Of a stretch of 64,000 nt of DNA, positions 1 through 64,000 are shown in pieces. Positions within the stretch are counted from its first letter, which is position 1; each line of letters opens with the position of its first letter. The DNA comes from Candidatus Saccharimonadota bacterium (GTDB lineage: Bacteria > Patescibacteriota > Saccharimonadia > Saccharimonadales > Saccharimonadaceae): assembly GCA_017962365.1 (NCBI GenBank), contig JAGCVL010000005.1, positions 1 through 64,000 on the forward strand. Direction: 5' to 3'. Position numbers and translations under genes: made by a program. The notes under the pieces are model-generated. The model was given only the letters and a program-made list of their open reading frames with translations, was not told the origin of the DNA and ran no database searches.

Positions 1-123
1 CTCCTTGGCAGCCTTGGCATCCTTCTCGGCCTTTTCCTGGGCCTCCTTGGCAGCCTTGGCATCCTTCTCGGCCTTTTCCTGGGCCTCCTTGGCAGCCTTG
101 GCATCCTTCTCGGCCTTCTCGAG
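1..123. repeat. 42-bp tandem repeat, about 3 copies
   Basis: Units begin at 1, 43 and 85 with the phrase ctccttggcagccttggc. The first two copies are identical and the third diverges only near its end. The period is a multiple of three, so it encodes the 14-residue repeat of the minus-strand protein without shifting frame. The array continues past the window edge. Confidence 0.9.
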
Positions 124-225
124 GTCAGTTGTGAGCCGTTCGGCATGTCTGTAGAGGTCGCCATACTCACTCGCGGCTTCGCTAATCGCCAACTGACGAA
201 CTTCATCCTTTGTCTTAAAATTCAT
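1..225 (-). CDS. Coiled-coil repeat protein (3' part outside window)
   Basis: Starts at ATG 225..223 behind a GGAGG-type ribosome binding site (TGGAGGAAAA) and runs off the left edge, so only the N-terminal 75 residues are seen. After a unique stretch of about 36 residues it consists of a 14-residue repeat, KAEKDAKAAKEAQE, encoded by a 42-bp tandem DNA repeat. The Lys/Glu/Ala composition predicts a long charged alpha-helix or coiled coil. No signal peptide is visible. Function not recognised. The near-perfect DNA repeat means copy number can change by slippage. Confidence 0.75.
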   Translation of the reverse strand, partial: MNFKTKDEVRQLAISEAASEYGDLYRHAERLTTDLEKAEKDAKAAKEAQEKAEKDAKAAKEAQEKAEKDAKAAKE

Positions 226-349
226 GATATTTTTCCTCCATTAATGTCCGGGCATGAAGCCCGGCGTAGTGTGTATGACGGGTCTTCTTGTCATGCCATC
301 ATTATAGCACATCACTTCAAATTTGTCAATACTAAAACCATAATTTCAA

Positions 350-374
350 TAAAAAACCACCTTTTCTAGGTGAT
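350..374 (-). terminator. Rho-independent terminator after tRNA-Gly
   Basis: On the minus strand ATCACC (374-369) pairs with GGTGGT (361-356), one G-T wobble, around a 7-nt loop, followed by a run of T. It ends the tRNA-His/tRNA-Gly transcript, just beyond the partial tRNA copy at 381-401. Confidence 0.7.
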
Positions 375-380
375 TTTCCC

Positions 381-401
381 TGGTGCGGGTAGAGAGAATC
401 G
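381..401 (-). repeat. Partial copy of tRNA-Gly 3' end (T-loop to CCA)
   Basis: These 21 bases are identical to 447-467, the last 21 bases of tRNA-Gly including CCA. The copy begins at the CGA of the T-loop. It has no D-arm or anticodon arm, so it is not a second tRNA. The 45-bp gap between tRNA and copy contains a small hairpin, CATTC-TGAC-GAATG. The same arrangement follows tRNA-Ile and tRNA-Met in this window. Confidence 0.85.
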
Positions 402-446
402 CTTGGAACAACGACTTCTCGCTTTTTGGACACATTCGTCAGAATG

Positions 447-521
447 TGGTGCGGGTAGAGAGAATCGAACTCTCATCTCAAGTTTGGAAAACTTGCATAC
501 TAACCACTGTACTATACCCGC
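447..521 (-). tRNA. tRNA-Gly(UCC)
   Basis: Acceptor GCGGGTA/TACCCGC, anticodon stem CAAGT/ACTTG with loop TTTCCAA giving anticodon TCC, T-arm with TTCGATT, discriminator A and an encoded CCA. It lies 15 bp downstream of tRNA-His and is probably co-transcribed with it. It is followed by a partial 3' copy of itself and then a terminator. Confidence 0.95.
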
Positions 522-536
522 ACGACTATAAATAAC

Positions 537-614
537 TGGGGTGGGATATCGGGATCGAACCGACGACCTTCTGGACCACAATCAGACGCTCTAACCATCT
601 GAGCTAATCCCACC
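537..614 (-). tRNA. tRNA-His(GUG)
   Basis: The G at -1 pairs with C73, the hallmark of tRNA-His. Acceptor GTGGGAT/ATCCCAC, anticodon loop TTGTGGT giving GTG, T-arm TTCGATC, and CCA encoded in the gene. The last pair of the anticodon stem (31-39) is an A-C mismatch. tRNA-Gly follows on the same strand. Confidence 0.95.
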
Positions 615-642
615 ATATATTATATATTATACACTCCCACAC

Positions 643-1050
643 CTACTTTGGCAAGAGGAGAAACGCCACCGTCCCGGCTGCCGCACCGAGGATAATCGTA
701 ATAATAATCGCGACCACCATCCCCACCTTGGAATCTTTTTCTGGCTTATCGATAATCTTTACCGGCTTTGCATTTGCCTTTTCTTCTGGCTCTACTATCT
801 TTTTTACGTACACGTTCTTAGCACTCTTAGATAACGGACGTTTTGTAACCTTCTCAGTATTCACAAATTTCGCCTTCGGCACCACTATATCGTGTTTTCG
901 CACCGTAGTCACACCGGCCCGTGGTCTCTCCACGCGCTCTTCAAACATCTCTGTCACCGTAACCTCGCTCACCTCAGTATGCACTACAGGCTCAGGCTTT
1001 TTTCTAGCCTCTTTCGCTACCGGCACAAAATCGATATATTTTTTATTCAT
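643..1050 (-). CDS. Small C-tail-anchored membrane protein
   Basis: 135 residues, rich in Lys, Glu and Val for the first ~105, then one hydrophobic segment (about residues 112-133, VGMVVAIIITIILGAAAG...) ending LLPK. No N-terminal signal peptide, so it is probably tail-anchored with the bulk in the cytoplasm. Its ATG overlaps the tpiA stop codon (ATGA), so it is translated from the tpiA transcript by coupling. Family and function not recognised. Confidence 0.7.
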   Translation of the reverse strand: MNKKYIDFVPVAKEARKKPEPVVHTEVSEVTVTEMFEERVERPRAGVTTVRKHDIVVPKAKFVNTEKVTKRPLSKSAKNVYVKKIVEPEEKANAKPVKIIDKPEKDSKVGMVVAIIITIILGAAAGTVAFLLLPK

Positions 1051-1817
1051 GACTTCACTCTCTTAGCCACGTCAATTATATCAGTAAATTCATTCAAAAT
1101 CAAGCTAGCTCCCCCGACCAAAAGTCCATTAATCCCAGGCACCGTGAGATACGCCCCCGCATTAGATGGTTTTACGCTCCCACCAAACAGCACCCCTATC
1201 TTTTCAGCCGTTTTCTCACCATACAAATCCGCTAAAGTCCCCCGTATCAGCTTCACTATCTCCGCCACTTCATCTGGTGAGGCCAATTTTGCATGACCAG
1301 TCGTAGAAATCGCCCATACTGGCTCGTAAGCAATCAACACTTCATCAATCTCCTCTTCGGATACATCACGAAGGCCCGATAGTAGCTGGTCCCGAATCAC
1401 ATCCGCCGTCTCACCAAACGCCCGCTCACTTTCCGTCTCGCCAATACACAGAATCGGCGTCAATTTATTTCTAAGCGCTGCCGCCACTTTCTTCCCTACC
1501 ATTTTATCGTCTTCGCCAAAGATATGCCGCCGCTCCGAATGTCCGATAATCACATAGTCCACCAGACCTTTAAGTTGCGCAAACGAAACCTCCCCAGTAA
1601 ATGCTCCATAATCCCGATAAAACGCATTCTGCGCCGCTAATTTCATCTTATGTCGGTCAATCTGTAAAGACAACGGCTGCAAGGCCACTAGAGACGGGGC
1701 TACTACTACTTCTATATCTCGGTAATTCGGTAAATTCTTCTGCAATTTGTGGAGATAAATCGACGATTCACCCACATTAAAGTTTAACTTCCAGTTGCCC
1801 ACAATATAAGTTTTCAT
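1047..1817 (-). CDS. tpiA: Triosephosphate isomerase
   Basis: Interconverts dihydroxyacetone phosphate and glyceraldehyde 3-phosphate in cytosolic glycolysis. 256 residues, normal for the family. Catalytic Lys10 is in GNWKLN, His93 in IIGHSERR and Glu165 in YEPVWAI; the phosphate-binding GGSVKP and the C-terminal VGGASL are present. The start is set by an extended -10 (TGATATAAT, TATAAT at 1829-1824) that ends six bases before the ATG, implying a leaderless mRNA. A 135-aa membrane protein follows with overlapping ATGA. Confidence 0.97.
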   Translation of the reverse strand: MKTYIVGNWKLNFNVGESSIYLHKLQKNLPNYRDIEVVVAPSLVALQPLSLQIDRHKMKLAAQNAFYRDYGAFTGEVSFAQLKGLVDYVIIGHSERRHIFGEDDKMVGKKVAAALRNKLTPILCIGETESERAFGETADVIRDQLLSGLRDVSEEEIDEVLIAYEPVWAISTTGHAKLASPDEVAEIVKLIRGTLADLYGEKTAEKIGVLFGGSVKPSNAGAYLTVPGINGLLVGGASLILNEFTDIIDVAKRVKS

Positions 1818-1857
1818 GACCCCATTATATCATGGATTTAAAAATTCCAGTAGTTAG

Positions 1858-2286
1858 TCATGAGCGCATTTTGCGCGCTTTGTTTGCCCACTCGTCAGCC
1901 ATCTCGTTTAACTCGTTCCCTACGTGCCCCCGTACCCATTTTAACTCAACATCATGAGATTCATAGAGTGAATAAAGTTCCTTTACAATATCAAGATTTT
2001 TAATTTCACCAGTGGTTTTACGCCAGCCTTTTTTCTCCCAGCTAGGCGCCCACTTTGTCAACACGTTAATCCAAAATTCAGAATCCGAATTAATCACGCA
2101 GGGCTCCTCACCAGCATATTTTATCGCTGCAATCATCGCAATCCCCTCCATCCGGATATTAGTGCTGCTAGGCTCACTCCCAAGCACCGCCGGCTTACCA
2201 GAGCCATCCGACTGCTCCTCAATCACCGCATAACCGCCAGGTCCAGGATTTGGATTGGCGCTACCATCTGTCCAAAGAATCTTCAT
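1858..2286 (-). CDS. rnhA: Ribonuclease HI
   Basis: Cleaves the RNA strand of RNA-DNA hybrids during primer removal and R-loop clearance. 142 residues from ATG 2286; in-frame codons upstream add 15 residues with no family similarity. A GGGGA lies about 10 nt before this ATG. The catalytic carboxylates are visible: Asp7 (TDGSANPNPG), Glu47 (RMEGIAM), Asp68 (NSDSEFW) and Asp131, with the conserved His121 of the RGHVGNELN loop. No basic hybrid-binding N-terminal domain. Confidence 0.92.
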   Translation of the reverse strand: MKILWTDGSANPNPGPGGYAVIEEQSDGSGKPAVLGSEPSSTNIRMEGIAMIAAIKYAGEEPCVINSDSEFWINVLTKWAPSWEKKGWRKTTGEIKNLDIVKELYSLYESHDVELKWVRGHVGNELNEMADEWANKARKMRS

Positions 2287-2337
2287 GTTTACATTATCCC
2301 CTACTAACTTCAAAAAATCAATAGAAATCAACTCGTC

Positions 2338-5040
2338 TTATGGAGCCGCCACTACCCATGGGTCGGTCGCCGTACCAGAGCCAGACGCGGCAGTCGTCCC
2401 AGAGATGAGAGAGATGACTGGACGTACGCCACCAGAAGTACTTACAAGCGTACTAGTAATTGAGCCGCCCGCAACAAGACGAATCGCGCGCGTTTCACCA
2501 CTCGAGACGCGATAGCTCGGAGATAACAACCAGATATTAGAGCCAGACCTTAGGAATGAATTAACATCATAGGCTGAACCATGAGACGCAGTACTACTAC
2601 CGCTACCGGCAAAAGAAGCCTCGTCAGCCGTAAGTAGTGCTACCGGATATTTTAGTTCATTCGACACCCCGGTGCTATTTGCCGCATAGCGATATAAATC
2701 TACTGTACCTCGTGAACAACCAAGACTAGGCGTACTACTGTTCGTATTAAGATTCCTAGTGTATGCCCCAAAATATACATAACTAGAAAGGGAAATATTA
2801 GTCACCAGAGTAGAACCAGATGCGTTTATATAGGCGCTCCTATCGTTGCAATACCCCGCACTCGCCTCCAAGATACTCGTATATGCCGACAGATTAGAAG
2901 CATACCAAGTATCTTCAATATATGTCTTAATAGTGGAGCGGGTATTATTTTTGCCTGGATCAGAATCACTGCCAAGTACCTCATCTACACTCTCTCCATT
3001 GGTAAGAGAATTATCAGTATAACGATCATTATAAGTATACCCTGCATAAACAATACTATCATTAGCGCTATTAAAACTCCGTGTAGTCACCTGTGCATTA
3101 GATGTAGCATTAGCACAAGAGTTGGCCGTAGTACCGCTAGAATACAGACCATTATATATCATCTTTACCCCGCCAGACATAGTAGTCCTCACGATTCGCC
3201 AACAAGTATTACCAAGCTTCACGTAATTTGGGTAGTTGGCCGAATTACCATTAGAGCCATACGTAGACGAAGTCCCATCTAGATTAGAATCCAGTATGCC
3301 ACGATACATATATATTGTATTTGGCCTTGAGACCATTCCATCATTAGCATCGCCAAATGTACCAGAATGATAGCTGAATACACCAGAGTTATCTTTCGTA
3401 ATAGTCGCCTTAATACCTGCATTGCCGTTTAAACCCTTATATGACGGCGAGGTAGAGTTAGTATCAAAATCTGTATTTGTTAAACTACGTTCATAATTCA
3501 AAGAAGCCACAATGTCGTATAGTGAATTAGTCGTACTTTCACCCCATACCGCATAGAGCGTCAAATTACTAGAGGGCATAATCTTTTGCCCCGCACGATA
3601 TTCCACCGTATTATTAACCCCAGATGTTGTGCTCCAACCTTTAAAATAATAGTTGCTCCTACTAAAATTATTGCCACTAAGATAATCCGGCCCATTCATT
3701 TCCTGAGTATAACCACGACCAGCGCCGTTATTAGCATTAAAAGATATGGTTCTTGGTATATATTTACCCGTCGCCGTGATCACTGCGCTATTACTGCTCG
3801 TATTAGTCCTAAATGTCGTTGGGTTTAAAGATGTAGAGCCAAGCGTACCATAATTAGAATCATTTAATGTCCAACTATCTACCATATAATAAGTACTATC
3901 AGTAAAATTCATCGTCACACTATAATCAACATTGTAGTCCAGAGACGCTACGCCGCCGCTAGATGATACTGTACGCGTAGTGTGCCCAGATGCAGTAAAC
4001 GTAACGCTAGATACCCCAATTCCGGCGAAATCTACCTCCACATTATATGGCCCATATGACCAGAGGGCATATAGCGTGACACTATTATTAGAAGTATTGT
4101 CTATGCCAAAGCTACCACCTGCCGCATAAACCGTACCAGGATTTCCACCACAAACCGTACCGTCGGCATCGGTTAGCGTACCATAGCACCAACCAGCAAA
4201 TGTATATCCAGTCCTAGTCGGCACATCCGAAGAAAGCGTAATACTATCTGCAATACTACCATCTTTAATAGCACCACTCTGCGTAGCCGGCATACCGCTA
4301 GGGTTATCCTGTATGCCCCCCTTCGAATAATCTATCACATAATCTACCGGATTTGCCAAATAATGTATCACCAAGGTCGAATTGGTATACGTACCAGAAG
4401 GTATAGTATAGTCTGCCCTAAAACCAAGTCCTATGGTATAATCATCCGCATTATCTATGCCATTACTAGAATTAGCCGCGCTCGTCTCATTTAATACAAC
4501 TGCATTCAAACTAGTAGGAGCCGGATAATAAGTGCTGGTATTTGCTGTGGAATTATAAAAATTTGGCAAATAACCCCATTTACCATTCAGCGCTTGACCA
4601 ACACTACCAACATCGGCAAAGTCCGCCGCAGACGTAGCGCTGCTAATTGATGTAAGTGTATGCGAATTGTTATCGTTAAGCGCAGTGGTATTACCGGAAG
4701 CTGCAATCATTACCGTATAACCAGTATAATTATTTGTGGATATAGAAAAGGCTGCCTTCTGAGCCGGCGCACTAGTGGTAAAATTCCCATCAATACTATT
4801 TAAAGCCAGGCTCGCACTCGCCGTGACATTGCTAGAAACAAAAGTTAGCACTGACGCAGTGGCAGTACCAGGAGCAGCCTGAACCAAATCAGTCTCATGA
4901 TACACCGGCGCTATCAATGCACCAAAAATCGCAACTAGCCCCAGCACGCTGAGAGCCAAAGCTGCACGCATAAACCTATGCGTCCAAATGAAATTGCGAC
5001 ACCAACCCTTAGCACGGTCCCTTATCAGTTTACCGCTCAT
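2338..5040 (-). CDS. Large InlB-repeat (Listeria-Bacteroides repeat) surface protein
   Basis: About 900 residues. The N-terminus is basic, then hydrophobic (ALALSVLGLVAIFGALIAP), fitting a signal peptide or anchor after an unusually long n-region. The middle holds InlB-type B-repeats with the typical AGW..G and LYAVW/LYALW endings. A C-terminal Ser/Thr/Asn-rich domain has the WRIVRTT..GGVKMIYNG pattern found in Gram-positive surface proteins, and the protein ends TDPWVVAAP with no sortase motif. The start at 5040 is chosen because a TGCTATAAT promoter (-10 at 5052-5047) ends six bases upstream; an earlier in-frame start would translate that promoter. Likely an exported adhesin for host or neighbour contact (inference). 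Confidence 0.85.
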   Translation of the reverse strand: MSGKLIRDRAKGWCRNFIWTHRFMRAALALSVLGLVAIFGALIAPVYHETDLVQAAPGTATASVLTFVSSNVTASASLALNSIDGNFTTSAPAQKAAFSISTNNYTGYTVMIAASGNTTALNDNNSHTLTSISSATSAADFADVGSVGQALNGKWGYLPNFYNSTANTSTYYPAPTSLNAVVLNETSAANSSNGIDNADDYTIGLGFRADYTIPSGTYTNSTLVIHYLANPVDYVIDYSKGGIQDNPSGMPATQSGAIKDGSIADSITLSSDVPTRTGYTFAGWCYGTLTDADGTVCGGNPGTVYAAGGSFGIDNTSNNSVTLYALWSYGPYNVEVDFAGIGVSSVTFTASGHTTRTVSSSGGVASLDYNVDYSVTMNFTDSTYYMVDSWTLNDSNYGTLGSTSLNPTTFRTNTSSNSAVITATGKYIPRTISFNANNGAGRGYTQEMNGPDYLSGNNFSRSNYYFKGWSTTSGVNNTVEYRAGQKIMPSSNLTLYAVWGESTTNSLYDIVASLNYERSLTNTDFDTNSTSPSYKGLNGNAGIKATITKDNSGVFSYHSGTFGDANDGMVSRPNTIYMYRGILDSNLDGTSSTYGSNGNSANYPNYVKLGNTCWRIVRTTMSGGVKMIYNGLYSSGTTANSCANATSNAQVTTRSFNSANDSIVYAGYTYNDRYTDNSLTNGESVDEVLGSDSDPGKNNTRSTIKTYIEDTWYASNLSAYTSILEASAGYCNDRSAYINASGSTLVTNISLSSYVYFGAYTRNLNTNSSTPSLGCSRGTVDLYRYAANSTGVSNELKYPVALLTADEASFAGSGSSTASHGSAYDVNSFLRSGSNIWLLSPSYRVSSGETRAIRLVAGGSITSTLVSTSGGVRPVISLISGTTAASGSGTATDPWVVAAP

Positions 5041-5078
5041 GCATATATTATAGCACGAGCCCAATCCATATGGCAATA

Positions 5079-5837
5079 CTATAAAACGCCCAAAATTCCC
5101 CTCAAAGCGTACGCAGTATCTTCGTGATTTCTCACGGTAATCGTCTCAATCCCCATTTGAACCACCGGATAATCATTTCCTCCTGGCTGAGTCATGTCAC
5201 CAAAGTACAAAATATCACTTTTCTCGACATGAAGCTCCTCTAGAAGATGCGTCATACCAAACACTTTATTCATACCAGGTGTGATAGCATTAATGGATGT
5301 CGTGCCACCAATCTCGTAATCAAATTCTGGCGCCAACTCCTTACAACGTGCGACGATCTTCTCACGTTTTTTACAATCAGGGTCCCAAGCATATTTTTCT
5401 TCAGTGCCGGCCTTCTGCCCAAGCGCCGAAAACGTCACCTGAGAAAGACGATTCTCAATAATCTCATCCCCTGGTTTTAATTTATCTTCTTCCCACAAGC
5501 CTAGTTCGCGTGCCGCCTGCTCAATAGTCTGTGAAATTTTCGCCACTTGCTCATCAGTCAAAGGATAATTATATACTTGCTCCCACTCGGTGCCATTGTA
5601 GCGATAATACTGTGTACCCTGAGCCACAAATAGATGCAAATGTTTAAGCTGCTCCACTGTAGGTTGCGGCAATCTATCAACAATCTGAATTAAAAACTGA
5701 TCAAATTTCTGTCCCGAAATCGGGCAAATCTCAAAATGGTCGAGACACTTCACCAGAAGCTCGGCAATCTCATCCGTAATAGGAGTCTTCGCAACATTTA
5801 ATGTTTGGTCTATGTCAAATGCTAAAACTTTTTTCAT
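5079..5837 (-). CDS. HAD-superfamily phosphatase, eukaryotic phosphomannomutase-like
   Basis: 252 residues. HAD motif I is FDIDQTLN at residues 6-13 (nucleophile Asp7, general acid Asp9). Motif II lies in the ICPISGQ region, and the C-terminal motif is FGDMTQPGGNDYPVV, close to the FGDKT..GGNDYEI of eukaryotic-type PMM (alpha-PMM). The GTTSINAITPGMNK block also matches PMM (GG..SFDVFPKGWDKT). Probably acts on hexose phosphates; mutase versus phosphatase cannot be settled here. Start at 5837: a TATAAT at 5852-5847 lies nine bases upstream. Confidence 0.75.
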   Translation of the reverse strand: MKKVLAFDIDQTLNVAKTPITDEIAELLVKCLDHFEICPISGQKFDQFLIQIVDRLPQPTVEQLKHLHLFVAQGTQYYRYNGTEWEQVYNYPLTDEQVAKISQTIEQAARELGLWEEDKLKPGDEIIENRLSQVTFSALGQKAGTEEKYAWDPDCKKREKIVARCKELAPEFDYEIGGTTSINAITPGMNKVFGMTHLLEELHVEKSDILYFGDMTQPGGNDYPVVQMGIETITVRNHEDTAYALRGILGVL

Positions 5838-5892
5838 AATAACTCCATTATAACACAAGTAAATAGATAATCATAAACCAGCAAAACCATGC

Positions 5893-5898
5893 TATAAT
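5893..5898 (+). promoter_or_regulatory. Extended -10 (TGCTATAAT), leaderless type
   Basis: TATAAT preceded by TGC, with exactly six bases to the ATG at 5905. Transcription would begin at or one base from the start codon. It is one of about fifteen identical arrangements in the window, and no Shine-Dalgarno sequence fits in the gap. Confidence 0.7.
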
Positions 5899-5904
5899 AT
5901 ACTT

Positions 5905-6690
5905 ATGATTTTAATCGTGGGCAATATCTTAAAAGACGTTTATTTAAATCTCGATTCCCGCACCGAAAATTTTGAAACCGACAAAAATGGCACTAGATGG
6001 CTAGATTTTAGCTTTGACGCATCTAGCCACCATTTTTTTCACCGTGTTAGCATCTTTGGCGGCGCCGCCGTATCACTAGAAATCTTCCAAAATTTCAAAA
6101 TTCCAGCTAGTATTTCATGTGCTGATTTCAATTTTTACGACGAAAAGACCGCCCCCGCCTCAGCCTATCGATATATTCTCATCTCAGAAGATGATGTCAC
6201 GTATCTCACTCCGTCTCGCCCGACTATCACCCATTTCGCGGTGCCCGATGCCCAGCCGGATTATATTTTTGTCGATCGCTCTGCAAATCTAGACGCGTCC
6301 GCCTCGGCCAAAATCTCCGCCTACCTAGACGAGCATCCAAAGACCGAGCTAATCCTCTACTTCAAAAATCCTTCCGGTCCTTACCAAAACCTAGTCGAAA
6401 AAAGTACTCTCATTTTCTCTGAAGATAAGAGTCAAAATCTCCCCCACGACAAAACCATCCATTTATCAGACCACGACATTACTTTTGGAGACGATTTAGA
6501 GCCTGTCACTGCCCACCGCGTCGACAAGCTCACGCGCCTTTCTTTCTATTCCATCATCTCTGCCACTATCGTCGCTTGCTTTATCAAGGATTACACCGTC
6601 GCAAAATCCTTACATTACGCCAAAATTAATGTCGAAAATTCCAATCTCGACTCCACTCTGTCCCCCACAGAGATAGAGCAATCTATTTAA
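5905..6690 (+). CDS. PfkB/ribokinase-like protein, degenerate active site
   Basis: 261 residues, shorter than most PfkB kinases. The N-terminus (VGNILKDVYLNLD) and FGGAAVSLEIFQNFKI match the ribokinase fold, where GG-N-A usually binds sugar. The C-terminal GAGDxF anion-hole/catalytic-base motif is absent; the equivalent place reads TRLSFYSIISATIVACF. If the alignment is right it lacks the catalytic Asp and is a pseudo-kinase or sugar-binding regulator. The mRNA is predicted leaderless (-10 at 5893-5898). It converges on rplY with one base between stop codons. Confidence 0.6.
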   Translation: MILIVGNILKDVYLNLDSRTENFETDKNGTRWLDFSFDASSHHFFHRVSIFGGAAVSLEIFQNFKIPASISCADFNFYDEKTAPASAYRYILISEDDVTYLTPSRPTITHFAVPDAQPDYIFVDRSANLDASASAKISAYLDEHPKTELILYFKNPSGPYQNLVEKSTLIFSEDKSQNLPHDKTIHLSDHDITFGDDLEPVTAHRVDKLTRLSFYSIISATIVACFIKDYTVAKSLHYAKINVENSNLDSTLSPTEIEQSI

Positions 6691-6691
6691 A

Positions 6692-7360
6692 TTATTCTTC
6701 GGTAGTTTCCGCTAGCTTTTCGCCATTTTCGGATGGCACATCTGCCGCTTCAACTGCAGGCTCAGCCGCCTCAGCCTCACGTGCTGCCGCCTCTGCCGCT
6801 GGGTCATAAACCGAAGCCACTACCTGCTCAGCATCAAGCTCTTTATCGGCAAACTCTACACCCTTAGGCAGTACGATATCAGCAATTGTCAATTTGTCAT
6901 CGACATTTGTCAACTTCTCGGCGCTAATCTCAAGCTCTTTTGGCAAATCTGCTGGCTTTGCCTTCACGTCAATTTCTTCCATCGCCTGATTCAAAGCAAA
7001 ATGATATAGCTTCGACGCATCACTTGCCTCAAAATTCACAATCACGATTGGCGTCGTCGCTTCTACAACTTCGTTTGTAGAAATCGCCTGGAATTCTACG
7101 TTTACAATCTTTCTCGAGACCGAATCAATCTGCACGTCTTTTACAATCGCAAGCTGCTTCTTGCCAGCCACGTCTAGATCGATTGGTGAGTGGTACCCAG
7201 CAGCAAGCAAAACCTTCTCCGTCGCTACATATTCCGACGCGGCTAGTACTGGAGTCTTGCCACCATAAATCACCGACGGAATCATCCCACTTGCCCTCAA
7301 AGCCTTTAACTTTTTTCCTACTATTTCACGTTTTTCGAGTGTCAACTTATATTCAGCCAT
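6692..7360 (-). CDS. rplY: 50S ribosomal protein L25 (CTC form)
   Basis: Binds 5S rRNA in the large subunit. 222 residues: the N-terminal L25 domain (KLKALRASGMIPSVIYGGK, about residues 17-35), then the C-terminal TL5/CTC domain (EEIDVKAKPADLPKELEISAEKL), and an acidic Ala/Glu-rich tail typical of the long form. A ribosome binding site AAAGGAA lies about six bases before the ATG, so unlike many neighbours this mRNA has a leader. Confidence 0.93.
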   Translation of the reverse strand: MAEYKLTLEKREIVGKKLKALRASGMIPSVIYGGKTPVLAASEYVATEKVLLAAGYHSPIDLDVAGKKQLAIVKDVQIDSVSRKIVNVEFQAISTNEVVEATTPIVIVNFEASDASKLYHFALNQAMEEIDVKAKPADLPKELEISAEKLTNVDDKLTIADIVLPKGVEFADKELDAEQVVASVYDPAAEAAAREAEAAEPAVEAADVPSENGEKLAETTEE

Positions 7361-7427
7361 ATTGTATTCCTTTTACTGCTTATTTTATATCATTTTACCA
7401 CCCGTGGGTCAGATTGTAAAGCTCCGG

Positions 7428-7456
7428 TTGACAACCAAGCGACTGTATATTATAAT
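7428..7456 (+). promoter_or_regulatory. Consensus sigma70-type promoter
   Basis: TTGACA at 7428-7433 and TATAAT at 7451-7456 with a 17-bp spacer, a perfect consensus. It drives the 124-aa orphan gene through a leader of about 60 nt that carries a strong AAAGGAGGTG ribosome binding site. It is the strongest-looking promoter in the window. Confidence 0.85.
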
Positions 7457-7522
7457 AATATATGCAAGCCCGTATATTCATATTCGGCCCCTTGTGAATT
7501 TTAGAAAAGGAGGTGCTCATAG

Positions 7523-7897
7523 ATGAGTACCAGTAGCATTAGCATGGAAGACATCATGGCCTTCCTTAACCCGTGTGACCCGTCCGAAGCCCTCGCCGTA
7601 CTGGACCGGTTGGGTTTTACCAAAAACTCCGCCGGCATCAGACCCACCCAGGACTGGGAAAGTTTGAGAACGCTCCTGGAATACCCAGCGTCAAAAAGCA
7701 ACAACTACACCAAAGTCAACGGCGCAGCTACAACCAAGGCAATCCTGATGCGACTCTCCCAAGTAATTCCCGTCGAGATTGCCATCGACGCACTCTTCGA
7801 ATACACCAACCCGAGCCATCAAGACGATGACGTTTTCGAGGTCGTAATCAAGATTGTCGACAAAGTCATCGAAGCATCCTCCTCCCGCCCCGCCTAA
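7523..7897 (+). CDS. Orphan 124-aa protein with strong expression signals
   Basis: Not recognised. 124 residues, soluble, mildly acidic, largely helical by composition. Residues 8-32 (MEDIMAFLNPCDPSEALAVL) read as a helical unit; the second half (TTKAILMRLSQVIPVEIAIDALF, then VFEVVIKIVDKVIEA) looks like two helices of a bundle. The start follows AAAGGAGG by nine bases. It has a consensus TTGACA-17-TATAAT promoter and a perfect GC-rich terminator, so it is a highly expressed single-gene unit. Codons are more GC-rich than those of neighbours. Confidence 0.75.
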   Translation: MSTSSISMEDIMAFLNPCDPSEALAVLDRLGFTKNSAGIRPTQDWESLRTLLEYPASKSNNYTKVNGAATTKAILMRLSQVIPVEIAIDALFEYTNPSHQDDDVFEVVIKIVDKVIEASSSRPA

Positions 7898-7912
7898 ACG
7901 CGGGGCTTTTTA
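7887..7912 (+). terminator. Rho-independent terminator containing the stop codon
   Basis: GCCCCGC (7887-7893) pairs perfectly with GCGGGGC (7900-7906), followed by TTTTT. The loop is CTAAAC, so the TAA stop codon of the 124-aa gene sits in the terminator loop. Confidence 0.9.
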
Positions 7913-7921
7913 ATGCCAAGT

Positions 7922-8368
7922 CTACATCTTTTGCACTTTGACCATTGCTGGCCTCAAGACTTCTGATTCATAGTAATACCCTGGCCGCAAAGTCTCGGAT
8001 ATTACCTCCTTCTCACCATCACCTTCCACCATCACCGCATCATGCAAATCCGGGTTAAACTCCACCCCCGCATCCGACAAAATTCGCTTTAGCCCTAGCT
8101 CCCCCATTGATTTTTCTAAGGTCTTCCCTAGTGGCCTTAACGTATCATAAGCCATAATCGCCCTATCTATATCATCTAGCAGAGGCAAGACTTTATACAC
8201 AGTTGCTAGCTTTGTAGCTTTTTTCTCATTTTCTTTTTGCTGCTCAATCTGCTTTCGGTAGTTTTCAAAATCCGCCCGCGTACGTTGTAAATCATTCGTG
8301 AGTTCTATAATCTTCGCATTTAGTGCGGCAATTTGCTCGGCGCCTGCATCGGCTTTCTTCTCTTTCAT
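7922..8368 (-). CDS. grpE: Nucleotide exchange factor GrpE
   Basis: Releases ADP from DnaK in the protein-folding cycle. 148 residues: an N-terminal coiled coil (residues ~8-50, QIAALNAKIIELTNDLQRTRADFENYRK) and the C-terminal head with KVLPLLDDIDRAI and FNPDLHDAVMVEGDGE. It lies 15 bp downstream of hrcA with a ribosome binding site AAGGAGAAAT, so it is in the hrcA-grpE heat-shock operon; dnaK is elsewhere in the window under its own CIRCE. Confidence 0.95.
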   Translation of the reverse strand: MKEKKADAGAEQIAALNAKIIELTNDLQRTRADFENYRKQIEQQKENEKKATKLATVYKVLPLLDDIDRAIMAYDTLRPLGKTLEKSMGELGLKRILSDAGVEFNPDLHDAVMVEGDGEKEVISETLRPGYYYESEVLRPAMVKVQKM

Positions 8369-8383
8369 ATTTCTCCTTTTACC

Positions 8384-9106
8384 TTAAATTACATCCTCAA
8401 GCATCTGACCTGCGTGTCTCACCAGCCCCATCACCCGCGCATAATTTTGCCGAGTCGGTCCTAGCACGCCAATATAACTCCGATCCGAAAACGGCGACTT
8501 AAAACGCGAGATGATAAGTGAAACTTCTGAGTTTTTACCGATCGGATTTTCCTGCCCGATGAATATATTTAGTGCCTCTCCTGGCGCCGTCTCCCGGAGC
8601 CACGGCTCGAGATTATCCAGAAGTCTCGCCACCGCCTGTACGCGCCTCGCGTCCACAAACTCCGGCTGCGTAAAAAGTCTCGTCAATCCAGAGAGGTATA
8701 GCTGTCCATCAATCGTCGCAAGACCCAAGTTACCAGTCAGCTCCACCAGCGCATCTACCGCACCACGGATTGCTGCATCGGCTCGCGATTGCGAAGAGAC
8801 TCTCACCTCAATCGCATGAGCACCCCTGTCAAGACTAGGCTCTTTCTCGGTCCGCTCGCCCAGGCAACCACCCTCAAGATGGTTGACATAGCATCTGTAT
8901 CCAGCATCGGTCGGCACTCTCCCCGCCGAAGTGTGCGGCTGAGCAATCAAACCTAGCGCCTCTAGCCGTGCCATCTCCGCCCGAATCGTTGCCGGAGACA
9001 CTTTGAAAAGTTTCGCCATCGTCACGCTCCCGACCGGGCTCGCCGTCTCAGCATATTCTTCCACAATTTGCCACAAAATTTGCTTTTGCCGCTCTGTTAT
9101 TTCCAT
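8384..9106 (-). CDS. hrcA: Heat-inducible transcription repressor HrcA
   Basis: Binds CIRCE operators and represses chaperone genes. About 240 residues, shorter than the usual ~340. The N-terminal winged helix (ITERQKQILWQIVEEYAETA, VSPATIRAEMARLEALGLI, QPHTSAGRVPTDAGYR) is intact. The C-terminal domain keeps the QENPIGKNSEVSLIISRF and GVLGPTRQNYARVMGLV blocks. Start at 9106: TATAAT at 9118-9113 lies six bases upstream, so the longer in-frame start at 9163 would read through the promoter and operator. It is autoregulated by the CIRCE at 9124-9150. Confidence 0.93.
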   Translation of the reverse strand: MEITERQKQILWQIVEEYAETASPVGSVTMAKLFKVSPATIRAEMARLEALGLIAQPHTSAGRVPTDAGYRCYVNHLEGGCLGERTEKEPSLDRGAHAIEVRVSSQSRADAAIRGAVDALVELTGNLGLATIDGQLYLSGLTRLFTQPEFVDARRVQAVARLLDNLEPWLRETAPGEALNIFIGQENPIGKNSEVSLIISRFKSPFSDRSYIGVLGPTRQNYARVMGLVRHAGQMLEDVI

Positions 9107-9123
9107 ACTTTCATTATACAAAA

Positions 9124-9150
9124 TTAGCGCTTTAACGTCAAGAGTGCCAG
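9124..9150. promoter_or_regulatory. CIRCE operator over the hrcA-grpE promoter
   Basis: TTAGCGCTT-N9-GAGTGCCAG on the plus strand, an imperfect version of TTAGCACTC-N9-GAGTGCTAA. The right half is identical to that of the dnaK CIRCE (GAGTGCCAG). On the minus strand it overlaps a TTGACG -35 placed 17 bp from the TATAAT at 9118-9113, so HrcA binding would block RNA polymerase directly. Confidence 0.8.
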
Positions 9151-9220
9151 ATGCTAACCGCAAGCCTTTTTATCCCTAATTTCTTGAAAATCCAGCAAAA
9201 ATCACTCATACATTATGTGC

Positions 9221-9226
9221 TATAAT
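9221..9226 (+). promoter_or_regulatory. Extended -10 (TGCTATAAT), leaderless type
   Basis: TATAAT with TGC directly upstream and six bases to the ATG at 9233. It fixes the start of the kinase gene; the in-frame upstream start at 9215 would translate the promoter itself. Confidence 0.7.
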
Positions 9227-9232
9227 TACATT

Positions 9233-9868
9233 ATGGAAGACAAAATCGCCGCAATTAAAGCTTGGCTTGGCACCGGCTCTCTCAACATTTTTGGCTTGCC
9301 TATGTCCGGCAAAGACACTCAAGGGTTAATGCTTGCCAAATCTCTAGACGCCAAACTTCTCTCGTCCGGCATCATCATCCGCGCCAAAGAAGCTGAAACC
9401 CACAAAAACCTTACCGGCCATGGCGCTCTTGTCCCCACTAATGTCTTTTATGAATGGGTTTTGCCATATTTCTCACGCAAAGATATCGCAAACAAGCCCC
9501 TTGTCCTCTCTTCCGTCGGTCGCTGGTCCGGCGAAGAAGACGAAGTCATGTCTGCCGCCTCCGCCGCCGGCCATGAGATTAAAGCCGTCATTCTCTTAAA
9601 CATCTCCGAAGCCGATGTCGAGAGCCGCTGGTTTACCGCTAAATCCCTCGGCGACCGTGGCGACCGCCGAGACGACCAAGATATTGAGACTTTTCGCACT
9701 CGCCTCGAAGAATTTCGCACCAAAACTCTACCGGTCTTGCAGCATTACAAAGCCCTCGGTTTACTCGTTAGCATTAATGGCGACCAATCCCGCGACGCAG
9801 TCTTCGCCGAAATCATAGACAGCCTCTACGCCATTGCCGCCAAAGCTAACGCCGCTTCAAACGCTTAA
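9233..9868 (+). CDS. Adenylate-kinase-like nucleoside monophosphate kinase
   Basis: 211 residues. The P-loop is GLPMSGKDTQG near residues 15-25, with SG replacing the usual PG/AG of GxPGAGKGT. The NMP-binding region follows (AKLLSSGIIIRAKEAETH, resembling the SxGxxLR motif of adenylate kinase), and a lid-like arginine set is seen in RWFTAKSLGDRGDRRDD. Probably transfers phosphate from ATP to a nucleoside monophosphate; the substrate is not clear. A canonical adk is not in the window. Its 3' end overlaps the convergent lamin-tail gene by about 23 bp. Confidence 0.8.
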   Translation: MEDKIAAIKAWLGTGSLNIFGLPMSGKDTQGLMLAKSLDAKLLSSGIIIRAKEAETHKNLTGHGALVPTNVFYEWVLPYFSRKDIANKPLVLSSVGRWSGEEDEVMSAASAAGHEIKAVILLNISEADVESRWFTAKSLGDRGDRRDDQDIETFRTRLEEFRTKTLPVLQHYKALGLLVSINGDQSRDAVFAEIIDSLYAIAAKANAASNA

Positions 9869-11333
9869 ATATCTTCTTAATCTCCTGCCGAAATTCCCAC
9901 ACGACATATACTACCCCCACCCCCACTACCGAAAGCACCGCATAGAGCGCCACAAACGATGAATCCTCCTCAAAAGCTTCTTCTTTTAACTCGTATTTTG
10001 CGCCCGTATTTTCCACTATTTTCTTGCATCTCCCCGTCTCCTCGTTTAAGTAGTATCCTTCTTCGCAGGTTTTTTCTTCAACTACTGCAATTTTCTTGCA
10101 TCTCCCCGTCTCCTCATTTAGATAATACCCTTCTTTGCAGGTCTTTTCCTCTGCCTCGTCCTCAATCTTTTTACACCTACCAGTCAAAGGATTCAAATAT
10201 TTTCCTTCCGGACAAGTTTTTGCCTCCGGCTCATCGTCAGCACCATACCCATCGCTCACCTGATACTCCTGATATACATTTGTCACTCCAGGCGTCACTG
10301 CGTATGTCATCTGCCAAGCCTCTTCTTCTAAGTCGCGGTCAAAAAGCGCCCACGACGTTCCCTTTTTCTGGCCATTAAAATACTCTAGCACGTCCACCGC
10401 CTCGCCATCCACATCCACAATCTCAAGCACATTTGAATTTTTCGGATTCTTGGTTAGTTTAAAATCCGTCACCCACCTAACTGCATAACTTTTAGCCTCC
10501 ACTTCACCCTCAAGTGGGTATGTTTTTCCTTTATATCGAAGCGTACATCCGTCCATTTTTATCGCCTCTGCACTGCTGTTATAAAATTCCACAAACTGCT
10601 CCGCCTGCGATTCTTTGTAATAACTCAAAATCTCCGAAAACAAAAGCCCCTCGCATTGCTTTGCCGGCTTTTCATCCTCCACCGGGTTTTTATCGTCATT
10701 TTCCACCACCTCCACCTCTGTTTCGTCGTCATTTTCCTCATCATCATCGGGTTTTTCAACAAGATTTTCTATCATCAAACTATCTTTAATATACTCCGGC
10801 TCATACTCTTCCACATGTTCAAATTCACCCGTCTCCAAATTTCGCACTAGTGCCGTCGGCTTACTAGACGTAAAATACTTCACGCAACCACCTTTGCCAG
10901 TCCAACACACACTATCCACCACCTCATCGCCGACCAGGAGCGACACCGGCCCCGCCTTTAAGGCCAGCGTCGCGCCGTAAGTCGCGTTAGACAACTCGCT
11001 TCCCATGGATTTGTCGTAACGAAGGATTAGACTCTCGCCGAGCATGTAGCTGTTCTCGGGAAATTTCACCAGCTCGATGTCCTTCCCGCTTGAATTTGTA
11101 TAGCGCACAGTCACGCCAGCGAGCGAAACCAAATCGTCGGAGTTTTTGCGAATCTCTATCATCTCTCCGACATCACTTACCCCGTCAACTTTATACCCAG
11201 GATTTATCGCTTGAATATATAAAATCGGGAACTCAAATTCATCACCCTCCGCCACCGCCATCCCACGCGGCATAATTATCGCCATTAAACCCACACACAC
11301 CACCAAACTAAATAAATTATAAATTTTCTTCAT
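9846..11333 (-). CDS. Lamin-tail-domain surface protein with Cys-rich repeats
   Basis: About 495 residues. A signal peptide (KKIYNLFSLVVCVGLMAIIMPRG) is followed by two lamin-tail-like beta domains (about 30-150 and 230-350; e.g. LYIQAINPG...GEMIEIRKNS and LLFSEILSYYKESQAEQFVEFYNSS), joined by an Asp/Glu-rich linker. Three copies of C-x-EG(K/Y)YLN-xx-TGRCKKI follow (two Cys each), then a C-terminal membrane helix and a KRLKRR basic tail. Probably displayed on the envelope. Start at ATG 11333 is preferred over a TTG further upstream; neither has a clear ribosome binding site. Confidence 0.75.
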   Translation of the reverse strand: MKKIYNLFSLVVCVGLMAIIMPRGMAVAEGDEFEFPILYIQAINPGYKVDGVSDVGEMIEIRKNSDDLVSLAGVTVRYTNSSGKDIELVKFPENSYMLGESLILRYDKSMGSELSNATYGATLALKAGPVSLLVGDEVVDSVCWTGKGGCVKYFTSSKPTALVRNLETGEFEHVEEYEPEYIKDSLMIENLVEKPDDDEENDDETEVEVVENDDKNPVEDEKPAKQCEGLLFSEILSYYKESQAEQFVEFYNSSAEAIKMDGCTLRYKGKTYPLEGEVEAKSYAVRWVTDFKLTKNPKNSNVLEIVDVDGEAVDVLEYFNGQKKGTSWALFDRDLEEEAWQMTYAVTPGVTNVYQEYQVSDGYGADDEPEAKTCPEGKYLNPLTGRCKKIEDEAEEKTCKEGYYLNEETGRCKKIAVVEEKTCEEGYYLNEETGRCKKIVENTGAKYELKEEAFEEDSSFVALYAVLSVVGVGVVYVVWEFRQEIKKIFKRLKRR

Positions 11334-11392
11334 GCGCCGAACGTTAGCATAGGTCCAAATAAAAATCAACCCCTTACCCTCATTTTTTATGA

Positions 11393-11398
11393 TATAAT
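11393..11398 (+). promoter_or_regulatory. Extended -10 (TGATATAAT), leaderless type
   Basis: TATAAT six bases before ATG 11405, with TGA directly upstream. It serves the three-gene run 11405-13717. Confidence 0.7.
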
Positions 11399-11404
11399 TA
11401 AACC

Positions 11405-12109
11405 ATGACCATTTTCGCCTCTGTCATAATTATTTTACTGTCTATGCTTATTACCGCCTCACTCCAACTCGTGCCGGGAACTTTTTCTTGTTTTTATCAT
11501 TACGCTCTTGGTAAAACTTCATCCAAAAAAGCCGGCGATCGTAGTCTCAGCTTCGTCCTTGGCACCGAAATTTTCGTCAGTTTCATTTGGATTTTACTAC
11601 TAATCACCCTGTCGTTTCTCGACCCCATAGTTGACATATATTCCGCACCAGTTTTCCTAATCACTTCCGGCATCATTTTTGCCGAAGCTGCCGCTTTCTT
11701 GCTTTTCTATTTCCGCCGCAGCAACTGCACATCATTATTTATTTCACGAAAAATCGCCGCCACATTACAAACTCGTGCCCGCAAAGCCAGCTCCCGCTCC
11801 GACGCCATTGCTATAGGTTTTTTTGCAGGACTCCCTGAGCTCATTTTTACTCTTCCACTCTATTTTATTTCCGCTGTCATTCTCTTAAATACTCCGTCCA
11901 TACCTTGCGTCCCGATTATCGTATTTTATATTATCTTCGCTACTTTGCCGCTTTTTACCATACACATCGCCTATCACAACGATCAAAACCTCGCCTCTAT
12001 CACTCGTTTTCGTACTAAACTCAAACCTTTTATTCGCATTATTATTCCCATCATCTACGCCACCATCGCCCTACTAGCAATAATCTTAGGAGTATCAAAC
12101 CATGGATGA
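11405..12109 (+). CDS. Polytopic membrane protein (about six helices)
   Basis: 234 residues with about six hydrophobic segments (near residues 1-25, 50-72, 80-100, 140-160, 175-195, 208-230). The pattern of a Pro/Gly-containing first helix (SLQLVPGTFSCFYHYALG) and a second copy-like segment (AIGFFAGLPELIFTLPLYF) suggests a small transporter with internal pseudo-symmetry, as in the LysE or CcdA/DsbD folds, but I see no diagnostic motif. First gene of an overlapping set with the 79-aa protein and a flavoprotein, so it may carry a substrate or electrons for them. Confidence 0.65.
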   Translation: MTIFASVIIILLSMLITASLQLVPGTFSCFYHYALGKTSSKKAGDRSLSFVLGTEIFVSFIWILLLITLSFLDPIVDIYSAPVFLITSGIIFAEAAAFLLFYFRRSNCTSLFISRKIAATLQTRARKASSRSDAIAIGFFAGLPELIFTLPLYFISAVILLNTPSIPCVPIIVFYIIFATLPLFTIHIAYHNDQNLASITRFRTKLKPFIRIIIPIIYATIALLAIILGVSNHG

Positions 12110-12341
12110 TAAAACTCTAAAATCTCTCCGCTCCGATTTAAAACTTCACGCTCGCGCGCTTAGCATTCCATCCGGTGCCGCCGATGACTTCATCAATGAG
12201 ACTATCAAATCCGTCCAAAAATCCCTCAATAAAAAATCCACCATCACTTCTGCCGACCTCACTCGCCTCGTAGTCAAAAACCTCAAAAAATATAATGCCG
12301 ATTTTGCTTATGTTTATGAAAATCGTGATACAATAATATAA
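12102..12341 (+). CDS. Small helical protein
   Basis: 79 residues, soluble and basic. It overlaps the preceding gene (ATGGATGA) and has AGGAG about nine bases upstream. The end (ITSADLTRLVVKNLKKYNADFAYVYENRDTII) faintly resembles the last helices of an ATP-cone domain, but too little is left to claim it. Translation is coupled to the membrane protein upstream; the flavoprotein follows two bases after its stop. Confidence 0.6.
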   Translation: MDDKTLKSLRSDLKLHARALSIPSGAADDFINETIKSVQKSLNKKSTITSADLTRLVVKNLKKYNADFAYVYENRDTII

Positions 12342-12343
12342 AG

Positions 12344-13717
12344 ATGGGTAAAAAATATAATTTTGACTATTTAATTATTGGTAGTGGTCCAGCTGGTGGC
12401 ACCGCTGCCCGCCTCCTCGCCGCTAATAAAAAGCTCCGCATCGGGCTAGTAGAGGCTCAAGATTTTGGCGGCAGTAATCTCTGCACACGCGATATTCCAC
12501 ATCTCGTCAGCCAATCTTTCGCTCACGATTTTTACAATCTGAGCATCGCGCCTGAGATGAGTAACCAGACTCTACATTTTAATTTTCCCTCCATCGCCTC
12601 ACATCAAATTGCTATCACTACTCTACTTGGCGCTGGCGACACCACTAGGTACAAATCCCTTGGCATCACCTGCATTTCTGGCTATGCTCATTTCTTAGAT
12701 AGTCATACCATCGCTGTCGGAGACAATCAATACGCCGCCGAAAACTTCATCCTCGCCTCTGGCGCAAAGACTTCCACTGGCGATATCATCGGACTCGACT
12801 CCGTCAGATGTCTCACTCCAGACGAGGTGCCACGCTTACGTCGCCAACCTAAATTCGTTTTCATCATCGGTGGTGGTCCTACTGGTTGCGAAATCGCTGA
12901 ATATTTTGCCAAACTTGGCACTAAAGCCATTATCATGGAGCAAGCCTCCAGTCTACTTCCAAAAGAAGACCCCGAAGCTGGCAATACCTTACGTGACTAT
13001 TTTACAAATGAACTCGGCGTCATGGTCGTCACCGATTCCAAAGTTGTCGCCCTCGAAAAAGATGGCACCGCAAAACGCGTCATTTTTAAATCTGGTTCCG
13101 AAGACAAAGTCGTACGCGTAGATTGCGTGGTATTAGCCACTGGCTCCACGCCATGCACCGACTATGGCCTAGAAAACGCTGGTGTACACCTTAACAAAAA
13201 TGGCGGCATCATGGCCAATAAATTCTTCCAGACTACCACCAAAAACATCTACGCCATAGGTGACTGCCTCGGCGGCAATCATTCTTCTACCGAACGCGCC
13301 GAATATGAGGCTTCAATCCTAGCCGACAATATTCTCCACCGTTCCAAAGGCTTTGCTGATTACAAAGGTTTCATTCGCTTCATCAATACTTGTCCCAGTG
13401 TCGCCTGCGTCGGCTCCACCGAAGCTCGTTTAAAACGCCACCGCGCCAAGTACAAAACTTCCATCGTTTATTTGAGAAATCTCCCTGCCGCCATTGTTGA
13501 CGGCTTAGACTGCGGATTTGTCAAAATCATCGCTAGCCCACGCACTGGTCATATTCTTGGTGCCACCATCGTCGCACCGCACGCCGAGCTCATGGCTACA
13601 GAACTTAGCCTCGCCATTCGCCATCGTTCTACGATTTTAGAACTTGCTAGCACCCCATACATGACCAATTCATATAGTTACGCCATCAAACTCGCCACTA
13701 GACAGCTTATTAAATAG
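12344..13717 (+). CDS. FAD/NAD(P) oxidoreductase of the disulfide-reductase family lacking the redox disulfide
   Basis: 457 residues. FAD-binding GxGxxG is at residues ~12-17 (IIGSGPAGGTAA), the NAD(P)-binding GGGPTGCEIAEYF near 178-190, and the second FAD motif is YAIGDCLGG near 300; the C-terminal dimerisation domain is present. The active-site segment reads GGSNLCTRDIPH where lipoamide dehydrogenase and mercuric reductase have GGTCLNxGCIPS. Both catalytic Cys positions are replaced (Asn and Asp), and one Cys sits two positions later. It therefore cannot be a normal disulfide reductase. The catalytic His-Glu pair near the C-terminus is also not conserved. Follows the 79-aa gene in the same operon. 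Confidence 0.85.
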   Translation: MGKKYNFDYLIIGSGPAGGTAARLLAANKKLRIGLVEAQDFGGSNLCTRDIPHLVSQSFAHDFYNLSIAPEMSNQTLHFNFPSIASHQIAITTLLGAGDTTRYKSLGITCISGYAHFLDSHTIAVGDNQYAAENFILASGAKTSTGDIIGLDSVRCLTPDEVPRLRRQPKFVFIIGGGPTGCEIAEYFAKLGTKAIIMEQASSLLPKEDPEAGNTLRDYFTNELGVMVVTDSKVVALEKDGTAKRVIFKSGSEDKVVRVDCVVLATGSTPCTDYGLENAGVHLNKNGGIMANKFFQTTTKNIYAIGDCLGGNHSSTERAEYEASILADNILHRSKGFADYKGFIRFINTCPSVACVGSTEARLKRHRAKYKTSIVYLRNLPAAIVDGLDCGFVKIIASPRTGHILGATIVAPHAELMATELSLAIRHRSTILELASTPYMTNSYSYAIKLATRQLIK

Positions 13718-13727
13718 CCCATCAAAC

Positions 13728-13769
13728 AAAAATCAGCCTAAGTTAGGGGGGTAACTTAGACTGATTTTT
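13728..13769. terminator. Bidirectional terminator
   Basis: A long hairpin with arms AAATCAGCCTAAGTTA and TAACTTAGACTGATTT around a G6 loop, flanked by A and T runs on both sides. It ends the flavoprotein operon on the plus strand and the tRNA-fMet transcript on the minus strand. Confidence 0.85.
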
Positions 13770-13792
13770 ACTCTGAAATATTTTTCAGAACT

Positions 13793-13869
13793 TGGTGGCG
13801 GGGGTTCGATTTGAACGAACGACCTTTTGGTTATGAGCCAAACGAGCTACCAGGCTGCTCTACCCCGCG
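13793..13869 (-). tRNA. Initiator tRNA-fMet(CAU), atypical stem
   Basis: Anticodon loop CTCATAA (CAT), D-arm AGCAGCCTGGTAGCTCG as in bacterial initiators, T-arm GTTCG-TTCAAAT-CGAAC, CCA encoded. Position 1-72 is a C-C mismatch (E. coli has C-A), still unpaired as formylation needs. The anticodon stem is TTTGG/CCAAA, so only two G-C pairs lie next to the loop instead of the usual three. A small hairpin CTGAAA-AATA-TTTCAG follows the CCA. Confidence 0.9.
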
Positions 13870-13926
13870 ACACTACTGCAATCTAGCAGTATTATTATAT
13901 ATCTACCACCAAATTTTGTCAATACT

Positions 13927-15237
13927 TTAGAGTCCGTATTCGCTACCGACGATTAATTCTTTTTCAATTTTCACCTCACCGCCGGCATCATTGTCGGTCG
14001 CCTGAATCACATATGGCAAATATACTGAGCCAGAGCTTGAGCCTTCAAGTCTCACTTCCACCCTACGATACAAATCATTTGCCCTACCAGTCGAATCAAT
14101 CGCTACCTGCATATTACTCAAACTTATAGCAGTGGCATCCCCCTCACCCGCCATAGAACCAGATATGCCAGATTCACATGATATATCCGTGCAGAGAGTG
14201 AGACTAAAGCCCGTTGCCGGCTGACCATACGGAAGTGACACTGCAAACATAAACGTGTCAGTACTACGATTGCCGCCAATCGGCTCAGGAATTCCGATCA
14301 TCGCCACGCAATCATCATTACAATATACTACATACGGTAAATTTTTCTCCAAGTTATTAGTCTTCGCAAATTCCTCCGCCGAAATATTATTACCAATAGT
14401 CCCACCTTTATAAGCCCCAATATAGGTGTCTCCTGACCCAGAAGCGGCTCCCACAAGATTAGTTGGAACTAAAAAGATCATCGCGCGATCAGTCTGACCG
14501 CTACCATTAGTCTGGGAATTTATATCGCTAATTTTAAAATCTTTAGCCGTCTGTACTAGCTGAAGCGCCAAAGTCGGATAGGTAGGCACTGACCCATTAC
14601 TATCTGTCCAAAATGCTACCCGACCACTATTATTGTCACTGTTTCCGTTTCCAATAAAATTACTGCTGAAAGTACCGATTCCTGCCACTTCCGTCGGATT
14701 CCAGCTAATTTTCACATACTTTATCTGATTAATCTGGCTTTCATCTTCCAAAGCCACCTTGATAATCCTATAACTGCTCGATGGGTCAAGATCCGCCCGG
14801 TAATCCGACAATTTAGTATTTATCATCACGCACGTATATGCCTGATCCATATTATTGCCAGACCCTGCGCCTTCACTAATCTTCACCTCGTTAGATTCAA
14901 TCGTCCGCCCTAGAATTTTTGCCACCATGTCACAATCCGGGTGCTGCATATAATAAATAATGTTCTCACATGTAATTTCTCCGCTGCCAGAATATTCTAC
15001 GCCAGTACGATAGCCTTGTTTTAAGCACGATTGATAATTAAGTAGCGCCAACTTTGCATCTTCCACGCCAGCCATCGCCGAATCATATGCTGACCGCGAC
15101 AAATCACTACCTGAAGTTCGTTCGACTTCCGACATTACCACCATCGCAAAGCTCGATGCCACGATCACCAAGATCAGCGCCGCAAACGCCACGATATAAA
15201 ACGAAGCTACACCCTTTTTAAATCTACTCTTCTTCAT
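13927..15237 (-). CDS. PilX-like pilus-assembly/pseudopilin protein
   Basis: 436 residues. A basic start and one hydrophobic helix (KKGVASFYIVAFAALILVIVASSFAMVV, residues ~8-35) are followed by SEVERTSGSDLSRSAYDSAMAGVEDAK, which matches the PilX/PilK-type N-terminus (lacks the GFTxxE prepilin site but has Glu after the helix). The rest is an exported beta-rich domain with several Cys pairs. Last gene of a three-gene pilin set; its ATG overlaps the stop of the upstream gene (ATGA). Confidence 0.7.
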   Translation of the reverse strand: MKKSRFKKGVASFYIVAFAALILVIVASSFAMVVMSEVERTSGSDLSRSAYDSAMAGVEDAKLALLNYQSCLKQGYRTGVEYSGSGEITCENIIYYMQHPDCDMVAKILGRTIESNEVKISEGAGSGNNMDQAYTCVMINTKLSDYRADLDPSSSYRIIKVALEDESQINQIKYVKISWNPTEVAGIGTFSSNFIGNGNSDNNSGRVAFWTDSNGSVPTYPTLALQLVQTAKDFKISDINSQTNGSGQTDRAMIFLVPTNLVGAASGSGDTYIGAYKGGTIGNNISAEEFAKTNNLEKNLPYVVYCNDDCVAMIGIPEPIGGNRSTDTFMFAVSLPYGQPATGFSLTLCTDISCESGISGSMAGEGDATAISLSNMQVAIDSTGRANDLYRRVEVRLEGSSSGSVYLPYVIQATDNDAGGEVKIEKELIVGSEYGL

Positions 15238-16139
15238 TTATTACTTCCTCCTGACGCCCTTACGGCGAAACTAAATTTATTAATCGCACAATAATTATAT
15301 GCAAAATCATATCCACTCGGCGTAGCGCACGCGTTATTTCGCGACAGGATGTTAACTCCACCATCTACGGTCCCAAGGATAAACGTACCTTGATAGAATA
15401 CTGAGTTATTATCATAATTTACCGCTGGCTTTGCTATTGTTAAATCATAAATCGCCAAATCACCAGCCCCTCGCGTAGTCAATAACTGCTCTGGCCTTTC
15501 ATCTAGCGTCTGGCTGCTGATATTAATCACATTATTCATTTCAGCCGCAAATGAGTACTCACCATCATTGTTATACGCCGCCGTGCAAACGCTTCTATTT
15601 GGATCCTGTACCCGAAGCATCCTAAATGGCGCACTACTAGAACCCTCTCTATATCTTATCTCGCCATCACTAGTTACAAGCGTCGCCCATTTACTTGCTG
15701 TTTTCTCAGCAAATTTAGCGCCGCTAAGCTCATAATATCCACTATTCCAAATGTACGAATACGTGCCAGTACAATATACACCGTAGATTGGTGCTTCAAA
15801 CTCTCTCCTCCCGTCCATACTTACTTTCGAAAAATGCGTCAAAGATACATAATTATAGGCGCTATCATTAAGACATTTATCCCTTTCGACGGTATTGCCC
15901 GTGTACAAATTGCTACAAACAACCATCAGTGAACTTGCAGAAGATCTCTGCGTTGCCGCCCTGAAATCATCCACTAGATTAATGCCGGTCGTATTTACAT
16001 GTGCCATCATATTGCCTTTACGATAAGCCACCACCATACTGTTAATCACCACCGCTAGCGAAATCGACAAAATCCCCACAAAAACAATCGATATCGACAG
16101 CTCAACCATAGTAAACCCGTGACGTGACGACAATTTCAT
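15234..16139 (-). CDS. Type IV prepilin-like protein
   Basis: 301 residues. The prepilin peptidase site HGFTMVELS is at residues ~7-15, followed by the hydrophobic assembly helix. A long C-terminal domain with paired Cys resembles minor pseudopilins. Start at 16139 is set by a TGGTATAAT promoter (TATAAT 16151-16146) ending six bases upstream. Middle gene of three. Confidence 0.8.
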   Translation of the reverse strand: MKLSSRHGFTMVELSISIVFVGILSISLAVVINSMVVAYRKGNMMAHVNTTGINLVDDFRAATQRSSASSLMVVCSNLYTGNTVERDKCLNDSAYNYVSLTHFSKVSMDGRREFEAPIYGVYCTGTYSYIWNSGYYELSGAKFAEKTASKWATLVTSDGEIRYREGSSSAPFRMLRVQDPNRSVCTAAYNNDGEYSFAAEMNNVINISSQTLDERPEQLLTTRGAGDLAIYDLTIAKPAVNYDNNSVFYQGTFILGTVDGGVNILSRNNACATPSGYDFAYNYCAINKFSFAVRASGGSNK

Positions 16140-16160
16140 ACTTAAATTATACCATAACAA

Positions 16161-16982
16161 TTATTCATTACAGACATTTTCTTCGCCATCCATTTCAATT
16201 ATTGATACCCCAGAAGCGCTTCTCGCATTCTCAATTATCCTCACATCTTGTCGCATTCCGCTTGTCTCACCATAGCCATTCATATTGACACAAAAATCTA
16301 ATTTCTCAACATTAAACAAATTCAACTTATTAACTATCAAACTATTTTCCCTCACGAAATTCACATTGGCTACACCATTCATCAAAGACTGGTTTATCTG
16401 CACCACACCATTATCGCCTTTAGCCACCAGCGTCGTAATCATTCCAGAACGTGGATTTTTTACAATCAAAAGCGAGCCTTTAAAAGGGACGCCATTTTCT
16501 TCAGAATCAATCACCGACCCCCATCTCGGCGTATAATTCTCCACCATTCCAGCCCGCACCACGACATCCTCGTTGCTGGAATTCTTCTGAATCAGAACCG
16601 CGTCCATATTAAGATCCTCAATCAAATCCTTCATGCTGGTCGCCCCCACGCCAGCATCTCTTCCCACCACATCATATACAAAAATCCTCTGCTGCTTTTC
16701 TGACACTTCGGTCGCACCATCCAATTCTACCGCCTCCCCAAACGTCACCAGCTTTCCATAAATCGCATACTCCGTACTTCTTCCATCACCAATCCCTTGC
16801 GGGTTTTCAACCTCAGAATATACTTTTCTCAAAAACTCTGCGAAATTCTGCGTCACATCATTAAACCTCTGCTGTGAAATTGTCACAGAAGCCATCCCAA
16901 TCACGCTAACTAATACTAACCCAGAAATTGCAATAAATAAGCTAATTTCAATAAATGTAAAACCATTATGCTTACGTCTCAT
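16161..16982 (-). CDS. Type IV prepilin-like protein
   Basis: 273 residues. Prepilin site NGFTFIEISLF at residues ~5-15, then a hydrophobic helix and a large exported domain ending in a Cys-containing segment. Start at 16982: TATAAT at 16994-16989, preceded by TGT, lies six bases upstream, so in-frame codons further upstream translate the promoter. First of the three pilin-like genes; each of the first two has its own leaderless-type promoter. Confidence 0.8.
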   Translation of the reverse strand: MRRKHNGFTFIEISLFIAISGLVLVSVIGMASVTISQQRFNDVTQNFAEFLRKVYSEVENPQGIGDGRSTEYAIYGKLVTFGEAVELDGATEVSEKQQRIFVYDVVGRDAGVGATSMKDLIEDLNMDAVLIQKNSSNEDVVVRAGMVENYTPRWGSVIDSEENGVPFKGSLLIVKNPRSGMITTLVAKGDNGVVQINQSLMNGVANVNFVRENSLIVNKLNLFNVEKLDFCVNMNGYGETSGMRQDVRIIENARSASGVSIIEMDGEENVCNE

Positions 16983-17011
16983 GCGACCATTATAACATAA
17001 TAAAACGTAAC

Positions 17012-17033
17012 AAAAAAGCAAGCTTTCGCTCGC
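17012..17033 (-). terminator. Rho-independent terminator after tRNA-Ile
   Basis: On the minus strand GCGAGC (17033-17028) pairs with GCTTGC (17023-17018, one wobble) around GAAA, then six T. It lies just beyond the partial tRNA copy at 17043-17063. Confidence 0.8.
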
Positions 17034-17042
17034 CTAATCGTC

Positions 17043-17063
17043 TGGTCGGGGTACTTGGATTCG
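17043..17063 (-). repeat. Partial copy of tRNA-Ile 3' end (T-loop to CCA)
   Basis: 21 bases identical to 17119-17139, the last 21 bases of tRNA-Ile including CCA, beginning at the CGA of the T-loop exactly as in the tRNA-Gly case. 55 bp separate it from the tRNA. The upstream sequence no longer forms a T-stem. Confidence 0.85.
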
Positions 17064-17118
17064 CATCGAACGTCAGCGAGATCCGAATTCACTTTTTGAT
17101 GTTTTTGTGCAACAAAAA

Positions 17119-17195
17119 TGGTCGGGGTACTTGGATTCGAACCAAGGACACTGCGTGTATAAGACGCATGCTCTAACCAACTGAGCTATACCCCG
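17119..17195 (-). tRNA. tRNA-Ile(UAU)
   Basis: Acceptor CGGGGTA/TACCCCG, anticodon stem TGCGT/ACGCA, loop CTTATAC giving anticodon TAT, T-arm CTTGG-TTCGAAT-CCAAG, discriminator A, CCA encoded. A UAU anticodon reads AUA directly. Most bacteria instead use a CAU tRNA modified to lysidine by TilS, so this gene suggests a TilS-independent way of reading AUA. Confidence 0.9.
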
Positions 17196-17214
17196 ACCAT
17201 CTAATTATATCACA

Positions 17215-17418
17215 TTATTTCTTTTTAAGAGTCAAGAAACCGTTGCGTGGGTTCTCACAAACCATGCGGTCTGCTGGCAAATCACATGGAGTGCCCTTGC
17301 CACCCTTTTCGTCCTTAGTAAAGAAATAAATTGTCTGCGGCTTGCCACCACGAAGAGTCACCTCGGATTTGTGCAGATAGTACTTTACACCCTTAGCGTT
17401 AGTATGTTCGTAAGCCAT
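17215..17418 (-). CDS. Conserved small protein of unknown function
   Basis: 67 residues, basic, soluble. It has a strong ribosome binding site (AAGGAGGAGC) about nine bases before the ATG. The sequence (HTNAKGVKYYLHKSEVTLRGG, then QTIYFFTKDEKGGKG, CDLPADRMVCENPRNGF) has two Cys and a beta-rich look. I recall similar short proteins in Saccharibacteria genomes but know of no function. Single gene between two tRNA-dense stretches. Confidence 0.75.
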   Translation of the reverse strand: MAYEHTNAKGVKYYLHKSEVTLRGGKPQTIYFFTKDEKGGKGTPCDLPADRMVCENPRNGFLTLKKK

Positions 17419-17498
17419 TTTGTAGCTCCTCCTTAAGTTAATATAATTCTATCTTATGACCCCAAGAATAAAATGTCAAGTACTTTTCTAAAGAAAAA

Positions 17499-18233
17499 TT
17501 ATATAAAGATTATCGCAATCCTAAGTACTAGCCAATAAATTATTCTTATCAAAATTACCACTATCAGTATTAATGTTAAAAGTATCATCCACCCGGCAAG
17601 CGTCGGCGCCCATACTGGTGAAGCGTAATTTTTCCGATAAAGCTCCGTTGACGGCAACCTTGCTATAATTTTATCTGAAAGTTCATCCGATGCCGGATAT
17701 TTTGCAATTTCCGTCATCATGCAATTAATATATTCCGGCGAGCTCCAGTTCCATCCATGGCTAATCGCCTCCGCCCGGCAATACTCACCAGCAGCCGCAT
17801 AAATATTACCATGTGGATTCTTATCATCCACTTGCATCTTTTCGGCCTCCGCTAGCGCCTTAGTCGCCGCCCGCAAATATTGATGCTCAAGATAAAATGG
17901 CCCCGTACCAAAATCTACTCGCTGCGTACCATTTTCTTCCACTACATTTACTACGATGTGCGAAAAAACAAATTCTTTAAGTTTAGTTAAAGCTGCCGCA
18001 AGCTCTGCATCCGATTCCATCGCTGCTTCATCGCTCTCATCATTTGATATTTTGGCATCCACTGCAAGCACCTCATCTCTTAGCTCCGTCATTTTGATGT
18101 GATCTAACCGAAGTAGCGTTGCATCAATCGGTAACAATATTATTAAAGCAACAAGCAGCATCCATGTCTTCACATGTACGCGCCACTTTCTCTTCCGAAT
18201 AATTTCTCGGATTTTGCCACCCATTTTTGCCAT
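17499..18233 (-). CDS. Membrane protein with two helices and an exported domain
   Basis: 244 residues: a basic N-terminus, TM1 at about 25-45 (WMLLVALIILLPIDATLL), a ~150-residue external domain of acidic helices containing two Cys (GEYCRAE, YINCMMTE), and a C-terminal TM hairpin (WMILLTLILIVVILIRIIYWLVLRIAIIF). Function not recognised. Promoter-like TGATATAAT lies nine bases before the ATG. Transcribed divergently from the FtsB-like gene at 18284. Confidence 0.7.
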   Translation of the reverse strand: MAKMGGKIREIIRKRKWRVHVKTWMLLVALIILLPIDATLLRLDHIKMTELRDEVLAVDAKISNDESDEAAMESDAELAAALTKLKEFVFSHIVVNVVEENGTQRVDFGTGPFYLEHQYLRAATKALAEAEKMQVDDKNPHGNIYAAAGEYCRAEAISHGWNWSSPEYINCMMTEIAKYPASDELSDKIIARLPSTELYRKNYASPVWAPTLAGWMILLTLILIVVILIRIIYWLVLRIAIIFI

Positions 18234-18283
18234 ATAATATATATTATATCAAATCACAAGCTTTTTTGTAGTATAATTAGGCC

Positions 18284-18703
18284 ATGAACGGCCTAAGGAG
18301 CAAACTGCGTCGCCTAAATTACAAATTAAAACACGATCTTTCAATTGAAAATATCGTGCTTGTTGTTGCTGTCATTATGTGTCTTACTTGGACCTACCAG
18401 TCCATTACCGCAATGTCTCGCAACTGGACTCTCACCGATCGTCTCGCCACGGCCAATCGCGAGCTCGCCCTCCTCGACCTAGAAGTTGAAACCATGGAAC
18501 TTGAAAACGATTATTATGCCTCCGACGAATATCAAGAACTCCTCGCTAGAAAGCATGCCAGCAAGCAATTACCTGGAGAACACCTAGTCTACCTCCCAGA
18601 AAATTCTAACGCCGCTAAAAACAAACACGCAGTTGTCGCATCCACCAAAGAGCAACCAGAATACTCCAATTTTAGCAAATGGATGCGATTTCTTTTTCCG
18701 TAA
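18284..18703 (+). CDS. FtsB/DivIC-like septum protein
   Basis: 139 residues: short basic cytoplasmic part, one TM helix (~25-42, IVLVVAVIMCLTWTYQSI), then a coiled coil (TDRLATANRELALLDLEVETMELEND) and a YYASDEYQELLARK segment that resembles the end of DivIC/FtsB coiled coils. Such proteins link FtsL/FtsQ to the divisome. A TATAAT at 18272-18277 lies six bases from the ATG. Family assignment rests on architecture and the coiled coil only. Confidence 0.65.
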   Translation: MNGLRSKLRRLNYKLKHDLSIENIVLVVAVIMCLTWTYQSITAMSRNWTLTDRLATANRELALLDLEVETMELENDYYASDEYQELLARKHASKQLPGEHLVYLPENSNAAKNKHAVVASTKEQPEYSNFSKWMRFLFP

Positions 18704-18718
18704 TTTGATATAAGATAA

Positions 18719-20515
18719 TTACTCTTCGGGCACAATCGCAAGATGCGCTTCGTCTAGCTGTACCTGATCCACTTCGGATGGCGAGTTCATCATGAGATCC
18801 ACACCGTTTCCGTTCTTCGGGAACGCCACAATGTCACGAATATTTTCTTCATCTTCTAGCACCATGAAAATACGATCAAGCCCTGGCGCCGCACCAGCAT
18901 GCGGTGGCGCACCAAACTTAAATGCTGACAACATTCCACCAAACCTCGCCTCTACATAATCATTATTATACCCAAGTATATTAAACACCTTGTACATAAT
19001 TTCTGGATTGTAATTTCTCACCGCACCAGAAGCCACCTCGTAGCCATTCATCACCATGTCGTATTGATCAGCTACAATCGCAAGTTTATCTTCCGTACTT
19101 TCGGCCTTCAAAAGTGCTTCCATTCCGCCCTTTGGCATCGAAAACGGGTTATGTCCAAAATCCAATTTCTTATTTTTTTCATCCCATTCATAAAACGGAA
19201 AATCTACTACCCATGTAAGCGCCACCTCAGAATTATCTTTAAGTCCCATATGGTCAGCAAAGGCAATCCTAAGCTGCCCGAGCACCTTATTGACGCGTGC
19301 CCGCTCATCCGCACCAAAGAACACTGCATCGCCCTCTTTGGCTCCAGTCCTCTCGCGCACTGCTTTGATTTCCGCTTCGGACATGAACTTTAATATCGGC
19401 GACTTTTCACCTTCTGCTGTATATAATATATATGCTAAGCCACCAGCCCCAAGCTTTCTAGCCTGCTCTGTAAATTCGTCAATCTCGCGCCTAGTAAGAG
19501 ACGCTGCACCCTTTACGCAAAGCGCCTTAACACATGGCTGCTTAAATACTTTAAAATCAGTCTCACTGAATACATCTGTAAGCTCTATAAGCTCCATCCC
19601 ATAACGAAGATCTGGCTTATCTACACCATAATTTTCCATTGCCACCGTAAATGGCAGCCTCGGCACCGTCTCGCCTTCTGGGATATATTTCTTTGCAACT
19701 TCGCTCTTACACACCAACTTTTTACCAGCAAACTCAGTCGCAAGTTTCTCATACAGAGGCTGGATTTCGCGTCGCACTACTTCCCCGTCATCCACAAATG
19801 CCATTTCAAAATCCAACTGATAAAAATCACCATAAAGCCTATCCGCTCGTGGGTCTTCATCTCTAAAGCATGGCGCAATCTGAAAATACTTCTCTACTCC
19901 GCCCACCATCAAAAGTTGCTTAAATTGCTGTGGTGCCTGTGGCAAAGCATAAAACTTCCCAGGATGTAATCTCGACGGTACCAAGAAATCTCTCGCTCCC
20001 TCTGGCGACGAATTTGCCAAAATCGGCGTCGTAATCTCAGTAAACCCTCTATCATACATATAATTCCGAATAAACCGATAAAACTCGCTTCTCCTTGCGA
20101 GCCTCTTCTGCATCGATGGCCGCCTGAGGTCTAGATACCGATATTTTAGCCTCATCTCTTCAGATGAAGCCACACCATCATCATGTGTATTTACCGGTAA
20201 AGGTTCGCAGCGATTAAGCAACGTCAATTTCTCCACCACGAGCTCAATCTTACCAGTCGGAATATTTGGATTCACTAGCTCCGGGTCACGCTCTCGCATC
20301 TTGCCAGTTGCCTTTAGCACAAACTCATCTCTCACGCCCTCTGCAAGCTTGAAAGCCCCCTCTGTCTCTGGTGTCACAACAAGCTGTATTAATCCACGAC
20401 TATCGCGCAGATCTATAAAAATCAATCCACCATGATCGCGTCGCGAATTTACCCAACCCGCCACTTCTACATCTTTACCTAAAAATTCACTTAATTTATC
20501 AGTCAAAACTCTCAT
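18719..20515 (-). CDS. aspS: Aspartyl-tRNA synthetase
   Basis: 598 residues, the long bacterial form. N-terminal OB-fold anticodon domain (VAGWVNSRRDHGGLIFIDLRD), class II motif 2 CFRDEDPRADR near residue 220, an inserted GAD domain in the middle, and motif 3 GLDRIFMVL near 555. Charges tRNA-Asp (or Asp and Asn if the enzyme is non-discriminating, which cannot be told here). A TGGTATAAT promoter lies seven bases before the ATG, so the mRNA is nearly or fully leaderless. Confidence 0.97.
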   Translation of the reverse strand: MRVLTDKLSEFLGKDVEVAGWVNSRRDHGGLIFIDLRDSRGLIQLVVTPETEGAFKLAEGVRDEFVLKATGKMRERDPELVNPNIPTGKIELVVEKLTLLNRCEPLPVNTHDDGVASSEEMRLKYRYLDLRRPSMQKRLARRSEFYRFIRNYMYDRGFTEITTPILANSSPEGARDFLVPSRLHPGKFYALPQAPQQFKQLLMVGGVEKYFQIAPCFRDEDPRADRLYGDFYQLDFEMAFVDDGEVVRREIQPLYEKLATEFAGKKLVCKSEVAKKYIPEGETVPRLPFTVAMENYGVDKPDLRYGMELIELTDVFSETDFKVFKQPCVKALCVKGAASLTRREIDEFTEQARKLGAGGLAYILYTAEGEKSPILKFMSEAEIKAVRERTGAKEGDAVFFGADERARVNKVLGQLRIAFADHMGLKDNSEVALTWVVDFPFYEWDEKNKKLDFGHNPFSMPKGGMEALLKAESTEDKLAIVADQYDMVMNGYEVASGAVRNYNPEIMYKVFNILGYNNDYVEARFGGMLSAFKFGAPPHAGAAPGLDRIFMVLEDEENIRDIVAFPKNGNGVDLMMNSPSEVDQVQLDEAHLAIVPEE

Positions 20516-20580
20516 AAAAAATATTATACCACATTTTCCCCAGTTTTATGCTATAATAATACTCAGATAAAGGAGTGTTT

Positions 20581-21345
20581 ATGATTAAATATAAAGGTTT
20601 CAGCGCCTTCGGCGTCATTGCGGTCATCGCCGTCGTCGCTTTTCTTAGCATTGCCGCTTTTCTCGTCATCGACGGCAACAGCAAAGCTACAGATTATAGC
20701 AGTTATGATTTTACAAGCATTATTGCCCCGGACGAGCACAACGGCAATATCGGCGACAACGTCAAAGGAAACCCAGATGCACCAGTTATTATAGTAGAAT
20801 ATGCCGACTTCCAATGTCCAGGCTGTGCTTCTCTGAACCCGCGCGTCAATGCTGCCATTGAAAAAGCTGATGGCAAACTCGCCATAGTCTATCGTAATTA
20901 TATTTTGAGTTATCACCAAAATGGCACCGCCGCAGCCTCCGCGGCTCAGGCCGCCGGCCTCCAGGGCTACTGGAAACCATACGCCGACTTGTTATTTAAA
21001 AATCAGGCCGACTGGGAATACGCCTCTGCATCTGAACGCACCGTGCTTTTCAATCAATACTTTACCGAAGTCACAGACGGCAAAGGTGACCTAGACAAAT
21101 TCAATTCCGACCTTGCTTCTAAAGAAGTTTCTAAAAAAATTAGCTTCGACATGGCAATCGGCAAGCGCATCGACGTCGGAGGCACCCCAGCCTTTTATGT
21201 CGATGGACAATTTATCGACTGGAGCAACAAACAAGGTGGCTCCGTCACCATTAACGGCGAGATGATCACATGGGAGACCACTTTAACCAGCGAGCAATTC
21301 GAAGATTTGCTAGTTCGCATCGCCGAATTAAAATTAAAACAATAA
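20581..21345 (+). CDS. DsbA-like membrane-anchored thioredoxin (DSBA/Thioredoxin_4 family)
   Basis: 254 residues. N-terminal TM anchor (about 9-31), then a thioredoxin fold with active site CPGC at Cys79-Cys82 (FQCPGCASL) and the cis-Pro loop GGTPAFYVDG near residue 205. It probably introduces or isomerises disulfides in exported proteins, fitting the many Cys pairs in the pilins and surface proteins here. The ATG at 20581 follows AAAGGAG by six bases; the TATAAT is further upstream, so this mRNA has a leader. Confidence 0.9.
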   Translation: MIKYKGFSAFGVIAVIAVVAFLSIAAFLVIDGNSKATDYSSYDFTSIIAPDEHNGNIGDNVKGNPDAPVIIVEYADFQCPGCASLNPRVNAAIEKADGKLAIVYRNYILSYHQNGTAAASAAQAAGLQGYWKPYADLLFKNQADWEYASASERTVLFNQYFTEVTDGKGDLDKFNSDLASKEVSKKISFDMAIGKRIDVGGTPAFYVDGQFIDWSNKQGGSVTINGEMITWETTLTSEQFEDLLVRIAELKLKQ

Positions 21346-21358
21346 ATTTACCGCCCAT

Positions 21359-21388
21359 TAAATAAACCCCCTTTTAGGGGGCTTATTT
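21359..21388. terminator. Bidirectional terminator
   Basis: Arms AAATAA-a-CCCCC and GGGGG-c-TTATTT around TTTTA, A/T-rich on both flanks. It ends the DsbA-like gene and would also end any transcript coming from tRNA-Arg. Confidence 0.85.
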
Positions 21389-21470
21389 AGATTTCTATGA
21401 ATTGCTGCCATTCGGCTGGCGCAATCTTTGCCTTGCGTTCTGGCGAACGTTTTAGCTTTTTGATACGCAT
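21387..21470 (-). CDS. Possible 27-aa basic peptide or gene remnant
   Basis: The ATG at 21470 opens a 27-residue basic frame (MRIKKLKRSPERKAKIAPAE, ending WQQFIEI) directly before the terminator. The frame stays open upstream for about 24 further codons (containing VEKESFGAVVNDKTLRRTF) without a clear start, and the AAGGAG lies 14 bases before the ATG. It may be the 3' remnant of a larger decayed gene. Nothing else is visible in 21475-21644 apart from A/T-rich spacer. Confidence 0.3.
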   Translation of the reverse strand: MRIKKLKRSPERKAKIAPAEWQQFIEI

Positions 21471-21644
21471 TGTATCGAATGTTCTCCTTAATGTTTTATC
21501 GTTCACGACCGCACCAAACGATTCTTTTTCGACCCAACCGTTTAGTTACCCACCTCGCAGAATATTTGGGATTTAACGAACGATAGTATCTATTCTATCA
21601 AACATCTTAATTCATTGCAAGCATAACATGTTTGCACAAAAAAG

Positions 21645-21719
21645 TGGTAGGGCAGGTTGGAATCGAACCAGCATTGTATCCTTAGAGGGGATATGTCCTA
21701 TCCGTTGAACGACTGCCCC
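21645..21719 (-). tRNA. tRNA-Arg(UCU)
   Basis: Acceptor GGGGCAG/CTGCCCT (first pair G-T), anticodon stem TATCC/GGATA with loop CCTCTAA giving TCT, T-arm CTGG-TTCGATT-CCAA, CCA encoded. It reads AGA and AGG. Unlike the Gly, Ile and Met genes it is not followed by a partial 3' copy. Confidence 0.93.
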
Positions 21720-21740
21720 ACACCACTATATTATTATACA

Positions 21741-22490
21741 CTATTTCTCTGGTTTTCTCAACTTATAGTAGATTGACGGCGCAAATCTTACTGGCGCCAG
21801 CACTTGCTGTGCCGTATTTTCCATCTTTACCAAATTATTTGTCTTAAAAATCTTCTTTAAAGTCTTGCTTCTAAAGTTAGACACCGACAGCACCTTCTCT
21901 CGCTTAAATCCAGTCTTCGCAAAAATCTCTTCCACATATTTTGGATGATAATTATAAAACCCATCCTTGCTAATTTCTTTGTAATTCGCCACTTTCTTGT
22001 CAAATGGATTGACTTTGCTTTTGCCAGTCACATATCTCGCCATCTTTGGCAAAGTCCGCTTATTTGCAACTTCAATCACCGCTACACCACCTGGCTTTAG
22101 CACACGATAGAGCTCTTCTATTGCCTTTGGCAATTCTTTCAAGTGATGTGTCACCCGCACCATCATTAGTCCATCAAGTTCATCATCACGAAATGGCAAC
22201 TTATAAATATCACCAGCCTTCGTCTCAATCTTGTCTCCGTAAATTTCTTTTGCCTGCTGGAGCTCGGTCTTTGAATAATCAAAAATATAAATTTTATGTG
22301 CCCGCCTTAAATATTCACCGGCAAGTCTACCATATCCACCACCTATATCTGCAAACTTGTCCATTCTCTTCGGAAGCAATTTCCGAATTGCCATTCGGTC
22401 AGCCTGATCTTCATATTCACGGTCTGCGCCCTCCCAGAAATCAGCTTTATAGTCGTAACCATTATAGTCAGAAATAACTTTTTCACTCAT
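21741..22490 (-). CDS. SAM-dependent methyltransferase (class I)
   Basis: 249 residues. SAM-binding motif I is FADIGGGYGRLAGEYL near residues 46-61, followed by acidic residue Asp of IYIFDYSKTE, then post-motifs LPFRDDELDGLMMVRVTHHL and RVLKPGGVAVIEV. This matches the Methyltransf_11/UbiE-like group; the substrate is unknown. A TGATATAAT element lies seven bases upstream of the ATG. Confidence 0.85.
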   Translation of the reverse strand: MSEKVISDYNGYDYKADFWEGADREYEDQADRMAIRKLLPKRMDKFADIGGGYGRLAGEYLRRAHKIYIFDYSKTELQQAKEIYGDKIETKAGDIYKLPFRDDELDGLMMVRVTHHLKELPKAIEELYRVLKPGGVAVIEVANKRTLPKMARYVTGKSKVNPFDKKVANYKEISKDGFYNYHPKYVEEIFAKTGFKREKVLSVSNFRSKTLKKIFKTNNLVKMENTAQQVLAPVRFAPSIYYKLRKPEK

Positions 22491-22510
22491 AGCTATTATT
22501 ATATCACAAT

Positions 22511-24118
22511 TTAAATAACCCGCGCCACTTCTTCTAGTGTTGTCTTGCCTTCAATCGCTGCTATCACACCTTTTTGCTCCAAAGTTAACATCCCATGTCC
22601 CATAGCAGTTTTTTCAATTTCTTTCGTATTAATATCTTCAATGTCACCTCGCAAATACTTTGCAATATCATCGTTTACCACCATTTGTTCCATCAAGACC
22701 ATGCGCCCGCTATAGCCAAAAGGCTCATCTTCCGTCGGCACCGAATCATACAAAATTAGACTTTCCAAGTTTACACCTTGGACGCCATTTAGTACCTCAC
22801 GAATATACTTTGCTTCTGCTTCAGTCGCCTGCCGCGCCCGCTTCGAACCAGACAACTTCCTCACTAACCTCTGCGCCACAATCAGGCGAATTGAATTTGC
22901 AAAAATCGGATTTACGCCAATTAAATCAATCATTCGTGAAAACGCCGCCGCCGTAGAATTCGCATGGAAGCTAGACAGCACCAAATGCCCCGTAATCGAC
23001 GCCTGGATTGCCGTCTTTGCCGTATCCGCATCACGAATCTCGCCCACCATTACTACATCCGGATCCAGCCTCAATACAGAGCGAAGTCCATCGGCAAAAG
23101 AACCACCATCATTGGTATTAACCGGGATTTGCGAAATCCCCGTAATCCCATATTCAATCGGATCCTCAAGTGTAATAATCTTCCGATCGGTCGTGTTAAG
23201 CGCATTTAGCATTGAGTATAAAGTTGTCGACTTACCAGACCCAGTCGGACCCACCATCAAAACTAAACCTCTAGGATGCGAAATCACCTCATTAATTTCC
23301 TCTCGTTCATCCTTAGACAGTCCAAGTAAATCAAGATTTAAAAGTGACTCGTCAAAGTTGAATAGCCTTAGTACCGCATCCTGCCCATACATCGTCGGTA
23401 TCGTCTCTACGCGAATATTTAGAATATGAGTCACCCCGTCCCTAGTCACTTCTTTTTGCATGTGACCAGACTGCGGCTTGTTTGACGCCGTCGAAACATT
23501 CGCCCGAGACGACAACTCGCCCATCAATATCCGATATTTATCTTTATCAATGTCGGCCACTGGATGCAAAATCCCATCCACCCGCATTCGCACCCGTATC
23601 TCGCCCCGCATATTCTCAATATGGATATCGCTCGCTCCAAGCTTGTCCGCCTGATCAATCAAAAAGTCAAAAACTTTTTCCGTCGATACTCTAGCTAGTG
23701 TCTGCGATACGCTCGCAATCGTCTCCGAATCGCCTTCGCCACCAATCTTAATATCATCATAATGCACCTCTTGTGGCGGATCATACCTTAGCATCAATAC
23801 TTTATATGCCGAACCAGAAATCAGGAAGAAATCAACCTTTTCACCCTCATCCGAATATCTCTTTCGCATATTCTCAATCAAAGTCCGCGGCGTCTGGCTC
23901 GTCACCATAAACTGAAAATGCTCTTCGTTGCCACCCTTATGTAACGGCAAAATATAATTACGATGCATCTCGTCTATGCTGAGCAATCCCTCAGTTAGCG
24001 GTATCGTCTGCTCAAACTGCCTCGTATCTAAGTACGGTAATCCCAAAATCCGCGCCCGCCCCTCAGTCGCTTGTTCTTCGTTTTCCCTTCGCTTATTTTG
24101 TATTTCCCGTTCATCCAT
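22511..24118 (-). CDS. PilB/GspE-type assembly ATPase
   Basis: 535 residues. Powers pilus or pseudopilus extension from the cytoplasmic membrane face. An N1-like domain (TRQFEQTIPLTEGLLSIDEMHR) is followed by N2 and the core: Walker A GPTGSGKSTT, Asp box LEDPIEYGITGISQ, Walker B DPDVVMVGEIRD, His box TGHLVLSSFHAN. The C-terminal four-Cys zinc motif of classical GspE is missing. With the prepilins at 13.9-17 kb and 27.1 kb and ComEC it forms the type IV pilus/competence set. A TGGTATAAT promoter lies seven bases before the ATG. Confidence 0.93.
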   Translation of the reverse strand: MDEREIQNKRRENEEQATEGRARILGLPYLDTRQFEQTIPLTEGLLSIDEMHRNYILPLHKGGNEEHFQFMVTSQTPRTLIENMRKRYSDEGEKVDFFLISGSAYKVLMLRYDPPQEVHYDDIKIGGEGDSETIASVSQTLARVSTEKVFDFLIDQADKLGASDIHIENMRGEIRVRMRVDGILHPVADIDKDKYRILMGELSSRANVSTASNKPQSGHMQKEVTRDGVTHILNIRVETIPTMYGQDAVLRLFNFDESLLNLDLLGLSKDEREEINEVISHPRGLVLMVGPTGSGKSTTLYSMLNALNTTDRKIITLEDPIEYGITGISQIPVNTNDGGSFADGLRSVLRLDPDVVMVGEIRDADTAKTAIQASITGHLVLSSFHANSTAAAFSRMIDLIGVNPIFANSIRLIVAQRLVRKLSGSKRARQATEAEAKYIREVLNGVQGVNLESLILYDSVPTEDEPFGYSGRMVLMEQMVVNDDIAKYLRGDIEDINTKEIEKTAMGHGMLTLEQKGVIAAIEGKTTLEEVARVI

Positions 24119-24164
24119 ATCATATATTATACCATAAACATTTTCTTTTCTGCACTTTCTGTGC

Positions 24165-24170
24165 TATAAT
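24165..24170 (+). promoter_or_regulatory. -10 of tRNA-Ser
   Basis: TGCTATAAT with TATAAT at 24165-24170, seven bases before the mature tRNA 5' end. Transcription would start at or next to the mature end, leaving little or no 5' leader for RNase P. Confidence 0.6.
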
Positions 24171-24177
24171 TACATGT

Positions 24178-24263
24178 GGAAGGGTGGCCGAGTGGTTGAT
24201 GGCACTGGTCTTGAAAACCAGCAGATTAACGTCTCGCAGGTTCGAATCCTGTCCCTTCCGCCA
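24178..24263 (+). tRNA. tRNA-Ser(UGA)
   Basis: Acceptor GGAAGGG/CCCTTCC, anticodon stem CTGGT/ACCAG, loop CTTGAAA giving TGA, a long class II variable arm, T-arm GCAGG-TTCGAAT-CCTG, discriminator G and CCA encoded. It reads UCA and UCG/UCU by wobble. Confidence 0.95.
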
Positions 24264-24267
24264 AAAA

Positions 24268-24289
24268 AGACCCCTTAGGGTCTCTTTTT
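24268..24289 (+). terminator. Rho-independent terminator after tRNA-Ser
   Basis: AGACCC (24268-24273) pairs with GGGTCT (24278-24283) around CTTA, followed by CTTTTT. Its T-run touches the stop codon of the convergent 34-aa gene. Confidence 0.9.
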
Positions 24290-24392
24290 AACGTCCATTC
24301 TTTAGTCTTGGATGTTTTCTCTTATCACTGTGTTTGTGATTATTATTCCGATTCTGCTTCGCAACCGGTTTAAATGTAAATTTTCTTGCCAT
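24288..24392 (-). CDS. 34-aa highly basic protein
   Basis: ATG 24392 to TAA 24288 encodes a peptide beginning MARKFTFKPVAKQNRNNNHK and ending RLKNGR, with about one third Lys/Arg/His. The gene is supported by a TGGTATAAT promoter (TATAAT 24404-24399) exactly six bases upstream, the same arrangement as for known genes here. Too short for reliable homology; the composition suggests RNA or ribosome binding. It is not bL34 or bL36. It ends against the tRNA-Ser terminator. Confidence 0.55.
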   Translation of the reverse strand: MARKFTFKPVAKQNRNNNHKHSDKRKHPRLKNGR

Positions 24393-24409
24393 ATATATAT
24401 TATACCAGA

Positions 24410-25111
24410 TTATTCTGCATTTGTATAGACATTAGTCACATCATCGAGGTCATCGACGGCGCTCAATAATTTTTCTAGCTTCTCCGCGTTTTCACCTTCC
24501 ACCGGTACATACGACGACGGCACATACTGAAGTTCTGCGCTCGTCACCGTCATACCAGCATCTACCAAAGCCTGCCTTACCTTCATGAGGTCCGAAGCTG
24601 CCGTATATATAATAGTACCATCATCTTCATCCGACACATCTTCCGCCCCAGCATCTAGCGCCGCCATCATCGCATCATCACCTTTTTCAGAAATTTCAAT
24701 CACGCCCTTTCGTGCAAACTGGAACATCACCGAACCCGGCTCCGCCATCCGTCCACCAGACTTATCTAAAGTATGCCTCACTTCCGGCATTGTCCGATTC
24801 TTATTATCCGTCGCCACCTCAATAATAATCCCTACCCCACCAGGACCATACGCCTCATAAACTTCCTCAATCAACGCCGCCGCCAACTTGTCAGCCACTC
24901 GCGCGATCGCCCGCTCAATATTCGCTTTTGGCATATTTGCAAGCCGCGCTTTTTCAAGCACCATCGCGAGCGATGGATTCATCGCCGGGTCAACGCCAGC
25001 TCTCGCCGCAATCGCGATTTGGTTTCCAATCTTCGTAAAAAGCGCCCCTCGCTTCGCGTCCACTACGGCCTTCTGCCGTTTCGTTGTCGCCCATTTACTA
25101 TGTCCAGACAT
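24410..25111 (-). CDS. YebC/PmpR-family regulatory or translation factor
   Basis: 233 residues with the family start MSGHSKWATTKRQKAVVDAKRG, the NIERAIARV segment and the VYEAYGPGGVGIIIEVATDN block. YebC proteins bind DNA in some bacteria, and YebC-type factors also help ribosomes through proline stretches. It is downstream of comEC with 18 bp between, so probably co-transcribed with it. Confidence 0.93.
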   Translation of the reverse strand: MSGHSKWATTKRQKAVVDAKRGALFTKIGNQIAIAARAGVDPAMNPSLAMVLEKARLANMPKANIERAIARVADKLAAALIEEVYEAYGPGGVGIIIEVATDNKNRTMPEVRHTLDKSGGRMAEPGSVMFQFARKGVIEISEKGDDAMMAALDAGAEDVSDEDDGTIIYTAASDLMKVRQALVDAGMTVTSAELQYVPSSYVPVEGENAEKLEKLLSAVDDLDDVTNVYTNAE

Positions 25112-25129
25112 TTTATTTTTGCTCCAAAA

Positions 25130-26641
25130 TTAATTACTTATCTTAATTTTACCACTTTTTGCCCTCTTTGTCCACTCTGCTTCTCGCAATATAGCTACCG
25201 TCAAAATCCCCGCCACCACCACATAAATCCCAAACACCCACATTTGATACGGCTCAATCGTCACTAAAAATTGTCTCATCTGCCCAAAAAATTCCACCAC
25301 CAAAATGTGAAAATTGAGTACCGTTCGCGCCATCCATCCCGCCACAAATTCCACCAAAGGCACCCCAACTACTACCCCAGTAAGAAACGTCATTCCCATC
25401 GCAAATGGCAACGTTGGCAAAATCAAAAGATTTGCCACCACCGAAATTAGCGACATTTGCCCATAATAATACAGTACTATCGGCAACGTCATTATCGTCG
25501 CACTCACCGTCGTCAGTATCGTACTGCTCAAAAATCCTGGCTTCCGGTTCCCATAGAAAAATTTTGTCAGCCTCGGCCCCACCACCATAATCCCGGCATA
25601 TGATGCAAACGACAACATCCAACCCATATTCATCACAAACATCGGGTTTATGAGTAACGTTCCAGCCGCCACTAGCAAAATCATTCGCCATGGTTGCATT
25701 TTTCGCCCCACATACCACGACACTAAAGTCAAAATCGCCATCACTCCCGCCCGAAAAATTGACGGTGTCCACCCAACCAGCGCCATAAACATCACAATAA
25801 AAATCACTGAAAATAGTAGCCCCGCAAATCGCGAGATTCTTCCAAACAATTTTTTCGCCACTTCCACCAAAATCGCCAAATGCGCCCCGCTCGCCACCAC
25901 GATATGCGTAAGTCCCACCGTCCTTAGATTTTCCTCCAAACCTTCCGGAAGTCCAGTCTTCATGCCCATCAGATATGACAGCCCGAGTTTAGACTCAGCC
26001 TCACCGTCCACTGATCGCTCAATCCTCTCCGCAAACCAATCTCTCAGCTTCAAAATCCACGACCCCGGCTCCGGTCGCGCCCACCATACTACCCGCGGTT
26101 TATACATATAGCCCACATACGTCCCAAACCCCTCGCTCATTTCGCCATCAAGCATCACGGTGTCTCCCCACCTAATTTTTTCATTTCTGCTAAGCGTCAC
26201 ACACACATTCCCTCTCGTCACAAAACATTCATCATCATTTTCCGCCACCGTTTTACCGCATTCTTCACCAAACCTTAGATTCGTCAACTTTATCTTCGTC
26301 TGCGATTCGTCAATTTCTGGATCTCCACTCACCTCACCCACCATCATCACCCTCGTTCCATAAAATTGTCGTATAAAATTTTCGCCCGTAAGTTCCTCCG
26401 TCACTCTCACAAAACTCATCAAAAAACCCGCTAGCACCGCCAAAACACTGCAAAGCAACAGAGGTCGCACTAAACAAATTATAAACAAAAACCCGCTGAG
26501 CATAGCAAACCACCCCGATGCAAAATAATTTATCCGAAACGCAATACCGAGCACAATCCCAGCCACCACCCCCACGGCAAACCACACCACGAACCATGAT
26601 TGATGAATCTTTTTGAGCCAAAAAACTCCAATTTTTTGCAT
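25130..26641 (-). CDS. comEC: ComEC/Rec2 DNA-uptake channel, short form
   Basis: 503 residues with about ten hydrophobic segments. The N-terminal DUF4131/OB-like part carries GTRVMMVGEVSGDPE and LDGEMSEGFGTY. The Competence domain follows (LSYLMGMKTGLPEGLEENLRTVGLTHIVVASGAHLAILV; this GLxHLLAVSGxH-like motif is diagnostic). The C-terminal metallo-beta-lactamase nuclease domain of full ComEC is absent. It carries single-stranded DNA across the inner membrane during transformation. The start follows AGAAGAAGG. Confidence 0.88.
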   Translation of the reverse strand: MQKIGVFWLKKIHQSWFVVWFAVGVVAGIVLGIAFRINYFASGWFAMLSGFLFIICLVRPLLLCSVLAVLAGFLMSFVRVTEELTGENFIRQFYGTRVMMVGEVSGDPEIDESQTKIKLTNLRFGEECGKTVAENDDECFVTRGNVCVTLSRNEKIRWGDTVMLDGEMSEGFGTYVGYMYKPRVVWWARPEPGSWILKLRDWFAERIERSVDGEAESKLGLSYLMGMKTGLPEGLEENLRTVGLTHIVVASGAHLAILVEVAKKLFGRISRFAGLLFSVIFIVMFMALVGWTPSIFRAGVMAILTLVSWYVGRKMQPWRMILLVAAGTLLINPMFVMNMGWMLSFASYAGIMVVGPRLTKFFYGNRKPGFLSSTILTTVSATIMTLPIVLYYYGQMSLISVVANLLILPTLPFAMGMTFLTGVVVGVPLVEFVAGWMARTVLNFHILVVEFFGQMRQFLVTIEPYQMWVFGIYVVVAGILTVAILREAEWTKRAKSGKIKISN

Positions 26642-26722
26642 GCCTTCTTCTTAGCACGCATCATAAAACTTTTCAACCCCCCACTAGCGAACCGGTGTAA
26701 AATATGATATAATACAGACTAT

Positions 26723-26799
26723 GCACCCATAGCTCAACTGGATAGAGCGTCAGCTTCCGGAGCTGAAGGTTAGAGGTTCGAATCCTCCTGGGTGTACCA
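26723..26799 (+). tRNA. tRNA-Arg(CCG)
   Basis: Acceptor GCACCCA/TGGGTGT (G1-T72), anticodon stem TCAGC/GCTGA, loop TTCCGGA giving CCG, T-arm AGAGG-TTCGAAT-CCTC(C), CCA encoded. Its TGATATAAT promoter has TATAAT at 26708-26713. First of three tRNA genes in a row. Confidence 0.94.
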
Positions 26800-26814
26800 A
26801 ATCACAAAAATTAA

Positions 26815-26891
26815 GCACCCGTAGCTCAGTGGATTAGAGCATCTGTCTTCGGAACAGAGGGTCGTGGGTTCGAGTCCCTCCGGGTGTACCA
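26815..26891 (+). tRNA. tRNA-Arg(UCG)
   Basis: Acceptor GCACCCG/CGGGTGT, anticodon stem TCTGT/ACAGA, loop CTTCGGA giving TCG, T-arm GTGGG-TTCGAGT-CCCTC, CCA encoded. A UCG anticodon reading CGN fits organisms that lack the inosine-modified ACG tRNA; whether ACG exists elsewhere is not visible. Confidence 0.94.
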
Positions 26892-26922
26892 AATTCAAAA
26901 ACTATGATATAATAACACACAT

Positions 26923-26999
26923 GGTACCGTAGCTCAGATGGTTAGAGCGTGGGACTCATAAGCCCAAGGTCACTGGTTCGATCCCAGTCGGTACTACCA
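26923..26999 (+). tRNA. tRNA-Met(CAU), elongator
   Basis: Acceptor GGTACCG/CGGTACT, anticodon loop CTCATAA giving CAT, T-arm ACTGG-TTCGATC-CCAGT, CCA encoded. The initiator is at 13793-13869, and Ile AUA is served by the UAU tRNA, so this is read as elongator Met, not lysidine-modified Ile. It has its own TGATATAAT promoter (TATAAT 26908-26913). A broken second 3' half follows it. Confidence 0.85.
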
Positions 27000-27000
27000 C

Positions 27001-27063
27001 AAGGTCACTGGTTCGAATGGAGCGAGCTTAGCGAGCGACATCCCTTCCCAGTCGGTACTACCA
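27001..27063 (+). repeat. Partial copy of tRNA-Met 3' half with a 29-bp insertion in the T-loop
   Basis: 27001-27016 repeats 26966-26981 (variable region to TTCGA) and 27046-27063 repeats 26982-26999 (T-stem 3' side to CCA). Between them lies a 29-bp insert containing AGCGAGC-TT-AGCGAGC. This is a complete second 3' half split at the T-loop, the same break point as in the Gly and Ile copies. Confidence 0.9.
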
Positions 27064-27066
27064 AAT

Positions 27067-27086
27067 TAGCCGTAAGGCTATTTTTT
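27067..27086 (+). terminator. Rho-independent terminator after tRNA-Met
   Basis: TAGCC-GTAA-GGCTA followed by six T. The promoter of the prepilin gene (TATAAT 27091-27096) starts directly after it. Confidence 0.85.
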
Positions 27087-27102
27087 ATGCTATAATGATT
27101 TT

Positions 27103-27495
27103 ATGAAAACCAAACAAGGCTTTACTATCTTAGAATTAATCATCGTAGCAGTCTTTGCCTCACTGCTTTTTATTTTATTCTTCGTTCAAAAATCCAATCT
27201 CGACGCTTTTGCTCGCGACGAAGACCGCAAGACCGCCATCAACGCCATGTATTATGCTCTTGAAGAAGGCTTCTTCAAAGATCACGGCTATTACCCCAGT
27301 GAAATCGGCGAAGATAATATCCCGATTATCGATCCGGCACTCTGGACCGACCCACTAGGCTTTAACCTTGGCGATCCGCTCAGCTCCTACTCTTACGAGC
27401 CGGCAAACTGCGATCACGACAACCACTGCAAAGAGTACATCTTAAAAGCCACCCTCGAAAAAGAAGACGTTTACGTCAAAACAAACCGAAAGTAA
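27103..27495 (+). CDS. Type IV prepilin-like protein (major pilin candidate)
   Basis: 130 residues. A short basic leader, prepilin site QGFTILELII (residues ~5-14), a hydrophobic helix, then a compact domain with one Cys pair (PANCDHDNHCKEY) near the C-terminus, the layout of pseudopilins and type IVa/GspG-like pilins. The DPLGFNLGDP segment resembles the Ca-binding/C-terminal loop of GspG. TGCTATAAT (27091-27096) lies six bases before the ATG. It is transcribed alone. Confidence 0.85.
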   Translation: MKTKQGFTILELIIVAVFASLLFILFFVQKSNLDAFARDEDRKTAINAMYYALEEGFFKDHGYYPSEIGEDNIPIIDPALWTDPLGFNLGDPLSSYSYEPANCDHDNHCKEYILKATLEKEDVYVKTNRK

Positions 27496-27496
27496 T

Positions 27497-27524
27497 AAAA
27501 GGAAGCGTTATTTCGCTTCCTTTT
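27497..27524. terminator. Bidirectional terminator
   Basis: AAAAGGAAGCG pairs with CGCTTCCTTTT around TTATTT. It ends the prepilin gene and overlaps the last codons of the convergent PH-domain gene. Confidence 0.9.
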
Positions 27525-28080
27525 CTGCCTTGGCTTCAGTAATCAATTTTGATATCGCTTTAAGTTCGGATGGTGACACGTCAGAGTAAGGGAAAGTATA
27601 TGTCGTCTCATCGCCTATTGTAGATAAGCGAAGGGTACCATATCGGAACAACTTTTGAAGCAACCCGCTCTGGTGAAAACTGGCATCCTCAATCGACTGC
27701 AAATCAATTATATTTACAGAAGTTGCCACCGGTGACTTCATCACCATCTGTATTACATGCTTATTGGTAATAATCATCCGGTTGCCACGATATACTATAA
27801 GCGCCACTAGTCCAATCAACATCGCCGCCACCACAAGACAAGTCAAAATAATATACATAAAATTCCGACCCATCTCATCTAGACTATTTTGTCCAAGCAA
27901 AACAATCAAAAATGCTAGCAGTATCACCACTAAGCCAGCCGCCACCCCACCAAAAATTGCCATAAGACAAAGCCTAGAACGCCGAAACGCAAACTCCACA
28001 TATTCATCATCCTCAAGTTTTAGAGATGGAAAATCCTTCTTGCTCCTCGCATGTCGAATTTTTACTAAGCTTTCATCCAT
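27508..28080 (-). CDS. Bacterial PH-domain membrane protein
   Basis: 190 residues: a cytoplasmic N-terminus, two TM helices (about 40-62 and 75-98), then a bacterial Pleckstrin-homology domain (YRGNRMIITNKHVIQMVMKSPVATSVNIIDLQSIEDASFHQSGL, as in YdbS/YdbT). Role unknown. An AAAGGAG ribosome binding site precedes the ATG by seven bases, and the TATAAT is 19 bases upstream, so the transcript has a short leader. Confidence 0.8.
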   Translation of the reverse strand: MDESLVKIRHARSKKDFPSLKLEDDEYVEFAFRRSRLCLMAIFGGVAAGLVVILLAFLIVLLGQNSLDEMGRNFMYIILTCLVVAAMLIGLVALIVYRGNRMIITNKHVIQMVMKSPVATSVNIIDLQSIEDASFHQSGLLQKLFRYGTLRLSTIGDETTYTFPYSDVSPSELKAISKLITEAKAEKEAK

Positions 28081-28153
28081 ATCAAACTCCTTTTCTCAAA
28101 TTATACCTTATTTTTGCTATTCTGTAAATCTTAAGCGAGACCGGGTTAACTAA

Positions 28154-29170
28154 TTAAAAACCAGGTTCACTATCCTGCAAATGTTTCCGACCTTTTTCAG
28201 TCACCACGCGACCCTTTGGCGTCCTAGCAAGAAGACCAAGCTGCAATAGATATGGCTCATAAAAATCCTCAATCGTCGTAGCTTCATCACCAGTAAGAGC
28301 CGCAATAGTTGAAAGCCCAACCGGTCGTTCGCCGTAATTATCCCACATCAATTTCAACATATTTCTATCTGCCGGATCGAGACCCAAGTAGTCAATTTCC
28401 ATCAATTTCAATGCATCTTTTGCCACCACAGTATCAATAATCCCATCCCCATTCACATCCGCAAAATCTCTTACTCGCTTAAAAATCCGATTTGCAATCC
28501 GTGGCGTAAGCCTAGACCGCGTCGCAAGAAGCTCACACGCCTCCGGCCGAATCTCCGTCCCTAGAATTTTTGCCGTCCGCATAATTATCTGTTCAATTTC
28601 CGGCTCTTTATAATATTCCAAACGATGAATGATACCAAATCTATCCCGTAGAGGCCCCGCAAGTGAACCGGTCCGCGTCGTTGCTCCAATCACAGTAAAA
28701 TGCGGCAAATCTAGTCGTACCGAACGTGCCGCCGGACCCTTACCTATCACGATATCCAGCTTATAATCTTCCATCGCCGAATATAGCACTTCCTCAACCG
28801 CTCGTCTCAACCTATGAATCTCATCAATAAAGAGAACATCACCGTCTTTCAAATTCGTCAAAATAGACGCAAGATCCCCTGCTCTTTCAATCGCTGGGCC
28901 AGAAGTTACACGAAGCGACGCTCCAAGCTCATGCGCAATCACTCCAGCCATAGTAGTTTTACCAAGCCCCGGCGGACCATATAATAATATATGGTCTAAA
29001 GTCGACCCGTCAGACCTCTTTTTTACCGCCTCGATCGCAAGCCGTAAATTGCTCTTTAAGTGTTCCTGCCCAATATAATCATCAAAACTCGTTGGGCGAA
29101 GCGTTATCTCAATCCGCTCTTCTTCCGCATCTCGCGCCGCAGTTGGCTCCACCAATCGTTCAATCGCCAT
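28154..29170 (-). CDS. ruvB: Holliday junction branch-migration helicase RuvB
   Basis: 338 residues, full length. Walker A GPPGLGKTTMA near residue 66, Walker B LFIDEIHRL, sensor I GATTRTGSL with the arginine finger in LRDRFG, and a C-terminal winged helix (ATTIEDFYEPYLLQLGLLARTPKGRVVT). Drives branch migration with RuvA. Its ATG overlaps the stop codon of the upstream DUF2207 gene (TAATG), with GGAGG inside that gene as ribosome binding site. Confidence 0.97.
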   Translation of the reverse strand: MAIERLVEPTAARDAEEERIEITLRPTSFDDYIGQEHLKSNLRLAIEAVKKRSDGSTLDHILLYGPPGLGKTTMAGVIAHELGASLRVTSGPAIERAGDLASILTNLKDGDVLFIDEIHRLRRAVEEVLYSAMEDYKLDIVIGKGPAARSVRLDLPHFTVIGATTRTGSLAGPLRDRFGIIHRLEYYKEPEIEQIIMRTAKILGTEIRPEACELLATRSRLTPRIANRIFKRVRDFADVNGDGIIDTVVAKDALKLMEIDYLGLDPADRNMLKLMWDNYGERPVGLSTIAALTGDEATTIEDFYEPYLLQLGLLARTPKGRVVTEKGRKHLQDSEPGF

Positions 29171-31074
29171 TATCTACCTCCAAATCCGCCGCCCCCACCG
29201 CCGCCGCCAGAAAATCCGCCCCCACCGCCAGAAAACCCAGACGAACCGGACGATGAGCTACCACTAGAGGCCATCGTGGTCGAACTCCTTGCTACACTTG
29301 CCGCCCTGCTTGCCGCCGACAATACACTATAAGAGGCCATATTATGATAATACCAATCTGGCGTCTCTACCTCTTTTAGCTGATAATACTTTTCCAACTC
29401 TTTCATCCAAGTTTTTTCTAGCCCCAGCACCGCTGCATATGGCAACAATTTTTCGTACAGATGCACCACCCCTTCCGGCGAAGTATCCGCACCTTTTACA
29501 CTTTGCAAAAATGCCATTCTGTCTTTCTCTGCCATTTTAATATAAAGTTTTAGTCCGTCCATATATCGCGACGCCTCAAGGCCTTTTTCTGTACGATGCA
29601 AGAATTTATTGGTTTTAGTCTTTAAATATGCATAGATAATAATTGCGCCCAGAGCTATACCGCCCATCACACCCAAAAAGGCTTCCTCGCCTACTAGTAC
29701 TCCGACCATCGCACCACCACCGTCCGTTATAGCTTCCACTATCCCAAACACTATCGGCATCACAAATACCCCAACCATCACAACCGCGGCAATCATACCC
29801 GATATGCCAAAATCCGAATTCTTAGCATATTTACTATCCACTAGCCCATCTTGCTTCAATCTGTCAATTACGGTCTTATCATATGATCGCCCTAGAGCCA
29901 TCAGCTTACTCGTGGCAGTCCTAGTTTTTATTTCAATCTCATCTCCATTCTTTGGCTCAATGCCACCATTCAAAATCTCAAGCAGTATTGCACCTTCCAT
30001 GCTTATACCCTCCATTTTCTTCACTTTTACCGACCATTTATCGCGTTTTAAAACTGCGGTCTCCCCTTTTATCAAAGCAATCTGACCTTTTACAATCATA
30101 TCGAGCATCACCGCCACTTTCGCATCTTTTTTCTCACCGATATAAATCTCCGCCATCTCTGCCACATCATAATCTTTATTCGGCTGATATTCTGGCCTCA
30201 CAAACAAGCCATTATAAAATCTAGCTTTCTCTCTAGTTTTCAAAAAATTCTTAAATGGCAAAATCAATAGCAAACCACATACGACCGCAAATCCAACCAT
30301 TACTAATACTAAAGTATAGTTCCTTTCCGGCTCTTTCACCGCAAAAGTCCCAGCTTTTATCTTTATATCAAAGGTTAAGTTCTCGTGCGGCTTCAAATCT
30401 TTCGTCGAAAATGCCACCCCGTCGCTAATCGTCTGAATCTCGCACCGCTCATTACCCTTTGCCCCATAACTACCAACATAACACAAAGATTCACCAGTAA
30501 AACCCTCCAGCGTACCATCCTCAAAATGCACCCTAGCTGTCACCTTGTCAAATCTTTGTGACGAATCTGTCCCATTTGTGTCCCAATAAAGCTCCTGGTA
30601 TGCCTTTGCGACGTCTTGCCCACTAACATTATTCCCACTCTCGTCAAACTCCATAATCACATCCGCAAATTCATAGGTAAACGCATACACTTGCTTGCCC
30701 AAAACATACTCTTCCGTACCGGTGCACACCTCATAATAATCACCATATTTATCTATGCTATAGATTGGCTCGGTCTCTCCATTTCGCGTAACGCTAATAT
30801 TACTCCGCGTCAGACTCGGCAAAGTCACATTCGTACCGTTTTGATTCGTAAACGGTATCCTCCGACAAATACCTTTATTTTGCTTAAAATCAGGGAACAC
30901 CGCTGTTACTTTTTCTACCACTTTAAGACGCGAAAAACCGCTTTCATCCTTCGCCAGATAATAATCCCCCGTAAAATCCTCAAAATAAAAATCATTTACC
31001 CCAGCGTGCACTGCACCATTGCTAAACACCACTGCTAGAAGCATCGCAACAACAACTGCTACTATTTTTTTCAC
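29170..31074 (-). CDS. DUF2207 membrane protein with Gly-rich tail
   Basis: About 634 residues. Signal peptide, a beta-rich DUF2207 external domain (NDFYFEDFTGDYYLAKDESG...), one TM helix near 270 (YTLVLVMVGFAVVCGLLLIL), a cytoplasmic domain, two more TM helices, and a C-terminal Ser/Gly run ending FSGGGG-repeat-FGGR. A GTG start at 31074 is chosen: AAAAGGAG lies seven bases before it and a TGATTATAC/TATAAT promoter is upstream. Function unknown; it is common in CPR genomes. Co-transcribed with ruvB. Confidence 0.83.
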   Translation of the reverse strand: MKKIVAVVVAMLLAVVFSNGAVHAGVNDFYFEDFTGDYYLAKDESGFSRLKVVEKVTAVFPDFKQNKGICRRIPFTNQNGTNVTLPSLTRSNISVTRNGETEPIYSIDKYGDYYEVCTGTEEYVLGKQVYAFTYEFADVIMEFDESGNNVSGQDVAKAYQELYWDTNGTDSSQRFDKVTARVHFEDGTLEGFTGESLCYVGSYGAKGNERCEIQTISDGVAFSTKDLKPHENLTFDIKIKAGTFAVKEPERNYTLVLVMVGFAVVCGLLLILPFKNFLKTREKARFYNGLFVRPEYQPNKDYDVAEMAEIYIGEKKDAKVAVMLDMIVKGQIALIKGETAVLKRDKWSVKVKKMEGISMEGAILLEILNGGIEPKNGDEIEIKTRTATSKLMALGRSYDKTVIDRLKQDGLVDSKYAKNSDFGISGMIAAVVMVGVFVMPIVFGIVEAITDGGGAMVGVLVGEEAFLGVMGGIALGAIIIYAYLKTKTNKFLHRTEKGLEASRYMDGLKLYIKMAEKDRMAFLQSVKGADTSPEGVVHLYEKLLPYAAVLGLEKTWMKELEKYYQLKEVETPDWYYHNMASYSVLSAASRAASVARSSTTMASSGSSSSGSSGFSGGGGGFSGGGGGGGGFGGR

Positions 31075-31176
31075 CGCATTACTCCTTTTTATAACCTGAT
31101 TATACCAAAATTTCCCTATATTTTCCACTTTTTCTTCCATCCTTATGTTGGCACTTAATCGCCGTAGGAGCCGAGC

Positions 31177-31238
31177 AAGAAATAAATTGGTATTTCTTCG
31201 AGGCGACGCCCGGCTAACAATAGTGCGCTAGCACTATT
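31177..31238. promoter_or_regulatory. Two hairpins upstream of the dnaK promoter
   Basis: AAGAAATA/TATTTCTT (31177-31184/31191-31198) with a 6-nt loop, and AATAGTGC/GCACTATT (31219-31226/31231-31238) with loop GCTA. The second hairpin overlaps the first bases of the dnaK -35 box (TTGACA 31237-31242). No T-run follows, so they are unlikely to be simple terminators. Confidence 0.5.
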
Positions 31239-31302
31239 GACAGTACAGTGCCAGCGTGCTACAATAGATTCAGAATTAGCACTCACATAACAAGAGTGCC
31301 AG
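31237..31302 (+). promoter_or_regulatory. dnaK promoter and CIRCE operator
   Basis: TTGACA (31237-31242), 17-bp spacer, TACAAT (31260-31265). Eleven bases later is a CIRCE element, TTAGCACTC (31276-31284)-N9-GAGTGCCAG (31294-31302), in the transcribed leader, followed by AAAAGGAG before the ATG. HrcA, encoded at 8384-9106, is the expected repressor. Confidence 0.92.
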
Positions 31303-31318
31303 AAAAGGAGCTAAAAAT

Positions 31319-33202
<1,884 letters not shown>

Positions 33203-33229
33203 ATTAGCGACAGAGCTAGCCTCGTATGC

Positions 33230-33235
33230 TATAAT
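33230..33235 (+). promoter_or_regulatory. Extended -10 (TGCTATAAT), leaderless type
   Basis: Six bases (TGGGAT) separate TATAAT from the ATG at 33242. It serves the three overlapping genes 33242-35750. Confidence 0.7.
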
Positions 33236-33241
33236 TGGGAT

Positions 33242-34000
33242 ATGAAAATCGTATCCCCAGAACTAGAAAACTCGATCATCAAAGAAGCCATCAAACACTT
33301 TGAAGATGTCGAGTTTTTTAGTGCCAATAATTTAGACGAAGCCACCAAATTACTCGCCGAGAAAAAAGCCGATTCCCTTATCGCCGGCATCGACTCTTCC
33401 TCTCGCGATGTCGTGCTAGCCTGCAAAGCCAATATTCCCCTTTCTTCAAAATATTTTTCTAGTTGTTTTGTTTGCGAACGCCCAGATTGCCACTTTGTAG
33501 TTGCCGACGGCGGCGTCAACAAACAGCCAGACGAAAATCAACTCTACTGCATCGTCGAAGATTCCGCCAAAACTCTCATAGATTATTACGGTGAGCAGCC
33601 CAAGATAGCCATGCTCTCATACTCGACCTACGGCTCCGGCGGCAAAAATCCCGACCTCGAAAAAATCCATAACGTCATCCATCACATTAGAAAGTCTCAC
33701 CCCGATTGGCTCATCGATGGAGAAATGCAACTCGACGCCGCCATAGACCCAAGCGTTGCCGCAAAAAAGACCCCAGAAAGTCCTTTGAAAGGTCGCGCCA
33801 ATATACTTATCACACCAGACTTAAATTCCGGTAATATATTATATAAGTCTCTCGAACGTTTTGGCGGTTTCACCATTGCTGGCCCAATTTTACAAGGCTT
33901 CGCCGTCCCACTTGCCGACCTCTCTCGCGGCAGCACCGTCGAAGACGTCATCTTGACTATCAAAGTTATTAAAAAACAGTTCGAAAGGAAATCACTATGA
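33242..34000 (+). CDS. Phosphate acetyl/butyryltransferase-like protein
   Basis: 252 residues, versus about 320 for Pta. The C-terminal half is clearly PTA_PTB: DGEMQLDAAIDPSVAAKK, then GRANILITPDLNSGNILYK, then GPILQGFAVPLADLSRGSTVEDVI. The N-terminal half is shortened. It would convert acetyl-CoA and phosphate to acetyl phosphate and CoA; no acetate kinase is in the window. Its stop overlaps the start of glmM (ATGA). Confidence 0.8.
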   Translation: MKIVSPELENSIIKEAIKHFEDVEFFSANNLDEATKLLAEKKADSLIAGIDSSSRDVVLACKANIPLSSKYFSSCFVCERPDCHFVVADGGVNKQPDENQLYCIVEDSAKTLIDYYGEQPKIAMLSYSTYGSGGKNPDLEKIHNVIHHIRKSHPDWLIDGEMQLDAAIDPSVAAKKTPESPLKGRANILITPDLNSGNILYKSLERFGGFTIAGPILQGFAVPLADLSRGSTVEDVILTIKVIKKQFERKSL

Positions 34001-35313
34001 GTTATTTTGGCACCGACGGCATTAGGCAATCCGCCGACAAATTCACAAAAGAATTTATCAACTCAATTATCGCGGGCCTCGCCGACTATTCCGGCACCGA
34101 TAAAAAGGTTCTAATCGGTGGCGACACTCGTGAGTCGTCCGAATGGATCTTGCAGGACCTAGCCGAAGCTCTAGAATCCATCGGCTTTGAATATTCCTCA
34201 GTCGGTATACTTCCCACCCCCACTATCAATTATTGTTTTTATGAAATGGGATTTGATTTTGCTATCGACGTAACGGCTTCTCATAATCCCTACACCGACA
34301 ATGGTATTAAAATTTTCGAGAGAGGCACCGAATCCGGCATTAAACTCTCTAAGTCAGGCTGCGTCATGATTGATAATGCTATCGAAGAGCACAAAGTTAT
34401 CAATACTATTTCCGCCACAGACCGCACCAATCTTCACGATGAAGCAATCGAGATTTATAAAGAGCACCTCGTAGCTTATCTAGGCGAAGTAAATCTGTCA
34501 GGCCTCAATATCGGCCTAGACTGCGCCAACGGCGCCATGAGTGTCATCAACAAATCAGTTTTTGAATCGCTCGGCGCCAAAGTCTCACTAATTAATGCAA
34601 CTGCAAATTACAACCAAATCATTAATGCAGATTGTGGTTCCACCCATCCAGAGCAACTTAAATCCCTTGTCAAAGAAAATGGCCTAGATTTTGGCATTGC
34701 TTACGACGGCGATGGCGACAGATGTATCTTGATAAATAACAACGGACAGGAAATCGACGGCGACGGCATTATCGCCATCCTCGCAAATTTCTTAAAATTA
34801 GACAAGATTGTCACCACGGTCATGGCAAATCAAGGCCTCCTAAATTGGGCGACAAAAAATCACATCATCGCAGAAATCACACCAGTCGGAGACAGTAACG
34901 TAGCAGAGGCCATGCGTGCTCACAATATAAAAATTGGCGGTGAGCAATCCGGACATATCATTCTTCCAGGCGAACCTACCGGAGACGGCATGCTAACCAG
35001 CCTCATGATTGCAAAAGTTATTGTAGAATCCAAAAAACCTCTAACCGAACTCGCAAGTATTATTACCAAATTTCCTCAAATCATGGTCAATATGTCTGCC
35101 ACTCCCGAACAAAAAGAAAATTTAAAAACATCCGAAAACGCCAAAAAACTCTTACTAGAATATGACGAAAAATTAAAAGCTGTCGACGGCCGCCTTCTCG
35201 TCCGCCCATCCGGCACTGAACCCCTCATCCGCATCACAATGTGGGGAAACGACGAAGCTACTATCAATAGCTTAGCCAGTGAGCTAAAAAATAAAATGGA
35301 GAAAACCCTATGA
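33997..35313 (+). CDS. glmM: Phosphoglucosamine mutase (GlmM type)
   Basis: 438 residues. Phosphoserine loop TASHNPYTDNGIK with Ser95, metal loop DGDGDRC, sugar-specificity loop GEQSGH (typical for glucosamine rather than GEMSGH/GEESGH for other hexoses), and phosphate loop RPSGTEPLIRI. It makes glucosamine 1-phosphate for UDP-GlcNAc. glmS is at 39.6-41.5 kb, consistent with peptidoglycan and surface polysaccharide synthesis. Start overlaps the upstream gene, stop overlaps the downstream one. Confidence 0.9.
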   Translation: MSYFGTDGIRQSADKFTKEFINSIIAGLADYSGTDKKVLIGGDTRESSEWILQDLAEALESIGFEYSSVGILPTPTINYCFYEMGFDFAIDVTASHNPYTDNGIKIFERGTESGIKLSKSGCVMIDNAIEEHKVINTISATDRTNLHDEAIEIYKEHLVAYLGEVNLSGLNIGLDCANGAMSVINKSVFESLGAKVSLINATANYNQIINADCGSTHPEQLKSLVKENGLDFGIAYDGDGDRCILINNNGQEIDGDGIIAILANFLKLDKIVTTVMANQGLLNWATKNHIIAEITPVGDSNVAEAMRAHNIKIGGEQSGHIILPGEPTGDGMLTSLMIAKVIVESKKPLTELASIITKFPQIMVNMSATPEQKENLKTSENAKKLLLEYDEKLKAVDGRLLVRPSGTEPLIRITMWGNDEATINSLASELKNKMEKTL

Positions 35314-35750
35314 AAATTACAACTTTGGCAGAATATACACCAGAAATGGCCACCAGAGTCCGCGAACTTTTAATTCAGCTTTCGCGCAGTGGCAAAGACC
35401 GCGGCAAAATCCCCAAAGAATGGTTTGACAACCTTATCGCCTCTCCATATCATGACATGTTACTTGCCATCGATGACTCAGGCAAAATTCAGGGAATTGC
35501 TACGCTAAGCATCATCATGGGACCCATCGTTCGTCGCGTAGCTTATCTCGAAGATTTTGTCACCGATGAATCCGTCCGCGGCCAAGGCATCGGCACCGCA
35601 CTTTGGGATGCTATGCTCGTCTGGGCGAAATCCAAAAACTGCACCGAGTTAAATTTCACCTCCGGACAAGGACGCGAAGCTGCTTGGAAATTTTACTTAT
35701 CAAAAGGTGCGGAAATTTACGATACCAATTTCTTCCGCAAAACTATGTAA
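35310..35750 (+). CDS. GNAT-family N-acetyltransferase
   Basis: 146 residues, a complete GNAT fold. The acetyl-CoA pyrophosphate-binding motif A is VTDESVRGQGIGTALWDAML (Q/RxxGxG/A), and motif B follows with the C-terminal FTSGQGREAAWKFYLSKGAEIY. Position after glmM suggests acetylation of glucosamine 1-phosphate, the second GlmU activity, but this is only inference. The 3' end overlaps the convergent O-antigen-ligase-like gene by 34 bp. Confidence 0.85.
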   Translation: MKITTLAEYTPEMATRVRELLIQLSRSGKDRGKIPKEWFDNLIASPYHDMLLAIDDSGKIQGIATLSIIMGPIVRRVAYLEDFVTDESVRGQGIGTALWDAMLVWAKSKNCTELNFTSGQGREAAWKFYLSKGAEIYDTNFFRKTM

Positions 35751-37132
35751 AGTACCGCCGGCATCAAATAAATTTGCAAAGCATTTGCAAGCCCCGAAAA
35801 GAACAAAAGCGAAACCGCATAGACCACAAGAAGGGAAAAGAGCATCCCGCTCATTTGGCTTTTCATAAATTCACGTATCATCATTACAACCAGCCACACA
35901 AAACATATCACACCGACAAGACCAGTCTCCGCGAGCAGAGAAGCATACTCATTTTGTATGATTTCTTTTGGCGAACCAGTTAACCCCATATCATACATCG
36001 CCTGTCCAGCCCCACCGATCCCCACTCCAAAAAGCACAGTCCTAGCATCCTGCGTCCACACAGCTATCGCGTTCTTCGTTAACTCCATCCGAATCCCGGT
36101 TGACTCCTCCACATACCCATCAAACACCGCATCCGTCACATTTCCCTCCTCAAAGTTTTCCACAGGGTTTTCCACAACCTCGTCTTCGTCACTCCGCACA
36201 TCAATAATCCCAAGTGATAAATGATTCAAAACCTTCGCCACGCCAGTACCGTAAGTATCATTCGTTGGCCCAACCTGCGCCAAAATCCCTTGCAAATTCA
36301 AAGCAAACAAGAAAGAGAGAATCGTCATCCCCCACACCACACCAAGCCTTTTTACGATTTTCCCTTTTTCCTGCATCAGCAAAAACCCGCTCATAAACAT
36401 CATCCCCACCACAAACGCATAAATCGCCCCTCGCGAAAACGTCAGAAACAGCGTAGCTGCTATCACGAAGAAGCAAAGTAATAAGGATTTCCGTTCTGAG
36501 TTTTTACTATTATGCTTCCCTGTGATTATCAACCACACCGCTACTATCGCTGGCGCGAGGAGCAAATTCCCCATAAATTGTGGTTCAATCGCAAACCCAT
36601 TCGGATGCGGAAACCCAAACATTTGCGTCACGCATCCTCGGCACATCAACGTATAATCTCTCGGCACCCCAAGCGTATCCATCACGCATTGCGCCACACA
36701 CCACCCGCAAATCACAAGCGATGACGCAAAAAACATCTTCAAAAAAACATAATAAAAAACCCGTTCATCATAAAGATCTTCTTTCATTTTGAAAATTCCA
36801 TAAATCGCAAAAACAAGAAGCCACAAAATTCCGCACGTCATTACTCCCCTTACTACATTTTCCGACCATACTGTCGTTAATGTCACAAAAACCGGAAACA
36901 CCAGCCACAATCCCCCCCTCCTCACGTTACGAAGCACTTCACCAAAACGTTTCTTCATTATAATCCACACAGCAAAGCATCCATCAAACACTACAAGCCA
37001 AAGAATTGGCAACGAAAGTTCAAAATTCATCGTCTCGCTAGATCCAAGAGCAATCACTGGATAATACGAAAAAAACAGCACCGCCGGCAATATATAAATC
37101 AAAACCCTCACCGCCCTATTTAATATTTTCAT
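35717..37132 (-). CDS. O-antigen ligase (WaaL/Wzy_C)-like membrane protein
   Basis: 471 residues with about eleven TM helices. A large external loop near residues 280-370 precedes the Wzy_C signature area (FGVGIGGAGQAMYDMGLTGSPKEIIQNEYASLLAETGLVG), which has the H/N-x-x-L-x-x-x-x-E-x-G-like pattern. It probably ligates or polymerises a surface glycan. Start at 37132, inside the end of the glycosyltransferase gene, with AAGG six bases upstream; coupled translation. Confidence 0.82.
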   Translation of the reverse strand: MKILNRAVRVLIYILPAVLFFSYYPVIALGSSETMNFELSLPILWLVVFDGCFAVWIIMKKRFGEVLRNVRRGGLWLVFPVFVTLTTVWSENVVRGVMTCGILWLLVFAIYGIFKMKEDLYDERVFYYVFLKMFFASSLVICGWCVAQCVMDTLGVPRDYTLMCRGCVTQMFGFPHPNGFAIEPQFMGNLLLAPAIVAVWLIITGKHNSKNSERKSLLLCFFVIAATLFLTFSRGAIYAFVVGMMFMSGFLLMQEKGKIVKRLGVVWGMTILSFLFALNLQGILAQVGPTNDTYGTGVAKVLNHLSLGIIDVRSDEDEVVENPVENFEEGNVTDAVFDGYVEESTGIRMELTKNAIAVWTQDARTVLFGVGIGGAGQAMYDMGLTGSPKEIIQNEYASLLAETGLVGVICFVWLVVMMIREFMKSQMSGMLFSLLVVYAVSLLFFSGLANALQIYLMPAVLYIVLRKKLVS

Positions 37133-38207
37133 CCACCACCTTTCGCATTTCCATATCAAACCTATCTTCCGAAAAACCTTCCGCCGTCTTTGCTATTTTA
37201 TGTTTATCAAATTTCATTTTTTCAAATTTTAAAATCCCATCAGCAAGAGACTTAGCAGTCTGCCTGCTAAACAAAACTCCGTTCACGCCATCTATAACAT
37301 AATCCGTCGCCCCTCCCTCACCATAAGCCACCACTGGACATCCACACGCCAAAGCTTCCACCGGCGCAATCCCAAATGGCTCCAGGCTAGGGAACAGGTA
37401 CCCTTTTGCACTGCATAGATACTTCGCCAATTCATCTTTCCCTACCAGTGGCACAAATTTTATCAGTTCTGACCCTTCGGCCATTTTCACAAGCCTTCTA
37501 TGCTCTGGCCCTTCCCCCACTACCAATAATTTTCGTTTCAACTTCAAACATGCTTTTACTGCAAGATCCAATTTTTTCCAAGTCACCTGCCTAGAAGTCA
37601 CAATGTAGTATTTCCCGTCATCTTCAGAGCGACATTTAAAATCTTTTATCTCTACCGGCGGATGCACCACTACCGCTTCCCTTTTATAATATTTACCAAT
37701 TAACTCTTTTGCATATTCTGAAATCGTTACAAACTGGTCTACGCCTTGCGCCGCCTTAAAATCCGCCCGTCTCAGAGGCTTTACCAATGCCTTAAAGAAA
37801 AATCTCACCACTGGATTTAAAATCCCAAACCCAGGATCTTCCACATAGTCATCATACATCTGCCAATAATACTGCGTCGGCACATGACAATAAGAAATAT
37901 GCACCCCATCTGTCACTTTCACCGCTTTCGCTTCTGCACCAGTTACCGAAATCACCAAGTCGTATTCCGACAAATCAAGATGCGAAAACCACCTCTGCCT
38001 CAGCGGCCCAAGAATCCTCCGAAGTGACGTCGGAAAAATCTGCAGCCACCCAGTTCTTACATCGGCATCCTTAAACCAATCAATCCCCTTCTTTGAATAT
38101 TTTGAAGTATAAATCGGAGCCTTAGGATATAACTTGTGTATTGCAAATAATACTTTCTCTGCCCCACCAATATTCGTCAACCAATCACATACGATTGCAA
38201 CTTTCAT
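37116..38207 (-). CDS. Glycosyltransferase family 4 (mannosyltransferase-like)
   Basis: 363 residues, GT-B fold. N-terminal VAIVCDWLTNIGGAEKVLFAIHKLYP and the C-terminal donor-binding ..FPSLEPFGIAPVEALACGCPVVAYGEGGATDYV (E-x7-E motif) are typical of WbaZ/GT4 enzymes. It adds a sugar to a lipid-linked glycan at the cytoplasmic membrane face. Overlaps both neighbours (ATGA with the sugar-phosphate transferase upstream), so one operon. Confidence 0.9.
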   Translation of the reverse strand: MKVAIVCDWLTNIGGAEKVLFAIHKLYPKAPIYTSKYSKKGIDWFKDADVRTGWLQIFPTSLRRILGPLRQRWFSHLDLSEYDLVISVTGAEAKAVKVTDGVHISYCHVPTQYYWQMYDDYVEDPGFGILNPVVRFFFKALVKPLRRADFKAAQGVDQFVTISEYAKELIGKYYKREAVVVHPPVEIKDFKCRSEDDGKYYIVTSRQVTWKKLDLAVKACLKLKRKLLVVGEGPEHRRLVKMAEGSELIKFVPLVGKDELAKYLCSAKGYLFPSLEPFGIAPVEALACGCPVVAYGEGGATDYVIDGVNGVLFSRQTAKSLADGILKFEKMKFDKHKIAKTAEGFSEDRFDMEMRKVVDENIK

Positions 38208-39628
38208 CTTGCCCCGTCTCTTCTAATCACCATCCAAATCGTTTTGAAGAAAACTTGCGCGTCAAGCAAAAGCGACCAATTCATTACATAATAAATATCA
38301 AGTGCTCTTCGTTCTTCAAACGAAATATCTCGCCGCCCACTCACTTGAGCAAATCCGGTTAGTCCAGATTTTACCGACAGTATCAACGATCTATCACCAT
38401 ACTTATCAATTTCATTTTCCGGCAAAGCTCTCGGGCCAATCAAAGAAATATCACCTTTTAATACATTAAATAATTGTGGCAATTCATCAATCGAAGTTTT
38501 TCTTAGAAACTTTCCAAACTTAGTAATCCTAGGGTCATTCGGTATCGAATCTCCTTCTGAGCGATACTCCTTTATTAGTTCCGGCTTCCCCATTTTTATA
38601 AAAGCCTCTTCCGCCGTCATCCCACTCCACTCCGATTTCATCGAACGGAATTTATAACATCTAAATTTCTTATTATAACGCGTTACTCTCACACCAGCAT
38701 AAATCGGTGAATGGTGTATATCCGAGAGCTTCAAGATTAACCACACTATTGCCATTGGTATTGCCGCCACCACGAGCATACAAAACGAAAACACGATGTC
38801 AAATAGTCTTTTTACGACCGCCGCTCCACCAGTAAGTGGAGTTAGTCTCACTAGTACCGCAGGAGTATTCCCTACTAGCTCCATTTCTCCAAAGTGCGAC
38901 GAAAGCGCCGTCTCGCTCGGCACAAAATAATACATCATGTGTCTATCAATAGCTTTTCGAAATACCACATCTGTATCTTTTTCATCGGTCTGGAAAATCG
39001 CATCCAGCTTTTTTCGCTTCAATGCGAGTTCCAAAGACTCGACCTGTAGCCCCCTCAAATCTTCCGGTATGTATTTTTCTTTTGCTACAATTGCAGCTAT
39101 CCTATAACCCGACCCTGGATCCGTCGCAATATAATTCGCAAGATATTCCGTATTACGATGGTCGCCCACAATAATCACTCGCTTCGTACCATAATTTTTC
39201 TTAAAAATCTGCCGCGCAATAAACCGCACCAGTATTCGCTCAACTAATAGAAACACAAACGACAAAAGCACAGACATGCCCGCCACTGCTCGCACCGGGA
39301 AAACATCCTCATACGTAAAATATGCATACACAATAAGCGCACCCACACTAAGCACTGCCGCGAGCATTAGCCGCCAAATTTCCGACAATCTTGACTTGCC
39401 AAGAAATATTGACTTCTTATATAGCCCTAATGCTGCTAATATTACAACCAATATTGGTACTAGCCACACGATAGTAAGTGTAAATTCCATTAACTGCGAT
39501 TCAAATTCATACGGCCTAGGATCTACATGTACCCGTATAAAATATGCCGCGGCAAAAGATAGTACCAAAGCCAAAGCGTCGCCAACAATCAGAGCCGCCC
39601 TTAAAATAGAGTCAGATTTTTTCTTCAT
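38204..39628 (-). CDS. Undecaprenyl-phosphate sugar-1-phosphate transferase (WbaP/CpsE type)
   Basis: 474 residues. Four N-terminal TM helices, a Rossmann-like domain (KRVIIVGDHRNTEYLANYI), a fifth helix, then the catalytic bacterial sugar-transferase domain (KRLFDIVFSFCMLV, YKFRSMK, LRKTSIDELPQLFNVLKGDISLIGPRALP, VKSGLTGFAQVSGR). It starts glycan assembly by moving a sugar 1-phosphate to the lipid carrier. First gene of the glycan operon; TATAAT lies seven bases before its ATG. Confidence 0.93.
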   Translation of the reverse strand: MKKKSDSILRAALIVGDALALVLSFAAAYFIRVHVDPRPYEFESQLMEFTLTIVWLVPILVVILAALGLYKKSIFLGKSRLSEIWRLMLAAVLSVGALIVYAYFTYEDVFPVRAVAGMSVLLSFVFLLVERILVRFIARQIFKKNYGTKRVIIVGDHRNTEYLANYIATDPGSGYRIAAIVAKEKYIPEDLRGLQVESLELALKRKKLDAIFQTDEKDTDVVFRKAIDRHMMYYFVPSETALSSHFGEMELVGNTPAVLVRLTPLTGGAAVVKRLFDIVFSFCMLVVAAIPMAIVWLILKLSDIHHSPIYAGVRVTRYNKKFRCYKFRSMKSEWSGMTAEEAFIKMGKPELIKEYRSEGDSIPNDPRITKFGKFLRKTSIDELPQLFNVLKGDISLIGPRALPENEIDKYGDRSLILSVKSGLTGFAQVSGRRDISFEERRALDIYYVMNWSLLLDAQVFFKTIWMVIRRDGAR

Positions 39629-39648
39629 ATTATATATTATACAATATT

Positions 39649-41475
39649 TTACTCGACTGTAACAGACTTCGCCAAATTCCTCGGCTGGTCCACGTTATTG
39701 CCTTTTGCCAAAGTCATATAATATGCAAAGAGCTGCGCCACTAGATTCATTAGTATTGGAGCAAATAATTTACAATCACTAGAAATTTTGATTACTTTCT
39801 CAACCGGCAAATCAAACTTGCTAGTATTGGTTATCACGATCATATGCCCACCACGCGCCAACACTTCTTGTACATTTGATACTGCCTTATCATAAAGCTC
39901 ACCCTCTGGCACCAATGCAAATTCGAAAAATCTATCGTCAATTAATGCCAAAGGTCCGTGTTTCAATTCGCCAAAAGCGTACGCGTTCGCATCTACATAC
40001 GAAATCTCCTTCAATTTCAACGCACCTTCCATTGCTGTTGGATAAGCCGTATCGCGACCAAGATAAACCGCGTGCTCATACTTTGCATATTTTTTCGCGA
40101 CCGACTCCACTTCTTTTCTCACCGACTCAAGAGTAGTCCGAATCGCTTCCGGAAGTTTATCAATTTCCTCCACGTATGGTTTGAGTGTGCCAGGTCTCAC
40201 GCCCTTAGCTTGCGCGATCGTCAATCCAAACATCACCATTGCAATCACTTGCGAGGTAAATGCTTTTGTCGAAGCTACTGAAATTTCTGGACCCACATGT
40301 ACATACGTACCTCCATCCACTTCGCGTGCAATTGTTGAACCAATCGCATTCACAATACCAATCGTCTTGACGCCCTGCTTCTTAATCTCCCGAAGGCACG
40401 CCAGCGTATCAGCCGTCTCACCAGACTGCGACACTATAAGCGCTACCGAATCTTTCGGAATGTATGCATTCCGATACCGATATTCGCTCGCGATTACTGT
40501 CTCCACCGTAATCTCTGGCGTAAATTGCTCAATATAATATCCCGCGAGCAGGCCAGCGTGATACGCTGTACCACATCCCACAATCACGAGATGTTTAATC
40601 TTCCGAAGTTCTGTTTCAGAAAGGCCAGGACCGCCAAGATGCACGATTCCCTCTTTTACATTCACGCGACCGCGCAAAGTTTCCTTTAGAGACTCCGGCT
40701 GCTCCATAATCTCTTTTAGTAAGAAATGGTCATATCCGCCCTTTTGAATCGCCGCAAGGTTCGTCTCAATCTCTTCTACTTTTGCCGACACCGGCTCCGC
40801 ATTCAAAGTTTTAATTTCGATACTATTTTTTGTTAGCCGCGCAACTTCACCATCATTCAAATAAATCGCTCGCTTCGTATGTCCGACTAGCGCCGACGCA
40901 TCCGAGGCCAGCATCGTCTCGTCATGACCCACGCCAATCACTAATGGTGAGCCACTTCTCGCTACCACAATTTCATCAGGACTTTTTGTCGACACCGCTG
41001 CGATACCATAAGTCCCTTTTACCAGCTTCAAAGCTTGCACCACTGCATTCATTAGTGGATATTTACCGTCTTTGTAAAACGAATTCACAAGCGCCGCGAG
41101 AACCTCAGTATCGGTCTCGGATTTAAACTTATGTTCCTTTAGATGCTCTTTTAGCTCTTTATAGTTTTCGATAATCCCATTATGTACAAGATAAATCGGC
41201 CCAGCCTGATGCGGATGCGCATTTGCCTCACTCGGCTCACCATGTGTCGCCCATCTAGTATGACCAATCCCGATTTTATCTTCTCGTTTATTGGCTGCTA
41301 ATTTTTCTTCAAGATTCGCGATTTTCCCCTTTGCACGAAGTAATGTTGCTTTTCCTTTTTCATCCAATGTCACCACGCCAGCCGAATCATATCCCCGATA
41401 TTCTAATCGTTTGAGCCCAGATATACAAAAGTCCTGAGCCTGCTTTTCGCCCACATATCCTACTATTCCGCACAT
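39649..41475 (-). CDS. glmS: Glutamine-fructose-6-phosphate aminotransferase
   Basis: 608 residues, full length. The mature Cys1 nucleophile is in MCGIVGYVG; glutaminase domain with GHTRWATHGEPSEANAHPH; two SIS domains (VGCGTAYHAG, SQSGETADT, ASTKAFTSQV); C-terminal PRNLAKSVTVE with the isomerase Lys. It makes glucosamine 6-phosphate, feeding the GlmM at 34-35 kb. No glmS ribozyme is visible upstream. Confidence 0.98.
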   Translation of the reverse strand: MCGIVGYVGEKQAQDFCISGLKRLEYRGYDSAGVVTLDEKGKATLLRAKGKIANLEEKLAANKREDKIGIGHTRWATHGEPSEANAHPHQAGPIYLVHNGIIENYKELKEHLKEHKFKSETDTEVLAALVNSFYKDGKYPLMNAVVQALKLVKGTYGIAAVSTKSPDEIVVARSGSPLVIGVGHDETMLASDASALVGHTKRAIYLNDGEVARLTKNSIEIKTLNAEPVSAKVEEIETNLAAIQKGGYDHFLLKEIMEQPESLKETLRGRVNVKEGIVHLGGPGLSETELRKIKHLVIVGCGTAYHAGLLAGYYIEQFTPEITVETVIASEYRYRNAYIPKDSVALIVSQSGETADTLACLREIKKQGVKTIGIVNAIGSTIAREVDGGTYVHVGPEISVASTKAFTSQVIAMVMFGLTIAQAKGVRPGTLKPYVEEIDKLPEAIRTTLESVRKEVESVAKKYAKYEHAVYLGRDTAYPTAMEGALKLKEISYVDANAYAFGELKHGPLALIDDRFFEFALVPEGELYDKAVSNVQEVLARGGHMIVITNTSKFDLPVEKVIKISSDCKLFAPILMNLVAQLFAYYMTLAKGNNVDQPRNLAKSVTVE

Positions 41476-41523
41476 TTTAAATTTCCTCCGCTTATCTTTT
41501 TATTATATCACGAATTAAATTTG

Positions 41524-42021
41524 CTATTCTTCCTCTTCTTCCTTTTTCTTTTTTCTACTACCAAAAAGTTTACCAAGATGCATGGCGTACCCTACTTTTT
41601 GACTCACATCAATCGCATCACCTACTACCGGTATATCCCGCGCAGCATCATAAGCCTTCTGATGTACTGCGGCTCGCGTCGGCACAACTCTATGCACCGC
41701 GCTATCCACTACACCTTCTACCGCACCGCCGACTAAGCTACCGGCCACCATTTTGCCGACTTTACCTTTTGGCACGCCAGCACCAGATACTCCGACAACA
41801 GAGCCCGTCGCAATTTCAGTAAATAAATCCATATATTGCTGGTTCAAAGGACTTGCTGCAAACTTCGCTTCAAATTCATTTACGTCTTTACAAGTTGTGC
41901 CAAGCTCTTCAATTTTCACAAATAGTGCGTCAATCTTTTTCTGCATTTCCGCATTAATTTCGTACGCCGCAGAAAATGCATTCTTCCGCGCATCAATACT
42001 TTGTTTTATATATTCGTCCAT
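41524..42021 (-). CDS. Hypothetical protein with Gly-rich centre and charged tail
   Basis: 165 residues from ATG 42021. Residues 1-60 are helical (KQSIDARKNAFSAAYEINAEMQKKIDALF); a Gly/Val-rich middle (GKMVAGSLVGGAVEGVV) could insert into or touch a membrane; the end is KKKKEEEEE. No family recognised. Start lies one base after the stop of the LiaF-like gene, with GGAAAG inside that gene. Confidence 0.65.
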   Translation of the reverse strand: MDEYIKQSIDARKNAFSAAYEINAEMQKKIDALFVKIEELGTTCKDVNEFEAKFAASPLNQQYMDLFTEIATGSVVGVSGAGVPKGKVGKMVAGSLVGGAVEGVVDSAVHRVVPTRAAVHQKAYDAARDIPVVGDAIDVSQKVGYAMHLGKLFGSRKKKKEEEEE

Positions 42022-42022
42022 T

Positions 42023-42733
42023 TTATTTCTTTCCGACTTTATCATTAATCTCAATCCCGCCAAAGCCACCAGCTGCATCTATATAAATAGTATATTCGCC
42101 CTTGTCGGACTCACTTTTTCGCTCATCAGAAATCCCGCCAAAGATAAAACCAGATTTTACTTTAATTTGCACATTCTCCGGCACTTTGATATCAATTCCG
42201 CCAAATAGACAAAAAGCTTTTATCACGGTGTCCTTAGTAAACTTAGCCTTTCTAAGATCCAAATCAATGCCACCAAACACGGCTACGAGATTTGATCCAG
42301 AAAACGCCTCATCACTGTAAACTTTATCACTTCCCGAAAAGACCGCTATTTGCGAATCCATCGTTTTGTCATCTTTTAATTTGCGGATTTTCTTTTCGAC
42401 TTCTTTATCATTGTTACTGTGGATTAAACTCTTTACAATAATGGTAAGCCCGGCCACGATTAGAAATACTGCAAGAATCACTTTCCAGGCCACGTCATAC
42501 GAAAACACATTTTGCGCCGCAAGTAGCAAAATCACACCCGCCGCCAAAAATCCCAGAGACGCCAACTTCTCCTTTTCCGTGATCAGACTCACCGCACTCG
42601 GGATTATGATAAATAGCGTCCACCACCCATCAAAGAATATATCAAAATCAAATAACCCCAGCGCATTACCACCAAATATCACACCCAGTGCAATCACTGC
42701 TATCCCCCAAATAATCGGTCTAACTTTTTTCAT
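42023..42733 (-). CDS. LiaF-like cell-envelope stress membrane protein
   Basis: 236 residues: four short TM helices in the first ~100 residues (LiaI/LiaF-like TM region), then a polar linker and a beta-helical C-terminal domain with repeated FGGIDLDLRKAKF / FGGIDIKVPENV / FGGIEI turns, typical of LiaF/DUF2154. LiaF proteins restrain an envelope-stress two-component system in Firmicutes; none is seen here. Start follows AAGGAG by eight bases. Confidence 0.82.
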   Translation of the reverse strand: MKKVRPIIWGIAVIALGVIFGGNALGLFDFDIFFDGWWTLFIIIPSAVSLITEKEKLASLGFLAAGVILLLAAQNVFSYDVAWKVILAVFLIVAGLTIIVKSLIHSNNDKEVEKKIRKLKDDKTMDSQIAVFSGSDKVYSDEAFSGSNLVAVFGGIDLDLRKAKFTKDTVIKAFCLFGGIDIKVPENVQIKVKSGFIFGGISDERKSESDKGEYTIYIDAAGGFGGIEINDKVGKK

Positions 42734-42750
42734 ATTATCTCCTTAATATA

Positions 42751-43290
42751 TTAATAATTTTCCGCCTTTATCTCAAAGAAGCTCTGTGGATGACTGCAAA
42801 CTGGACAGACTTCTGGAGCCTCTTTACCAAAGTGAACATGCCCGCAGTTGCGGCAGAGCCAAACTCTGTCGCCATCTTTACTAAAGACCAAACCTTCTTT
42901 GACATTTTTGAGTAGCTTGCGATATCTCTCTTCGTGTTCTTTTTCAATGGCAGCGACAGCCCTAAACTTAGCTGCGAGTTCCATAAAGCCCTCTTCTTCA
43001 GCAGTCTTCGCAAACCCATCATACATATCGGTCCACTCATAATTTTCACCCTCAGCGGCAGCGAGCAGATTCTCTTCGGTTGAAGCAATTTCCCCACCGT
43101 TTAATTCTTTAAACCAAAGCTTAGCATGTTCCTTTTCGTTGTTTGCAGTTTCTTCAAAAATCGCAGCAATCTGTTCAAACCCATCTTTTCTAGCCTTGCT
43201 AGCAAAGAAAGAATATTTATTTCTCGCCTGAGATTCTCCTGCAAAAGCAACCATCAAATTTTGCTCAGTTTTAGAACCTTTTAATTTCAT
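42751..43290 (-). CDS. Rubrerythrin
   Basis: 179 residues. A four-helix diiron domain (ExxR near residue 19, [42 protein letters not shown]) then a C-terminal rubredoxin-like domain with [25 protein letters not shown] (CxxC...CxxC). It reduces hydrogen peroxide in anaerobes. Divergent from tspO and close to the thioredoxin/peroxidase operon, so part of an oxidative-stress cluster. AAGGAA lies ahead of the ATG. Confidence 0.95.
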
Positions 43291-43434
43291 ATCTCATTCC
43301 TTCCATATTTAAGCTATGATTTAATTATTATTGCTAATTAACAATACGTCAATAGCTTTATAAAATGTTTTAACAAATTATGCGAAGAACCAAAAAAATG
43401 ATACAATGAAATTAACATAAACGAGATTTAAATT

Positions 43435-43959
43435 ATGAAAAAAATTACCAAATTAAAAAAATCCGAAAACCTTACCGTCTGGAGCAAGGTCTGGCGTATT
43501 GCACTCTCCATCATTGTGCCTCTCGGTGGAGGTTCTATTATTTCCCTTTTTACCATGGATGCCATGAAAAAATTTGGCACGTTCAACCAGCCACCTCTCG
43601 CTCCTCCAGCCTGGCTTTTCCCCGTCGCCTGGACTACACTTTATATCCTAATGGGAGTCGCCAGCTATCTTATCTGGCTTCACTCATACAATAATCACAA
43701 GCTAGCAAAATATGGCAAAGTCGCGCTTATTATCTACGGCATTCAGCTCATCTTTAATTTTGCCTGGACCCCATTCTTTTTCTCGCTTGGCTGGTACTGG
43801 TTTGCCCTTTACTGGTTACTCGTTATGTGGGCACTCATCATTGCTCTTATGATCAAATCTTTCAAAATCTCTCGCGCCGCCTTTTTTATGCTTTTGCCAT
43901 ATATATTATGGTGCACTTTCGCCGCCTATCTTAACTGTGGTATTGCAATACTTAATTAG
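43435..43959 (+). CDS. TspO/MBR-family membrane protein
   Basis: 174 residues with five TM helices. The family motifs PPLAPPAWLFPVAWTTLYILMGVASYLIW and FAWTPFFFSLGWYWFALYWL are present. TspO proteins bind porphyrins and affect oxidative-stress responses. Here it has an extra hydrophobic N-terminal segment. Its TACAAT promoter lies 30 bases upstream; it converges on trxB. Confidence 0.9.
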   Translation: MKKITKLKKSENLTVWSKVWRIALSIIVPLGGGSIISLFTMDAMKKFGTFNQPPLAPPAWLFPVAWTTLYILMGVASYLIWLHSYNNHKLAKYGKVALIIYGIQLIFNFAWTPFFFSLGWYWFALYWLLVMWALIIALMIKSFKISRAAFFMLLPYILWCTFAAYLNCGIAILN

Positions 43960-43982
43960 ATACTCAACGACGATACGAGTAG

Positions 43983-44885
43983 CTAGTTGTTAACATATTT
44001 TACGGCCTCAATAGCCGCAACAGCCCCATCCGACACGGCCGTAACTAATTGCCTCACGTCTTTAGTGCGATTATCTCCAGCCACAAATATCCCATCGACA
44101 TTCGTATGACATTTTTCGCCAGCTTCAATATAACCAACATCATCCAACTTTATCAAATTCGCAAAAGCTTTGTTTTCTGGTATTCTACCAATCGCCACAA
44201 ACAAACCGTCAACCTCAATAGTTTGCACTCCTCCATCAGTATTGACGACTTCTATATTTTCTAGTTTATCCTTAGCATTGAGTTTTGTAACATTACTGTT
44301 TAAAACAAATCGGATATTCTTTTTGCCCTTTAAGCGGTTGACCGTAGAATCTTCGCCACTAAATTTATCTCTTCTATGTATTAGATAAACTCTCTCTGCT
44401 ATATCAGCTAGATACAAAGCGTCTTCTAGAGCCGTATTGCCACCACCAACAACCGCAACTTTCTTATTTTTGTAGAAAGCCCCGTCACAAGTCGCGCAGT
44501 AAGAAACGCCTTTACCAACTAACTGATCTTCATTAGGTAGCCCAAGCTTTCTATTTTCAGAACCAGTCGCAATAATAACTGAGCCCGCCTCATAGATATT
44601 ATTAGCAGTTATCACTTTTTTCTGCTTACTATCAGTCTCAATGCCAACAACTTTCTCGAAAACTATTTCTGTGCCCAAATTCTTTGCCTGATTATATAGT
44701 TTTGTTGCAAAATCATATCCAGATATGTGCTCTTCCGCAGGATAATTCTCAATATCCAAAGTATTAACTATCTGACCACCATAAACCTTTGCTTCAAGCA
44801 CCAATACTTTTTTTGCAGCCCGTCTAGCATAAATTGCAGCCGTCAACCCTGCCGGTCCAGCACCGATAATCACAATTTCATACAT
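43983..44885 (-). CDS. trxB: Thioredoxin reductase
   Basis: 300 residues. FAD motif IIGAGPAGLTAAIYA at residues 6-20, redox-active CATC at Cys130/Cys133 (SYCATCDGAF), NADPH motif VVGGGNTALEDALYLA, and C-terminal GIFVAGDNRTKDVRQ. It passes electrons from NADPH to the thioredoxin encoded directly upstream. Last gene of the gpx-ohrR-trxA-trxB operon, AGGAG eight bases before its ATG. Confidence 0.97.
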   Translation of the reverse strand: MYEIVIIGAGPAGLTAAIYARRAAKKVLVLEAKVYGGQIVNTLDIENYPAEEHISGYDFATKLYNQAKNLGTEIVFEKVVGIETDSKQKKVITANNIYEAGSVIIATGSENRKLGLPNEDQLVGKGVSYCATCDGAFYKNKKVAVVGGGNTALEDALYLADIAERVYLIHRRDKFSGEDSTVNRLKGKKNIRFVLNSNVTKLNAKDKLENIEVVNTDGGVQTIEVDGLFVAIGRIPENKAFANLIKLDDVGYIEAGEKCHTNVDGIFVAGDNRTKDVRQLVTAVSDGAVAAIEAVKYVNN

Positions 44886-44888
44886 ATA

Positions 44889-45200
44889 TTATTCTCCTAT
44901 CATTTTCTCAATATTATTCTTTGATATTAAACCGATACTTCTCTTTATTTCTTCGCCATTTTCGAATATCACAAGGCACGGGATAGACGAAATGCTATAC
45001 TTTTCCGCCAATTCTCCTTCATTCTCTATGTTGATAGATACAATCTTCACATCGTCATTATTTTCAGCAATCTCTTCAATAATAGGCTTAATCATCCTGC
45101 ATGGTCCACACCAATCGGCATAAAAATCAACGAGTACTTTCTTTTTATTTTTTAATACTTCTTCGTTGAAATTTTCTCGATTTACTTCTACAATTTTCAT
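44889..45200 (-). CDS. trxA: Thioredoxin
   Basis: 103 residues from ATG 45200, with AAAGGA nine bases upstream; a start at the earlier ATG would leave no spacing to that site. Active site WCGPC at Cys31/Cys34 and cis-Pro in SSIPCL. It would reduce the glutathione-peroxidase-like protein of the same operon, as thioredoxin does for most bacterial GPx homologues. Confidence 0.96.
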   Translation of the reverse strand: MKIVEVNRENFNEEVLKNKKKVLVDFYADWCGPCRMIKPIIEEIAENNDDVKIVSINIENEGELAEKYSISSIPCLVIFENGEEIKRSIGLISKNNIEKMIGE

Positions 45201-45201
45201 T

Positions 45202-45645
45202 TTATTCATTCCTTTCAATATTATTTAAAACTTTATACATTAGCGAATAAAGAGCAATCGCCTCTTCCCCAGACAAATTAATACATTTTTCAATTTTCTC
45301 TGGCACAAATTTAGCTTTATTTTTAAGTTTTTTACCTTTTTCGGTAATTTCAACTTCCAAATTTCTTTCATCTTTTGTGGACCGAATACGAGTAACAAAC
45401 CCTTTACTTTCCAATTTTTTAAGCAACGGGGTCAGCGTACTAGGATCCAACAAAAGCGTATCACTTATCTCTTTAACATTACTTTTTTTCTTTTCCCAGA
45501 AATACATCATCACGATATATTGCGTATACGTCAAGTCTATCTTTTCAAGCAGTGGCGTATATCTTCTAATTACCTCTTTAGAACACAAATAAATAGGAAA
45601 ACACAACTGATTTTCTAATTTTAGCGGATCACTATCCCTTTCCAT
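45202..45645 (-). CDS. OhrR-type MarR-family peroxide sensor
   Basis: 147 residues. Cys15 in LENQLCFPIYL is at the position of the peroxide-sensing Cys of OhrR. The rest follows OhrR closely: YTPLLEKIDLTYTQYIVMMYFWE (with the Tyr pair that contacts the oxidised Cys), winged helix LDPSTLTPLLKKLESKGFVTR, and wing DERNLEVEITEKG. Oxidation would release it from DNA. It lies inside the operon it presumably controls through the palindrome at 46208-46231. Confidence 0.9.
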   Translation of the reverse strand: MERDSDPLKLENQLCFPIYLCSKEVIRRYTPLLEKIDLTYTQYIVMMYFWEKKKSNVKEISDTLLLDPSTLTPLLKKLESKGFVTRIRSTKDERNLEVEITEKGKKLKNKAKFVPEKIEKCINLSGEEAIALYSLMYKVLNNIERNE

Positions 45646-45655
45646 CTCGGCCCTT

Positions 45656-46195
45656 CTATAATAATTTTTCTAAATCACCTTCTATCTCTTTTGGGTCAAA
45701 AGTAGGATCATATCGTTTCACAGCATCCCCATTCTTATCAACTAAAAATTTTGTAAAATTCCAAACAATGTCACCATCTTTTTTGCAAGTTGAACTTATT
45801 TTCGAAATAGCTTTCATTGCCATTTTATTTTTAAGCCCTTTTACTTCTTCTTTAGGCTGCTGTTCTTTTAAAATAGTAAATACTCTGTTTTCGTTTGCCC
45901 CATTTACTTCTATTTTTGCAAATTGATCAAATTGCGTTTTATACTTAGCAGTACAAAATTCGCGTATTTCATCATTACTGCCTGGCGCCTGATGCCCAAA
46001 TTGATCACATGGAAAATCTAACACTTCAAACCCTTTATCGTGATATTTTTCGTAGAGCTTTTCTATCGCTTCATATTGTGGCGTGAAACCGCATCCTGTA
46101 GCAGTATTAACCACTAGCGACACTTTTCCCTTTAAAGAGCTGAGCTCAAAATCATCGCCTTTTCTTGTCTTAACTTTCAAGCCGTAGATATTCAT
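45656..46195 (-). CDS. Glutathione-peroxidase-family thiol peroxidase
   Basis: 179 residues. The catalytic Cys35 is in NTATGCGFTPQY, FPCDQFGHQAPG carries the conserved Gln69, and WNFTKFLVDKNG is the Trp-Asn motif; together they form the Cys-Gln-Trp-Asn tetrad. Probably thioredoxin-dependent, reducing organic and hydrogen peroxides. It takes the place that Ohr has next to OhrR in other bacteria. First gene of the operon. Confidence 0.94.
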   Translation of the reverse strand: MNIYGLKVKTRKGDDFELSSLKGKVSLVVNTATGCGFTPQYEAIEKLYEKYHDKGFEVLDFPCDQFGHQAPGSNDEIREFCTAKYKTQFDQFAKIEVNGANENRVFTILKEQQPKEEVKGLKNKMAMKAISKISSTCKKDGDIVWNFTKFLVDKNGDAVKRYDPTFDPKEIEGDLEKLL

Positions 46196-46207
46196 TTAGA
46201 AACTCCA

Positions 46208-46234
46208 AATTAGTTTGTATACAAACTAATTATA
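46208..46234. promoter_or_regulatory. 24-bp perfect palindrome over the gpx-ohrR-trxA-trxB promoter
   Basis: AATTAGTTTGTA-TACAAACTAATT (46208-46231) is a perfect inverted repeat. The -10 of the operon (TGGTATAAT read on the minus strand, TATAAT 46234-46229) overlaps its right end, so a bound dimer would block transcription. OhrR operators are palindromes of this AT-rich kind (TACAATT-AATTGTA in Bacillus), so the ohrR product is the obvious candidate. Confidence 0.8.
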
Positions 46235-46633
46235 CCATAATATGCTAAGGCAATGATCTAAAATCGCGTTGAATAACACGTCAATGCGGCTAAAAGTAAT
46301 ATCACCCTACGACGGGTTTAATATTCTCTCCATATGGCGAGGGGCGACCAGACGTTGTTGCTCGGCTTTGCATGGTGGTGGACTGGTGTATTGACCACCC
46401 CGAATACACGGCGAAGATCAAGGTTATACCTAAGAAGGACTACCCAGTGTTGATGCCGTGCGAGTTCTGAGGTATACATATACAGGCAAAGAGATTCGAA
46501 CTTTTAATGATTCATAGCTTTACTGGAACCGTAGAGGATTAAAACAGTGACAATGAAGAAAATAAAAGAAATACAATGTCAATGTTAAAATTAACCACAG
46601 TACTTTATGCAACTGATGATATAATAGAAGAAT
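46232..46633. other. Intergenic left boundary of the accessory island
   Basis: 402 bp without a full gene. It contains copy 1 of the 164-bp repeat (46343-46506) with a 32-codon frame, and the TATAAT (46620-46625) of the nuclease gene. No integrase, and no copy of the tRNA-Lys 3' end, was found here. Confidence 0.6.
46343..46506 (+). repeat. 164-bp direct repeat, copy 1 (with 32-aa frame 46372-46470)
   Basis: Matches 48704-48867 over its whole length without gaps. It is a mosaic: 59 bp identical (from gtggactggtg), about 22 bp with only third-position-like changes, then 48 bp identical running past the stop codon (to actttta). A frame MVVDWCIDHPEYTAKIKV, ending DYPVLMPCEF, is kept in both copies with almost only synonymous differences, so it is or was coding. 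The frame continues upstream of the ATG to a stop at 46297, perhaps as the end of a once larger gene. Confidence 0.9.
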
Positions 46634-47023
46634 ATGAGCAACAAAATAATCTTCGAGGGCCAAAGCCGCAAACAGCTTCGTTTTCACGAGGTTAACGCAA
46701 TTTTGCTCCTGCTAGATTATTTTGATACTGATATTACATGCATTACTCCTGGTGCCGGAAAGACTCCAGACCTTAGAATAAGCGGTATTGAATGGGAACT
46801 TAAATCTCCTCAAGGCGATGGTGTTAAGACGATCGAGAATATCTTAAAGAAAGCCGCAAAGCAGTCGAAGAATATTATCCTAGATTTCTCACGCATAAAG
46901 ATGAACGGCAATCAAGCGCTCTCTAGGACGAGATACTATTTACATAACAACAAGCACGGGATTAAGAAATTAATCGTCATTACGAAAAACCATAAAGTTA
47001 TTGACTTTAAAGACGAGCTGTGA
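46634..47023 (+). CDS. CdiA-CT-type nuclease-fold protein
   Basis: 129 residues, a single domain. PDLRISGIEWELKSPQG (Asp50, Glu58, Lys60 region) is a PD-(D/E)xK-like core; with KTIENILKKAAKQSKNIILDFSR and the end KLIVITKNHKVIDF it resembles the tRNase toxin domain at the C-terminus of CdiA-type contact toxins (CdiA_C). Here it stands alone, without a delivery domain and without an evident immunity gene. It could be an intracellular effector linked to the adjacent retron. TATAAT lies eight bases before the ATG. Confidence 0.6.
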   Translation: MSNKIIFEGQSRKQLRFHEVNAILLLLDYFDTDITCITPGAGKTPDLRISGIEWELKSPQGDGVKTIENILKKAAKQSKNIILDFSRIKMNGNQALSRTRYYLHNNKHGIKKLIVITKNHKVIDFKDEL

Positions 47024-47037
47024 TAATATAATAGTAT

Positions 47038-47083
47038 AGAGTGAAACAAGGCACCGTACGGAGCTGGCGACACTCTCTTTTTG
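47038..47083 (+). terminator. Terminator-like hairpin after the nuclease gene
   Basis: AGAGTG pairs with CACTCT around a long internal region, then CTTTTT. It separates the nuclease transcript from the retron promoter that follows. Confidence 0.6.
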
Positions 47084-47093
47084 TTAGATATGG

Positions 47094-47099
47094 TATAAT
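47094..47099 (+). promoter_or_regulatory. -10 of the retron operon
   Basis: TGGTATAAT, extended -10, right after the terminator of the nuclease gene. Unlike the leaderless promoters it is about 345 bp from the next start codon, leaving a long structured leader as expected for a retron non-coding RNA. Confidence 0.6.
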
Positions 47100-47103
47100 G
47101 GCA

Positions 47104-47440
47104 ATATGGCAGGCACTGCACTGTAGTGATTCAAGCCTGAAGCTTAATAAAAATCTCGTTTATCACATGGTAGTTGTGGATCCATAGCGAATATGGTTGG
47201 CCACATTGGCCGCGATCGAATATCGCTGTTAATTACTTTGTTTTGGGCTATTAGCCCCCGGCATAAGTAATAAGAATGATGTTTGTCTTTCTCTTATAAA
47301 TTAAATTTTGGAATAGGAGAGTATGGCGTCATCGGTAGGGGTTGAGAACTGAATCTAGCGCGCATCCATTTAAGACGCAACTATCGTAAGAGATAGGAGA
47401 GGCGGTTTTTGCCGTCTTAAATATTATCTTAATAAAGGAG
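47104..47440 (+). ncRNA. Probable retron msr-msd RNA region
   Basis: About 335 nt without a gene between a promoter and a small-protein/RT gene pair, rich in hairpins: GCGAT-CGAAT-ATCGC near 47208; ATTACTT...AAGTAAT enclosing GGGCT-ATT-AGCCC (about 47232-47273); and ATTTAAGACG (47368-47377) pairing perfectly with CGTCTTAAAT (47413-47422) around CTATC/GATAG and GGC/GCC helices. Retrons carry their template RNA directly upstream of the RT. I could not assign the a1/a2 pairing or the branching G, so the exact ends are unknown. Confidence 0.5.
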
Positions 47441-47446
47441 GTTACC

Positions 47447-47632
47447 ATGAAAGTATCATGGCATAAAAATATTAAGTTTAATGCGCGTTCAGACGGGTCT
47501 TTAAAATACGAAAAGACGTCAGATGTCGTTATTAATACACCAGGTATTAAAAAGGCATCAAGTTTACTGCATGAGATCGTGTCTTTTGCTATAAGAGTCT
47601 ATCGAAAAATTAGATCCAAGTTCTCTTCCTGA
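47447..47632 (+). CDS. 61-aa cationic protein between retron RNA and RT
   Basis: Strong ribosome binding site AAAGGAGG five bases before the ATG, so well translated. 61 residues with a polar N-terminus (MKVSWHKNIKFNARSDGSLK) and a C-terminal amphipathic basic helix (SSLLHEIVSFAIRVYRKIRSKF). No known family. Known retrons carry effectors such as 2TM proteins, HTH proteins or ATPases; this does not match any I know. The C-terminal helix could act on membranes or nucleic acid (inference). Confidence 0.65.
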   Translation: MKVSWHKNIKFNARSDGSLKYEKTSDVVINTPGIKKASSLLHEIVSFAIRVYRKIRSKFSS

Positions 47633-47668
47633 GAGTTTTCTTAATAGTTAATTAAGGAAAGTCTCAGG

Positions 47669-48634
47669 ATGAGAAATAACGAAATAAGAACACTAAAAAG
47701 ATTATGCTCCCTGTTACATCTAAAAGAGGAGTATATTCTTGATTTAGCTAGCAGAGCCAATTCCTGCTATTATTCTTATGATAAAAAATCACGAAAAAAA
47801 GATGGTACGGCCAAAATACGTCATATAGATAGCCCGAATATCGAACTGAAAAACATACAAAAAAAGATTGATAGCGCCATAATCAAGCCATATGTAAACC
47901 TACTTCCAGATTATATCCATGGAGCAAGAACCGGAAAAAGTATTGTTACTAACGCAACTAACCATGCTGGATATGAAGCTATCTTATCTTTAGATATAGA
48001 AAACTGCTTTCCCAGCATAACATCCAAACGCATTTATTATATTTTTAGAAACACTATTCATTGCTCTGATAAGGTCGCATCGGTATTAACGACGCTCACC
48101 ACTAAAGATGGTGTCCTACCACAAGGATGTCCGACTAGCGCCAGCTTGTGCAACTTAGTTCTCGTCCAGATGATCGAAAAATTATCTGAAATTGACGGCA
48201 GTCTCGACTATAACATTTCTCATTACATAGATGACATTTTTTATTCAGGTCGTTATTGTGACCTACAAAAAATTAGGAAACCAGCGATGACTGAAATCGG
48301 AAAAAACGGATTTAGACCGAATACCAAGAAAACGCTTCTCGTTAAAAACGGACGTCCAATGAAGGTTACCGGCATCACGGTCAATACAAAAGTTAGCGCT
48401 GGTAGAAGAAGAATCCGAAAGATCCAACGCAAAATCCTGAAAATAACCGAAAAAGATAAAGCCGAGTATGATATCGTTTTAAAAAATAGAAAAAGAAACA
48501 ATAATAGTAAAATTAAAGCGTGTAAAATCGAGAAGCTCTTCGGCGAAATATCAAATGTGATTTCAATTAATAAAGAGCAGGGTTATAAACTTAAGAAAAA
48601 AATTGAAGCAAAGCTAAATGATTTAATTACATAA
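47669..48634 (+). CDS. Retron reverse transcriptase
   Basis: 321 residues, normal retron RT size. NATNH at residues 95-99 is the retron NAxxH motif; catalytic Asp in LSLDIENCFPSI (~109); PQGCPTS at 151-157; YIDD at 186-189 (retrons usually have YADD); VTG at 233-235 with the following basic stretch is the retron-specific region that recognises the cognate RNA. It copies part of its own RNA into msDNA. AAGGAAAG lies seven bases before the ATG. Confidence 0.92.
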   Translation: MRNNEIRTLKRLCSLLHLKEEYILDLASRANSCYYSYDKKSRKKDGTAKIRHIDSPNIELKNIQKKIDSAIIKPYVNLLPDYIHGARTGKSIVTNATNHAGYEAILSLDIENCFPSITSKRIYYIFRNTIHCSDKVASVLTTLTTKDGVLPQGCPTSASLCNLVLVQMIEKLSEIDGSLDYNISHYIDDIFYSGRYCDLQKIRKPAMTEIGKNGFRPNTKKTLLVKNGRPMKVTGITVNTKVSAGRRRIRKIQRKILKITEKDKAEYDIVLKNRKRNNNSKIKACKIEKLFGEISNVISINKEQGYKLKKKIEAKLNDLIT

Positions 48635-48979
48635 ACCCCCACACGGTGCAATCTTGAAAGAAAAGATTAGCATTTTGAGTAACAAATTCTTATAAAAGTG
48701 AGTGGCGACCAGACATACTTATTCGGTTATGTATGGTTGTGGACTGGTGTATTGACCACCCCGAATACACGGCGAAGATCAAGGTTATACCTAAGAAAGA
48801 CTATCCTATTCTGATGCCATGCGAGTTCTGAGGTATACATATACAGGCAAAGAGATTCGAACTTTTAGAAAGACGTAGAGTTAGGACATGTCGTAATAAA
48901 TTTATACGCAACCACACTTGATGCGTGTGTTTACATATAGTATACTTGTATAGACATAACGCAAAAGGAGGCCATAAAA
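48635..48979. other. Spacer with repeat copy 2 and promoter of the NTPase gene
   Basis: 345 bp without a full gene. It holds copy 2 of the 164-bp repeat (48704-48867), then a promoter TTGATG (48918-48923)-17 bp-TATACT (48941-48946) and an AAAGGAGG ribosome binding site for the 1335-aa gene. Confidence 0.65.
48704..48867 (+). repeat. 164-bp direct repeat, copy 2 (with 32-aa frame 48733-48831)
   Basis: Second copy of 46343-46506. The 32-codon frame ends DYPILMPCEF instead of DYPVLMPCEF; most other changes are silent (for example CGG CTT TGC to CGG TTA TGT). The 48 bp around and after the stop are identical. Together the copies bracket 2.2 kb with the nuclease gene and the retron. Confidence 0.9.
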
Positions 48980-51900
48980 ATGACCGCTGATATTAACAAA
49001 ATTATCAATGAGTGGTCTTCTCATTCAAAATTAAATACATATTCTGAGCTGGGTAGAAGAGTCGGTGTTTCTCAACAAACCGTGAGTAGATGGGCGCATG
49101 GGATAAACAAGCCATCTCCGAAATACAATGATCGTATTATTAATGCCATATCATCAGATTATTCTACGCATAATCCAGATATTCCCTTTGGACTATCTGC
49201 GCTTTGTCCATTACCGCTAGAAAAGCTAACACCAGGAGATTTTGAGGAATTCTGCCTAGACCTTTTTAGGTATACTGGACTCGACGATATAGACAAACTC
49301 GGAAAAACTGGAGACAAACAATATGGAATTGATTTGTATTCAAACGATCAGAAAACCGTCATACAATGCAAACAAACTAGAGAGATAAAGTTCAATAAAA
49401 CAAATGACGTCATAAATGACTATGAAGAGAGCAAACTAGAACAGCGGTTAGGATATACACCGCAGAGAAAAATCCTAGCAGTTTCTGCAAGCGTCACAGA
49501 TCGAAACGCCCAAAAGCTTGAAAATAGTGGTTGGAAAGTATATGACATCGAAAAACTTAGTCGAGTCGCAAGAAACCTACAAGAAAATCAAAAAATAAGA
49601 CTAGCTGAAACGTATTTTCCAAAAAATCGGCAATCTGTCTTGAAAAATTGCCTCAGCGTAAATGACTATACGTTCGGTCTAACTATTGCCAAATCGTATT
49701 TTGATCACATCGATAAGCCGCAGAATTGCTTTACGTTGTCAAACCAATATATCCTCAGTTTTTCAAAGCTTGAAACGTTAAGCAAATATTTTCAAGAATA
49801 TCATGATGCAACAACTTCTTCTCTACCTATAATTGTTATTACTAGCGATAACGGTGTCGGAAAAACACGACTACTTAAAGAATTCTGCGATAAATATGAC
49901 AACCTGAGTATTGTTGTGGTCGAAGAAAACATCGAAACGAAAGACGACATAGCTTGCGCCTTTGAGAGCGACGCAATTATTATTGACGACGGACAAAAAT
50001 ACAAAAATACCATACATCATCTACTCTCAGCATATGCCGCATCATACGCAGAAAAAACCACAAAAAAGAATAAACCAGTACTCATTATTTCTGTGAGCTC
50101 GGCGTATCTTGACCAAATAGAGGGAATTCTATATGAAAATAGAATACAAGAGGACGACTATCGTACTATCAAGTTGGAAAAACCTACGTGTGGTCAATGT
50201 TATGAACTAGTTATGGGGATCATCAAAAATGGAAGCATCGCTCAAACCATAACTAACTTTTCGAGCAATAATCCTTTCATTGCTGCAACTTTAGCAACTG
50301 CCATCCGCAACGGTCAGCTGTCTCAATTAAGTATTCAAAAGCTCGGTGCGCCGGGCAGTATTTTGCATGCTTCACTAAACAATCTAGCTAAGTACAGATG
50401 TGGATTATCCCGCCAAGAGAATGACGTAAGGTCTATCCTAGATATGATTGCATTAGTACAACCGGTTAGTATAGACGAAGACCTAATTGACGTTATAAAA
50501 GACCAAACGAATCTTTCATCTTCCGACATCAATACTATTATCGAAAAATTGCTTACAGCGGGTATACTAATTAAACGAAAAAACAAAATACATATATACC
50601 CAGATATTTTAGGAGTTTATATTTGTCATGAATATCTTAAAAGCGGTTTTGAATCAAAAAAAACTATCCTTAGAACACTACTTAATGGCAAATACCAAAT
50701 TAATACTCTTCTGAACTTAGCGTTACTCGATACAGATGAGGTAACCATAGTCAGTAATGTCATGCCTGAAGCGTGGCGGACTATAAAAACAAACTATATG
50801 AATAGTAGTATTATTGAACAGCAAAGAGTCCTAAATAGTCTAGTAAACATCTCCTTCTATCAACCGCGCGAAGCAATTGATTTCGTGAAAATGGTATTAT
50901 CCCTAAATGATAGTTTAGAGATAAAAACTCCAATCGAAGATTTTAACAGCTCTCTTCGTACGATAGCTTCCATCTTAGAAAATATTGCGCATAGGATGGA
51001 GTATACGGATGAAGCTATTTGTATTCTTGTTGAATTGGCTGGTAAATTCAAAGCGGAAGAGCCGAGAAATAACCCAGCTCTGAATGTCATCCAGAGCTTG
51101 TTGCGCCCAAATATATCAAAACCAATCGGATACAGAAAAAGAGTACTAGAAAGCTTATTGTCATATATTAAAAAAGATTCAAGACAAAAAATGTTTTTAA
51201 AACTGCTAAGTAGCCCTCTCGATATAAGCAGCACATCATATCTGTCAGACAATAAAACTATCACACTGCTACAATCAAGCCACGACAACACCGATACTGA
51301 ATCTAGAGAAATCTGCGAAACTATTTTGGAATATTCCCAGGCTATTATCGATAGCAATGATCTTCCATTGACAATAGCCGCCATTGAACTACTTGGGAAT
51401 ATTATTAACTATAAACTTACCCAAGATGGCAATTTAGAAATCAGGAATAAAATTATTGATTATCTTTACAATTTATGCGACAAGAACACCGACCCAGTAA
51501 TTGTAGCTAAAATATACTTAGAGCTCCAAAGATGTTATAAGAACACACGTCGGTTAGACCTATTGATAAAAAGCAGCGACACTATAATAGCTGTTTTTAC
51601 CCTGGATCCATATCATCATAACTTACTCTCATACGAAACGGACTATAAGAAGAGGCAGCTCAAGCTCAAAAAATGGGTCGAGCACAATGCAGAGCTCGTA
51701 ATAAAAGAATATGGCGCCAACCCCAGCGCGCTATATAATTCGCTTAGGACAATTCGAGAAAAAGCAAACGAATGCAAACTAATATTTAACTCGTCATATT
51801 TGCTTGGAATGATTTGTCCAAAAATGACAAATGACTTTAATAAGCAAATTCTACAGGCTATCGAAGTTGACAATCCTGGAGAAGAGTTCCAGTATGCAAT

Positions 51901-52987
51901 AGCCGCATTATTAGCCTCCAACAAAGAAAAACAATACTGCATAAATACGATAAAAACTCTTATAAATTCTGATAACTATAAATCAACCATTGCAGCCGCA
52001 AACACAGTAGCGTATTGTTTTGATAAGATAGACATAAAAACATCCCTAGAATTAATTAACTTAATAGTAGAAACAAACAACATAGACGCTATTCTGATCT
52101 TGATTCAGTATTCTTGCCGACTACTCGATTATGATGAGACCGTTATCGGTGATCTATTGCTATATTTCTGCAAGATAAAAGACTCGAAAATTGCATTAGC
52201 TATAACGGATCTTTTTTCTGGACAAAACGGAGAACACCTTATAGGAAAGCTCCGGCCAAAACATGTCAAAACTATACTCTCCATGTTAGAGAGAGCTCAA
52301 GAGCTAAACTATTCGGCACAACAATTTATACGCAATATTGCAAACATTTTCCCTGATGACACCGCCGCTTTTCTCCTTAATAGAGTCTACGACAAACACA
52401 CCATGACAGAACGTGATCTGTTTAGCTATACGGATATACCTTATGGAATGACAATCGATCTCGAAAAAGATGCTCTAAATATCTTTCTTGCCAAAATTAT
52501 ATCGCGGATTTACGACAATATTGACCAGCCCATGGTGGAATACAATGCCAGAAAAATATTAAAAATCATCTGCTTAGACGAAAGGGAAATTTTAAAAGAA
52601 GTAATTAAAACCAAAGACAAGTTTATTGAAAACAAAGACAACACACTATGTATGGTAATAGAGATACTTCTATCTTCATTAGATATTCGCTTTATAGCCA
52701 ATAATTATGACGGAATTGAGCCGATCTTGCGCTCATTAATGATAGATGGCGGCGTGAGTAAGAAAAAAATATTAGAAATTTTTATTGCTAGCTATGTGCC
52801 CTCATCTAAGTCTAGAACGCCTGGTAGTCCATCCGAATATGATTTACAGCTAATAGATATTTCTGAAAAAGCGCTTCTGATAATGCCATATGACTCTATC
52901 TTAAGGCAACTTTTTGAAAGAGTAAAAGCGTATGCAGAACAGGAAATATCAAATGACAAAATTATAGACGAAGAGTGGGGTCTATAA
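48980..52987 (+). CDS. HTH / Mrr-like nuclease / P-loop NTPase / alpha-solenoid protein
   Basis: 1335 residues. Residues ~18-45 form a helix-turn-helix (YSELGRRVGVSQQTVSRWAHG). About 78-200 is an Mrr-type PD-(D/E)xK nuclease: LTPGDFEEFCLDLFRYTGL, then GIDLYSNDQKTVIQCKQ with Asp and QxK. A P-loop GVGKTRL lies near residue 292 and a Walker-B-like AIIIDDGQ near 332, followed by a STAND-like NTPase and roughly 800 residues of helical repeats. The layout (effector nuclease, STAND switch, repeat sensor) is that of Avs-type and related anti-phage proteins. It would cut DNA after sensing a phage product (inference). AT-rich codons fit horizontal acquisition. Confidence 0.8.
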   Translation: MTADINKIINEWSSHSKLNTYSELGRRVGVSQQTVSRWAHGINKPSPKYNDRIINAISSDYSTHNPDIPFGLSALCPLPLEKLTPGDFEEFCLDLFRYTGLDDIDKLGKTGDKQYGIDLYSNDQKTVIQCKQTREIKFNKTNDVINDYEESKLEQRLGYTPQRKILAVSASVTDRNAQKLENSGWKVYDIEKLSRVARNLQENQKIRLAETYFPKNRQSVLKNCLSVNDYTFGLTIAKSYFDHIDKPQNCFTLSNQYILSFSKLETLSKYFQEYHDATTSSLPIIVITSDNGVGKTRLLKEFCDKYDNLSIVVVEENIETKDDIACAFESDAIIIDDGQKYKNTIHHLLSAYAASYAEKTTKKNKPVLIISVSSAYLDQIEGILYENRIQEDDYRTIKLEKPTCGQCYELVMGIIKNGSIAQTITNFSSNNPFIAATLATAIRNGQLSQLSIQKLGAPGSILHASLNNLAKYRCGLSRQENDVRSILDMIALVQPVSIDEDLIDVIKDQTNLSSSDINTIIEKLLTAGILIKRKNKIHIYPDILGVYICHEYLKSGFESKKTILRTLLNGKYQINTLLNLALLDTDEVTIVSNVMPEAWRTIKTNYMNSSIIEQQRVLNSLVNISFYQPREAIDFVKMVLSLNDSLEIKTPIEDFNSSLRTIASILENIAHRMEYTDEAICILVELAGKFKAEEPRNNPALNVIQSLLRPNISKPIGYRKRVLESLLSYIKKDSRQKMFLKLLSSPLDISSTSYLSDNKTITLLQSSHDNTDTESREICETILEYSQAIIDSNDLPLTIAAIELLGNIINYKLTQDGNLEIRNKIIDYLYNLCDKNTDPVIVAKIYLELQRCYKNTRRLDLLIKSSDTIIAVFTLDPYHHNLLSYETDYKKRQLKLKKWVEHNAELVIKEYGANPSALYNSLRTIREKANECKLIFNSSYLLGMICPKMTNDFNKQILQAIEVDNPGEEFQYAIAALLASNKEKQYCINTIKTLINSDNYKSTIAAANTVAYCFDKIDIKTSLELINLIVETNNIDAILILIQYSCRLLDYDETVIGDLLLYFCKIKDSKIALAITDLFSGQNGEHLIGKLRPKHVKTILSMLERAQELNYSAQQFIRNIANIFPDDTAAFLLNRVYDKHTMTERDLFSYTDIPYGMTIDLEKDALNIFLAKIISRIYDNIDQPMVEYNARKILKIICLDEREILKEVIKTKDKFIENKDNTLCMVIEILLSSLDIRFIANNYDGIEPILRSLMIDGGVSKKKILEIFIASYVPSSKSRTPGSPSEYDLQLIDISEKALLIMPYDSILRQLFERVKAYAEQEISNDKIIDEEWGL

Positions 52988-53011
52988 AAAATAATACCGC
53001 CCATGTGGCGC

Positions 53012-53031
53012 ACCTCTAACCGAAAAGAGGT
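53012..53031 (+). promoter_or_regulatory. Hairpin covering the ribosome binding site of the next gene
   Basis: ACCTCT (53012-53017) can pair with AGAGGT (53026-53031), which is also the Shine-Dalgarno sequence of the ATG at 53035. Folding would hide the ribosome binding site, so translation may be conditional. Confidence 0.5.
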
Positions 53032-53034
53032 ATC

Positions 53035-53499
53035 ATGGCAAAACGCCACCCATTCAAGAAAGCTAAACCTGGCAGAGCGATACCAGTTACCGCTCGGCAA
53101 CTTGAAAGCTTTATGCTCGAACATAACGGCAGATTCAATTCGCGCGATTACGATAAGTTCGAGCGCATGGAGCTAATGGAATCGCCCGTTCGCGACGCGA
53201 TACACGAATTAAAGACTTATTCCCTAGAAACACTAGCACAGCGCTTCGATGTGCGCCTTTTGGGGCGCGGTAAGCGCGTTTTTGCGAGGTTAGACGCCGA
53301 AGACGACAAATGGTACTACTTTTCCCTCGCATACATTCCACGCGCCTTAAACAACCGCGACGTGAATGACGCGATGGTTCAAATGTTCTTTATCGGCAAA
53401 TGGCGCGTTCATAAGCTTTCGCTTTGGGCTGAGCCGGAAGACATTAGCCATTACGGCAACGATTCTAACAAAACATTCTATCATTTAGTCAATAGATAG
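53035..53499 (+). CDS. Hypothetical protein of the accessory island
   Basis: 154 residues, basic N-terminus (MAKRHPFKKAKPGRAIPV), then a helical part (RQLESFMLEHNGRF, RMELMESPVRDAIHELKTYS) and an aromatic-rich C-terminal part (WYYFSLAYIP, FFIGKWRVHKLSLW). No family recognised. Its GC content is higher than that of the flanking island genes. It starts 47 bp after the large NTPase gene, with a ribosome binding site inside a hairpin. Confidence 0.65.
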   Translation: MAKRHPFKKAKPGRAIPVTARQLESFMLEHNGRFNSRDYDKFERMELMESPVRDAIHELKTYSLETLAQRFDVRLLGRGKRVFARLDAEDDKWYYFSLAYIPRALNNRDVNDAMVQMFFIGKWRVHKLSLWAEPEDISHYGNDSNKTFYHLVNR

Positions 53500-53622
53500 C
53501 GTCCACTTGGACACAATCGGGTTTTGAAAGTTATTGTGCAGAAAATAGGGGTGGGATTTTTCCTTGACACGAAGCGGTGAAATATTGTGGACTTTTAATC
53601 AAAATAATCATAAGATCCGATC

Positions 53623-53820
53623 ATGAAATATACAATCACGATAGAAGAAACTGTCGCTAAGGATTTCGAAGTCGAAGCCAACGACGCAGAAGAAGCCTAC
53701 GAAATAGCTGAACAGAAATATAATTCCGGCGAGTTCGTCCTAGATCCGGGCGAATGTCAATTCAAACAAATAGCCATTACGACACCGAGTAATGAAGTTA
53801 CGGAATGGCGAGAATTCTAA
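53623..53820 (+). CDS. DpnD/PcfM-like small protein
   Basis: 65 residues, acidic. The pattern YTITIEETVAKDFEVEANDAEEAYEIAEQKYNSGEFVLDPGE is close to the DpnD-PcfM family, small proteins found beside restriction-modification genes and on conjugative plasmids. Function unknown. It is a marker of mobile DNA here. Confidence 0.7.
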   Translation: MKYTITIEETVAKDFEVEANDAEEAYEIAEQKYNSGEFVLDPGECQFKQIAITTPSNEVTEWREF

Positions 53821-53822
53821 AG

Positions 53823-54509
53823 CTATTCAATCTTGTTAGACTTCTTAAGATTGCACTTTTGGCACAAAATGCGGATGTTATCAGCCGACAAGCTAGTGCC
53901 GCCTTTAGAAAATGGCAGATCATGATCAAAGTGTAGATTTTCAGTCGAACCACACAGAACACACTTACCACCATCGCGAATATATACTTCCTGTTTCACG
54001 CTGCTAGGAATAAGCCTTGTGTGGGGCAATTCACGAACATCGACAGTAGCTCCGGCATTTTCAGGATCCGACTCATCGAGCTTCAAAATAAAACGAAAGA
54101 CGTTTCTTTTGCCATCATTAACGGTTTTATAATCAACTAAATCAAACATACCTTTGAGCGACCAGCGATTTGGGATAATCTTTTCGTAGACTTTTACCTT
54201 CTCGGGCACTCCGGTTTTCTTAAAATGCTCAACTGCTTCAATGAACTTACCATTTTCCGTTAAACTACCCGACGAAGTATAGGCTTCCTGGTCATGTTCT
54301 TTGTAGCAATCTTTTGGGACATCGTGACCTTCGTACTCGATCGTAACCCCATCCGAATAAATACAATCATTATATGGAGCATTGTCTCTTCTGGACATCA
54401 AAATAATAGAATAATTAGGGTTAATACCGTAATTCATCCCTTTTTGTGATACGTGCTCTTTTCTAGCGATATCATACCATTCAACAATGGAATCATTCGT
54501 CCAGTCCAT
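53823..54509 (-). CDS. HNH endonuclease
   Basis: 228 residues. The C-terminal HNH domain reads SSVKQEVYIRDGGKCVLCGSTENLHFDHDLPFSKGGTSLSADNIRILCQKCN: two zinc-binding CxxC pairs, the catalytic His in HFDHDLP and the Asn of DNIRI. The N-terminal ~150 residues are an unrecognised domain that may give specificity. TATAAT (54521-54516) lies six bases before the ATG. It is back-to-back with the mazG-like gene, their promoters sharing a 59-bp gap. Confidence 0.88.
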   Translation of the reverse strand: MDWTNDSIVEWYDIARKEHVSQKGMNYGINPNYSIILMSRRDNAPYNDCIYSDGVTIEYEGHDVPKDCYKEHDQEAYTSSGSLTENGKFIEAVEHFKKTGVPEKVKVYEKIIPNRWSLKGMFDLVDYKTVNDGKRNVFRFILKLDESDPENAGATVDVRELPHTRLIPSSVKQEVYIRDGGKCVLCGSTENLHFDHDLPFSKGGTSLSADNIRILCQKCNLKKSNKIE

Positions 54510-54568
54510 ACCTATATTATACCATTGACTATGCCCAAAACAGTGGTCATATATGATATAATATTGGT
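54510..54568. promoter_or_regulatory. Divergent leaderless promoter pair
   Basis: 59 bp between HNH (minus) and MazG-like (plus) genes. Each start codon is exactly six bases from its own TATAAT (54521-54516 and 54557-54562), preceded by TGG and TGA. Two polymerases cannot easily share this gap, so the two genes may exclude each other's transcription. Confidence 0.7.
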
Positions 54569-54883
54569 ATGGAAGAAGTCAAGGCGGCGGTGGTAAAATT
54601 CACAAAAGACAGAGACTGGGATCAGTTTCATTCCCCTGCCAACTTGGCAAAATCAATTGCAATTGAGTCCGGTGAACTTCTCGAATGCTTTCAATGGAAC
54701 GATAACTACGACAAAAAGGAAGTTTGTAAAGAACTGGCCGATGTAGTTAACTACGCGATTCTCCTAGCCGACAAGCTCGGCGTCAGTCTTGAAGATATTG
54801 TTATGGAAAAATTAGAGGAAAACTCTAAAAAGTACCCAGTTAACAAATCTAAAGGCAATAGCAAAAAATATACGGAATTATAG
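54569..54883 (+). CDS. MazG-like nucleotide pyrophosphohydrolase
   Basis: 104 residues, a single MazG-like (RS21-C6/dCTPase type) domain. SPANLAKSIAIESGELLECFQW carries the ExxE half, and KEVCKELADVVNYAILLADKLG the ExxD half of the metal site. It hydrolyses (d)NTPs to monophosphates. The gene ends one base before the GIY-YIG/DUF2075 gene, so the two are a unit; I recall this pairing in other bacteria and take it as a defence-type module (inference). Confidence 0.88.
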   Translation: MEEVKAAVVKFTKDRDWDQFHSPANLAKSIAIESGELLECFQWNDNYDKKEVCKELADVVNYAILLADKLGVSLEDIVMEKLEENSKKYPVNKSKGNSKKYTEL

Positions 54884-54884
54884 T

Positions 54885-56615
54885 ATGTCAGAAAAATCCT
54901 TCCAAATCAGAAACTACTCTTTCGACCAAAAAGCAATCAACAACTTGGCCGTAGAAGATCATTTGGAAGAAAACTGGCCAGTAGTTTATCAGATTTACAA
55001 TAATCAGCAAATTTACATTGGCGAAACCACAAATCTTAAGAACCGCATGAACCAGCACTTGGCAAATGTCGAGAAATCAAGTCTCAGGCATGGATCGGTA
55101 AAAGTAGTTTTCGATGAAACATTTAACAAAAGTGCTGCACTAGATTTAGAGTCTTATCTCATTCAGTATTTTAGTGGCGACGGAAAGTTTAAAGTCTTAA
55201 ATCGCAATGACGGCATGTGCGACCGCGATTATTATGATAGAGCTAACTATCGCAAGACTTTTGAAGAAATCTGGAACCGACTTCGCGAATTAAAAATTGC
55301 CGACAAAACCATTTCAGAAATCAACAACTCTGAGTTATTTAAGTTTTCACCATACAAGAACTTAAACTTCGAGCAGTTAAACGTAGTAACTGAAATCGTT
55401 CAGAATATTGACGAGGCTATCACACATGATGTAAAAAGCCTTTCTGTCATCGATGGTGATGCTGGTACCGGCAAAACTATCGTCATTATGTATCTCACAA
55501 AACTATTAGCCGATCTACAATCATTCGACAACCAAAACGATGATATTGACGACGAATCAAACTTCAATATTTTCTTTGAGCTGGAACATATTAACCAAAA
55601 CTTTAAGAACAAAAGCATTGCCCTAGTAATTCCACAGCCATCACTATGCGGTCGCATCCGTAAAATTTTCGACAAAATCGATCTCGGCGATGCAAATATT
55701 AGAATTTTTTCGCCAATCCAATTTGGCAAATGTGATGATAATTTCGACATTACATTAGTAGACGAAGCGCATCTTCTAAAGGTAGGCGTTACCGGTACGC
55801 TGGGTAAACAAGTCCATGAAATTGATCAGAAAATTTTTGGAGACACCGGCATTCATTCAGAACTAGATTGGATTATGGCTAAATCTAAAAATGTAGTTCT
55901 AGTATTTAGCGATCAGCAGCGCATTCGTCCGGCCAATATTAATCGTAACGACATCTCGCAATATGCAGATGAGTTTAATAAACGCGAGTACTATCTGAAA
56001 ACACAAATGCGCTCACTCGGCGGTAAAAAGTATATCGATTATATTCACGATATTCTGTCAAACGGTTTTAGGCCTAGAGAAAAGGAAACTTTCAAAGGAT
56101 TTGAAGCAAAGATTTTTGATAACATCAAAGACTTTGCGGAAGCTATGGAAAAGCGTGAGGCCGAATATGGATTGTCTCGCATGGTGGCAGGCTTTGCCTG
56201 GAAATGGAATTCCAAGAACAACAAAAGTGCATACGATATCGAAATCGATGGCATGAAATTCCGCTGGAATAGTACTCAAAACAACTGGATCGGCTCCAAG
56301 AACGCGCCAAAAGAAGTCGGTAGCATTTACACGGTACAAGGTGACGATTTGAATTATGTAGGGATTATTATCGGAAACGATTTGATTTATCGTGACGGAA
56401 AACTCGTATTCAATCGCAAAGCTTGCGCAGATTCCGGCGCTATGAAACGTTGTCAACGCCAAGTCGCCAATAATGAGCAAATTAATGAAGATGATATGCT
56501 TGAGCAAGTACTAAGAACTTATAGAATCCTCATGAATCGCGCAGTGAAAGGTGTTTATATTTATGCGTGCGATGAAGCACTGCGTGCATATTTAAATAAT
56601 TATTTCAACGACTAA
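54885..56615 (+). CDS. GIY-YIG nuclease fused to a DUF2075 (Schlafen-AlbA/UvrD-like) ATPase
   Basis: 576 residues. A GIY-YIG domain at ~33-100 (VYQIYNNQQIYIGETTNLKNRM, a YxI..YIG variant) is followed by a P-loop ATPase/helicase of DUF2075: Walker A GDAGTGKTIV near 190, Walker B TLVDEAHLL near 288, motif III VFSDQQRIRP near 346, and a C-terminal QGDDLNYVGIIIG. It probably moves on nucleic acid and cuts it. One operon with the MazG-like gene (1 bp apart) and the NERD gene (1 bp apart). Confidence 0.85.
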   Translation: MSEKSFQIRNYSFDQKAINNLAVEDHLEENWPVVYQIYNNQQIYIGETTNLKNRMNQHLANVEKSSLRHGSVKVVFDETFNKSAALDLESYLIQYFSGDGKFKVLNRNDGMCDRDYYDRANYRKTFEEIWNRLRELKIADKTISEINNSELFKFSPYKNLNFEQLNVVTEIVQNIDEAITHDVKSLSVIDGDAGTGKTIVIMYLTKLLADLQSFDNQNDDIDDESNFNIFFELEHINQNFKNKSIALVIPQPSLCGRIRKIFDKIDLGDANIRIFSPIQFGKCDDNFDITLVDEAHLLKVGVTGTLGKQVHEIDQKIFGDTGIHSELDWIMAKSKNVVLVFSDQQRIRPANINRNDISQYADEFNKREYYLKTQMRSLGGKKYIDYIHDILSNGFRPREKETFKGFEAKIFDNIKDFAEAMEKREAEYGLSRMVAGFAWKWNSKNNKSAYDIEIDGMKFRWNSTQNNWIGSKNAPKEVGSIYTVQGDDLNYVGIIIGNDLIYRDGKLVFNRKACADSGAMKRCQRQVANNEQINEDDMLEQVLRTYRILMNRAVKGVYIYACDEALRAYLNNYFND

Positions 56616-56616
56616 T

Positions 56617-57291
56617 ATGGAATTATTTCTTTTACTGCCATTAGTCACAATAGTATTCTTTATAGTAATAGCCATTGCATTTATTGTTGGCTTTTATAAC
56701 TCAGATCGATTTAAGAATCCAGAGGAATACAAAGATGCCGGCAGTGCCGGCGAAAGAATTATTTACACCACGTTACGCGACAAAATACGCGTCCCGGAAA
56801 GGCAGATACTAAGAAACGTCTACATACCAACTACAGACGGAAAAACGTCAGAAATTGACTTATTAGTAGTATCCAGAAAAGGACTTTTGGTTTTCGAATG
56901 CAAAAACTACGCCGGCAATATTTATGGAGATATGAAACGCAAAAAATGGATACAGTACTTAGGTAAACAGAAAAATTTCTTTTATAACCCATTTTTGCAG
57001 AACAAGAATCACATCAAGCATCTCAAAAAGTACCTAGAACAATTTGGCAATTTGCCGTCATACTCTTTCGTAACGACAATCTCGCGCGGCAAATGGAAAG
57101 TCAGAAACCTTGGGCCAGATGATTATTTTCTTGGTTATAATTGCCATCTAATAAACATCTATGCTACCATGCCAGATTCTGATTTAATGCAACGCCATTA
57201 CGCAGCCATAATGGACAAGCTAATTCCATTATCCAGGCCTAACGAAGAAATACGTAAAAAACATATTGAAAACATAAAAACACAACAATAG
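56617..57291 (+). CDS. NERD-domain (nuclease-related) membrane protein
   Basis: 224 residues. One N-terminal TM helix (LFLLLPLVTIVFFIVIAIAFIVGF), then a NERD domain: GSAGERIIYTTLRDKI, TSEIDLLVVSRKGLLVFECKNYAGNIYGD (Asp, Glu-x-Lys of the PD-(D/E)xK fold). NERD proteins are often found with helicases in defence-like loci. The start is one base after the stop of the DUF2075 gene. Confidence 0.88.
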   Translation: MELFLLLPLVTIVFFIVIAIAFIVGFYNSDRFKNPEEYKDAGSAGERIIYTTLRDKIRVPERQILRNVYIPTTDGKTSEIDLLVVSRKGLLVFECKNYAGNIYGDMKRKKWIQYLGKQKNFFYNPFLQNKNHIKHLKKYLEQFGNLPSYSFVTTISRGKWKVRNLGPDDYFLGYNCHLINIYATMPDSDLMQRHYAAIMDKLIPLSRPNEEIRKKHIENIKTQQ

Positions 57292-57340
57292 TTACGCTTA
57301 AGCTTGCAATGTTAATTACCTTTCATATAATAATATATAC

Positions 57341-58783
57341 ATGGAACAAATATGTCTGAATATTCCAGATTATATAGTTACGCTTTATAGGTCAATTAGT
57401 TCGAGCGGCCTACTTAGCTTTTTTGCATTAATAATTGCATTGCTCATTCCATTTGCAATTTTTATCATTAATAATCGAACGGATGAAGAAAAGGATTTTG
57501 CAAGAGTCGAGCGCGCAGTAGTGCTAAACGAAGTAATGCATGTTCCGTTCCTAGTGGCAGCAACATTCTTTGGTGGCCTTGCAAGTCTCTTATTTATAGA
57601 CAGTATACACTGCAATAAGATGGAGATTATTTACAATCTTATACTGTGCGTAATCATAATAGCCGCAACGGCAACTATAATGTGGATAATAAAAGATACT
57701 ATTCTATGGATAAGATCCTCCGCAAAACCAGACATGATCAACAGTTTTTGCTTTAAAAAATGGAAAAAATACCTACAAAAAATTGACGATAAAGATTTTT
57801 ACGACACATGGAACAGTATTTTTGGAAATACCAAGTTGTCGGAAACCCTTCAGCCGGCTTATTTATCCATCTTCTTTGATAAGATCGAGACTAAAAAAGC
57901 TTCAGAAAAATCCATAAAATATAGAATCCTCTGTGAAAACTTTGAGAATATAAAAGTTTTTAACCCGGGCGTTCTAGAAATATTAGTAAACGGAGTAGAC
58001 TTGGATCATTCTGGCGTCATATTGTTAAATATGATTCGCGATAATTGTGGGTTAACCGGCGATTTTAATTTACTTATCGATTATATCGATAAAAAAATAG
58101 CAAACGACCCTGATGATGCAAAATCCAATCTAATTATTAAAGACTTTCTCTTTGATGGAATAAGACGTTTTTTTAAAGATGAGAAAAAAGAAAGAGAGTT
58201 TGTTAATGCAATACCATCTTCCTGGAAATTAAACTTACTTCTGCAGCCAGAATCACGAATCATGCCTAAAACAATGGCTATTTATTATCCAGAGATAATA
58301 CAGTATTTGTTGGATAGGCAGAAAGAAAAAAACATAGGTATTTTAGAGCATATTAATATTGCATTAATAGGTGGATTGGGAAACGCCGATATTGACGAAC
58401 GACTTTTGGTAGATGTTTGCGAAATATATAGCAATTCATACAGGATAATACCCCCAGAAGACAATCAGACACCGGAGCAGAAGCTGGTTGAAGACTATTT
58501 AAAACTGGGGGCTCGTTACTTTGCTAACACAAATATGTATACTATAATCCCTGATTCAAATGGGAAACCAAGCACTGAGCAACCTGAGAAGATACAGGAA
58601 GTAAATGCAATAAAGATACTAATTCATATATTTCCCAGAATCATCACCAATAAAGCACACATCAAAAAAATGCAAAAAGAAGTTAAAAAACAATTAGTAA
58701 GCTCTCCGAATGACTATCGACTAAAAAGGCTATTAAAGATTTACACCGTCTTACTTCAGTATATATCAAAATCTAAATCATGA
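57341..58783 (+). CDS. Membrane-anchored helical protein of unknown function
   Basis: 480 residues. Three TM helices in the first ~125 residues (FFALIIALLIPFAIFII; FLVAATFFGGLASLLFI; LILCVIIIAATATIMWII), then about 350 soluble, helix-rich, Lys/Asp/Ile-rich residues without recognised motifs. It follows the NERD gene in the same direction after 49 bp with its own TATAAT nine bases from the ATG. Could be the membrane effector of the upstream module, or an independent gene. Confidence 0.65.
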   Translation: MEQICLNIPDYIVTLYRSISSSGLLSFFALIIALLIPFAIFIINNRTDEEKDFARVERAVVLNEVMHVPFLVAATFFGGLASLLFIDSIHCNKMEIIYNLILCVIIIAATATIMWIIKDTILWIRSSAKPDMINSFCFKKWKKYLQKIDDKDFYDTWNSIFGNTKLSETLQPAYLSIFFDKIETKKASEKSIKYRILCENFENIKVFNPGVLEILVNGVDLDHSGVILLNMIRDNCGLTGDFNLLIDYIDKKIANDPDDAKSNLIIKDFLFDGIRRFFKDEKKEREFVNAIPSSWKLNLLLQPESRIMPKTMAIYYPEIIQYLLDRQKEKNIGILEHINIALIGGLGNADIDERLLVDVCEIYSNSYRIIPPEDNQTPEQKLVEDYLKLGARYFANTNMYTIIPDSNGKPSTEQPEKIQEVNAIKILIHIFPRIITNKAHIKKMQKEVKKQLVSSPNDYRLKRLLKIYTVLLQYISKSKS

Positions 58784-59093
58784 ATTCAACAACAATTACA
58801 AGTTCGAACTCGCCAAATAACAGATACGTCAAATACCAAATATATATCTCCCCACACTTCCAAAATGCTTATGCTTGGTGGTTTCGAACTCGCTAAATTC
58901 GTGAATTAAGGTTAGAAAAAGGAGATCTCGTTAGCCTTCGGCTATTCGCGTCCCAAGAGGCGAGCGAAAAGGACATTTTGGTCAGAAATATGGTTTCGAA
59001 CCTCGAAATTGATGCACAAAAAAGGGTGATTTACAGATATAAATCACCATTTAATTTCATCTTCGAACCTGAGTTTTCCACAGGTTCCCCTGT
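58784..59093. other. Non-coding right end of the island
   Basis: 310 bp without a gene between the island and the 3' end of tRNA-Lys. It has four TTCGAA-centred words spaced about 70-110 bp (near 58803, 58886, 58996, 59062), a hairpin TAGCC-TTC-GGCTA near 58935, and the tRNA-Lys terminator. The GGCGAGCGAAA word at 58953 recurs in the terminator of tRNA-Ile. Confidence 0.55.
59017..59048 (-). terminator. Rho-independent terminator of tRNA-Lys
   Basis: On the minus strand GGTGATTTA (59048-59040) pairs with TAAATCACC (59033-59025) around a short loop, then six T. Confidence 0.85.
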
Positions 59094-59170
59094 TGGTGAG
59101 CCGGGTGGGACTTGAACCCACGACACCAAGCTTAAGAGGCTCGTGCTCTAACCAGCTGAGCTACCGGCCC
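59094..59170 (-). tRNA. tRNA-Lys(CUU)
   Basis: Acceptor GGGCCGG/CCGGCTC (one G-T), anticodon stem CGAGC/GCTTG, loop CTCTTAA giving CTT, T-arm GTGGG-TTCAAGT-CCCAC, discriminator A, CCA encoded. Its 3' end faces the accessory island, the usual orientation when elements insert at a tRNA 3' end, although no duplicated end was found on the far side. Confidence 0.94.
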
Positions 59171-59251
59171 AAATGACATCTAACAAATGAGGCTTTAACT
59201 CACCACCTATCAATTATATCACAAAAATCATTTTTCGTCTAGTCCAAAATA

Positions 59252-59308
59252 CACCACCAAAATACATCGCCAACACATCACCGATGCACCACCAAAATAC
59301 ATCGCCAA
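59252..59308. repeat. 22-bp direct repeat in a CCA/ATC-rich spacer
   Basis: Two identical copies of caccaccaaaatacatcgcc(aa) at 59252 and 59287 (35-bp period), with weaker further echoes up to 59350 (caccacatcgccaac). It lies between tRNA-Lys and the terminator of the surface-protein gene. Non-coding; looks like an expanding low-complexity array. Confidence 0.75.
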
Positions 59309-59361
59309 ATCGCCACCAATACGTCACGATAAACACAAAACACCACATCGCCAACAATCAC

Positions 59362-59392
59362 AAAAAAGGCGCACCACTCATCGCAGTGCGCC
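59362..59392 (-). terminator. Rho-independent terminator of the surface-protein gene
   Basis: GGCGCAC (minus, 59392-59386) pairs perfectly with GTGCGCC (59374-59368), followed by six T. Confidence 0.9.
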
Positions 59393-59424
59393 CAACACTA
59401 GCCAGCTAGCCATAAAAACACTAG

Positions 59425-60918
59425 CTATTTCCTCTTCGTCACCGCAAATGCCATCACACCAGTCACGACCATAATCGCGCCAAATATCGGCAATCCCGTC
59501 ACCGCGTGAGTGAGACCATTCGCTTGCATACCAGTATCCGGTGCCCCCGGCACAACCACATCGTCATCCGACTCCTCAGATTCCGTCGACTCAGCCAGCA
59601 CATATGTCGAAAAATGCGTCGTCTCAAATACCACCATGTTGCCAACTATCTTACCGCGATGTTCCTCAAGTTCACCAGTTTCAAAGTTCTTCCAATACGC
59701 CGAAATCGCCTTCATCCCTTTCAAAATCTCTGGCACTGGTATCGATACGGTAAAACCATCCTCACTCTCCGATATTTCCCCATTAAACGATGCCGACCGT
59801 AGTCCGATCTCGTACGCATAAAACTTATCGCCAAAATCTTCAATCATCCCCTTATCATCAGACCCAAGATCCTCAGCATAAGTCAACGCATCCCCCGGCA
59901 AATCAGTCGCTTTCGTGGTAATATTTATATCAGTCAAGACATCCGTCGAATTTACATATGACGGATCCGTAACCTTAGATGAATCAGCCACGATTATCAT
60001 ATTGTAGCAAATTCCCATCTTAGTCCCATCCACCTCAATCTGCGGGCAGATACCATAAACTCTGTTATCTAAATATTTTTTAACATATTCATATGAATCA
60101 AAATACTCTTCCGGTTTTTCGCAGTACGGATCACTTCCGCACTCCGCCGCATAAAATTCCCGCACCGTTTGCGTTACTTCATCATCTATTTCTATCATGC
60201 TCGCCACTTCGTCGCCAAACGCTTCAGTAATCCGCTTTTTCAACGCATTAACATAATCCTCAGCATCACTCTCAACATAGAAAATATGCGGCGCATAAAC
60301 CATCACATTCCCATCATAAGTATTATAGAGTGTACCATTGTAATATACTTTCGCCATCCCACCCTGAAAATCTAGCAACGGGTCATATCCACCCATTCTC
60401 ACATCGATGCTAAATTCCAAGTTTCTATTATCAATAAAAGTCCTCATTTCGGAAGAAAACGTCGGTAGCAATGGTGTGTTTTCGGCCATTCCAACTTGTA
60501 CGAGATATTTCAAGAAATCAAGATCGGAGACAAAGAAGCCCTTCTCCGGAAATTCCAAATCATCCATCAATTTATCAATCAGCTCATCCGCCTTGGCATC
60601 GTATATATACTTAATCTCGTAATATTCATCCGTCCACTCCGTCCCATAACGTACCAATTTGCATTTAGTAAAATCGTCCTTACAGTTCCATTCGCCCATA
60701 GATGTAATCCCCCATCCGCCACGAGTGAGACTAGCAATCTCTTCGTTAAGTACATACTGCTCGACTTCGTTCTCTGGTGGAGCCATATTTACATGGAACG
60801 CCCCATCTTCGCTTAACCCAGACCCGTCAAACTCTACCGCAAATACATTTGCGCCAAGCCCAACAGACAGCAAAGCCATACTTGCCGCCATTAAACCAAT
60901 TTTACTTTTTAATGCCAT
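59425..60918 (-). CDS. Exported surface protein with PDTG cell-wall sorting-like signal
   Basis: 497 residues. Signal peptide (LKSKIGLMAASMALLSVGLGANVFA), a long external region with three or four Cys pairs, and a C-terminal APDTGMQANGL, hydrophobic helix (LPIFGAIMVVTGVMAFAV) and KRK tail. This is the layout of an LPxTG sorting signal with PDTG kept and the first Leu replaced by Ala. No sortase is in the window, so wall anchoring is inference. AAGGAG lies upstream of the ATG. Confidence 0.8.
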   Translation of the reverse strand: MALKSKIGLMAASMALLSVGLGANVFAVEFDGSGLSEDGAFHVNMAPPENEVEQYVLNEEIASLTRGGWGITSMGEWNCKDDFTKCKLVRYGTEWTDEYYEIKYIYDAKADELIDKLMDDLEFPEKGFFVSDLDFLKYLVQVGMAENTPLLPTFSSEMRTFIDNRNLEFSIDVRMGGYDPLLDFQGGMAKVYYNGTLYNTYDGNVMVYAPHIFYVESDAEDYVNALKKRITEAFGDEVASMIEIDDEVTQTVREFYAAECGSDPYCEKPEEYFDSYEYVKKYLDNRVYGICPQIEVDGTKMGICYNMIIVADSSKVTDPSYVNSTDVLTDINITTKATDLPGDALTYAEDLGSDDKGMIEDFGDKFYAYEIGLRSASFNGEISESEDGFTVSIPVPEILKGMKAISAYWKNFETGELEEHRGKIVGNMVVFETTHFSTYVLAESTESEESDDDVVVPGAPDTGMQANGLTHAVTGLPIFGAIMVVTGVMAFAVTKRK

Positions 60919-60968
60919 AAATTACTCCTTATGTTTATATTATATATAATATAAACTAGGAGTCAACC

Positions 60969-61607
60969 CTACTTGTATTTAAACCCTAGCCATTCATAAA
61001 AATTCATCGCTGTCGGCAACCCCAAATTTTTCAACGTCAAATTTGTCACATCATCCACAATTACCAACGTAAACAAAGTAATCGTAAGCGTCAGAAACGC
61101 TCGCTTCGTCATTTTTTGCGCCACTTTCACACAAAACGGCACCAGCGAATATACGAGTAGTAGCGCTCCAATCCCAAACACAGCCGCACTCGCCGGACAT
61201 ACAAATCCATTAATATTTCCCCACCCAAACCACGCATGCGTATAGTCCCAATATCTCGTCCCATCGCCCAATGTATACACCACCCATCCAGCAAAAAGTT
61301 CCAACGCTCCGCATACCAAAGCAGACACCACGAAAACCGCCCACGGATATTTCCTAAGTTTATAAGTAGCTATCAAAATCGCCACCGCACCATACGCATA
61401 CAAATTTATCCAAGGCAGAAAATTCCCACCCTTAATATACAGAGCCTTAAATCCCCCTCCAATTTCCTGCAACATAAATTCCCACACCCACCCCACAAAA
61501 CCAGCCAAAACTACTATTAGCAAAAATACACCAATCTTTTGATATTTCTCTAGTTTTATTTTTCCATCAATATAATCTGGGTAGCGAAAAGATTTATCCT
61601 TAACCAT
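60969..61607 (-). CDS. CmpB-type putative ABC-transporter permease (PF06541-like)
   Basis: 212 residues with about six TM helices. Characteristic positions are FVGWVWEFML near the first helix, GNFLPWINLYAYGAVA, and RYWDYTHAWFGWGNINGFVCP, which match the W..E, YG and RxWDYS...N.G.IC pattern of the family. Start at 61607 is set by a TGGTATAAT promoter (TATAAT 61619-61614) six bases upstream. Substrate unknown; no ATPase partner nearby. Confidence 0.8.
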   Translation of the reverse strand: MVKDKSFRYPDYIDGKIKLEKYQKIGVFLLIVVLAGFVGWVWEFMLQEIGGGFKALYIKGGNFLPWINLYAYGAVAILIATYKLRKYPWAVFVVSALVCGALELFAGWVVYTLGDGTRYWDYTHAWFGWGNINGFVCPASAAVFGIGALLLVYSLVPFCVKVAQKMTKRAFLTLTITLFTLVIVDDVTNLTLKNLGLPTAMNFYEWLGFKYK

Positions 61608-61635
61608 AACCCCATTATACCACAAACAAAATTTA

Positions 61636-63153
61636 CTACTTCGCGTATTCTACTGCGCGTGTTTCACGAATCACGTTCACCTTAATTACACCAGGATAAC
61701 TCATCGTCGCTTCGATCTTATTTGCAATATCGCGTGCAAGCTTCAAAGCTGAAAGATCATCAATCGACTTCGGCTCCACAATTACCCGAACCTCACGCCC
61801 AGCCGAAATTGCATAGGCTTTGTCAATGCCTGGGAATGATGTTGCAATATTTTCAAGATCACGCATTCTCTCAGCAAAGTTCTCCGCTGAAATATTTCTT
61901 GCACCCGGACGTGCTGCACTCATCGCATCACAAATCTTCACGATGATTGCCTCCGGAGTCGTCGGCTCAATATCATCATGATGCGCCGCCATTGCATGAA
62001 CCACAGGTTCTGGCATACCATATTTCTTCGCAAGTTCCGCACCAATCTCTGCATGCTTGCCCTCAATCTTGTGCGTTACAGCTTTACCCACATCATGAAG
62101 AAGCGCCGCCGTCTTCGCAACTCTCTTATCCGCACCAATCTCTTCCGCAATCATACCGGCCACATGTGCCATTTCGATCGAATGCAGAAGCACATTCTGG
62201 CCATACGACGTCCTAAACTTGAGTTCACCAAGTAGGTGCACTAATTCTCGCGGAATGCCAACTAGTCCTACTTCGCGCACTGCATCTTCGCCCGCTCGCA
62301 CTACTTCCTTTTCAATTTCCTTTTCGCCCTTCGCTACTGCTTCTTCAATTGAAGCTGGGTTGATTCGTCCATCCTTCATCAAACGCTCAAGGGCATACCT
62401 TGCCACCTGCCGACGAATCGGATCAAACGAAGATAACACCACCATTCCCGGCGTATCGTCTACCATAATATCCACACCAGTCGCACGTTGCAAAGCCTGA
62501 ATATTTCGTCCCTCTTTACCAATAATCCGCCCCTTCATATCGTCATCCGGGAGCTTCAGTGCCGTCACAGTCCTATCTGCCGTCACCTCGGACGACATTC
62601 TCTCCATCGCCGTGAGAAGCAAAGCCTGCGCCGCTTCATCTACGTCGTGCTTAATCTCTTTCTGCTCCTTCACTACGAGACCAGCCAAATCCTGCTTGAT
62701 ATCATTTTCGGTCATCTTCATCAACTTCTCGCGCGCCTCAGCCTTCGAGAGTCCAGCAATCTTTTCCAATTTCTCATGCTGTTTCTCCCGAATTTCCCGA
62801 ATCTCACCCTTCAAAGCTTCAATCTCTTTTTCCTCGCGTCCAAGTTTCTCGGTCTTTTTCTCAAGCGTATCAAGCTTTGCATCAAGCGCCGTCTCGCGTT
62901 CGCTCAAGCGATTTTCAGTTTTCTTCCACTCTTTGCGACGCTCGTTCTCTTCAGCCTGACTTTTTTCGGTCACTTCTGCAGCTTCTTTTCTAGCGGCTAG
63001 CACGATATCCGACGCTTCACGCTTCGCCTTTCGCACCAAATCATCAGCCTTATCTTTACCACCATTTTCATTGTGCTTGTTATACGCAAAAATTCCTCCC
63101 GCGCCAGCCGCAAGTCCAACCACTGCGGCAATAATCGGAATTACTATTTCCAT
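61636..63153 (-). CDS. rny: Ribonuclease Y
   Basis: 505 residues: N-terminal TM anchor (EIVIPIIAAVVGLAAGAGGIFAY), a long charged coiled coil to about 200, a KH domain with GRIIGKEGRNIQALQRATGVDI near 210, and an HD domain with HSIEMAHVAGMIA and LLHDVGKAVTH near 335-355. It begins mRNA decay at the membrane. AAAGGGA lies ahead of the ATG; an extended -10 (TGTTATAAT, TATAAT 63249-63244) is about 90 bp upstream, so the mRNA has a normal leader. Confidence 0.97.
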   Translation of the reverse strand: MEIVIPIIAAVVGLAAGAGGIFAYNKHNENGGKDKADDLVRKAKREASDIVLAARKEAAEVTEKSQAEENERRKEWKKTENRLSERETALDAKLDTLEKKTEKLGREEKEIEALKGEIREIREKQHEKLEKIAGLSKAEAREKLMKMTENDIKQDLAGLVVKEQKEIKHDVDEAAQALLLTAMERMSSEVTADRTVTALKLPDDDMKGRIIGKEGRNIQALQRATGVDIMVDDTPGMVVLSSFDPIRRQVARYALERLMKDGRINPASIEEAVAKGEKEIEKEVVRAGEDAVREVGLVGIPRELVHLLGELKFRTSYGQNVLLHSIEMAHVAGMIAEEIGADKRVAKTAALLHDVGKAVTHKIEGKHAEIGAELAKKYGMPEPVVHAMAAHHDDIEPTTPEAIIVKICDAMSAARPGARNISAENFAERMRDLENIATSFPGIDKAYAISAGREVRVIVEPKSIDDLSALKLARDIANKIEATMSYPGVIKVNVIRETRAVEYAK

Positions 63154-63302
63154 ATTCCCTTTCTAATTGTTTTTGCCGATATTTTTCTTATACCAGCGGG
63201 TTAACAAATAACATCAAATTTAAATTTTAAATATTACTTTATTATTATAACACGTTTACTATGATTTACTAAGTTTTTCCCACCCCACCAAAATGTCAAA
63301 TA

Positions 63303-63560
63303 TTACAAAATACTAGCACTAAGTCTCATTTCTACACATCCCGTAGAAACATTTCTCACCACGAGATCCACACCATTGCACGCTCGCTCAATCCGATGTG
63401 TTACCCAGCCCGATGAATTTCGCACTACTAGCGAATTTGAAACCAAGCTCCCCTCGATATACGACGACGAGCCATCCGGCGCATGATAAATCACGCCGTT
63501 TCTCACCAACATCTCTTCCAAATATCCCATTTCAATTTCAATATACCCCCCTTCCAACAA
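63303..63560 (-). CDS. Small hypothetical protein downstream of dnaJ
   Basis: Up to 85 residues if it begins at a TTG near 63560, or 75 from ATG 63530. GGAAGGGGGG lies near the first option. Beta-rich sequence (GSSSYIEGSLVSNSLVVRNSSGWVTHRIERACNGVDLVVRNVS) with two Cys; no family recognised. It begins 35 bp after the dnaJ stop and may be co-transcribed. Confidence 0.5.
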   Translation of the reverse strand: MLEGGYIEIEMGYLEEMLVRNGVIYHAPDGSSSYIEGSLVSNSLVVRNSSGWVTHRIERACNGVDLVVRNVSTGCVEMRLSASIL

Positions 63561-63594
63561 AAAAGCAAGCTTGAGTATTAAACAAAACTAAATT

Positions 63595-64000
63595 TTAGCC
63601 CCAAAACCCACGCTTTTTGGATTTTTTAAATTCCTCTAGAAGTTCCTTTTGCTTCTTAGATAAATTCTTTGGCGTCTCCACAATCACTGTTACGATGTGC
63701 GGACCTCTATCACCATCAGCGCGAAACGGCACACCATGCCCAGATAATTTAAATGGCGTCCCAGACTGTGTCCCAGCTGGCACCTTCATTGTCACCACGC
63801 CATCTACCGTCTCCACGTCAATCTCACAACCAAGTGCCGCATCCACCATATCAATCGTCTGCTCAGACAGAATAATCGCACCCTCACGCGTGAGAGATTT
63901 GTGTGGCTTTACTCTTACTCGTACATACAAATCGCCAGCTTCGCCACCCTCCGGCGCTTCACCACCCTTACCGCGTAGTCTAATCGACATGCCATCGTCA
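63595..64000 (-). CDS. dnaJ: Chaperone DnaJ, C-terminal part (5' end outside window)
   Basis: The frame is open to the right edge, so only the C-terminal ~135 residues are seen. They read ...DDGMSIRLRGKGGEAPEGGEAGDLYVRVRVKPHKSL, then GCEIDVETVDGVVTMKVPAGTQSGTPFKLSGHGVP, which is the C-terminal substrate-binding domain II and dimerisation end of DnaJ. The J-domain and zinc fingers are not visible, so class I versus class II cannot be decided. The tail (KKQKELLEEFKKSKKRGFWG) is short. Confidence 0.92.
   Translation of the reverse strand, partial: DDGMSIRLRGKGGEAPEGGEAGDLYVRVRVKPHKSLTREGAIILSEQTIDMVDAALGCEIDVETVDGVVTMKVPAGTQSGTPFKLSGHGVPFRADGDRGPHIVTVIVETPKNLSKKQKELLEEFKKSKKRGFWG

Follow-up and report, generated by a model that had tools for sequence, protein, structure and literature searches.

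A tRNA-Ile(UAU) in place of the lysidine-dependent tRNA-Ile2(CAU) in a Saccharimonadota genome, and a type II IleRS residue associated with it

E. coli and B. subtilis cannot do without TilS, the enzyme of the standard lysidine system for reading AUA, and a 2024 paper describes lysidine as the means by which almost all bacterial tRNA-Ile read this codon (PMC11938285). Decoding of AUA by a tRNA-Ile with anticodon UAU is known from Mycoplasma mobile and has been predicted in hemoplasmas (PMC4014445), and 19 species were counted in 2014 (PMC4013482). We discuss here a UAU gene in a Candidatus Saccharimonadota bacterium, a very small parasite, within a stretch of 64,000 nucleotides that we refer to as the window. 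The genome that carries it (G000) is a draft of 625 kb in 6 contigs, 96.5% complete, and the match of its UAU tRNA suggests that the genus is Candidatus Nanosyncoccus (Saccharibacteria), which NCBI places in class Nanosyncoccalia of the phylum Saccharimonadota.

The features of the window that enter the discussion are as follows; G109, G157 and G287 are genus mates of G000, and G179, G190 and G371 are relatives with a tRNA-Ile2(CAU).

12344-13717: oxidoreductase; homologue near Ile2(CAU) in G179
13793-13869 (-): initiator tRNA-Met (CAU); also a neighbour of the UAU or Ile2 locus in G157, G109, G287, G371 and G179
17119-17195 (-): tRNA-Ile, anticodon UAU, predicted to read AUA, with encoded CCA
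17215-17418 (-): small conserved protein of 67 aa with no Pfam match, adjoining the UAU tRNA; homologue near Ile2(CAU) in G179 and G190
17499-18233 (-): conserved ORF flanking the tRNA locus; homologue near Ile2(CAU) in G179 and G190
18281-18703 (+): conserved ORF; adjoins Ile2(CAU) in G371, G179 and G190, and the UAU gene in G157
24410-25111 (-): yebC/TACO1; left flank of the sister-genus tilS cluster
25130-26641 (-): comEC; right flank of the sister-genus tilS cluster, here directly beside yebC
26923-26999 (+): elongator tRNA-Met (CAU), the only other CAU tRNA and not Ile2; near tRNA-Ser(UGA)

The preliminary description of this DNA had proposed the tRNA-Ile(UAU) gene at 17119-17195, and it stands. 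ARAGORN calls a tRNA-Ile with anticodon TAT on the reverse strand at exactly these coordinates, the Rfam tRNA model RF00005 matches it over its full length (69.7 bits, E 3.9e-13), and direct reading of the bases gives an intact cloverleaf with a 7-bp acceptor stem, discriminator A73 and the encoded CCA. The anticodon loop is C32 U33 U34 A35 U36 A37 C38. The closest genus mate, G287, has an identical 77-nt gene, and the counterparts in G109 and G157 are 89-93% identical with the anticodon unchanged. The anticodon-arm pattern matched 76 stretches in named genomes, 73 of which re-fold as UAU tRNAs; the titles are Saccharibacteria or Candidatus Nanosyncoccus alces in 75 cases and an uncultured bacterium in one, and many are from the ruminant gut. 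Given the identical gene in G287, the same anticodon in two other genus mates and the 73 re-folding stretches, sequence comparison indicates that the gene is a product of neither chance nor decay.

The 3' end of the tRNA is repeated exactly over 21 bp at 17043-17063 (-), about 55 bp downstream of the gene, and the identical tRNA in G287 has no such copy. In appearance the copy is a scar resembling an attachment site, or else what is left of a partial duplication after decay. A phage origin for the UAU tRNA was rejected, as there was only generic tRNA similarity of 77-80%.

With regard to the rest of the AUA-decoding system, the preliminary description had taken the UAU gene to imply lysidine-free decoding, a claim that a complete tilS and a tRNA-Ile2(CAU) elsewhere in the genome would have overturned. 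A genome-wide search of G000 with the TIGR02432 profile, which matched in 14 of 14 control genomes, found no tilS, and nor did the same search of G109, G157 and G287, which are 99-100% complete. There are 45 tRNAs in G000, with GAU and UAU as the Ile anticodons, and among them no third CAU tRNA was found that could be Ile2, only the initiator and one elongator Met. The tRNA at 13793-13869 shows initiator features, and that at 26923-26999 is assigned as the elongator because its sister-genome counterpart near tRNA-Ser(UGA) coexists with a separate Ile2. The claim is thereby supported. AUA accounts for 23% of the Ile codons in the window ORFs and for 327 of all 18,676 codons there (17.5 per 1000). 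Where UAU genomes have AUA in an alignment of 70 IleRS genes, the column is mostly one of Ile, Leu or Val, a pattern much like that of AUU and AUC, and AUG sits in Met columns, so that the genetic code is unchanged. A UAU gene, AUA read as Ile and the lack of both tilS and Ile2(CAU) are all as in the M. mobile type of lysidine independence, and G000 is not of the redundant Lactobacillus plantarum type, in which a UAU tRNA accompanies Ile2(CAU) and TilS.

Among the other tRNAs of G000, tRNA-Arg is GCG in place of ACG, so that inosine-34 is not needed; loss of the inosine-34 tRNA-Arg in this radiation is already known (PMC8629427). A tRNA-Leu(UAG) was not found in the tRNA set of this 6-contig draft and is perhaps in a gap.

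We extended the comparison to 380 genomes drawn evenly from the phylum, scoring TilS as present where TIGR02432 exceeded its curated cut-off of 93.6. TilS passed the cut-off in 96 genomes and a strict UAU tRNA-Ile pattern matched in 230, with no genome having both, so the two are mutually exclusive across 326 genomes. A second pattern, looser than the first, gave 9 clear UAU genes and 3 obvious chance matches among the 54 genomes with neither, for a UAU total of 239, and 45 genomes are left with neither recognised TilS nor recognised UAU tRNA; a still looser tRNA pattern allowing 2 mismatches was swamped by other tRNAs when applied to the 54. Introns or variation in loop length could hide further UAU genes among the 45, and for three of them (G005, G025 and G274) we predict UAU decoding from an IleRS without an aromatic residue at the site discussed below. 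A few UAU genomes (e.g. G061, G095 and G289) have weak TilS matches of 41-54 bits, well under the cut-off, which are most simply interpreted as paralogous ATP-binding enzymes. Within the family of the window all four members of its genus have UAU without TilS, and all 20 other genomes have TilS without UAU; G295 and G049 differ by another switch in the same class. The preliminary description had UAU decoding as known from a few bacteria, and while the precedents hold, the trait reaches well beyond them: no other AUA system was found as often in the 380-genome sample, and on gene content most of this candidate phylum appears to read AUA with a UAU tRNA.

As to the origin of the gene, the nearest relatives that are not themselves UAU tRNAs are the Ile2(CAU) genes of sister genera, at 84% identity (G179), rising to 87% for the commonest form in the genus. 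In G179 the neighbourhood of Ile2(CAU) contains the initiator tRNA-Met, and the genes at 12344, 17215, 17499 and 18281 have homologues there, some of which are also found in G371 and G190. Because the sister genera keep tilS and have tRNA-Ile2(CAU) at the corresponding locus, the UAU gene most likely arose at the Ile2 locus by a C34-to-U34 change, the direction from CAU to UAU being our inference. In the sister genus the gene order is yebC-recA-recX-ORF-tilS-APF-like-rsmA-metG-comEC. In the window and in G157 yebC and comEC are adjacent, and in G109 they are about 1 kb apart, with no tilS between them. A precise tilS deletion scar was considered and rejected, as metG (MetRS), a member of the sister-genus cluster, lies alone on another contig of G000; on that ground the cluster has been dispersed and tilS lost in the process, not cleanly excised.

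The orientation of the UAU tRNA relative to its neighbours is flipped between the genus and its relatives and the anticodon stem is rewritten, and for these reasons descent from Ile2, though the best reading, is not the only one. The same two differences would suit recruitment by an anticodon change in some other tRNA, such as a duplicate of Ile-GAU, that came to occupy the Ile2 locus, and there is a precedent in the bypass of tilS in B. subtilis by tRNA recruitment (Fabret 2011, cited in PMC8450103). We think this unlikely, as the acceptor stem is near-identical to that of G179 Ile2(CAU) and overall identity to the latter is 84-87%, against 78-81% to Ile-GAU (78% for the latter in G000, where it is the best match to the UAU tRNA), and the genomic locus is that of Ile2(CAU). 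It is far less probable still that assembly gaps conceal a tilS and a tRNA-Ile2(CAU), leaving the UAU gene as a redundant extra. The genome is an incomplete draft, and L. plantarum does have redundant tRNA-Ile of both kinds, CAU and UAU (Tomikawa 2018, cited in PMC9976931), but the three nearly complete genus mates also lack TilS, the two flanks of the tilS cluster abut in the window, and the combination of TilS over the cut-off and a UAU tRNA was seen in none of the 380 genomes.

In the case of IleRS the best structure matches of the G000 enzyme (L050:1066-4065) are of type II (Priestia IleRS2, yeast and Thermus), with the Anticodon_1 domain at 731-865, and by inspection a type II C-terminus is common to the enzymes of TilS and UAU genomes alike. 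The M. mobile UAU system reportedly has a type I IleRS with a change equivalent to W905-to-R in its zinc domain. The preliminary description had suggested looking for the IleRS substitution known from UAU-using bacteria, and that change could not be scored here, being inapplicable to a type II enzyme: the IleRS of the genus lack both a CxxC motif and the type I zinc motif. The trait is instead associated with another residue, the x of the motif RRSRRRF-x in the anticodon-binding domain, at position 781 in G000, where it is Ser. Of the 44 TilS genomes in a first set, 42 had Trp and 2 had Tyr at this site, and of the 21 UAU genomes only 2 had an aromatic residue. Since this set had suggested the residue, the clean test is the fresh set alone, for which the prediction was recorded before scoring: all 34 TilS genomes had Trp, as did 1 of the 45 UAU genomes that could be scored. 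Over both sets Trp or Tyr is present in 78/78 TilS genomes and a non-aromatic residue in 63/66 UAU genomes, the replacements being diverse (K, G, S, Q, A or a gap). UAU decoding does not strictly depend on the loss of Trp, which three UAU genomes (G020, G021 and G156) retain. The site is the best-associated column of the whole IleRS alignment (phi 0.93), followed by its neighbour (0.83). On an IleRS tree (FastTree, with the motif excluded and one short TilS sequence left out) the trait changes at least 17 times, a count that gene transfer could alter as the tree is of IleRS itself, and 12 of 14 independent pairs on supported branches are concordant and none discordant (p 0.0005). Outside the phylum the lysidine-using type II enzymes of Thermus and Priestia have Trp, and that of yeast, which uses UAU, has Lys.

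Two sister-genus TilS genomes, G354 and G379 (L188 and L189), are those with Tyr for Trp at this site, possibly an intermediate state, and their IleRS genes use AUA only once. The IleRS genes of the genus (L050 in G000; L172 and L173 in G157 and G287) are also lengthened by in-frame inserts of about 20-45 aa, such as EGDPQLSFAKMGEDKGRQDPSSG. G287 has two similar insert copies, and for one of the G157 inserts there is a DNA match of 86% at another place in G287 (L217). The inserts resemble dispersed repeats that have entered in frame, and recall the palindromic elements of Rickettsia. There are also repeats in the window: a 42-nt tandem repeat at its start (1-126), and a 168-nt direct repeat, 90% identical, at 46339-46506 and 48700-48867, which shortly precedes a 1335-aa protein at 48980-52987 with Mrr-type restriction endonuclease and HTH domains.

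The way in which AUG is avoided we can only infer. MnmG was not found in 76 of the 78 genomes tested, including every UAU genome tested, which makes the usual MnmEG-type side chains on U34 unlikely, and U34 is probably unmodified. In G000 both U34 and C34 tRNAs are present for Ala, both Arg, Gln, Glu, Gly, Leu-UUR, Lys, Pro, Ser, Thr and Val, and every A/G-ending codon pair with a U34 tRNA that was found also has a C34 tRNA, Ile(UAU)/Met(CAU) included. In most bacteria several split boxes have no C34 tRNA (PMC8007984). The pairing in G000 fits weak reading of G3 by U34, with AUG going to the C34 tRNA-Met by default. The M. mobile ribosome is reported to prefer AUA (PMC4014445).

The association at the IleRS site could have another meaning, in that the residue may mark phylogeny or relaxed constraint, with a Trp that contacts lysidine decaying after tilS is lost and having no part in the charging of U34. 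Both the Trp kept in three UAU genomes and the variety of the replacements would suit this, and we regard it as a real possibility without favouring it. Phylogeny alone is unlikely, as 12 of the 14 independent pairs agree and none disagree, and under relaxed constraint Trp would still be the lysidine-reading residue, the difference being only one of cause and consequence. More doubtful is the proposal that U34 is modified by another, perhaps Pus1-like, enzyme so as to exclude AUG: the AUA-reading tRNA-Ile of eukaryotes does have pseudouridine at 34 (PMC11938285), but the tRNA-Ile(UAU) of M. mobile is unmodified (PMC4013482), and MnmG is absent here.

The account that we prefer, and think very likely as a whole, is that the gene at 17119-17195 is the only AUA-reading tRNA of the cell, having descended in place from tRNA-Ile2(CAU) by a change of the wobble base from C34 to U34. 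TilS would then have become dispensable and its gene been lost. A type II IleRS without the conserved aromatic residue at the Trp781 position, which is Ser in the G000 enzyme, would charge the U34 tRNA directly. Free of MnmEG-type modification, U34 would form a Watson-Crick pair with A3, and AUG would stay Met through the weakness of U34-G3 pairing and competition from the two C34 tRNA-Met. The broader proposal, towards which we lean only slightly, is that UAU decoding prevails in the Patescibacteria through at least a dozen independent switches, and that one aromatic residue mainly sets the wobble-base specificity of type II IleRS, Trp for lysidine-34 and non-aromatic residues for U34.

In the sampled phylum the ratio of UAU to TilS genomes is over 2:1, and an enzyme that E. 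coli and B. subtilis need has been given up many times. The repeated switches and their close sister pairs, of which Nanosyncoccus and the neighbouring genus with TilS are one, form a natural experiment on separation of the Ile/Met codon box, and the IleRS residue offers a concrete single-site test for recognition of the wobble base. For annotation, a missing tilS in such genomes should be seen as biology and not as incompleteness. Our literature search found no report of lysidine or UAU decoding in CPR or Saccharibacteria, nor of the type II IleRS residue, which is not proof of novelty; UAU decoding has its precedent in M. mobile, and it is the phylum-wide scale and the IleRS marker that appear to be new.

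With regard to the known systems, the standard TilS/lysidine system is that of the sister genus and of the family's other members, and its tilS and Ile2(CAU) are absent in the genus of the window. L. plantarum is another bacterium with a UAU tRNA-Ile, but in the account given in PMC9976931 it keeps the CAU tRNA that is absent here. The type II IleRS that charges cytosolic tRNA-Ile(UAU) in eukaryotes likewise has no Trp at the site (Lys in yeast), but that tRNA has pseudouridine at 34, and an inosine-34 tRNA also reads AUA, whereas here AUU and AUC are read by Ile-GAU and there is no MnmG. The M. mobile system (Taniguchi 2013, as covered in PMC4013482 and PMC4014445) shares the loss of tilS, a UAU tRNA derived by C34-to-U change, an adapted IleRS and the lack of a CAU Ile2. 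The differences are that the IleRS here is of type II with the associated residue in the helical anticodon-binding domain, and that the trait is in a different phylum and much more widely spread.
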